Positions 1 to 22,101 of a stretch of DNA of 22,101 nucleotides are shown here, piece by piece. Source of the DNA: a virus. The DNA lies in IMG/VR virus record IMGVR_UViG_3300021180_000052, positions 1 through 22,101 of that record, one strand, 5' to 3'. How positions within the stretch are numbered: position 1 is the stretch's first letter; every line of letters begins with the position of its first letter. Below the pieces are notes generated by a model that was given only the letters and a program-made list of their open reading frames with translations, searched no databases and was not told the DNA's origin. Made by a program: the position numbers and the translations under genes.

Positions 1-219
1 GCGGGGCCGGATTTGACAAGGCTGAGTGTGGCGCAATTGATTGAGTTAGAGAGGGCGTTGCGGCCCTTGGCGCGACATCCGGTTTTGATTGATGGGGAAA
101 CAGTCGAATCTACCGAGCCACGAGGCGGTAGTGGCGGAATTGATGAGAAGGGAACTGGGGATCTCGTCGATGGAGGCGTCGGCGTCGGTGTCGACGGTTC
201 GGGAGCGGTGCCGGACTAG
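1..219 (+). CDS. Partial coding segment in frame 1: probable N-terminus of terminase, or end of an upstream gene
   Basis: Frame 1 is open from the window edge to a TAG at 217-219. The first 33 or so codons read like a genuine protein (LTRLSVAQLIELERALRPLA, then RHPVLIDGE). After about position 100 the frame becomes Gly/Val-rich low complexity, typical of a shadow of the terminase frame. Two readings are possible. It may be the end of an upstream gene overlapping terL by about 125 bases. I prefer that it is the true N-terminus of the terminase, joined to frame 2 by a +1 change near 95-110, because from memory related terminases carry a PVLIDG-type stretch shortly before NLPS-E-V-AEL. That recollection could not be checked here. 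Confidence 0.4.
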   Translation, partial: AGPDLTRLSVAQLIELERALRPLARHPVLIDGETVESTEPRGGSGGIDEKGTGDLVDGGVGVGVDGSGAVPD

Positions 220-1753
220 TTTGGTTGATTTTGTTGAGGCGGCGTGGCCGATCCTTGAACCGAGGATGCCGTTCGTTAAGGGCGCATTGGTTGAGGCGGT
301 GTGCGAGCACCTTGAAGCTGTCACTGCCGGGATGATTACGCGGCTGCTGATCAATGTTCCGCCTGGGTCGGCGAAGAGTTTGCTGGTGAGCGTGTTTTGG
401 CCGGCGTGGGAATGGGGGCCGAGGGGTCTTACCAGCTATCGATACATCAGTTCGTCGTTTGCGGAGAGCGCGTGTGTTCGGGACGTTCGCAAGATGCGGC
501 TCCTCGTCACCAGTGATTGGTATCAGCGGCACTGGCCGCATGTGGAGCTGACGCGGGGTGGCGAGCTGAGTTTTGAGAACACTTTGACGGGGACGCGGGA
601 CGGGGTTGCGTTTTCCAGTCTGACATCCAGGCGCGGCGATCGATTGATTCTGGATGACCCGCACAGTGTGGAGAAGGCGGAGAGCCCGAACGACCGGGAG
701 AAGGCGACGCGGCGGTTTCGGGAGAGCGCGGTGAATCGGCTCAACGATCAGGCGAAGAGCGCGATCGTTGTGGTGATGCAGCGGCTGCACGAGGCGGACA
801 TCAGCGGGGTGATCCAAGAATTTATGCCGGACTATGTGCAGCTGGTTCTGCCGATGGAGTACGAGAGCGGGCGGCACTGCGAGACGTCGATCGGGTTTTC
901 GGACTGGCGGCGCTCGGAGGGCGAGTTGTTGTTCCCGCAGCGCTGGGGCCGGCAGGAGGTCGAGAACCTTAAGCGGGACATGGATCGGTGGGCTTACGCG
1001 GGGCAGTATCAGCAGCGGCCTTCGCCTCGGGGCGGCGGGGTGTTTCCGTACACCGGCTGGGAGCTATGGCATCGCGGGATCGCGGTGACCTATGGGCGCA
1101 ACGAATCGCAATACCCTGACATGGACCTGATCCTGGGCTCGCTGGACCCGGCGTTTGGCGAGAAGCAGGAGAACGACTACAGCGCTTTCACCGTGCTCGG
1201 GATCTGGACGAACCATAAAGGGGTGCAGCAAGCCATGCTTATGGCCTGCTGGCAGCGGCGGCTGCCGTTGAACGAGCTGGTCGAGGAGCTGATCAAGAGC
1301 TGCAGAAAATTGAAGGTCGATCGGCTCTTAATCGAGCTGAAGGGGTCGGGGATCTCGGTCGCGCAGGAGGTCCAGCGGCTGACGCGGGACGAGGAGTTCG
1401 CGGTGCAGCGGATCGATCCTGGGAACATGGACAAGGTTTCGCGGGCGAACGCGCTCTCTCACCTTTGGGGTGAAGAGCAGGCTGACGGGAGCGTGCGCAA
1501 GGGGGTCATCTGGTGCCCAGGTCAGACGCAGACGAACGGGGCGGTTTGGCCGCGCGACTGGGCCGAGCTGGCGATGTCGCAGTGCGCCTCGTTTCCGAAG
1601 GGCAAACATGACGACATCCCCGATTCCATCTGCCAAGCGCTGAAGTGGCTGCGTGATCGGGGCTTGCTGAAGAAGAGCACCGAGGTTCAGATGGAGGAAT
1701 ATGCGGAGCTGATGGCGTCGCCGCTGCCGCCGATGCCCCTGTACCCGATCTGA
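92..1753 (+). CDS. terL: Phage terminase large subunit (packaging ATPase-nuclease)
   Basis: This is the motor that pumps phage DNA into the prohead through the portal and cuts it. About 553 aa from the ATG at 92, normal for the family. The ATPase domain shows a Walker A motif PPGSAKS (residues about 90-96) and a Walker B LILDD (about 185-189). The C-terminal RNase H-like nuclease shows the first acidic residue in GSLDPAFG (D352) and a late acidic pair in KHDDIPDS (D507, D508). In-frame stops at 14, 23, 38, 47 and 86 bar any start before TTG 89. There is no convincing ribosome binding site before 89/92, which together with the coding-looking frame 1 upstream makes the annotated N-terminus doubtful. 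Function is secure from motifs; the start is not. Confidence 0.95.
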   Translation: MGKQSNLPSHEAVVAELMRRELGISSMEASASVSTVRERCRTSLVDFVEAAWPILEPRMPFVKGALVEAVCEHLEAVTAGMITRLLINVPPGSAKSLLVSVFWPAWEWGPRGLTSYRYISSSFAESACVRDVRKMRLLVTSDWYQRHWPHVELTRGGELSFENTLTGTRDGVAFSSLTSRRGDRLILDDPHSVEKAESPNDREKATRRFRESAVNRLNDQAKSAIVVVMQRLHEADISGVIQEFMPDYVQLVLPMEYESGRHCETSIGFSDWRRSEGELLFPQRWGRQEVENLKRDMDRWAYAGQYQQRPSPRGGGVFPYTGWELWHRGIAVTYGRNESQYPDMDLILGSLDPAFGEKQENDYSAFTVLGIWTNHKGVQQAMLMACWQRRLPLNELVEELIKSCRKLKVDRLLIELKGSGISVAQEVQRLTRDEEFAVQRIDPGNMDKVSRANALSHLWGEEQADGSVRKGVIWCPGQTQTNGAVWPRDWAELAMSQCASFPKGKHDDIPDSICQALKWLRDRGLLKKSTEVQMEEYAELMASPLPPMPLYPI

Positions 1754-1797
1754 TCCTCGTTTATGACCGTGACTCACGGTTTGTTCCTACCCCTTTC

Positions 1798-1830
1798 GGC
1801 GTTTGAAGGGCGTTTGAAGGGCGTTTGAAG
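1798..1830. repeat. Three perfect tandem copies of an 11-bp unit
   Basis: The unit GGCGTTTGAAG is present at 1798-1808, 1809-1819 and 1820-1830 with no mismatches, 45 bases after the terL stop. It directly precedes a second tandem repeat and a long hairpin. Such iterated units can be protein-binding sites; no function can be read from the sequence alone. Confidence 0.9.
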
Positions 1831-1857
1831 ATCATCGACATCGTCGACATCGTCGAC
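1831..1857. repeat. Three tandem copies of a 9-bp unit, ATCGTCGAC
   Basis: ATCATCGAC, ATCGTCGAC and ATCGTCGAC lie end to end; the first differs at one base. Each of the last two contains the palindrome GTCGAC. The array starts on the base after the 11-bp repeat and stops five bases before a perfect hairpin. Confidence 0.85.
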
Positions 1858-1862
1858 GGGGC

Positions 1863-1892
1863 GGGGCCGGCTCCAGCGCCGGAGCCGGCCCC
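1863..1892. repeat. Perfect 12-bp GC-rich hairpin after terL
   Basis: The left arm GGGGCCGGCTCC (1863-1874) pairs perfectly with GGAGCCGGCCCC (1881-1892) around a 6-base loop. Only two T residues follow, so it is at best a weak intrinsic terminator for terL. It could instead be part of a protein-bound site together with the adjacent tandem repeats. Confidence 0.75.
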
Positions 1893-1991
1893 TTCAGTCC
1901 ATCCGACAGGCGCGTGGGCGGACCGAATCTTCATCTCGCTTGGAACGGTGGACACGTCTTGAGGACGCTATCGCCACCCTGCTGGGGGAGT

Positions 1992-2033
1992 ATTTGCTAA
2001 ACCGACGCGAAAAGCGAGGTCGGTTTAGCAAAT
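1992..2033. terminator. Perfect 15-bp hairpin, probable bidirectional terminator or protein site
   Basis: ATTTGCTAAACCGAC (1992-2006) and GTCGGTTTAGCAAAT (2019-2033) are perfect reverse complements around a 12-base loop, and TT follows on the + strand. The long stem with A/T at its base suits a bidirectional terminator isolating terL from the 2103 operon. Its length and lack of a proper T tract also allow an operator or packaging site. The rest of 1754-2102 holds only the repeats listed above; I see no gene there. Confidence 0.55.
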
Positions 2034-2102
2034 TTGTCCACCTCCATCGTGGGAGAAAAAAGTGACATGCATAAAACGGCTGCGGTTAAAAGGGGGGTTT
2101 AG

Positions 2103-2315
2103 GTGGGAATCTGGGCGCTGGTCGTGATGTGGTGGCGCCGCCGGCAGCGGATGGTCGACATGGACGTCCTGTGGCCGGTCTTGCTGCGGGAGGCGGGCGA
2201 TCTCGATCGAGCGAAGGCGGCATTTGCATTTCATGCTATGAATGATCCGGCATGGTTGTGCCTGGGCGAGGAGCGCCTGCTCGCCTTCATCGACCAGCTG
2301 GAGCCCTATGACTAA
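2103..2315 (+). CDS. Hypothetical 70-aa phage protein
   Basis: Starts at GTG 2103, with a G-rich ribosome binding site (AAGGGGGG) about 6 bases upstream; ATG 2151 (MVDMDVLWPVLL) is an alternative. The N-terminus has a hydrophobic then basic stretch (WALVVMWWRRRQR), followed by a soluble acidic part (LREAGDLDRAKAAFAFHAMN) that looks like a genuine folded protein. It is the first gene of a run of five tiny overlapping genes ending at the tRNA. I do not recognise a family. The stop overlaps the next ATG (2308) by 8 bases, suggesting translational coupling. Confidence 0.7.
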   Translation: MGIWALVVMWWRRRQRMVDMDVLWPVLLREAGDLDRAKAAFAFHAMNDPAWLCLGEERLLAFIDQLEPYD

Positions 2316-2539
2316 GAAACACGTCGACCGAGTCCTTGCTGGGATGGCAATCGAGGAGGCGCGGCCGATCGTCGACATCCGGGTGGTCAATTACAGCTGG
2401 GCCGAGCTGAACCGCGATGCTCGGCCAGGGGCGATCGAAGCGATTCGCGCGGGAGGCTTTCCGGGTCGAGATCCGGCGCGAGGGCGACGTCGAGTGGACC
2501 GAGATCCCGGTGATCGAAGTTGCGGGGAAGCCCCGATGA
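2308..2539 (+). CDS. Hypothetical small protein with an apparent +1 frameshift near 2460
   Basis: From ATG 2308, frame 1 encodes MTKKHVDRVLAGMAIEEA and continues sensibly to AIEAIRAGGF. Frame 1 then turns into Arg/Gly/Pro-rich shadow sequence. From about 2461, frame 2 becomes protein-like (FRVEIRREGDVEWTEIPVIE, then VAGKPR) and ends at TGA 2537-2539. That stop overlaps the ATG of the next gene as ATGA, as at many junctions in this window. One product of about 76 aa (through GGFRVEIRREG) would need a +1 shift at GGC TTT C CGG. If the sequence is right and no shift occurs, frame 1 runs on into the next gene as a 147-aa fusion. Function unknown. Confidence 0.6.
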
Positions 2540-2751
2540 GACGCGACGCGAACTACAACAGTGCGGTCAGTCAGATCGGCGAGCGGATGAAGGAGGCGAA
2601 CGCGCTTCTTGGCCGCGCGACGCGGTACATGATCGAGGAGCGGCCTTCCGAGGCGCAGGAAGTGCTCGAACAGTGCAAGACCATCGTCGAAGGGGCGGCG
2701 CTGACGGCCCGGTGGGCGGCGCGGCTGCCGGTGCCGAGGGAGCCGCAATGA
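2536..2751 (+). CDS. Hypothetical 71-aa helical protein
   Basis: ATG 2536 overlaps the preceding TGA (ATGA), and its own TGA overlaps the next ATG (2748). The product is rich in charged and alanine residues and looks almost entirely helical (NSAVSQIGERMKEANALLGR, then EAQEVLEQCKTIVEGAALTA), possibly a short coiled coil. No catalytic motif is visible. It may be an accessory packaging or DNA-metabolism protein, but nothing in the sequence shows this. Confidence 0.7.
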   Translation: MRRDANYNSAVSQIGERMKEANALLGRATRYMIEERPSEAQEVLEQCKTIVEGAALTARWAARLPVPREPQ

Positions 2752-2834
2752 GGATCGCGATTGTGCTTCTGGTTAATGCGCTCGTTTGGACGGCGCTCTG
2801 GCAGCTGGCCGAGGCGATTGCGCAATGGACATGA
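2748..2834 (+). CDS. 28-residue membrane peptide
   Basis: ATG 2748 overlaps the preceding stop by 4 bases, and the TGA (2832-2834) overlaps the next gene. The peptide is one hydrophobic helix (IAIVLLVNALVWTALWQLAE) after a positively charged MR start, as expected of a single-pass inner-membrane mini-protein. Context and coupling at both ends support it as real despite its size. A holin-like or superinfection role is conceivable but unsupported. Confidence 0.55.
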   Translation: MRIAIVLLVNALVWTALWQLAEAIAQWT

Positions 2835-2998
2835 CCCGTTTCCTCATTGAGCCGGAATGGCCGACGTCCTGGCTGCTGAAGATTATCGCCGATCGGATCG
2901 TCGCCGAGTGCGCCAGCCCCGAGGAGGCTGACGAGGTTTTCGAGGCCGCGCTCGATGTGCTTATTCCAAGAGATCGCCCAGGTAGCTCAGTTTGGTAG
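2831..2998 (+). CDS. Hypothetical 55-aa protein whose 3' end overlaps the tRNA gene
   Basis: ATG 2831 forms an ATGA overlap with the preceding stop; ATG 2825 in the same frame would add two residues. The product (MTRFLIEPEWPTSWLLKIIA, then DRIVAECASPEEADEVFEAA) looks like a genuine compact helical protein. The last seven codons and the TAG stop lie inside the tRNA acceptor and D arms, so the final residues (PGSSVW) are dictated by tRNA sequence. This suggests the tRNA or the gene end was brought in by recombination. Function unknown. Confidence 0.6.
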   Translation: MTRFLIEPEWPTSWLLKIIADRIVAECASPEEADEVFEAALDVLIPRDRPGSSVW

Positions 2999-3052
2999 AG
3001 CGCATGGTCGAAGGCCATGGCGTCGGAGGTTCGATTCCTTCCTTGGGCACCA
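2976..3052 (+). tRNA. tRNA-Phe(GAA)-like gene with encoded CCA and unusual C33
   Basis: A full cloverleaf folds. The acceptor GCCCAGG pairs with CTTGGGC (one G-U). The D stem is GCTC/GAGC with a 9-base loop. The anticodon stem CATGG/CCATG has loop TCGAAGG. The variable loop is GCGTC. The T arm GGAGG-TTCGATT-CCTTC has one G-U. Discriminator A and CCA (3050-3052) are encoded. The loop places GAA (Phe) at 34-36, and the acceptor and D arm resemble bacterial tRNA-Phe. Base 33, almost always U in working tRNAs, is C here, and the bases after the anticodon are GG instead of the usual purine-rich AA. It may therefore be a poor or repurposed tRNA. Confidence 0.85.
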
Positions 3053-3053
3053 G

Positions 3054-3315
3054 TTAGCTATCGAACAAGTCGCCTTGCGCGTCGCGGGCGATCTTCATCC
3101 GGCCAATCACTTGCTCGATGATCGGCTCGAACGTCTCCGGATAGAGCGCGAAGCAATGGGTGCCAGCGCCGTTGGTCTTTGGCCGGTTGTCCTTGACGGG
3201 CAGTGAGCCGTAGATCTCCTGATATCGGTCGCGGACGGCGGCGCCGACGGCCCAGGTCTCTTCTTTGACGGGCTTGAGCTTTGAGGCGGCGGAAGACGTC
3301 AATGACGGTGATCAT
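3054..3315 (-). CDS. Hypothetical small protein, probably frameshifted near its start
   Basis: The main frame ends at 3054, directly behind the tRNA, and encodes a coherent protein (KPVKEETWAVGAAVRDRYQE, then LPVKDNRPKTNGAGTHCFAL). In that frame the only start is a TTG at 3302 with no ribosome binding site. In the neighbouring frame ATG 3315 has GGAG just upstream and begins MITVIDVFRRLK, which reads as a natural N-terminus. Joining the two needs a +1 shift around 3270-3290 and would give about 86 aa. The Trp, Arg/Tyr and PKT-GAG-HCFA residues look like a conserved core, but I cannot name the family. Upstream lie two TTGCA-N5-TGCAA palindromes. Confidence 0.6.
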
Positions 3316-3335
3316 AGCTCCAGCTTGACCCAATC

Positions 3336-3366
3336 TTGCAGTTCATGCAAATTGCAGTTGCTGCAA
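3336..3366. promoter_or_regulatory. Two tandem TTGCA-N5-TGCAA palindromes, probable operator
   Basis: TTGCA GTTCA TGCAA (3336-3350) and TTGCA GTTGC TGCAA (3352-3366) have identical arms and 5-base spacers, and their centres are 16 bases apart. They lie 21-51 bases upstream of the ATG of the minus-strand gene at 3315. The same arm and spacer geometry recurs at 16187-16201. This fits a dimeric repressor site. I found no clear -10/-35 pair here. Confidence 0.65.
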
Positions 3367-3456
3367 GGCGAGGGTTTGGCCAGGGATGGCAAGGCGGGGC
3401 GTGGCATGGCCCTGCACGGCATGGCTGGGGCGTCGCAAGGCGCTGTAAGGCAAGGA
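3367..3456 (+). repeat. Short GGCNN pentanucleotide array upstream of the embedded gene
   Basis: From about 3376 to 3425 the sequence divides cleanly into NNGGC units (ttggc, atggc, aaggc, ggggc, gtggc, atggc, acggc, atggc). After a one-base phase change it continues more loosely to about 3456. It stops at the AAGGAG ribosome binding site of the 3467 gene. It is the same repeat type as the long array behind that gene. Confidence 0.75.
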
Positions 3457-3466
3457 GAGTCGAAAA

Positions 3467-4060
3467 GTGGAAATATTGGTTCATATAACCGGCGTGACGC
3501 CGCTAATTTGCAATCGATTCAGCGATGAAGCGGCGATCATAGCGTCCGGCGGAGTACGCGGCAGTTCTGCGGGCGCCGAACGCAGAACACCTCTCGATAT
3601 TTGCGACAGCAAGCTCTACCGGGGGCTCGACGGCGAGCTGATAATCCCGCAACCCAACCTTCTGAGAAGCCTTGTCGATGGCGGCAAGTTTCACAAAGTC
3701 GGAAAAAAACAAATCACGACCAAAGAAGAATCAATGATGTTCGCTTGTGTCGATATCGAGGGCGCCGAAATCCCCTTGATCCACAAACAGGCGTGGAAAG
3801 TCGACACGAGGCCGGTCGTTATTCCGGCAACCAAGGGGCGAATCCTCGCGCACCGGCCGATGTTCGATGATTGGCGCTTGGAATTTACGGTCCAGCTCGA
3901 CACGAGCATTCTCGGACCTGGGATCTTCCGGTCGATTGTCGACGACGCCGGGAAGCGGGTGGGGCTCGGCGATTTTCGGCCGGCGCGGAAGGGTCCGTAT
4001 GGGCGCTATCGCGTTGATCATTGGGCGGTCGTGGAACAGGCGATCGACGTAGCAGCTTAG
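3467..4060 (+). CDS. Unrecognised 197-aa protein embedded in GGCNN arrays
   Basis: Starts at GTG 3467, with AAGGAG ending 9 bases upstream and the leader element GAGTCGAA between. The N-terminus MEILVHITGVTPLICNRF is beta-strand-like. The middle holds LYRGLDGELIIPQPNLLRSL, followed by a Lys-rich stretch. The C-terminus has a conserved-looking GLGDFRPARKGPYGRYRV. The strand-rich start with TGVTPL and the late glycine-rich Arg segment remind me of Cas7/RAMP-type RNA-binding ferredoxin folds, but that is impression only. Its codons are less extreme than the surrounding DNA, and its stop is followed at once by the array. A role in binding the array or its RNA is speculation from position. Confidence 0.8.
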   Translation: MEILVHITGVTPLICNRFSDEAAIIASGGVRGSSAGAERRTPLDICDSKLYRGLDGELIIPQPNLLRSLVDGGKFHKVGKKQITTKEESMMFACVDIEGAEIPLIHKQAWKVDTRPVVIPATKGRILAHRPMFDDWRLEFTVQLDTSILGPGIFRSIVDDAGKRVGLGDFRPARKGPYGRYRVDHWAVVEQAIDVAA

Positions 4061-4213
4061 CGATGCACGGCAGGGCATGGCGTGGCTCGGCGGGGCGCGG
4101 CAGCGCGCGGTCGGGCAGGGCTGGGCGTCGCTAGGCAGGGCTCGGCTTGGCGGAGCGCGGCTGGGCTTAGCACTGCTTGGCTCGGCTGGGCGGCGCACTG
4201 CGCGGCAAGGTGA

Positions 4214-4244
4214 GGATATTTTATTGATTGGACGCGGGACGGCT
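4214..4244 (+). repeat. AT-rich spacer block, copy A
   Basis: The core GGATATTTTATTGATT (4214-4229) is followed by GGACGCGGGACGGCT (4230-4244). The core is repeated in copy B and, with substitutions, in copy C; the 15-base tail is repeated exactly in copy C. It breaks the pentamer phase. Confidence 0.85.
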
Positions 4245-4376
4245 GGGCTAGGCCGAGCTGGGCGAGGCAAGGTCCGGCGCGGCGCGGCTGTGCAAGGCGG
4301 GGCCATGCGGAGCGGGGCTTGGCATGGCATGGCGAGGCACGGCGTGGCAATGCGCGGCGCGGCTTTGCGAGGCGAG

Positions 4377-4392
4377 GGATATTTTATTGATT
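4377..4392 (+). repeat. AT-rich spacer block, copy B
   Basis: The 16-base core GGATATTTTATTGATT is identical to copy A. Here it is followed directly by pentamers (AGGCGAGGCTCGG) without the GGACGCGGGACGGCT tail. Confidence 0.85.
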
Positions 4393-4669
4393 AGGCGAGG
4401 CTCGGCTAGGCTTGGCGAGGCGGCGCGATGCAGGGCGCGGCACGGCATGGCGGTGCTCGGCACAGCAGGGCAGGGCTCGGCGCGGCGAGGCCGTGCGGGG
4501 CCTTGCGTGGCACGGCCCGGTAGGGCTGGGCAAGGCTACGCTTTGCGAGGCGCGGCGTGGTTTGGGCTCGGCAGGCCCCGGCCATGCTAGGCGCGGCTTG
4601 GCACGGCGTGGCGTGGTCGGGCAAGGCGGGGCAAGGCGACGCGAGGCGACGCACGGCTCTGCGAGGCGA

Positions 4670-4700
4670 GGATTGTTTGTTGATTGGACGCGGGACGGCT
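4670..4700 (+). repeat. AT-rich spacer block, copy C
   Basis: The core GGATTGTTTGTTGATT (4670-4685) matches copy A at 13 of 16 positions and carries the same 15-base tail GGACGCGGGACGGCT (4686-4700). Spacing between cores is 163 and 293 bases, so the blocks are not evenly placed. Confidence 0.85.
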
Positions 4701-4980
4701 CGGCTCGGCGCGGGCTGGGCGGTGCTCGGCTTGGCTCGGCGAGGCACGGCAGCGCGTGGCGGGGCAAGACAAGGCGAGGCTTATCCGGGCGGGGCACGGT
4801 TAGGCGGGGCTTAGCGTGGCGGCGCAAGGCAAAGCGCGGCGCGGCGCGGCGAGGTCGGGCGAGGCAGGGCTCGGCTTGGCGTAGCGCGGCGGGGCGATGC
4901 TCGGCCCTGCGCGGCAGGGCTTGGCGTGGCGAGGCGACGCACGTCCCGGCACGGCGGCGCGTGGCTCGGCAAGGCGAGGT

Positions 4981-5005
4981 GGGGGCGGCTTCGGCCGCCC
5001 CCTTT
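4981..5005 (+). terminator. cUUCGg tetraloop terminator closing the pentamer array
   Basis: GGGGGCGGC (4981-4989) pairs perfectly with GCCGCCCCC (4994-5002) around TTCG, the very stable C(UUCG)G loop. TTTCATTT follows on the + strand. The T residues are on the + side, so it best terminates rightward transcription through the array. It also sits at the 3' end of the leftward recombinase gene, where it would act as a 3' stabiliser or weaker terminator. Confidence 0.8.
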
Positions 5006-5658
5006 CATTTGACGTCGACCATCCGGCTCACGACTGATCGCGTGAACGGGCGGCCGGACGAGCTGACGAAACCCTGCTTCTCCAGCGCCATGCGAACCGC
5101 GTTTAGGCTTTTGCCGGTCTTGCGCAGATCGCTAGCGATCTTGACCATTTCCGGGTTCATCTGAGCCCAGCTCAGCCGACCTTCGCACTTGCCGAATTGG
5201 GCCTTCTTGCGGTCGCGCGCGCCGCGCAGCTTGGCGACCGTCAGCGCCTTGTCGAATTGCGCGACGGCGCCCAAAATTTGCCGAATCAGCGTCGCCGTCG
5301 GCGTGTCGTCGAGGAAGGCGTTCGGGCTGTCGACGGCGACCAGCTCGACGCCGAGTTGTTGAAGCATCCGCCAACCCGTTTCTTGGATCAGCAAATCGCG
5401 AGCGAACCTGTTCGCGGTTTCGAGAAGGATCATTCGCACGCCGTTCGAGGTGACGCGCTGGAGCAATCGGCGGAATCCCTCGCGTTGGTCGAGCGGATCG
5501 GCGCCGGAGACGGCAGCATCGTAAAATTCCTCGACGATCTCGATGTCGTTGTGCGCCGCGTAGCGGCGGACGGCGGCCTCCTGGCGGGCCAAGCTGTCTT
5601 TGTCCGCGCCGACGTTGGTCGCGGACGAGGTCCGGTAGTATCCGACTGCTTTTTTCAT
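5005..5658 (-). CDS. Serine recombinase of the resolvase/invertase family
   Basis: 217 aa from ATG 5658. The N-terminal catalytic domain opens with KKAVGYYRTSS, giving the Y-x-R-x-S signature (R9, probable nucleophile S11). It continues with a DSLARQ helix (about 21-26) and the second arginine cluster NRFARD (R84, R87). A short C-terminal region (about 145-217; KTGKSLNAVRMALEKQGF, then RSVVSRM) looks like a helix-turn-helix DNA-binding domain. The size fits small resolvase/invertases, not large serine integrases. It lies in one unit with the 5750-5947 gene, 91 bases downstream of it. It could resolve multimers, invert a segment or mediate integration; no crossover site is identified. Confidence 0.93.
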   Translation of the reverse strand: MKKAVGYYRTSSATNVGADKDSLARQEAAVRRYAAHNDIEIVEEFYDAAVSGADPLDQREGFRRLLQRVTSNGVRMILLETANRFARDLLIQETGWRMLQQLGVELVAVDSPNAFLDDTPTATLIRQILGAVAQFDKALTVAKLRGARDRKKAQFGKCEGRLSWAQMNPEMVKIASDLRKTGKSLNAVRMALEKQGFVSSSGRPFTRSVVSRMVDVK

Positions 5659-5711
5659 GGTAAACTCTCTGTTGGCGACGTTCCGAGTCGCCTTTCTCCT
5701 GTTGACGACGG

Positions 5712-5743
5712 GGGCCGCCGCGAATCCGCAGACGCGACGGCCC
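5712..5743. repeat. Imperfect hairpin between the two minus-strand genes
   Basis: GGGCCGCCGCG (5712-5722) and CGCGACGGCCC (5733-5743) pair with one mismatch around a 10-base loop. TTTCGTTT follows on the + strand only. It may be a weak terminator facing rightward transcription, or an attenuator or processing site in the leftward message. Confidence 0.4.
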
Positions 5744-5749
5744 TTTCGT

Positions 5750-5947
5750 TTAGGCCTTGCTCGGGCCTCTCACGCTGATCCGAACCTTGCCGAAGGCGAG
5801 CGAGGTTTTGCGTGATTTGTTGCTGTAAGCCTTCACCGCGAGTTGCTCTGCGAGGGCGCGGACGTCGACCTCGACATCGACGTCGATCGAGACGTACCCT
5901 TTCGTCCGGCGGTCATAGACCCGGATGTTTTCAACGATTCTGTTCAT
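5750..5947 (-). CDS. Hypothetical 65-aa protein upstream of the recombinase
   Basis: ATG 5947 is preceded by AAGGAGTCGAA, an excellent ribosome binding site. The protein MNRIVENIRVYDRRTKGYVS is followed by an acidic strand (IDVDVEVDVRALAEQLAVKA) and a basic C-terminus (SNKSRKTSLAFGKVRISVRG). I do not recognise it. It is the first gene of the leftward unit with the recombinase, driven by a good promoter at 5982-6010. A small DNA-binding or accessory role would fit the size and basic tail but is unproven. Confidence 0.75.
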   Translation of the reverse strand: MNRIVENIRVYDRRTKGYVSIDVDVEVDVRALAEQLAVKAYSNKSRKTSLAFGKVRISVRGPSKA

Positions 5948-5981
5948 TTCGACTCCTTCGGGCGGTAGGTCGCCCGTCCCT

Positions 5982-6010
5982 TATATAGGGTGATTGCGAG
6001 ACATTTGCAA
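5982..6010 (-). promoter_or_regulatory. Sigma-70-type promoter for the leftward 65-aa gene and recombinase
   Basis: On the minus strand TTGCAA (6010-6005), exactly 17 bases, then TATATA (5987-5982) lie about 35 bases before ATG 5947. The same hexamer pair with the same 17-base spacing stands before the minus-strand gene at 16174. Confidence 0.7.
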
Positions 6011-6021
6011 GTTTTGTTTTT

Positions 6022-6036
6022 ATGCGTATCGTGCAA
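6022..6036. promoter_or_regulatory. Weak TTGCA-N5-TGCAA-like site between divergent genes
   Basis: ATGCG TATCG TGCAA keeps a perfect right arm and the 5-base spacer, but the left arm matches the TTGCA consensus at only 3 of 5 positions. It lies upstream of the leftward promoter, within 185 bases of non-coding DNA between 5947 and 6132. That DNA also holds an imperfect GC-rich hairpin (about 6061-6087) in the leader of the rightward genes. Confidence 0.35.
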
Positions 6037-6131
6037 ATTAGCGGGCCTCCTGTCCCGCTCGGGCGGTTCGCGAGCGAAACCCGCCCCCCGGATGTCGCGA
6101 TGGGGCCGCCCGTCCTTTTGGAGGAAACCAA

Positions 6132-6410
6132 GTGAGCGAAACTGGTGAAATTGTTGAACGATTGAACCGGCTTTTGAAGACGGTCAGCCGGGTTATCGGG
6201 ATGGACATCGAAGTCGAGGAATCTGGCGATCACCTGATCTTCATCGACGCGGACGGCGAGCCGGTCACGAATGACGGGGAAGAAATTATCGCCGCGACGC
6301 CGAAAGAACTCACGGATGGGACGTTTCTTGCCGAGTTCGCCGTGCGGGCGTGGCGGGCTGGTATGATCGCCAAGTACGCTGAAATTTCGAGGGCGAGGTC
6401 GGAGCCATGA
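6132..6410 (+). CDS. Hypothetical acidic 92-aa protein
   Basis: GTG 6132 follows GGAGGAAACCAA, a clear ribosome binding site. The product (MSETGEIVERLNRLLKTVSR, then IEVEESGDHLIFIDADGEPV) is acidic and has an alpha then beta outline. It has no recognisable catalytic motif. It is the first gene of a coupled run of small late genes; its TGA overlaps ATG 6407. Confidence 0.8.
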   Translation: MSETGEIVERLNRLLKTVSRVIGMDIEVEESGDHLIFIDADGEPVTNDGEEIIAATPKELTDGTFLAEFAVRAWRAGMIAKYAEISRARSEP

Positions 6411-6541
6411 GCGTATTTCTGGACGAGCTGGACGAGCTGATCGAGTCGACGATCGAGGACGGCGAGATGACGAAGGACGCGATCATCGCCGATCTTGAGC
6501 TGAAGGTGGCGATGCTCAAGGAGGATAAGGGCGACTCATGA
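6407..6541 (+). CDS. Hypothetical 44-aa acidic helical protein
   Basis: The gene is bounded by ATGA overlaps on both sides (6407-6410 and 6538-6541), which strongly supports it. The product is MSVFLDELDELIESTIEDGE followed by MTKDAIIADLELKVAMLKED, almost all amphipathic helix. It resembles small phage helical bundles, but I cannot assign a role. Confidence 0.7.
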   Translation: MSVFLDELDELIESTIEDGEMTKDAIIADLELKVAMLKEDKGDS

Positions 6542-6831
6542 TCGAGATCGGACGACGCGGATTCTTCACTGGGCTTGCAGCTCTCGTCGCGGCGCCGGCG
6601 GTGATTCGCGTCGCGCCGCTCATGCCGATCAGCGTGCGTCACACGCCGCTCTACATCCCGATGCAGTGGCTCGATACGATCCTCGACATGGAGAAGAGGA
6701 TCGATCTGAAGAACCATGCGTGGCCGCGCCCGCTGAGCGCAGGCTGGGTCGACCTCAACAATTTCGATCCAGCGTTGGTCAAACAATGGGCCGGCCAGAT
6801 CGAAGACGGTGGGGAGTATTGGCTCTCATGA
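6538..6831 (+). CDS. Tat-signal-bearing 97-aa phage protein
   Basis: ATG 6538 overlaps the previous stop. The N-terminus has twin arginines (R6-R7), GFF, then a hydrophobic run (TGLAALVAAPAVI), the layout of a twin-arginine export signal; a small-residue cleavage site could follow. The mature part contains LYIPMQWLDTILDMEKRIDL and ends in EYWLS. Export of a folded protein to the periplasm during infection is inferred from the signal only. Similar short Tat-type proteins are, from memory, seen in phages of alphaproteobacteria. Function unknown. Confidence 0.8.
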   Translation: MIEIGRRGFFTGLAALVAAPAVIRVAPLMPISVRHTPLYIPMQWLDTILDMEKRIDLKNHAWPRPLSAGWVDLNNFDPALVKQWAGQIEDGGEYWLS

Positions 6832-7148
6832 GCGAGCACCAGCTACGCCAGCAGAGTAAGGTCCGCAGCTCGTTTGAGGTGCGGCCGATCCTCGACGAGG
6901 TCGCCGCTAAGATCGGCGAGCTGCACGGCGTCCAGCTCGGCGTTTCGCACACGGCCGAAGGCTTGTTCTTCACCAACGGCATTGGCGAGATCGTGCGCGA
7001 CGGCCCGGTGCACATCATCTGCTGTTCCGAAGAAGAGATCGCGACTGGCGACTTTTTGAAGTTCTTCACGCCGCGCGCCTTCTTCGCCGCGCTGTGCGAG
7101 CGCTTTGCGCAGGAATACGTCCGCCGGCAGATGGGCGGCGTCAATTGA
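6828..7148 (+). CDS. Hypothetical 106-aa protein
   Basis: ATG 6828 makes an ATGA overlap with the Tat-protein gene. The product (MSEHQLRQQSKVRSSFEVRP, then GVSHTAEGLFFTNGIGEIVR, then HIICCSEEEIATGDFLKFFT) has a mixed alpha/beta outline with two adjacent cysteines. A start further upstream would overlap the Tat gene and is unlikely. No family recognised. Confidence 0.8.
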   Translation: MSEHQLRQQSKVRSSFEVRPILDEVAAKIGELHGVQLGVSHTAEGLFFTNGIGEIVRDGPVHIICCSEEEIATGDFLKFFTPRAFFAALCERFAQEYVRRQMGGVN

Positions 7149-7315
7149 AGTTCACGAATCGTGAGCTGGAAAAGTGCGCTGCGCGTGAAGCGGCGATGCG
7201 CAAGAACGTGTTCGCCAAACGGGGCATCGGTCCGAAGGAGGAGCGCGAGATCGCCATGATGGAGGCAATCGCCGCGCATTTCAAAAAACTTGCCGACGAA
7301 GAGGCGCAATTATGA
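7145..7315 (+). CDS. Hypothetical 56-aa basic protein
   Basis: It probably starts at TTG 7145, which overlaps the preceding TGA as TTGA, a variant of the ATGA junctions around it. The product is charged and helical (NRELEKCAAREAAMRKNVFA, then KEEREIAMMEAIAAHFKKLA). The stop overlaps ATG 7312. Upstream codons in the same frame are a shadow of the previous gene. Confidence 0.7.
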   Translation: MKFTNRELEKCAAREAAMRKNVFAKRGIGPKEEREIAMMEAIAAHFKKLADEEAQL

Positions 7316-7560
7316 GCGACTTTCGCGCCGATGATCACAACCCCGAGGGCTGCCCTGGCTGCCGCCCGGTCGTGTTCGACCAGAAGACCGGCAAGGTCGA
7401 GGAGGCGATGACAGCTATCGCTGGCGAGGTCTTCGATGCCGCTTCGCCCGACCAGCGCAAGGCGTGGCACCGGGTCACCTGTCTCAATTCGCGCGATCTG
7501 ATCGACCTGATGCTCGCCAAGAAGATCGGCGATGGCATCATGAAGAGGGCGCGGCATTGA
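7312..7560 (+). CDS. Hypothetical 82-aa protein with a CPGC motif
   Basis: ATG 7312 overlaps the preceding stop. Residues 14-17 form CPGC, a typical metal-binding knuckle, with one further Cys near residue 57 (VTCLN); a full zinc site would need other ligands such as the His residues nearby. The rest is helical (KVEEAMTAIAGEVFDAASPD). It may be a small metal-stabilised phage protein; no family named. Confidence 0.75.
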   Translation: MSDFRADDHNPEGCPGCRPVVFDQKTGKVEEAMTAIAGEVFDAASPDQRKAWHRVTCLNSRDLIDLMLAKKIGDGIMKRARH

Positions 7561-7802
7561 TCAAAGCCACCGCGACGCTGGGCGACCGCAAGCTGCTGTT
7601 GATCGGGCTGAGCTTCGGCAACTTGGATAAGTTTCGCGCCGAACCGGGCGACACATTCATCAAGATCGACGGCAAGGAGATGGAGCTGCCGATCGATGTC
7701 CTGATCTTTTCGGGCACGACGGAAGCCGATATGCAGAAGATGATGGCTCACACCATCGGGCCAGACACGAAGGTGCACATCGACCCGAAACTGAGGTCAT
7801 AA
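7557..7802 (+). CDS. Hypothetical 81-aa protein
   Basis: Start inferred at TTG 7557, overlapping the previous TGA as TTGA. The product alternates short strands and helices (IKATATLGDRKLLLIGLSFG, then FIKIDGKEMELPIDVLIFSG) and ends TKVHIDPKLRS. The frame is open further upstream but there shadows the previous gene. No family recognised. Confidence 0.7.
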   Translation: MIKATATLGDRKLLLIGLSFGNLDKFRAEPGDTFIKIDGKEMELPIDVLIFSGTTEADMQKMMAHTIGPDTKVHIDPKLRS

Positions 7803-7805
7803 GCG

Positions 7806-8033
7806 ATGCCCGCGATCCTCGAAAAGGCGGTCAAAGCCATTAAGAAATCGAGCCCCGGAGTGAACCCGTGGGCCGTGGCGACGAGCACACTGCAAAAGGC
7901 GGGTGAGCTAAAGGAGGGCACGAATCAGCCCACCAAGCTCGGCGTGAAGCGCGGCAAGATGTCGCGCGCGCAGCGACACGCGAAGCCGCTGGCGATCGGC
8001 GGCGCGGCGAAGAAACCTTCGCTCGGCCGCTGA
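7806..8033 (+). CDS. Small basic phage protein, 75 aa
   Basis: ATG 7806 lies 3 bases after the preceding stop. The N-terminal half (KKSSPGVNPWAVATSTLQKA) resembles a short motif common in small phage proteins. The C-terminal half is strongly basic and ends GGAAKKPSLGR. Nearly the same string, GGAAKAPSLGR, occurs in the large Gly/Arg-repeat protein at 16283, suggesting a shared binding or sorting tag. Its stop overlaps ATG 8033 by one base. Confidence 0.75.
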   Translation: MPAILEKAVKAIKKSSPGVNPWAVATSTLQKAGELKEGTNQPTKLGVKRGKMSRAQRHAKPLAIGGAAKKPSLGR

Positions 8034-8290
8034 TGCTCTATCGCGAGCATCGCGGCGGTCTCGCCGAGAGCATGGAGACGATGGTCGAGCTGCCGTCGAC
8101 GCGCGAAGCACTCATCGCCCATCTCGCGAAGACATGGCCGTTCAATCGCGGCCTTGCCGAGCGCCTCGCTAGCGTGACGGTCAAGCGCTACCACGGCGCC
8201 GACGATCGGATTGGATGGAAAGAGGTCTGGATCGTCGTCCTTCCTGACTTCGGCGTTCTCGGCTTTACCGATGGAGATCCGAATGGCTGA
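8033..8290 (+). CDS. Hypothetical 85-aa protein
   Basis: ATG 8033 shares a base with the preceding TGA. The product begins MLYREHRGGLAESMETMVEL and ends in a hydrophobic strand (WKEVWIVVLPDFGVLGFTDG). It looks like a compact phage protein I have seen as hypothetical; no function can be given. Confidence 0.75.
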   Translation: MLYREHRGGLAESMETMVELPSTREALIAHLAKTWPFNRGLAERLASVTVKRYHGADDRIGWKEVWIVVLPDFGVLGFTDGDPNG

Positions 8291-8477
8291 CGAACAAGAA
8301 CCGACTCAGCCGCCGCCGCCACCGCCAGTGGACGAAGGGCTCGCCGCGTGGGCCGATCTCATCCATGGCCAGCTCGTGACGCAGAGTGGCGTCGAGATCG
8401 TCGGAAAGGCTGGCGGATCAGTCCATTTCCGCTTTCGCGGACAGGCTTTTGTCGTCACGATCCAGCGAACCTCTTGA
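8283..8477 (+). CDS. Hypothetical 64-aa protein with a proline run
   Basis: ATG 8283 overlaps the previous gene by 8 bases. A polyproline stretch (residues about 8-15) precedes a small mixed domain (LAAWADLIHGQLVTQSGVEI, then VHFRFRGQAFVVTIQRTS). Function unknown. Confidence 0.7.
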   Translation: MADEQEPTQPPPPPPVDEGLAAWADLIHGQLVTQSGVEIVGKAGGSVHFRFRGQAFVVTIQRTS

Positions 8478-8532
8478 CGAACTCGTCCAGCGCTGCGCGA
8501 AATCCCCGCCCGCAAGTAGGCGAGGAACTCCC

Positions 8533-8949
8533 ATGGCACAGCCTCCTCATCGTTCGCAGCAGCAGCATACGCAATCTAGACGTGAGCCCGAGCGCCAAGA
8601 GCGCCAAGAGCCACCGCGCCACCCGGCGCAGCCGCCGGCCGCCCGTCCTGGCGTCGCCCAGCGCGATCTTCAGCCCCAGCCTGACGATCCCGACGCCAAG
8701 CCGCCGCCCGAAGAGAAGGTTGTCGACCCGGCCGAGGCCGGTCAGCTGTTCCGCGCCGGCCACCGCCTGAAGAGAAAGGGGGATCCGCCGGACAAATGGT
8801 TCGCGGCGTTCCGGCTGCACAATACCCTGGTCATCTGCTACCCAATGGATGACGAGATCGAGAAGCAGTTGCTGGAGCAAGACCTCGTTCTCGCGGACGA
8901 TCCGCCGGGACAAAGCGGCGGGACGCCGATCTACAATCCACCTCTTTAA
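8533..8949 (+). CDS. Hypothetical 138-aa protein with a disordered N-terminus
   Basis: ATG 8533 follows GAGGAACTCCC, a good ribosome binding site. The open frame extends upstream but there shadows the previous gene. About 75 residues are Gln/Arg/Pro-rich and probably disordered (PPHRSQQQHTQSRREPERQE). A small folded part follows (KWFAAFRLHNTLVICYPMDD). It sits immediately before portal. A head-completion or accessory role is possible but not shown. Confidence 0.75.
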   Translation: MAQPPHRSQQQHTQSRREPERQERQEPPRHPAQPPAARPGVAQRDLQPQPDDPDAKPPPEEKVVDPAEAGQLFRAGHRLKRKGDPPDKWFAAFRLHNTLVICYPMDDEIEKQLLEQDLVLADDPPGQSGGTPIYNPPL

Positions 8950-8961
8950 TGGAGGTCCGCC

Positions 8962-11718
8962 GTGGCTGGACTGGGGGGACTCGGCGCAATCAGGCTGCCG
9001 CCGTCGCCCATCGACGGCGGTCCTGATGATTATGATGACTTAGCGAGCCGTTTCGCGCCGAAGACCATCAACCTCGACGCGGACGACGGCGATATCGACT
9101 ACGATCGCGCGACCAAGATCGAGACCGAAGACGGCGGCGTCATCGTCTACGTCGGTCCCAGGCGCATTGCGAAAGAGGATACGGAGTTCGGCGACAACCT
9201 CGCCGAATCGCTCCCCGAGAGCCAGCTCAACTCGATCGCCGACGAGCTGATTCGGCTCATCGATCAGGACAACGAATCGCGCCGCGAATGGCTCGATACG
9301 CGCGCTCGCGGCATGGAGCTGATGGGCCTGCGCATCGAGGCGATGCGTTCTAACGGCAGTGACGGCAGTGCGCCGCTTGAGGGCCAGTCGCAGATCCGGG
9401 CGACGCTATTGGCGGAAGCGGTGATCAGATTCGGCGCCAATGCCTTCGCCGAGTTGTGTCCCAGCGATGGGCCAGCCAAGGTCTCCGAAGACACATCGGG
9501 CTCGACTGAAGACCTCGACGTGCTTTCCAGTGCGTTGGAGCACGATCTCAATCACTACTTGACCACCACCGACAAGGTTTGGGTTCCCGACACGGACCAG
9601 ATGCTCCTCAGAGTGGGTCTCGATGGGTGTGTCTTCAAGAAAATATACCATGACCCGATCCTTAGAAGGCCGGTAAGTCGTGCGGTATTCGGCGATGATC
9701 TAATCGTCAACAATTCCTCTACTTCGATCTATGACGCGGGCCGAATCACGCACCGGGTGTTCATGCGCCCGTCGATGATACGCCGTATGCAGCTCTGCGG
9801 AGCTTATCGCGACTGCGATTTGAGCGAACCTGGGTACATCGAGAAGACGCCGACCGAGATGCAGTCGGAGCAGATCTCAGGCATCCGCAAATTCGACTCC
9901 TGGGAGCAGGACGATCGCGATCACGAGATCCTCGAAACCTACTGCGAACTCGACCTAGAGGGGTTCGAGCATGAGACCGACGGATCACCAGACGGCCTTG
10001 CGGTCCCCTATAAGGTCGCCATACACCGAGAGACAAGAACAGTCCTCGATCTCAGAAGAAACTGGGACGAAGACGACGAAATGTGTTTGCCAAAAACGTA
10101 TTTCGTCCAGTTTCCATTCATCCGGGGCTTTGGTTTTTATGCTATTGGCCTTAGCCATCTACTTGGTAATATTACAAACGGGATAACAGCTGCTTGGCGA
10201 GAGATCGTTGATGCTGGCATGTTCGCCAACTTCCCTGGCCTTCTAGTTGCGAAAGGGGCCGCTAGACAGAATAACAACATATTCCGTATTCCGCCAGGGG
10301 GGTCTGCCGAAGTCGAGACGGGAGGCCTCCCGATTCAGCAAGTCGCGATGGGGATGCCGTACAAATCCCCGGACGCGGTCTGGACGAGCTTCGTTCAGCA
10401 GCTCAATCAGGAGGGCAAGAGCCTCGGCGGCACGGCCGAGATCATGGTCGGCGAGGGCCGCCAGGACGCGCCGGTCGGAACGACGCTGGCGCTGATCGAA
10501 CAGGCCATCAAGCCCTTGATGGCGACGCACAAGAGGTTGTGCGCAGCCCAAAGCGACGAGCTTCAGCTCCTGTGCGAGCGCTTCAAAGAGGACCCCGAGG
10601 CGTTCTGGCGCGCCAACAAGCGCAAGGCCTGGAATTGGGACTCGGAAGTCTTTCTCCAGGCGCTCGAACGGAGCGAAATTGTCACGCGCGCGGACCCGAA
10701 TACGGCCTCGCATCTGCAACGGATGCTGCGCAACGCGGCCCTTTATCAAATGGCGAAGGATGAGCCAGGGGCCTTCAACGTCACAGTGATCCGCCGCATG
10801 TGCATTCGCGGCATCGGCTTCTCGAACCCGGACCAGTTCATCAATCCGATGCCGCAAGGCCCGCCGCCGGACCCGAAAGCCCAGGCTGCGATGCTCACCG
10901 GGCAGGCGGCGATGCTCGATGCGAACACGCGGGCCGGCCAGCTCGCTTTCGACAAGCAAAACGCTCCGCTGGAAGCGCAGCGGCAACAGGTCGAGAGCCA
11001 GACCAAGATCGAGACGTCGAAGATGGCGCTGCAAAAGCAGCAGCTCGCGACCAAGACGGCCGGTTTCCAGGCCCAGAACGAGGCCAGAAAGCCTCAGATG
11101 GAACAACAAAAGCAGGTTCACGAGAGCCAGGAGGCTCAAGCCGATCGCGCACACGACACGGCGAAGCAATTGCGCGACCAAGCGCACGAAATGAATCTGG
11201 AGAGAGGAGGTTGGGCACACGAAGATCAGCTCCATGCGCGCGATCAGCAGCATGAGCAGCAGATGGGCGCTCGCGATCAGATGCACGAGCGCGTCATGGG
11301 CGCGCAGCAGCAGCGATTCGACGCTGCGCAGGGCATGCAGGAGCGACAATTCGACGCCGCGAACGCTCAGCAGGACCGCGTGCACGAAGATCGGATGGGT
11401 CAGCGCGAGCAGGCGGTCGAATCGCAGCGCGAAGAGCGCGGTCGACAGCACGAAGAGCATATGAGCGAGCGCACGCAGCAGCACGAGCGCGTCATGGGCC
11501 AGCAACAGGCTCGTGCGAAGATCCAAGAGGTCAAGGCGCGGCCCGCGCCGCAGCGATCGAGTAGCTCGGGCTCAGATCGACAGAGAAGGGCGAGCGGCGG
11601 TGCCGTCCAGCATCACATCGAGACGCCCTATGGGCTCGCCCGCCGCGCTCCCGACGGCGAGTTCTATGTCCAGCATCCTCACACCGGGCAGTATTTCAGG
11701 ATTCGGAGGCGATCATGA
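8962..11718 (+). CDS. Phage portal protein with a long C-terminal coiled coil
   Basis: The portal is the dodecameric ring at the head vertex through which terminase packs DNA. GTG 8962 follows TGGAGG. 918 aa is long for the family. The N-terminal 630 residues look like podovirus-type portals (ESRREWLDTRARGMELMGLR, then GQSQIRATLLAEAVIRFGAN, and FGFYAIGLSHLLGNITNGI). From about residue 633 a Pro-rich linker leads into some 240 residues of Gln/His/Glu/Arg-rich helix with irregular repeats (QQHEQQMGARDQMHERVMGA). This is probably a coiled-coil barrel extending into the head. A short C-terminal domain (IETPYGLARRAPDGEFYVQH) follows. The 9600-10250 stretch has more A/T-ending codons than its flanks, hinting at mosaicism. 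Confidence 0.88.
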   Translation: MAGLGGLGAIRLPPSPIDGGPDDYDDLASRFAPKTINLDADDGDIDYDRATKIETEDGGVIVYVGPRRIAKEDTEFGDNLAESLPESQLNSIADELIRLIDQDNESRREWLDTRARGMELMGLRIEAMRSNGSDGSAPLEGQSQIRATLLAEAVIRFGANAFAELCPSDGPAKVSEDTSGSTEDLDVLSSALEHDLNHYLTTTDKVWVPDTDQMLLRVGLDGCVFKKIYHDPILRRPVSRAVFGDDLIVNNSSTSIYDAGRITHRVFMRPSMIRRMQLCGAYRDCDLSEPGYIEKTPTEMQSEQISGIRKFDSWEQDDRDHEILETYCELDLEGFEHETDGSPDGLAVPYKVAIHRETRTVLDLRRNWDEDDEMCLPKTYFVQFPFIRGFGFYAIGLSHLLGNITNGITAAWREIVDAGMFANFPGLLVAKGAARQNNNIFRIPPGGSAEVETGGLPIQQVAMGMPYKSPDAVWTSFVQQLNQEGKSLGGTAEIMVGEGRQDAPVGTTLALIEQAIKPLMATHKRLCAAQSDELQLLCERFKEDPEAFWRANKRKAWNWDSEVFLQALERSEIVTRADPNTASHLQRMLRNAALYQMAKDEPGAFNVTVIRRMCIRGIGFSNPDQFINPMPQGPPPDPKAQAAMLTGQAAMLDANTRAGQLAFDKQNAPLEAQRQQVESQTKIETSKMALQKQQLATKTAGFQAQNEARKPQMEQQKQVHESQEAQADRAHDTAKQLRDQAHEMNLERGGWAHEDQLHARDQQHEQQMGARDQMHERVMGAQQQRFDAAQGMQERQFDAANAQQDRVHEDRMGQREQAVESQREERGRQHEEHMSERTQQHERVMGQQQARAKIQEVKARPAPQRSSSSGSDRQRRASGGAVQHHIETPYGLARRAPDGEFYVQHPHTGQYFRIRRRS

Positions 11719-11990
11719 GCCAAGCACTCGATCCCCAGGAAGCGGCTACCCTTTTCTATTCAGGCTCGGTGATGGCGTTTGTCGCGGCCCCCGACGATAG
11801 CTTCGTCTGCGGCCAATGGCAGGGCCAGCGCGCCATGATTTTTCCGATTCCGTTCGATGACGCTGTCGCCTACTTCACCGATCACCCGGTGATGCTCTAC
11901 GACCCGGACGCGCCTGGAATGACGGCGACAATCACGGCCGGAACCCCCTACACGCCGGCTCACAAGGAGAGGAAACATGGTCGAGCTTAG
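11715..11990 (+). CDS. Hypothetical 91-aa protein after portal
   Basis: ATG 11715 overlaps the portal stop (ATGA), so it is probably translationally coupled. The product (GSVMAFVAAPDDSFVCGQWQ, then AMIFPIPFDDAVAYFTDHPV) looks like a small beta-rich domain with a basic tail (HKERKHGRA). The last 14 bases overlap the next gene. Possibly a virion component; no family named. Confidence 0.75.
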   Translation: MSQALDPQEAATLFYSGSVMAFVAAPDDSFVCGQWQGQRAMIFPIPFDDAVAYFTDHPVMLYDPDAPGMTATITAGTPYTPAHKERKHGRA

Positions 11991-12408
11991 CAATGGACAA
12001 TCTGTCGATCTGACCGTCGCCTATACCGATGCTCAAGGCGCACCCGCCCACCCGCCTGGGCCGGTAAACTGGACCTCGTCTTCCCCCTCGATCGCGACTG
12101 TCTCGGCCGGAGACGAGGATACTCAGGCGACCGTGACCTCGATCGCGAACGGAAATACGACCATCACCGCCGAGTCGAACGGGATCACTTGCGCCATCGA
12201 TCTGATGGTTGGCGGAGGCGAGGCCGGGGCGAGTGAGGGGGAGATCACGGCTGGTGAGCCCTACGATACGACGGGGACGCCGGTACAGCCTCTGCCGGAA
12301 GCTGGTCCCGGTTGGCTGCCGGGTCAGCGGCCGGGTGCGCGGCCGGGTCAGCAGGCCCCGGTGCGGCCGGGTCAGCCGGTTGTGCGGACAACGACGATTC
12401 GTAGGTAA
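11977..12408 (+). CDS. Ig-like (BIG2-type) domain protein, probable virion decoration
   Basis: ATG 11977 follows AAGGAGAGGAAAC. Residues about 5-76 have the bacterial Ig-like (BIG2) pattern: VDLTVAYTD, then VNWTSSSPSIATVSA, then ATVTSIANGNTTITAES and a final strand. Such domains on phage particles bind weakly to host or environmental surfaces. The C-terminal 55 residues are a flexible Pro/Gly/Arg tail with repeated RPGQ units. The gene follows portal, so a surface decoration of the head or portal vertex fits; this is inference. Confidence 0.78.
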   Translation: MVELSNGQSVDLTVAYTDAQGAPAHPPGPVNWTSSSPSIATVSAGDEDTQATVTSIANGNTTITAESNGITCAIDLMVGGGEAGASEGEITAGEPYDTTGTPVQPLPEAGPGWLPGQRPGARPGQQAPVRPGQPVVRTTTIRR

Positions 12409-15400
12409 ATGGTTGACGATCTCGGCGACTACGACATCCAGCCGGTCGATGGAAATCCATTCGGCTCGATGGCGTCGTCGCCGAACGACTATGATGTCTC
12501 GCCGGTAGATCACGACCCCTTCTCCAGCGCGCCGCCGACGATCGCGGGGCACGTCGCGGCGTCGCCGGACCCCAGCCAGCCGATGACGGCGAAGTATATC
12601 GCCGCCCGTTCCCAGGAATCAGCGAACCCGTACACGCCGCCTCTCTTCGATCGCGCGGGCAACTATGTTTCCGAGACCGCGCAGCGCTATGGCGTGCCAA
12701 CCCAAGGCGCTGAGCGCATGGGCTCGGCCACGAGCACCGGCCTGGAGGCGGCGTCCTATGCGCCAATCGTCGGCGCGCCGCTGACGGCGGCCGAGGGGGT
12801 CGACGCCTACAGCCGAGGCGATATGGCGGGCGCGGCGGCTTCAGGCTTCGGCACGCTCGCCAGCTTCTTCGGTCCATGGGCCAAGACGGCCGATCTCGGC
12901 GCGATGAAGATGGCGCAGAAGATGGCCAGGAAGGGCGCGCCGGCCGAGGACATCATCGGCAAAACGGGCTGGTTCCAAGGCCCGGAAGGCCTGTGGCGGT
13001 TCGAGCGGCCGGATGAGGGCGCGACCTTCACCGGCCAGGGGAATTTCAGCCGAAACCTTACGCTGGGCGACGTCTACCAGAACCCCGAGCAGTACGCCGC
13101 CTATCCGAACTTGGCGAAGTCTCCGGTGGAGATGCTGGACCCGGAATATGCCGACCGAATGGGGATGCTGGGCGGCTTCGCGCCAACCAAATTTCCGCGC
13201 GTTGGAGCGCCTGGAAAGTTTTTGTTCCGCCACGACATGCCCACTGATTCGACGGTCCCGATCCACGAAACGACGCATGCAATTCAAGACATCGAGGGCT
13301 TCGCTCCCGGCGGCTCGAACCTCAATCCGATGCAAGTCCTGTCGACGAAATCGGCGCAGCCGTTCTTCAACAAGCGGCTCGACCGATCTTTAGAGCCGAT
13401 GGGGTACAACGATTATCTGCGGGACAGCGTCAACGCCGCTCGCGCGGGGCAGAAGGGAGTTCCGATCGCAAGCCGCGATGACGTCGCGGAGATGGAGCAC
13501 TTCAAAGGCTTGGTCCGCGCCGGCCAGGAGCAGATCCCCGGTGGGGCGGCCGAAGAGGCTGCATGGCAGGCAGGCACGGACTGGTATACCCATCAGGCCG
13601 GCGAGGCCGAGGCGCGGAACGCGGCGTTCCGCGCCGGCAATCCGCTTATCGCGAAGGCCTTTCACCCATGGGAGACATCCGACGTCCCGTGGGATGAGCT
13701 GATGCTGCCGCCGTACCGGGGGAGCGGCGGCCGGGTCGGGTTCGATGACGGCGGCGGCGCGGGCGGCGGTCCTGTGCAGCTCAACGCGGACTTGCGGCGG
13801 CGTCTCGCGATGATCACTCAGCCTCGCCACGGGCTCGCCGATGGCGGAGACCCCGATGCCGCTGGGTTCGCCGCGCTCGACAAGATGGTGCAGGACGATC
13901 GCGCCACCCAGCCGCCGGACCAGCCGGCCGCTCCAACTCCGGCCGCGCCGCAAACTTGGTACGGGAGGTGGGGCCAGACGCTCGGGGACGAGCTTAGCTC
14001 TGTGGGGCCCGCAGTCAGCGCGGCGACGGAAGGCCTCGGGAAGTTTGGAGCCAGCGTCGCCGCCAACCCGGTGGGCTATGGCCCGTTGAGCTTCCGCACC
14101 ATGAGCCCAGAGAGCGAGGCCTCGCTCGGCCGCGATTTCACTGGGATGCTCGACTCGCCGATGCTCGGCGAGGTGGCTGGTATGCCTCGGGCGCCGGAGG
14201 CGGCGGCGACGCGCGTTGGGGCGACGGGCTCGGACGTCTCGGCTGGCGCGTCCGCGTCTCGCGCGCTGATCATGGACATCAATGGCGTCAAACGTCACAT
14301 CGACCCCGAGTTCCCCGAGAGTCGCGTCGGAACCGCAGTCCCGTGGAAGGAGGACGCAAACGCTCCGATCGATGCCGAACAGGCCGCCCATGCGAACAAC
14401 GACGCGCATGTCGGCATGGAGTTGGCGGATACAGTGCCGAGCTATGGCAAATCCGTCGCCAACATGGTCCGCAACGGCAGGATTCCCTACGTCAAGGTGG
14501 CGCCAGGGGCGAGCGACGCGGCGGTGCAAGAAGCGCTAATCGAGCACATGAAGGACAATCTCCTCGGCCTCTACAGCCGAGTAAGCGGCGCGGTGCGCAG
14601 TGGGTCGAAGCTTTGGTACGAGGGCGCGAATAGCCGATCGCAGGGCATCGCTCAGACCCACGATATTCCGCACGAGAACGCGGCCGGCGTTGTCGCGGCG
14701 ATGTCGCCGCAGAAAGACTGGGACCAGAACGTCGCGCTTGCGGACTGGGTGGCTCACACCGCTGGCACGACGGACCCCAGCGCCACGATGAGCCCTGCGA
14801 TGACCGACTGGGTCAATAAATACGCTCTCCGCAAGGATTCGGAGCGCGTCGTGACCGACCCGACAACTGGCAAGGAGACGCGGTTCAACGCGCGAACTGG
14901 CGAGCAGATGGCGCCCAATTCAGTCAGCCGGGAGGACGTTCAAAGGCAACTCGCCGAGGTCAATGGAGTGCCATGGGGTCAGATGGACCCGGACCAGAAG
15001 GCCTTCTACACCCGCGCCTATTACGAGGCGCATGGGCCGCCTGATCATCTGATCGCGACCGATGACCAGACCGGCGCCCAATCGCACTGGATCGATGAAA
15101 AGGGCGACCGCAAGTACGGCTATTACATCAACAATCCCGACGGCACTCACGACGGCGTGCTCGCCCGTTACGGGGATGAGTTCCCCAACAAAAAGGGCCA
15201 GCCAATCCCAGTCTCGTGGGGATCGACCGGCGAAGTCTCGAACGCCATTAAGGCGTTTGGCGCGAACAGCATGAGCGACATTTCAGAGGCGCTCGGCGGT
15301 GGCCATAAGGTGCGCTCGTTCTTCAACAACATCATCGCGCCATGGTCGCGGAAGGGCGATGTCACGAGCGATACGCACGCGGTGGCGGCGGCCCTCTTAC

Positions 15401-15777
15401 GCCCGCTTGGGGCGGGCTCGCCCGAGGCCGCGTCTGGCATGGGGGCGGCCTCCCCCGGCAATGCTGAAACTGGGCTCAATGGATTTTATCCGCACGTCGC
15501 CGAGGCCTATCGCAGGGCGGCCAGGGACGCGGGGGTTCTGCCGCGCGAGCTGCAATCGATCACCTGGGAGGCGCTTCGCGGTCTGTGGTCAGCGAGAGAG
15601 AAGAGCGCCAAATCGAACGTGAGGACGGGCTTTACGTCTCAAACCGACATAACCAACGGCATCTGGCAGCGTTACCACAACAACCAGATGACGATGGAGG
15701 ATGCCCACAACGCGATTCTAGGTCCGCAGGGCGAGCGGATCGATCCGCCGCGCTGGTTCAATACCTTCCGGCCCTAG
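12409..15777 (+). CDS. Large polyvalent (ejection-type) protein with an HExxH motif
   Basis: 1122 aa starting on the base after the previous stop. The last 90 residues (from about 1033: AYRRAARDAGVLPRELQSIT, then WEALRGL, ending RIDPPRWFNTF) look like the conserved C-terminal domain of phage polyvalent proteins, which I recall as the DUF7178 type. Near residues 286-290 lies HETTHAIQ, an HExxH zinc-metallopeptidase signature inside a predicted folded region (about 190-430). Gly-rich linkers (GGRVGFDDGGGAGGG) split the modules. A middle domain (about 640-990) contains AAMSPQKDWDQNVALADW. Polyvalent proteins are packaged and injected with phage DNA to modify the host cell. Protease activity is unproven and the third zinc ligand is not identified. 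It converges with a minus-strand gene, the stops overlapping at 15774-15777. Confidence 0.8.
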   Translation: MVDDLGDYDIQPVDGNPFGSMASSPNDYDVSPVDHDPFSSAPPTIAGHVAASPDPSQPMTAKYIAARSQESANPYTPPLFDRAGNYVSETAQRYGVPTQGAERMGSATSTGLEAASYAPIVGAPLTAAEGVDAYSRGDMAGAAASGFGTLASFFGPWAKTADLGAMKMAQKMARKGAPAEDIIGKTGWFQGPEGLWRFERPDEGATFTGQGNFSRNLTLGDVYQNPEQYAAYPNLAKSPVEMLDPEYADRMGMLGGFAPTKFPRVGAPGKFLFRHDMPTDSTVPIHETTHAIQDIEGFAPGGSNLNPMQVLSTKSAQPFFNKRLDRSLEPMGYNDYLRDSVNAARAGQKGVPIASRDDVAEMEHFKGLVRAGQEQIPGGAAEEAAWQAGTDWYTHQAGEAEARNAAFRAGNPLIAKAFHPWETSDVPWDELMLPPYRGSGGRVGFDDGGGAGGGPVQLNADLRRRLAMITQPRHGLADGGDPDAAGFAALDKMVQDDRATQPPDQPAAPTPAAPQTWYGRWGQTLGDELSSVGPAVSAATEGLGKFGASVAANPVGYGPLSFRTMSPESEASLGRDFTGMLDSPMLGEVAGMPRAPEAAATRVGATGSDVSAGASASRALIMDINGVKRHIDPEFPESRVGTAVPWKEDANAPIDAEQAAHANNDAHVGMELADTVPSYGKSVANMVRNGRIPYVKVAPGASDAAVQEALIEHMKDNLLGLYSRVSGAVRSGSKLWYEGANSRSQGIAQTHDIPHENAAGVVAAMSPQKDWDQNVALADWVAHTAGTTDPSATMSPAMTDWVNKYALRKDSERVVTDPTTGKETRFNARTGEQMAPNSVSREDVQRQLAEVNGVPWGQMDPDQKAFYTRAYYEAHGPPDHLIATDDQTGAQSHWIDEKGDRKYGYYINNPDGTHDGVLARYGDEFPNKKGQPIPVSWGSTGEVSNAIKAFGANSMSDISEALGGGHKVRSFFNNIIAPWSRKGDVTSDTHAVAAALLRPLGAGSPEAASGMGAASPGNAETGLNGFYPHVAEAYRRAARDAGVLPRELQSITWEALRGLWSAREKSAKSNVRTGFTSQTDITNGIWQRYHNNQMTMEDAHNAILGPQGERIDPPRWFNTFRP

Positions 15778-15980
15778 CCTCGCTTGCGGAAGGGCGGCGG
15801 CATCATGTCCTCGACCTCCGGCGGCACTTGATCCGGAACGTCATCGAACACGTAATTGCGCCGCAGCCACCTCTCGCGCGTGAGCGGCTCGCCGCTCTTA
15901 AGCATGCCACGGACGTGCGGGCTCGTTCTCGCCCATTGCTGCCAGTTCGGATGATCTCTTGGGGGGAGCTGCTTTGCCAT
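15774..15980 (-). CDS. Hypothetical 68-aa protein, second gene of a minus-strand cassette
   Basis: ATG 15980 is preceded by AGAGAGTCGAACG, sharing GAGTCGAA with other accessory genes here. The product MAKQLPPRDHPNWQQWARTS, then HVRGMLKSGEPLTRERWLRR, ends in a Pro-rich acidic and basic tail (VPPEVEDMMPPPFRKRG). The start lies 11 bases after the stop of the upstream gene, so they form a two-gene operon against the direction of the late genes. Function unknown. Confidence 0.72.
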   Translation of the reverse strand: MAKQLPPRDHPNWQQWARTSPHVRGMLKSGEPLTRERWLRRNYVFDDVPDQVPPEVEDMMPPPFRKRG

Positions 15981-15991
15981 CGTTCGACTCT

Positions 15992-16174
15992 CTATTTCCG
16001 CGCCGTTTTATCTTCTGGCAACGAGGCGAGCAGCCGTCGATGGCGCTCATATTCGGCGAGCCCCACGGCGAGATCGGGGTGCCGCGCTGCCCGAATGGCT
16101 TGCATCTTTGAGGCAAACCGAACCGGACCATTTCGCTCGCCATGTTTGGCGATGTCCTGCGTAAGCGTGCTCAT
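15992..16174 (-). CDS. Hypothetical 60-aa protein, first gene of a minus-strand cassette
   Basis: I choose ATG 16174 because AGGAGTCGAA stands directly before it; the open frame extends upstream through the promoter and operator, which are non-coding. The product is MSTLTQDIAKHGERNGPVRF, then ASKMQAIRAARHPDLAVGLA, then a charged helix and tail. No family recognised. Its promoter and leader nearly copy those of the 5947 gene, implying common control. The cassette looks like a moron inserted between two late genes. Confidence 0.75.
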   Translation of the reverse strand: MSTLTQDIAKHGERNGPVRFASKMQAIRAARHPDLAVGLAEYERHRRLLASLPEDKTARK

Positions 16175-16183
16175 TTCGACTCC

Positions 16184-16204
16184 TATTTGCACCAACTGCA
16201 AATA
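16184..16204. promoter_or_regulatory. Perfect 21-bp operator palindrome TATTTGCA-N5-TGCAAATA
   Basis: TATTTGCA (16184-16191) and TGCAAATA (16197-16204) are perfect inverted arms with spacer CCAAC. The site overlaps the -10 box and the expected start point of the leftward promoter, the position expected of a repressor operator. Its TTGCA-N5-TGCAA core matches both sites at 3336-3366. Confidence 0.75.
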
Positions 16205-16229
16205 TAGAAAGGCTTTCGCGCAATTGCAA
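16201..16229 (-). promoter_or_regulatory. Sigma-70-type promoter of the minus-strand cassette
   Basis: On the minus strand TTGCAA (16229-16224), exactly 17 bases, then TATATT (16206-16201) stand about 27 bases before ATG 16174. The arrangement matches the promoter at 5982-6010. Just to the right, the leader of the + strand gene at 16283 has a small GACCC/GGGTC stem that includes part of its ribosome binding site. Confidence 0.7.
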
Positions 16230-16282
16230 TCGGCGCCATAAATCGCCGCGTTGAAAGGCTGGACCCCAAAGAGGGTCAAGCC

Positions 16283-17245
16283 ATGGGCGAACACTCACAG
16301 AAGGCCTTCACGACCGACAAACTCAAGAAGTTTGAGGTCTCAGGCAAAAACGGCGGCTCCGGCAACGGAGACAAGGGCGCTTCGGCGGACGATTATGGGC
16401 GGAAAGCCGCCCGCACGAGCGATTCTTCTGCGTTCGCTGCTGGCGGAGCCGCGAAGGCGCCGTCGCTCGGTCGCGCCGGTCGCGCCAATGGCGGCCGGAC
16501 GCGCGACATTTCCAAGCTCACCGATTCCGGCCCGAAGGGCTACGGCGATCGGCCGCTGATCCGCGCCAAGGGCGGCCGGATTGGCAGGCAGCTCGGCGGC
16601 GCGTTGCCCCCAGGCGCTGCCGGGACGCCCCCAGGCCTGACCACGCCGCCCCCCGCCGGCCAGCTCCCTGGACTACCGGGCCTGGGCCGCAAGAAGGGCG
16701 GCCGAGTCGGCCGCGATGCGGGTGGACCTGTCGAGCGCACCCGTGGGTATTCGGCGCCGGACGATAAGTGGGATGATACGACCAAGCAGTGGGCGGACGA
16801 TCAGATGTCCGCCGCCCATGATTTCGATGCTGGCCAACGCGCCAAGGGCGGTCGAGTGGGCCGCGCGCACGGCGGCAAGGCCAAGGGCGCCAAAGGGAAG
16901 ACCGTCGTCAACGTCATCGTCGGCGGCGACAAGGGCCAGCAGCCACCCCCGACTCCGCCCATCATGCCGCACCCCATGGTGCCGCCTCCACCTCCGCCGC
17001 CGCCGCAGCAGGGCATGCCGCCTATGCCGCCTCCTGGCGGGATGCCTCCAGGCGCTGGCATGCCGCCGCCCCCGCCGAGACCGCCCATGCCGCCTCCGGG
17101 TGGCATGCCGCCGGGGATGCCGCCTCCAGGCATGGGCCGCGCGCACGGCGGCCGGATCTCCGAGAAGTTCGGTGCGGGCTCCGGCCGAGGTCGGATGGAG
17201 AAGACCAAGCGCCAGGGTCACGGGAAAGTGAAGCTAGCCGAATGA
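16283..17245 (+). CDS. Gly/Arg-repeat and proline-rich 320-aa protein
   Basis: ATG 16283 follows GAGGGTCAAGCC. The protein is mostly low complexity. It has repeated basic motifs of the form GGRxGR or GGR (AKGGRIGRQLGG, KKGGRVGRDAGG, AKGGRVGRAHGGK, RAHGGRISEKFG) spaced by Pro-rich linkers. One long Pro/Met/Gly segment (residues about 230-290) includes a run of eight prolines. Near residue 55 lies GGAAKAPSLGR, also found at the end of the 75-aa protein at 7806. It may be a virion or scaffold-associated DNA-binding protein, possibly co-packaged; that is inference. The TGA overlaps ATG 17242. Confidence 0.75.
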   Translation: MGEHSQKAFTTDKLKKFEVSGKNGGSGNGDKGASADDYGRKAARTSDSSAFAAGGAAKAPSLGRAGRANGGRTRDISKLTDSGPKGYGDRPLIRAKGGRIGRQLGGALPPGAAGTPPGLTTPPPAGQLPGLPGLGRKKGGRVGRDAGGPVERTRGYSAPDDKWDDTTKQWADDQMSAAHDFDAGQRAKGGRVGRAHGGKAKGAKGKTVVNVIVGGDKGQQPPPTPPIMPHPMVPPPPPPPPQQGMPPMPPPGGMPPGAGMPPPPPRPPMPPPGGMPPGMPPPGMGRAHGGRISEKFGAGSGRGRMEKTKRQGHGKVKLAE

Positions 17246-17463
17246 GCACTTTTGGCGAGAAGGCAGTCGGCTTGGACTTCAATCCCAGCGGCGACAAGAC
17301 GGTGACGCAGCTCAAGCAGCTGTACGCGCAGATCATCGACATCTGCGACGCAGCGCGCACAGCTGGCCCCAAGGGCGAGAAGGCGCGGCTGTGGTCGATC
17401 GCCATTACCGAGGCGCAGGGCGCTCAAATGTGGGGAGTTAAGGCGGCCACATGGAAGGACTGA
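17242..17463 (+). CDS. Acb2/Tad1-family immune-signal sponge (anti-CBASS/anti-Thoeris)
   Basis: 73 aa, ATG 17242 overlapping the preceding stop. Residues 5-18 read GEKAVGLDFNPSGD, then a helix (VTQLKQLYAQIIDICDAA), then RLWSIAITEAQ and AQMWGVKAATW (61-71). This GEK-VG--FNPSG ... A-MW-VKA-TW pattern is, to my knowledge, that of the Acb2/Tad1 helical-hairpin family (listed as DUF7681). Family members assemble as multimers that bind cyclic nucleotides or cADPR-type signals, blocking CBASS or Thoeris defence. Length and motif placement fit a complete protein. Membership is by pattern recognition from memory; which signal this one binds cannot be read here. Its end overlaps the next gene by 13 bases. 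Confidence 0.85.
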   Translation: MSTFGEKAVGLDFNPSGDKTVTQLKQLYAQIIDICDAARTAGPKGEKARLWSIAITEAQGAQMWGVKAATWKD

Positions 17464-17771
17464 AGCTTGAGACGGCCGAGGGGCGGAGAAAGGTCTTTGA
17501 GATGATGGATGCAGGCCTCCCTACCGGCGAGAGCAAAACGCGGACCGAGCTGGGCGATCGATTCCGTGAGTTCGCGGCGCTCTGTGACGACAATCCGCAA
17601 TTCGTGGCGGCGGGCATCATCGCGCGGCCGAAGGAGACCATCGTCGCGACGTTCGTCGAGACCCAAGAAAGGGACGTCGAGATCGTCGCGAGGGGTCTCT
17701 ATCACGCCTGCCAAGAGCTGCCGGAAAACCCCGGCTATTTCGCCGCCGATGGCGAGACGAGGTACGGCTGA
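17451..17771 (+). CDS. Hypothetical 106-aa protein after the Acb2/Tad1-like gene
   Basis: ATG 17451 lies inside the end of the previous gene, so coupling is likely. The product is acidic and mostly helical (MEGLKLETAEGRRKVFEMMD, then TELGDRFREFAALCDDNPQF, then VATFVETQERDVEIVARGLY). No catalytic motif is visible. Its position beside a counter-defence gene makes it worth testing as another accessory factor, though a structural role is equally possible. Confidence 0.75.
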   Translation: MEGLKLETAEGRRKVFEMMDAGLPTGESKTRTELGDRFREFAALCDDNPQFVAAGIIARPKETIVATFVETQERDVEIVARGLYHACQELPENPGYFAADGETRYG

Positions 17772-17995
17772 TGGACGCGATGTCGATCTTCGTCGCGAAG
17801 AAGCTGACCGAGCGCATCGAGGCCAAGCAGAAGGAAATGCTGCGCCCGCTGATCAACGGCGCGGCGGCTGACTTCCCCGACTACAAAAAGCGCGCCGGAT
17901 ATCTGGAAGCGCTCGGCCATGTCCTCGAATGGATCGAGCAAATCGACAACGAAGAAGACACAGACGGAAGAGGTCCGCTTGCCCGCGCATCATAG
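17771..17995 (+). CDS. Hypothetical 74-aa helical protein
   Basis: ATG 17771 shares a base with the previous TGA. The product (VAKKLTERIEAKQKEMLRPL, then KKRAGYLEALGHVLEWIEQI) is two charged helices with a short acidic tail. The pattern is common among small phage proteins near head genes. The 3' end overlaps the GroES-like gene. Confidence 0.72.
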   Translation: MDAMSIFVAKKLTERIEAKQKEMLRPLINGAAADFPDYKKRAGYLEALGHVLEWIEQIDNEEDTDGRGPLARAS

Positions 17996-18386
17996 AATCG
18001 TAACCCTCCATCTTGAGGATCCCCGAGACGTCATTTGGAACAGTTGCGGCGACGATCTCGAAAAGGTCGAGCCGTTTAACCAGCAAGTCCTCATCGCGAC
18101 CTACATCCGGCCGGCGACGCGCACCGCGAGCGGCCTGGAGATCGCCGAGGAGGCGGTCGACGAGGACCGCTACCAGGGCAAGGTCGGGATGGTTTTGAAG
18201 AAGGGGCCGCGTGCTTTCGTCGATGACGGCCCCGTCAAATTCTACGACCAGAACGTCGAGCCCGGTGATTGGGTGGTCTACCGGGCCTCGGACGGCCTCA
18301 AGGGCATGATCGGCTCTCGCGAGGTCCGGTTCATCGCCGACGTCTACATCCGAGGCAAGATCGATCACCCGGACGCATGGTTCTGA
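17979..18386 (+). CDS. GroES-like co-chaperonin-fold protein
   Basis: I favour TTG 17979, preceded by GAAGAGG at a normal distance; ATG 17919 in the same frame would overlap the upstream gene by 77 bases. From TTG the protein has 135 aa. It shows the Cpn10 layout: a first strand with VLIATYIRPATRTASGLEIA (functionally like the GroES start and mobile loop), YQGKVGMVLKKGP, then VEPGDWVVYRASDG, and a final VYIRGKIDHPDAWF. Phage GroES-like proteins can pair with host GroEL to fold capsid proteins. Placement just before scaffold and capsid genes fits that. The exact partner is inferred. Confidence 0.75.
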   Translation: MPAHHRIVTLHLEDPRDVIWNSCGDDLEKVEPFNQQVLIATYIRPATRTASGLEIAEEAVDEDRYQGKVGMVLKKGPRAFVDDGPVKFYDQNVEPGDWVVYRASDGLKGMIGSREVRFIADVYIRGKIDHPDAWF

Positions 18387-18387
18387 G

Positions 18388-19464
18388 ATGGCCAGAGTAA
18401 GCAGCGAACTGGAAGACCCCGAGCAGGCGACGCATTTCGGCGCGCTCATCGATGAGCCCGATGACGATCTGAGACCGGAAGAGCGGCTGGAGCCGAAAAC
18501 CGTCGTCGTTGGCGGCATCCCGGTCCGCAGCGGCGACAAGAAGCCGGAACCGGCGCCTCGCGTCGAGCCCGAGCTGCCGATGCGCGCCTCGCCGGAGCCA
18601 GAGCCGGAGGACGAAGGCGTTCTTGAGCTGAAGCGCCAGCTCGCCAACCAGCAGGCGGCCACGAACCGCGCCGCCCAGATCGCGCATCAGGAGCATCAGG
18701 CTCGCGTCCAGGCTGAGCGCGGTCTCACGCAGTCGAATGTGCAGATGGTCGATGCCGCGATCGAGTCGGCGAAGCGTGATTCCGAGCAGGCCAGAGCCTA
18801 TTTCCAGGGCGCGCTCGATCGCGGAGACCACAAGGGCGCCGCCGACGCCCAGATTCTTATTTCGGACGCGCGCGCCAACTTGTTACGGCTGATGGAAATG
18901 CGCGAGGGCGTCGTCGCCGAGGCGCAGCAGGGCCAGCCGCAGCAGCCGCAGCCCAGGCAAGGTCCGCAACCGCAGCGGCAGCAGCAATACGTTGATCCTG
19001 CACAGACGATGCAGGCCAACGTGCAGCGACTATCCGGTCATCTCGACCAGACAGGCTTCCCGAAGAGCGCCGAGTGGATCAGGAGCCACCCTGAGGCGGT
19101 CAGAGATCAGGCCGGGATCGATGGGATCGACGGCGCGCATCGCATCGCCGTGAACAGGTTCAAACTCATCCCCGAAACCGACGCCTACTTCGACAAAATT
19201 GAGGAGCTGCTTGGCGTGGGAGACGCACCGCAGATGACACAGACACGCCAGGGCCAGCGCCAGCTGAACCAGAGCCGGATGGCCGCGCCGGCTCGCGCGG
19301 AAGCGCCGAATCTGCGCACCGGCCGCCCTCGCGGCACGCCGGTCGCGCTCACGGCCCGCCAGCGTGAGCATGCGCGCGACGTCCTTGGCATGAGCGACGA
19401 CGAATACGCGGCCGAGCTGCTCGACGCGCAGTCGCGCGGCAAGATGTTGGGAGCCCGATCATGA
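18388..19464 (+). CDS. Probable capsid scaffolding protein
   Basis: 358 aa, starting one base after the previous stop. It is acidic at the N-terminus, then mostly Gln/Ala/Glu-rich helix likely to form coiled coils (about residues 75-185: LELKRQLANQQAATNRAAQI). A Gln/Pro linker (QQGQPQQPQPRQGPQPQRQQ) and a smaller C-terminal helical region with a basic tail follow. Composition, size and position shortly before decoration and capsid genes are those of scaffolds, which guide capsid assembly and then leave. No internal protease is seen nearby. Confidence 0.72.
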   Translation: MARVSSELEDPEQATHFGALIDEPDDDLRPEERLEPKTVVVGGIPVRSGDKKPEPAPRVEPELPMRASPEPEPEDEGVLELKRQLANQQAATNRAAQIAHQEHQARVQAERGLTQSNVQMVDAAIESAKRDSEQARAYFQGALDRGDHKGAADAQILISDARANLLRLMEMREGVVAEAQQGQPQQPQPRQGPQPQRQQQYVDPAQTMQANVQRLSGHLDQTGFPKSAEWIRSHPEAVRDQAGIDGIDGAHRIAVNRFKLIPETDAYFDKIEELLGVGDAPQMTQTRQGQRQLNQSRMAAPARAEAPNLRTGRPRGTPVALTARQREHARDVLGMSDDEYAAELLDAQSRGKMLGARS

Positions 19465-20030
19465 CCGATTTCCAAGGCGAAGAAGGCTTCATGGGCGCAC
19501 GCAATGGTGCGCGCCCCGGCTATCGTGATCTCGACATGGACGAGGCGCGCCCCGGCTACGTCGATCACATGGAGCGTGCGCGGCGCAGGATCAGCGAGCT
19601 GCGGGCCCAGTACGGCGACATGGACGAGGAGGACAGCGACGTCTACCTCGACCGATTCTATGCCGAATCACCCCCTGGCTGGACGTATGAATGGAAAACC
19701 CACACCGTCTTCGGCAAGCAGTTCCCGCACTACTCGACTCAGCTGCTCCGCAGCGGCTGGGCGCCCGTTCCGGCCAATAGACACAGGGAATTGCTGTATC
19801 CTGACTACCAAGATGAGACCATAATTTTGGATGGGCTCATGTTGATGGAGAGACCGAAGGAGTTGACAGATCGGCGAAGATTGCGCGAGAAACTGAAGGC
19901 CACCGATCAAGTGCGCAATTCGGAAGCGAAACTTGTGGAGGCGCCAGCCGGCACGGCGCCACGCGACGCTCATCGGAAAACGCAGCCTCGGGTGGGGAGT
20001 TCCGTTGGCCCCATAGGCGTTCCCGACTAA
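19461..20030 (+). CDS. Conserved-looking 189-aa phage protein between scaffold and capsid genes
   Basis: ATG 19461 overlaps the scaffold stop (ATGA). The protein begins with an acidic disordered part with two ARPGY elements, then a folded core (YAESPPGWTYEWKTHTVFGK, SGWAPVPANRHRELLYPDYQ, DETIILDGLMLMERPKELTD), ending KLVEAPAGTAPRD and a basic tail. I believe this core is widespread in phage head regions, always as a hypothetical; a virion or assembly role is likely from position. Confidence 0.8.
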   Translation: MTDFQGEEGFMGARNGARPGYRDLDMDEARPGYVDHMERARRRISELRAQYGDMDEEDSDVYLDRFYAESPPGWTYEWKTHTVFGKQFPHYSTQLLRSGWAPVPANRHRELLYPDYQDETIILDGLMLMERPKELTDRRRLREKLKATDQVRNSEAKLVEAPAGTAPRDAHRKTQPRVGSSVGPIGVPD

Positions 20031-20146
20031 GACGGAAGGTGAGAGTGCGGCGCTCGTGCTCTCGCTTGAACGACCTAGATGTCTCGTCCGGCGCTCGGTG
20101 AGACGAACCCTAAAACCCCGCTCTTGCGGAAGGGATCGTCATCACC
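20031..20146. promoter_or_regulatory. Leader region before the decoration and capsid genes
   Basis: This 116-base gap is the only sizeable gap in the late operon after 16283. It has no good promoter hexamers that I can see. It probably carries an extra transcription or translation signal for the highly expressed capsid genes, since other junctions here overlap; this is inferred from the spacing alone. Confidence 0.3.
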
Positions 20147-20773
20147 ATGCCAAACCCCAATGCGCCTTTCGGCTTCGCTGACAGCCACCGCCTCGGCGCC
20201 GCCGTCAATTATCAGATGAGCCGGCGCTGGATCAGCGCCACCAACCCCACCCCCATCTTCACGGGCGACCCCATCGCCCAGCTCTCGACCGGCTATATCG
20301 CCCAGGCGATTGCGGCGGCGGCGGCGGCAGGGCTTACGCCGATCGGCGGCATCTTCATCGGTTGCGAGTACATGTCGATCTCGCAGAAGAAGTGGATCGC
20401 CTCGCCTTGGTGGCCCGGTAACGACGCGGTTGTCTCGGGCACCGGCTTCGACGTTCATGCGAAGGTCATCGACGACCCGCTCACCGTCTTCAGAGTTCAA
20501 GGCAACGGGCAGATCACGCTCGCGATGATCGGCATGAACGCGACGTTCGCAATCGGCGTGGGCAATACCCAGACCGGCAAGTCCGGCGCCACGCTCGACA
20601 TGGTCACCAATCCGCCGCTCGGCAATGTGGTGAACGCAAACCTTTACCCCTTCCGCATCGTCGATCTCGTTCGCGACCCGCCGGGAGCTATTGGGACGGA
20701 CACGACGACGCCCTTCAACTGGGCTTACGTCACGTTCAACAACCAAGACTACAAGAGCCTGACGGGCATCTGA
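20147..20773 (+). CDS. Probable capsid decoration/stabilisation protein
   Basis: 208 aa from ATG 20147, which has an AAGGGA-type site further away than usual. The sequence MPNPNAPFGFADSHRLGAAV, then SRRWISATNPTPIFTGDPIA, then QLSTGYIAQAI and GIFIGCEYMSISQKKWIASP is beta-rich. It matches, from memory, a protein family found directly upstream of major capsid genes in many podoviruses and thought to stabilise the head. An Ala-rich insert (AIAAAAAAG) is unusual. It could also be a minor capsid protein. Confidence 0.75.
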   Translation: MPNPNAPFGFADSHRLGAAVNYQMSRRWISATNPTPIFTGDPIAQLSTGYIAQAIAAAAAAGLTPIGGIFIGCEYMSISQKKWIASPWWPGNDAVVSGTGFDVHAKVIDDPLTVFRVQGNGQITLAMIGMNATFAIGVGNTQTGKSGATLDMVTNPPLGNVVNANLYPFRIVDLVRDPPGAIGTDTTTPFNWAYVTFNNQDYKSLTGI

Positions 20774-20786
20774 GGAGGAGTAACCC

Positions 20787-21701
20787 ATGGCCGTCTCAGT
20801 CGCCCAGGCCTATGACCTGCTGTTCCCCGGCCTCCGCAAGGTGGCCGGACAGTATAAGGACCTCGATCGGATCTATCCCAAGATCTACAAGGTCGACAAA
20901 AGCTACATGTCCGTGGAGCGCACCGCTTCGATGCGCTACCTCGGCCTTGCTGCACTGAAGAATGAAGGCGGGCCGACTACCTTCGACAATCAGGCGGGCG
21001 AGCGTTACGTCTATAACCAATACCACAAGGAAATTGGCCTCGGGTACGCCTTTACCCGCAAAATGATCGACGACAACCTCTACAAGAGGCAGTGGCAGCC
21101 ATCGAATCTCGGTCTGCAAAAAAGCTTCAACCAGACCAAAGAGATTTACGGCGCCTATCCCCTCAACATGGCGACTATTTACGATCCCACCATCCTCGGG
21201 GATCAGCAGCCGCTCTGCTCCCTCAATCATCCGATCGACACGGGCGTCGTTCCGAACCGCTTCGCCATCGATATGGATCTCAACGAGGCCTCGCTCCTCA
21301 ACGCGCAGGCCTCGATTCGCGGCTCGTTCCGTGACAACGCCGGCCTCCGCATGCAGGCTCGCGCCCGCAAGCTCGTCGTGCCGATCGCGCTGGAGCCGAT
21401 CGCCATCCGGCTGCTCCGGACCGTCTTACGGCCCGGTACGAACGACAACGACGTCAACGCAATCCCTGAGACGTCAGGCGGCATCCCCGATGGGCATCTC
21501 GTCCACGACTATCTGACGTCGCCGACCGCTTGGTTCGTGATGACCGATCAGGAGGGCTTGCTGTACCTCCAGCGCGTGGCCTTTGAGCTTGATATGCAAG
21601 TTGATTTCACGAGCGACAACTTGCTGGTCAAGGGCTACGAGCGCTACAGCTTCGGGTACTTCGACTTCCGCGCCCTCTGGGGCTCGTTCCCGACTCAGTG
21701 A
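20787..21701 (+). CDS. Major capsid protein (HK97-type fold expected)
   Basis: 304 aa, ATG 20787 after GAGGAGGAGTAACCC, the strongest ribosome binding site in the window, as expected for the most abundant virion protein. The sequence (YKDLDRIYPKIYKVDKSYMS, then ALKNEGGPTTFDNQAGERYV, then GLGYAFTRKMIDDNLYKRQW) and the C-terminus (VKGYERYSFGYFDFRALWGS) look like phage capsid proteins of the Mu/T7-like size class. It follows scaffold and decoration genes in the standard order. I identify it from composition, context and recalled family pattern, not from a structure. Confidence 0.85.
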   Translation: MAVSVAQAYDLLFPGLRKVAGQYKDLDRIYPKIYKVDKSYMSVERTASMRYLGLAALKNEGGPTTFDNQAGERYVYNQYHKEIGLGYAFTRKMIDDNLYKRQWQPSNLGLQKSFNQTKEIYGAYPLNMATIYDPTILGDQQPLCSLNHPIDTGVVPNRFAIDMDLNEASLLNAQASIRGSFRDNAGLRMQARARKLVVPIALEPIAIRLLRTVLRPGTNDNDVNAIPETSGGIPDGHLVHDYLTSPTAWFVMTDQEGLLYLQRVAFELDMQVDFTSDNLLVKGYERYSFGYFDFRALWGSFPTQ

Positions 21702-21708
21702 GGCTGAG

Positions 21709-22101
21709 ATGGCGCAAGCTGCTTCCACCGGCCCTCTGATCTCGCTTGGCGGGTTCGCTGGCGCGCCGAACGGCGGCCCGCCGGCCGAATACTCGAACGA
21801 GATCGGCCCCTCGATCTTCTGGCAGGGCTCCGGCCTGCTCTCCATGGCCGGGAGCGGCTCCAAGGACAAGAAGGGGGCGGGCGGTTTCCCGGCCCTATTC
21901 ATGTCCGACAGCATTCTAGCGCTCAATCAGGTCATCCAGCCCGCTGGCGTCGCTTTAACGACCGCCGGACCCGCAGTGTCGAACGTGAGCCTCCCACTCG
22001 CCACGGCCTACGCGCCCGGTATGGCGCCGGGTACGCCGACCCCCGGCGGCGCACTCGGCGTCGGCATTGAGACGGGTTTCGCCGTCGGCGCATGCGCCGC
22101 T
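21709..22101 (+). CDS. Probable virion protein, partial at window end
   Basis: ATG 21709 lies 7 bases after the capsid stop and the frame stays open to the edge (131 codons). The sequence is rich in Gly, Ala, Pro and Ser (MAQAASTGPLISLGGFAGAP, then YSNEIGPSIFWQGSGLL, then a repetitive Pro/Gly stretch). A polyalanine-glycine texture directly after capsid suggests a head or tail surface component; no family recognised and the C-terminus is missing. Confidence 0.65.
   Translation, partial: MAQAASTGPLISLGGFAGAPNGGPPAEYSNEIGPSIFWQGSGLLSMAGSGSKDKKGAGGFPALFMSDSILALNQVIQPAGVALTTAGPAVSNVSLPLATAYAPGMAPGTPTPGGALGVGIETGFAVGACAA

What the first reader, a model, noticed from the sequence alone, without database searches (positions are those of the whole stretch)
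4061..4980. A 920-bp GGCNN pentanucleotide field with fixed GGC and near-random NN
The unit phase holds without indels for 150 bases (4061-4210) and 270 bases (4711-4980), yet the two N positions take at least 13 of 16 possible pairs within one block. Ordinary slippage repeats copy the whole unit; here only GGC seems constrained. Possible explanations are selection on the GGC period (G-quadruplex, R-loop or a repeat-binding protein), or an unknown templated or mutational process that diversifies NN. It fills the whole 3' region between a gene's stop and a strong terminator. I cannot check whether this repeat type has been described.
Basis: seen in the sequence. Interest (0 to 1): 0.88.

Follow-up and report, generated by a model that had tools for sequence, protein, structure and literature searches.

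The report
Phage RNA-guide array (VIPR system)
The odd five-letter repeat is most likely the guide-RNA array of a recently described phage weapon (VIPR): the near-constant GGC is scaffold, and the variable letter pairs spell out genes of rival, closely related phages.

Summary
The GGCNN field is real (lag-5 identity 0.589 against 0.330 ± 0.018 in shuffles). It is one of two arrays flanking a 197-aa gene on the same strand (upstream 3373-3463, downstream 4061-4980, ending at a terminator). The protein has a CRISPR-RAMP (Cas7-like) fold and shares PHROG 4652 with the SUSP1 protein that fits the Vipr of a 2026 preprint (PMC13142463). There GGY is scaffold and the NN pairs read DNA as xNN, one base skipped. 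Tested here, arrays of this family match held phage DNA far more often with a skip of one than with 0, 2 or 3, or with shuffled NN. A 16-unit guide (4873-4952) matches the serine-recombinase gene of sibling phages at 27-31 of 32 bases in 11 of 11 stretches found, its own copy at 23 of 32. A second guide (4296-4355) matches a DUF7307 phage gene (23 of 24); the upstream array matches vipr 5' ends. Four other scanned segments gave no credible target. New member of a known, very new kind; distinctive here: siblings targeting each other, blocks of 27-56 units, no recognised vap gene.

The parts
3373..3463 (+). upstream vrRNA-type array, 18 traced units; its end overlaps what looks like the ribosome-binding site of the next gene (read by eye)
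   Evidence: its first ten NN match vipr 5' ends antisense in relatives
3467..4060 (+). vipr gene, 197 aa RAMP-fold protein with a conserved G-rich loop (VGLGDFRPARKGPYG), PHROG 4652
4064..4213 (+). array block 1, 30 units; no target found
4214..4240 (+). interruption 1 (GGATATTTTATTGATTGGACGCGGGAC), candidate vrRNA tail or boundary
   Evidence: like elements follow blocks 2 and 3 and occur in L005 and L007; no significant fold
4241..4375 (+). array block 2, 27 units
4296..4355 (+). guide, 12 units (48-59), matching a DUF7307 phage gene at 23 of 24 bases in L186 and L189
4376..4393 (+). interruption 2
4394..4669 (+). array block 3, 55 units, with a one-base phase shift near 4560; no credible target found
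4670..4696 (+). interruption 3
4697..4977 (+). array block 4, 56 units
4873..4952 (+). guide, 16 units (163-178), matching the serine recombinase gene of sibling phages at 27-31 of 32 bases
4981..5002 (+). intrinsic-terminator-like stem that ends the array
   Evidence: 3 such sites found in 3000-5800, 3.0 expected; this one folds at z -2.68
5005..5658 (-). the phage's own serine recombinase (resolvase); at 5296-5343 its best site matches the block 4 guide at only 23 of 32 bases
3811..3834 (-). site in the window's vipr gene matched by an 8-unit guide of the related phage L006/L007
   Evidence: coordinates read

Best explanation
It is a phage VIPR locus: a Vipr RAMP protein gene flanked by arrays that encode vrRNA guides. 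Mechanism, inferred from the preprint and these matches: the arrays are transcribed to GGCNN-repeat RNAs; Vipr subunits hold the GGC scaffold and present each NN dinucleotide; successive NN pair with a DNA target as NN-x-NN-x, the skipped base falling on codon wobble positions in the window targets examined; binding represses the target gene. The targets seen here are genes of sibling phages (serine recombinase, vipr; terminase for a sibling's array) and a DUF7307 phage gene, so it works as a weapon among closely related phages. Shown here: protein family and predicted fold, array anatomy, and guide-target matches under the one-base-skip rule with controls. Inferred: transcription, RNA processing, protein-RNA assembly, repression.
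For: Protein: PHROG 4652 for the window protein (4.1e-18) and the SUSP1 gene (1.4e-96); tblastn to SUSP1 3e-4; the AlphaFold model (pLDDT 79.8) matches CRISPR effector chains in all 50 Foldseek rows shown (best E 3.8e-6) and in 48 of 50 VIA-align rows by title (best Z 11.5; Csm3 where the subunit is named). Array-gene link: of 120 viral contigs fetched only by an 8x GGCNN pattern, 100 have a good array; 80 of these 100 hold a Vipr-like ORF, all 80 within 1.5 kb, 79 of 80 with an array on its strand. Code: 34 distinct guide sets of the window and L003-L029 against held DNA, diagonals at score 15 or more for skips 0, 1, 2, 3: 3, 28, 7, 7; best 25 with skip 1, 18 otherwise. At 14 or more with skip 1: real 75; four shuffles 23, 17, 20, 21; swapped bases 19; reversed order 20. 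Targets: recombinase in 11 of 11 stretches, own gene 23 of 32; DUF7307; vipr 5' end in 17 of 18 hits at 13 or more, shuffles 0, 0, 3. Targeted records are siblings: terminase 88-95% identical in 8 of the 10 recombinase-bearing records other than the window's copy.
Against: No RNA evidence. Guide ends are unknown: blocks of 27-56 units exceed the 9-16 repeats of published vrRNAs. Of six segments of the long array scanned in viral contigs, four gave no credible target, and one of the two that did was chosen after a local hit. For 174 other guide sets, mostly from unrelated contigs, raw counts did not favour skip 1 (28, 115, 28, 136 for skips 0-3; shuffle 64); after a low-complexity filter the excess was small (17, 24, 12, 14; shuffle 11). 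Hits in homologous genes are not independent. The interruptions show no significant fold, whereas the paper's tail is structured. The upstream guide matches its own vipr at 16 of 20, so self-regulation is not excluded.
Confidence: 0.94

Rival explanations
1. A selected or drifting GGC-periodic DNA or RNA structure (G-quadruplex, R-loop, architectural site); NN carries no information.
For: Strong G over C skew on the coding strand (0.26-0.30 in the 500-base windows from 4001 to 5000) and regular GG runs.
Against: NN order carries information: shuffling, swapping or reversing NN removes the excess of target matches, and 16 successive NN match a sibling gene at 31 of 32 bases. RNA folds of two array stretches are not clearly better than shuffles (z -1.73 and -0.15). 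No quadruplex predictor was run; that runs of two G are weak quadruplex material is recalled.
Confidence: 0.02
2. Ordinary microsatellite slippage with later decay.
For: Some neighbouring units are alike and short tandem-repeat rows are reported.
Against: NN takes 13-16 of 16 pairs within a block. Against L005, differences at G1, G2, C3, N4, N5 are 11/76, 1/78, 5/79, 18/78, 25/76; against L007 12/65, 2/67, 4/68, 18/66, 27/67 (aligned arrays share phase, so part of this is built in). A Vipr-like ORF lies near 80 of 100 such arrays.
Confidence: 0.01
3. The VIPR locus is real but mainly controls the phage's own genes (its own vipr and recombinase) rather than attacking siblings.
For: The upstream array matches the phage's own vipr 5' end at 16 of 20 and the block 4 guide its own recombinase at 23 of 32.
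Against: Matches to sibling genes are better: 27-31 of 32 for the recombinase in 11 of 11 stretches. An L005 guide scores 17 on five sibling loci, 15 on the window and 13 on L005 itself.
Confidence: 0.1

Closest known systems
VIPR of Escherichia phage SUSP1 (type II), PMC13142463 (preprint; abstract, parts 1 and 2 of 4 of the text, and the figure legends read; supplement not read)
   Same: RAMP gene of PHROG 4652, arrays upstream and downstream of it, GGY/NN pentamers, one-base skip, skip on the wobble base, targets in competing mobile elements and in other VIPR loci
   Different: Here a separate Vipr clade (99/99 branch), GGC rather than mostly GGT (SUSP1 read), blocks of 27-56 units rather than vrRNAs of 9-16 repeats, no vap gene recognised nearby, other interruptions, targets in close sibling phages
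Arrays in Mycobacterium phages Quico, Philus and Donkeykong and Gordonia phage Ecliptus
   Same: GGCNN arrays, next to a PHROG 4652 gene in Quico, Philus and Ecliptus (Donkeykong's gene not scanned)
   Different: Other Vipr clade for Quico and Ecliptus; GGCAGGC punctuation in Quico and Ecliptus
Class 1 CRISPR-Cas (Cas7/Csm3)
   Same: Predicted fold of the protein; by inference a guide RNA held by a RAMP backbone
   Different: No CRISPR repeats in the window and no hit to PADLOC models, CRISPR ones included by recall, in 10 window proteins; the guide is non-contiguous

Membership tests
VIPR | Vipr protein: minimal RAMP with RRM core, G-loop and thumb | tested here: met
   PHROG 4652 shared with SUSP1; CRISPR RAMP complexes in all 50 Foldseek rows shown and 48 of 50 VIA-align rows by title; conserved G-rich loop. 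Thumb not examined separately.
VIPR | Intergenic stretches flanking vipr with alternating GGY/NN | tested here: met
VIPR | NN recognise DNA by the one-base-skip rule | tested here: met
   by sequence matching only; not for the wider set of arrays
VIPR | Encoded by a phage or other mobile element | tested here: met
   terminase, portal and head families in the window; virus record
VIPR | Invariable structured 3' tail on each vrRNA | tested here: inconclusive
   a recurrent element follows blocks 1-3 but shows no significant fold; vrRNA ends unknown
VIPR | vrRNA of 9-16 repeats | tested here: inconclusive
   matched stretches span 12 and 16 units, but blocks are 27-56 units long
VIPR | Adjacent vap gene (typical in the paper, not universal) | tested here: inconclusive
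   Between vipr and the terminator only array-frame ORFs are listed (not scanned); seven nearby ORFs have no PHROG hit. Candidate vap families PHROG 5926 and 15946 occur in other Vipr loci; the paper's six vap families were not at hand.
VIPR | Small RNAs that co-purify with Vipr; programmable repression | not testable with these tools
   needs experiment
CRISPR-Cas | CRISPR repeat-spacer array with cas genes | tested here: not met
   Direct-repeat search of the window within 400 bases finds this array and three coding-type repeats only; no PADLOC hit in 10 window proteins
Hammerhead-interspersed VIPR array | Hammerhead ribozymes between guides | tested here: not met
   Rfam at gathering threshold finds only the tRNA in the window

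The most novel reading that the evidence does not exclude
The NN letters are written by an unknown templated process that copies codon positions 1 and 2 of a rival phage's gene into a GGC scaffold. A 16-unit guide at 31 of 32 bases, in codon register, against a sibling gene seems hard to reach by random drift and selection alone, and related arrays share some stretches and differ in others.
Probability: 0.25. Interest if true: 0.95.

Novelty: new member of a known kind. Interest (0 to 1): 0.74.

Why it matters
It supports, on other phages and by another route, the non-contiguous guide code reported in one preprint, and shows closely related phages whose guides fit each other's recombinase, vipr and terminase genes. 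The window and its siblings give ready self/non-self guide-target pairs for asking how guides are acquired and how long arrays are cut into guides.

Tried and rejected
G-quadruplex, R-loop and slippage were considered and rejected (see rivals). Idea that the variable first base of the triplet reads the skipped base: 6 of 24 non-G cases agree, about chance. Hammerhead ribozymes: none at Rfam gathering threshold. Sigma-70 promoter scan of 3000-5800: none. Guide segments of blocks 3, 4 and 1 scanned in viral contigs: 0 stretches each; a further segment of block 3 gave one stretch with stops in register, taken as chance. In one search, 3 of 6 stretches (L187, L188, L190) share a sequence with a stop in register and are taken as chance. 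Arrays of 174 other guide sets gave no strong excess: raw 28, 115, 28, 136 for skips 0-3 and 64 for one shuffle; rows with few distinct NN, low-complexity or array-like targets were then dropped, leaving 17, 24, 12, 14 and 11. The first tree held a mis-framed row (L179); the second drops L179, DSL_LC04 and L206_v3. A first count of array differences used too strict an identity filter and was redone on the three best alignments per phage. Literature searches; in those listings only PMC13142463 describes the system; its supplement was not read, so I cannot say which of its seven types this is, or whether this clade is in it. How common Vipr-like ORFs are in viral contigs without arrays was not measured, beyond 4 of the 20 loci without a good array.

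Full report
Observation. The field is four blocks of 30, 27, 55 and 56 units separated by AT-rich interruptions; the first G is looser than the G-C core (120 of 168 units exact GGC, 156 of 168 xGC), and a second array lies upstream of the same gene. The window is a virus record with terminase, portal and head families and a tRNA-Phe.

The gene between the arrays. The 197-aa protein belongs to PHROG 4652. Twenty-seven viral loci encode relatives. GGC-period arrays of 8 or more units were traced on the gene's strand in all 27, in or next to the flanks of that gene, though no array exceeds 50% exact GGC in eight of them (L010, L011, L012, L018, L019, L020, L024, L025). An AlphaFold model from 20 relatives (pLDDT 79.8) matches CRISPR effector chains in all 50 Foldseek rows shown (68 matches at E 0.001 or less, best 3.8e-6); the VIA-align second look gives best Z 11.5 (161 residues, rmsd 4.5), 48 of 50 rows being CRISPR effectors by title and two titled only as a bacterial protein. 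A literature search led to PMC13142463, of which I read the abstract, parts 1 and 2 of 4 of the text and the figure legends: phage VIPR systems with a RAMP protein, GGY/NN vrRNAs and a one-base-skip code. The SUSP1 gene that fits its Vipr (long intergenic regions with GGY/NN repeats before and after) is in the same PHROG (1.4e-96), and the window protein finds SUSP1 by tblastn (3e-4; BLASTP 31% over 61 residues). That this SUSP1 gene is the paper's Vipr is inferred from position and family.

Array and gene go together. Of these, 100 have an array passing my filter; 80 of the 100 also hold a Vipr-like ORF, all 80 within 1.5 kb and 79 of 80 with an array on the same strand. Of the other 20 loci, 4 have such an ORF.

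Testing the code. I took the NN letters of 34 distinct guide sets from the window and L003-L029 (the window's arrays stand under the identical L003 copy) and looked for ungapped matches in the held loci, arrays masked, both strands, 2.8 million letters with spacers. Diagonals scoring 15 or more for skips 0, 1, 2, 3: 3, 28, 7, 7; best 25 with skip 1, 18 otherwise. With skip 1 and score 14 or more: real 75, four NN shuffles 23, 17, 20, 21, swapped bases 19, reversed order 20. Homologous targets are counted separately, so the counts are not independent events. For 174 other guide sets, mostly from unrelated contigs, raw counts were 28, 115, 28, 136 for skips 0-3 and 64 for one shuffle; after dropping low-complexity and array-like matches 17, 24, 12, 14 and 11. 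So the rule is supported where relatives' DNA was at hand, and hardly elsewhere.

Targets of the window's arrays. The block 4 guide (4873-4952) first hit L005-L007 locally; a pattern from it then gave 11 stretches in viral contigs, all translating in register as the same recombinase segment, and 10 of their records were searched and match the window's recombinase protein at 74-81% (the eleventh, L193, was not in that search). Over 16 units the matches are 27-31 of 32, best L200 and L202 (31, computed for L200; the rest counted). Three of the 11 (L193, L194, L196) are records already known as L006, L007 and L005. The phage's own recombinase matches 23 of 32. The block 2 guide (4296-4355) gave 6 stretches: L186 and L189 match 23 of 24 in a DUF7307 gene, L191 matches the nine searched units in a relative of it, three are taken as chance. 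The upstream array gave 18 hits at 13 or more, 17 of them at the 5' end of vipr genes, antisense (positions compared); skips 0, 2, 3 gave 0, 1, 1 and shuffles 0, 0, 3. Its own vipr matches 16 of 20, the 20 loci compared 13-19. Four other scanned segments of the long array gave nothing credible.

Sibling network. Of 10 recombinase-bearing records other than the window's copy, eight carry a terminase 88-95% identical to the window's and five the major head protein at 96-99%. L006/L007 have an 8-unit guide (score 16) that fits the vipr genes of the window, L003, L004 and L005, and L007 an upstream guide that fits an L005 gene (score 18); an L005 guide fits five sibling loci (17) better than the window (15) or L005 itself (13), at a terminase segment in the window and, by likeness, in the siblings. 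The contig names suggest that L004, a copy of this locus, and the targeted L199 come from one sample (3300021171; meaning of the name recalled).

Anatomy. The GGATATTTTATTGATT element ends block 1 and, in variant form, blocks 2 and 3, and recurs in L005 and L007; block 4 ends in the terminator-like stem. Matched guides end about four or five units before these marks. Differences between related arrays fall on N4 and N5 more than on G2 and C3, with G1 between. How blocks of 27-56 units yield guides of 12-16 units is not known.

Placement. In a tree of 19 Vipr proteins the window clade is split from SUSP1, LESphi2, Gordonia, Quico and the second Vipr of L005 and L223 by a 99/99 branch; long branches make the finer order unsure.

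Verdict. A phage VIPR locus, new member of a known kind, with long arrays and guides against sibling phages; RNA and function remain to be shown.

Noticed in passing
L005 3474-4064 and 5500-6360: One phage contig carries two different Vipr-family genes, each with its own array, the second followed by a PHROG 15946 ORF that may be its vap.
   Followed up: partly
L206 11146-12889 and L223 13953-15624: Sibling phages G010 and G012 carry other Vipr kinds with arrays punctuated by GGCAGGC.
   Followed up: partly
L150, L151, L152 around 4000-4350: Mycobacterium phages Quico, Philus and Donkeykong hold GGCNN arrays; in Philus and Donkeykong an annotated protein gene covers part of the array, which may be a wrong call.
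   Followed up: partly
L016 3306-3410, minus strand; target in L022 near 2717: A 14-unit guide matches (27 of 28) a gene that looks like a VRR-NUC nuclease (name recalled, not searched) beside another array.
   Followed up: partly
window 17919-18386: A GroES-like co-chaperonin gene lies among the phage genes.
   Followed up: no
L176, L158, L168: Vipr relatives also lie on contigs binned as bacterial, among them a complete Sulfidibacter corallicola chromosome.
   Followed up: no

Follow-up and report, generated by a model that had tools for sequence, protein, structure and literature searches.

The Acb2/Tad1 fold is among the best-studied means by which phages silence cyclic-nucleotide immunity, and the family is already known and represented in Pfam; to our knowledge, its characterised members are of only two types, those carrying the tyrosine motif and Tad1. 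The Acb2 protomer consists of a short helix followed by two long antiparallel helices, while Tad1 carries a beta-sheet domain at its N-terminus (PMC12043709). In T4 Acb2, Y8 is needed for cyclic dinucleotide binding, which is abolished by its mutation (PMC12657218), and the substitution T68M lowers binding affinity (PMC12657230). A dilemma for such sponges, in which CBASS is set against Panoptes, has also been described (PMC12657218).

Genomic setting of an Acb2-like gene

The window considered here, the whole 22,101-nucleotide stretch of viral DNA analysed, carries an open reading frame of 73 codons with an ATG start on the plus strand (17242-17463), translated as MSTFGEKAVGLDFNPSGDKTVTQLKQLYAQIIDICDAARTAGPKGEKARLWSIAITEAQGAQMWGVKAATWKD. 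From a motif pattern, the first-pass annotation had proposed an Acb2/Tad1-type immune sponge inside the head module; the pattern is present in the product, as GEKAVGLDFNPSG and MWGVKAATW, and the placement is borne out by the surrounding genes for TerL, portal, GroES and major capsid protein (MCP). The order in the window is TerL, portal, a Lys/Gly/Arg- and Pro-rich protein, the sponge gene, 17451, 17771, GroES, further genes and MCP, with the following features:

89-1753, TerL (phrog_38, 5.7e-68)
5005-5658, minus strand, serine resolvase/invertase between the terminase and portal genes, on the opposite strand (PF00239, 1.2e-26)
8962-11718, portal (homology to relative L199, which matches phrog_1216)
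12409-15777, 1122-aa ORF with two domains, DUF7178 and LPD23 (large polyvalent protein associated)
16283-17245, plus strand, Lys/Gly/Arg- and Pro-rich protein of 320 aa, upstream flank of the sponge slot
17242-17245, plus strand, ATGA, where the stop of the upstream gene overlaps the sponge start by 4 nt; upstream edge of the cassette (sequence; blastn breakpoints 17245/17247)
17242-17463, plus strand, FNPS-clade Acb2-like sponge gene, 73 aa (ORF, PF24729, phrog_717, AlphaFold2 (AF2), hhalign, dN/dS)
17451-17771, plus strand, small uncharacterised gene, 106 aa, accessory (absent in L237, L245, L246 and L273)
17771-17995, plus strand, small gene, 74 aa, core (accompanies GroES in almost every relative within the phage group)
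17919-18386, plus strand, GroES-like co-chaperonin, downstream flank (PF00166 5.9e-6; phrog_3188)
20787-21701, plus strand, MCP, which defines the phage group (61.7% to the annotated MCP of MW202675.1)

The two small downstream genes had been suggested as possible further accessory genes, which holds for the variable 17451 and fails for 17771, a companion of GroES that looks core. ORF 17451-17771, which is overlapped by the 3' end of the sponge gene, gave no family match, and in L238 a diverged form of it occupies the slot alone. The product of 12409-15777 is strongly diverged in relatives (34-38% where portal shows 63-89%). Elsewhere in the window, a tract of about 900 nt (4055-4990) follows a strict 5-base period, (NNGGC)n, with a lag-5 identity of 0.59, shuffles giving 0.33 (at most 0.37), and is broken by three AT-rich TTTATTGATTGG-like units at 4220, 4383 and 4676; the tract looks non-coding and adjoins the serine resolvase gene.

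The sponge reading frame is a real gene under purifying selection, with dN of 0.08-0.12, dS of 0.65-0.81 and dN/dS of about 0.13-0.14 in comparison with L003 and L004. A chance ORF is further argued against by the many homologous loci recovered, comprising 29 viral loci in the first scan, at least 567 viral loci in a profile scan, and 37 loci in a scan of bacterial genomes, distributed over Bacteroidota, Proteobacteria, Actinomycetota and others. Across 114 aligned FNPS-clade sequences, G5, F13, N14, K25 and A29 are 100% conserved, and P15, Q62, M63, K67 and T70 are conserved at 96-99%. Five FNPS-type copies occur in the single genome of Avibacterium paragallinarum NCTC11296 (L043-L047), where they probably sit in repeated prophages.

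Family membership and predicted fold

A profile search against the Acb2/Tad1 family, set beforehand as the refuting check, found a match, and the family call is upheld by several lines of evidence. PF24729 (Acb2_Tad1_hairpin) matches the window protein at 29.0 bits, just over the curated cut-off of 27, is recovered at 28.4 bits in a six-frame search of the window, and is found in 26/26 aligned relatives (best E 4e-13); distant relatives score 37-51 bits, the sole failure in the second distant set being L073, the most distant relative tested (17.5 bits, under the cut-off). The top PHROG of the window protein, phrog_717 (7.8e-5), also contains PaP2 Acb2 (9.8e-33) and T4 Acb2 (2.3e-32). In a Pfam-independent test, hhalign of the 114 FNPS-clade sequences against 67 canonical Acb2 sequences, gathered with PaP2 gp26 as the query, gave a probability of 95.3% (E 2e-8, score 44.7), while 150 column-shuffled queries reached scores of at most 20 and probabilities of at most 11.6%; column shuffles replaced circular profile shifts as the control because the alignment is local, making shifts a poor control.

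A single-sequence search of the PDB with the window protein returned no match, and no relevant model was found in PADLOC or NCBIfam. By profile, T4 Acb2 is the best PDB homologue of the window clade (E 0.28); a PDB profile match at 2.9e-8, to a designed repeat protein, was rejected as spurious.

An AF2 model built on a 26-row alignment of the window protein and its relatives (mean pLDDT 96) has helices at residues 4-9, 19-40 and 46-70 and no strands, reproducing the three-helix topology of Acb2. Comparison with solved structures by VIA-align placed T4 Vs.4 at the top (Z 7.2, rmsd 2.6, 60 residues, 22% identity) and PaP2 Acb2 at Z 5.4, and a Foldseek search of the PDB gave no match at E < 1. 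The predicted fold is thus consistent with Acb2 and is not proof of it, because unrelated helical hairpins score about equal to T4 Vs.4 in VIA-align. Databases already place relatives in the Acb2/Tad1 family, since the best matches in a viral structure library are proteins named Acb2/Tad1 hairpin domain-containing. As a check, an HQYR-type protein, described below, was also modelled and compared. In architecture, the window protein is nearer to Acb2 than to Tad1, as the N-terminal beta domain of Tad1 would not fit within it; by its sequence it is not a canonical Acb2 but a member of a divergent clade with an altered binding edge.

Acb2 binding residues kept and replaced

Alignment of the window protein with PaP2 Acb2 pairs K25 with K26, R49 with R67, T56 with T74, Q59 with Q77, M63 with M81 and K67 with R85, all six residues being about 85% or more conserved in both clades. 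The residues K26, R67 and T74 of Acb2, the first two of which we take to be pocket/interface residues, are retained in the FNPS clade (K25 100%, R49 92%, T56 92%), and T56 also aligns with T68 of T4 Acb2.

Two further positions depart from the canonical pattern. The tyrosine of canonical Acb2 (Y11 in PaP2, equivalent to T4 Y8), present in 100% of the 67 canonical sequences, has no tyrosine counterpart in the FNPS clade, where the invariant F13 is a nearby aromatic in a loop of different length; in place of the canonical N-terminal motif IKGYRDLS stands AVGLxFNPS, which is just as invariant. At the C-terminus, canonical QPxSF gives way to TW, such that the stacking residue F82 of T4 aligns with T70 (99%), followed by W71 (88%), again a nearby aromatic. 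In the FNPS clade the hairpin core has thus been kept and the binding edge rebuilt, and the altered N- and C-terminal motifs suggest a ligand range unlike that of canonical Acb2. These two departures count against canonical Acb2 status and not against an Acb2-like mode of working.

Exchange with a second Acb2-like gene type at one site

Eighty loci with a related MCP were fetched, 23 of which cover the slot at an MCP identity of at least 85%. The slot holds an FNPS gene in five, an HQYR-type gene in eight and neither in ten, although two of these ten carry a sponge elsewhere (FNPS in L260, HQYR in L265); both types together in one contig were not found among the related-MCP loci examined. Slot content (FNPS, HQYR or neither) differs even among phages with 96-99% identical MCP. 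The features of the exchange are:

17248-17542, plus strand, segment of the window without a nucleotide match in the HQYR-carrying loci L230, L231, L234 and L239 (blastn)
HQYR-type genes in the FNPS slot: L230, 6541-6780; L231, 510-809; L234, 6489-6776; L242, 6536-6766; L245, 6682-6915

In L230, L231, L234 and L239 (MCP 98-99% identical), blastn identity to the window stops at 17247, at the ATGA junction, and restarts at 17543 inside ORF 17451, whereas in L242 it stops at 17245 and restarts at 17765; in L237 the FNPS gene is kept, 17451 is missing and identity restarts at 17771. The boundaries of the swap are sharp, and the exchanged unit is a clean cassette. HQYR-type genes score 57-67 bits on PF24729, against 66 for PaP2 Acb2, and the first ten PDB matches of their profile are all Acb2 homolog 43 (9PTQ), PaP2 Acb2, T4 Acb2 or Tad1. 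Of the evidence from genomic context, this replacement of one sponge-family member by another at a single site argues most strongly that the FNPS gene has the same kind of role.

Proposed function and rival explanations

The best explanation, held at a probability of about 0.7, is that the window protein is a sequestering sponge for a cyclic-oligonucleotide immune signal. It would act as a small, Acb2-like oligomer, predicted to be hexameric, binding the cyclic-nucleotide alarm signal that the host makes after infection, with a CBASS-type cyclic di- or trinucleotide as the candidate ligand and perhaps a type III CRISPR cyclic oligoadenylate as another. With the signal held uncleaved by a sponge that is probably expressed late, the cell-killing effector of the host would stay off during virion assembly, and swapping with an HQYR-type sponge at one site may allow a phage to change its ligand range as hosts change. 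In a weak ecological test, CD-NTases (SMODS) occur in 6/23 FNPS-clade host genomes against 23/121 genomes of the one family used as background, with no clear enrichment.

A sponge of the same family might instead take up a Thoeris-type signal (a cADPR isomer) or another nucleotide-derived signal in place of CBASS cyclic oligonucleotides, given that PF24729 spans both Acb2 and Tad1, that an R..S.A.T...A.MW core is common to the FNPS family and Tad1, and that the Acb2 tyrosine motif is replaced, with Acb2 K73 corresponding to Ile in the window protein and Leu in Tad1; this is unlikely, as the N-terminal beta-sheet domain of Tad1 is missing from the AF2 model and the position of the Tad1 RENAC Asn varies in the FNPS clade (W/Y/C/F). 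It is quite improbable that the protein binds a house-keeping messenger (c-di-GMP, c-di-AMP or an alarmone) and reprogrammes the host without an immune role: strong motif invariance across phyla would suit a fixed universal ligand, but the same degree of invariance is seen in canonical Acb2, whose sponge action against CBASS is proven, and presence/absence and swapping among near-identical phages are typical of counter-defence genes.

In the window the gene has portal and capsid genes on either side, and across the clade its nearest recurrent neighbours are terminase and portal genes; this could point to a small virion or head-assembly protein with a helical hairpin by chance, two-helix hairpins being common enough to make fold matches alone weak. 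Such a role is highly improbable, however, since the gene shares sequence homology with Acb2, is missing in phages with 96-99% identical MCP and the same flanking genes, and is not a constant companion of the conserved head genes at a set position (5/23 slots FNPS, 8 HQYR, 10 neither). In other phages it is located elsewhere: EcP1, which is N4-like, has it in an early/middle region, Pmp11 has it flanked by lysis and terminase genes, DSL-LC05 has it with TerL on one side and GroES/portal on the other, and in FCV-1 an SSB gene is nearby. The 991 ORFs neighbouring FNPS genes fall into 615 clusters. Because it is found in early, lysis and packaging regions elsewhere, the FNPS gene is accessory and not part of the virion, and a structural role was rejected on synteny.

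Beyond the preferred reading of a sponge for a cyclic-oligonucleotide immune signal, a further possibility has been considered, namely that the signal bound by the FNPS clade lies beyond the known Acb2/Tad1 range, as the tyrosine motif and C-terminal stacking residue of the dinucleotide edge have been rebuilt; this proposal is doubtful. If true, it would point to a host signalling defence with a messenger that is new or not yet tied to phage sponges, while the exchange slot would serve to switch ligand range between sister phages.

Comparison with known systems

What is new to us is a large, separate FNPS clade with a rebuilt binding edge, exchanged one-for-one with a tyrosine-motif sponge. 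No paper on this clade was found in the open-access literature; systematic Acb2 screens exist, as indicated by the PDB entry 'Acb2 homolog 43', so some FNPS member may have been assayed. The clade, with at least 567 viral contigs and several bacterial phyla, offers a natural experiment on the evolution of ligand range, and the FNPS/HQYR exchange bears on the dilemma between CBASS and Panoptes.

Tad1 (PDB 7UAV, 8KBH) has the same Pfam hairpin domain and the same (R)xxxxAxTxxxxAxMW core as the window protein; its chains, however, are of 125-138 aa and include the N-terminal beta domain that the window protein lacks, and membership of Tad1 was rejected on this architecture, the 73-aa chain being modelled by AF2 without strands. 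Acb2 of the Pseudomonas phage PaP2/PaMx33 (gp26; PDB 8H2J, 8IXZ) has PF24729, phrog_717 and the three-helix topology in common with the window protein, from which it differs in length (93 aa against 73 aa; pairwise identity about 20%), in its invariant N-terminus (QHKKIKGYRDLS against FGEKAVGLxFNPSG) and in its C-terminus (QPxSF against TWKD). In T4 Acb2 (Vs.4, PDB 7UQ2), T68, M75-W76 and R79 correspond to T56, M63-W64 and K67 of the window protein, whereas Y8 and F82 are without an identical counterpart, and the position of PaP2 R67 and window R49 is Asp61. The HQYR-type proteins (L230, L234, L245 and others; nearest PDB entry 9PTQ) occupy the same slot in sister phages, share the helix 2 pattern R..SxAxTxxxxAxMWAVKxxT with the FNPS clade and align to it by hhalign at 95.6%; unlike the FNPS clade, they have retained K73 and the YR.L.D.EK motif of canonical Acb2, and in the tree they form a separate clade with a support of 0.90, that of the FNPS clade being 0.75.
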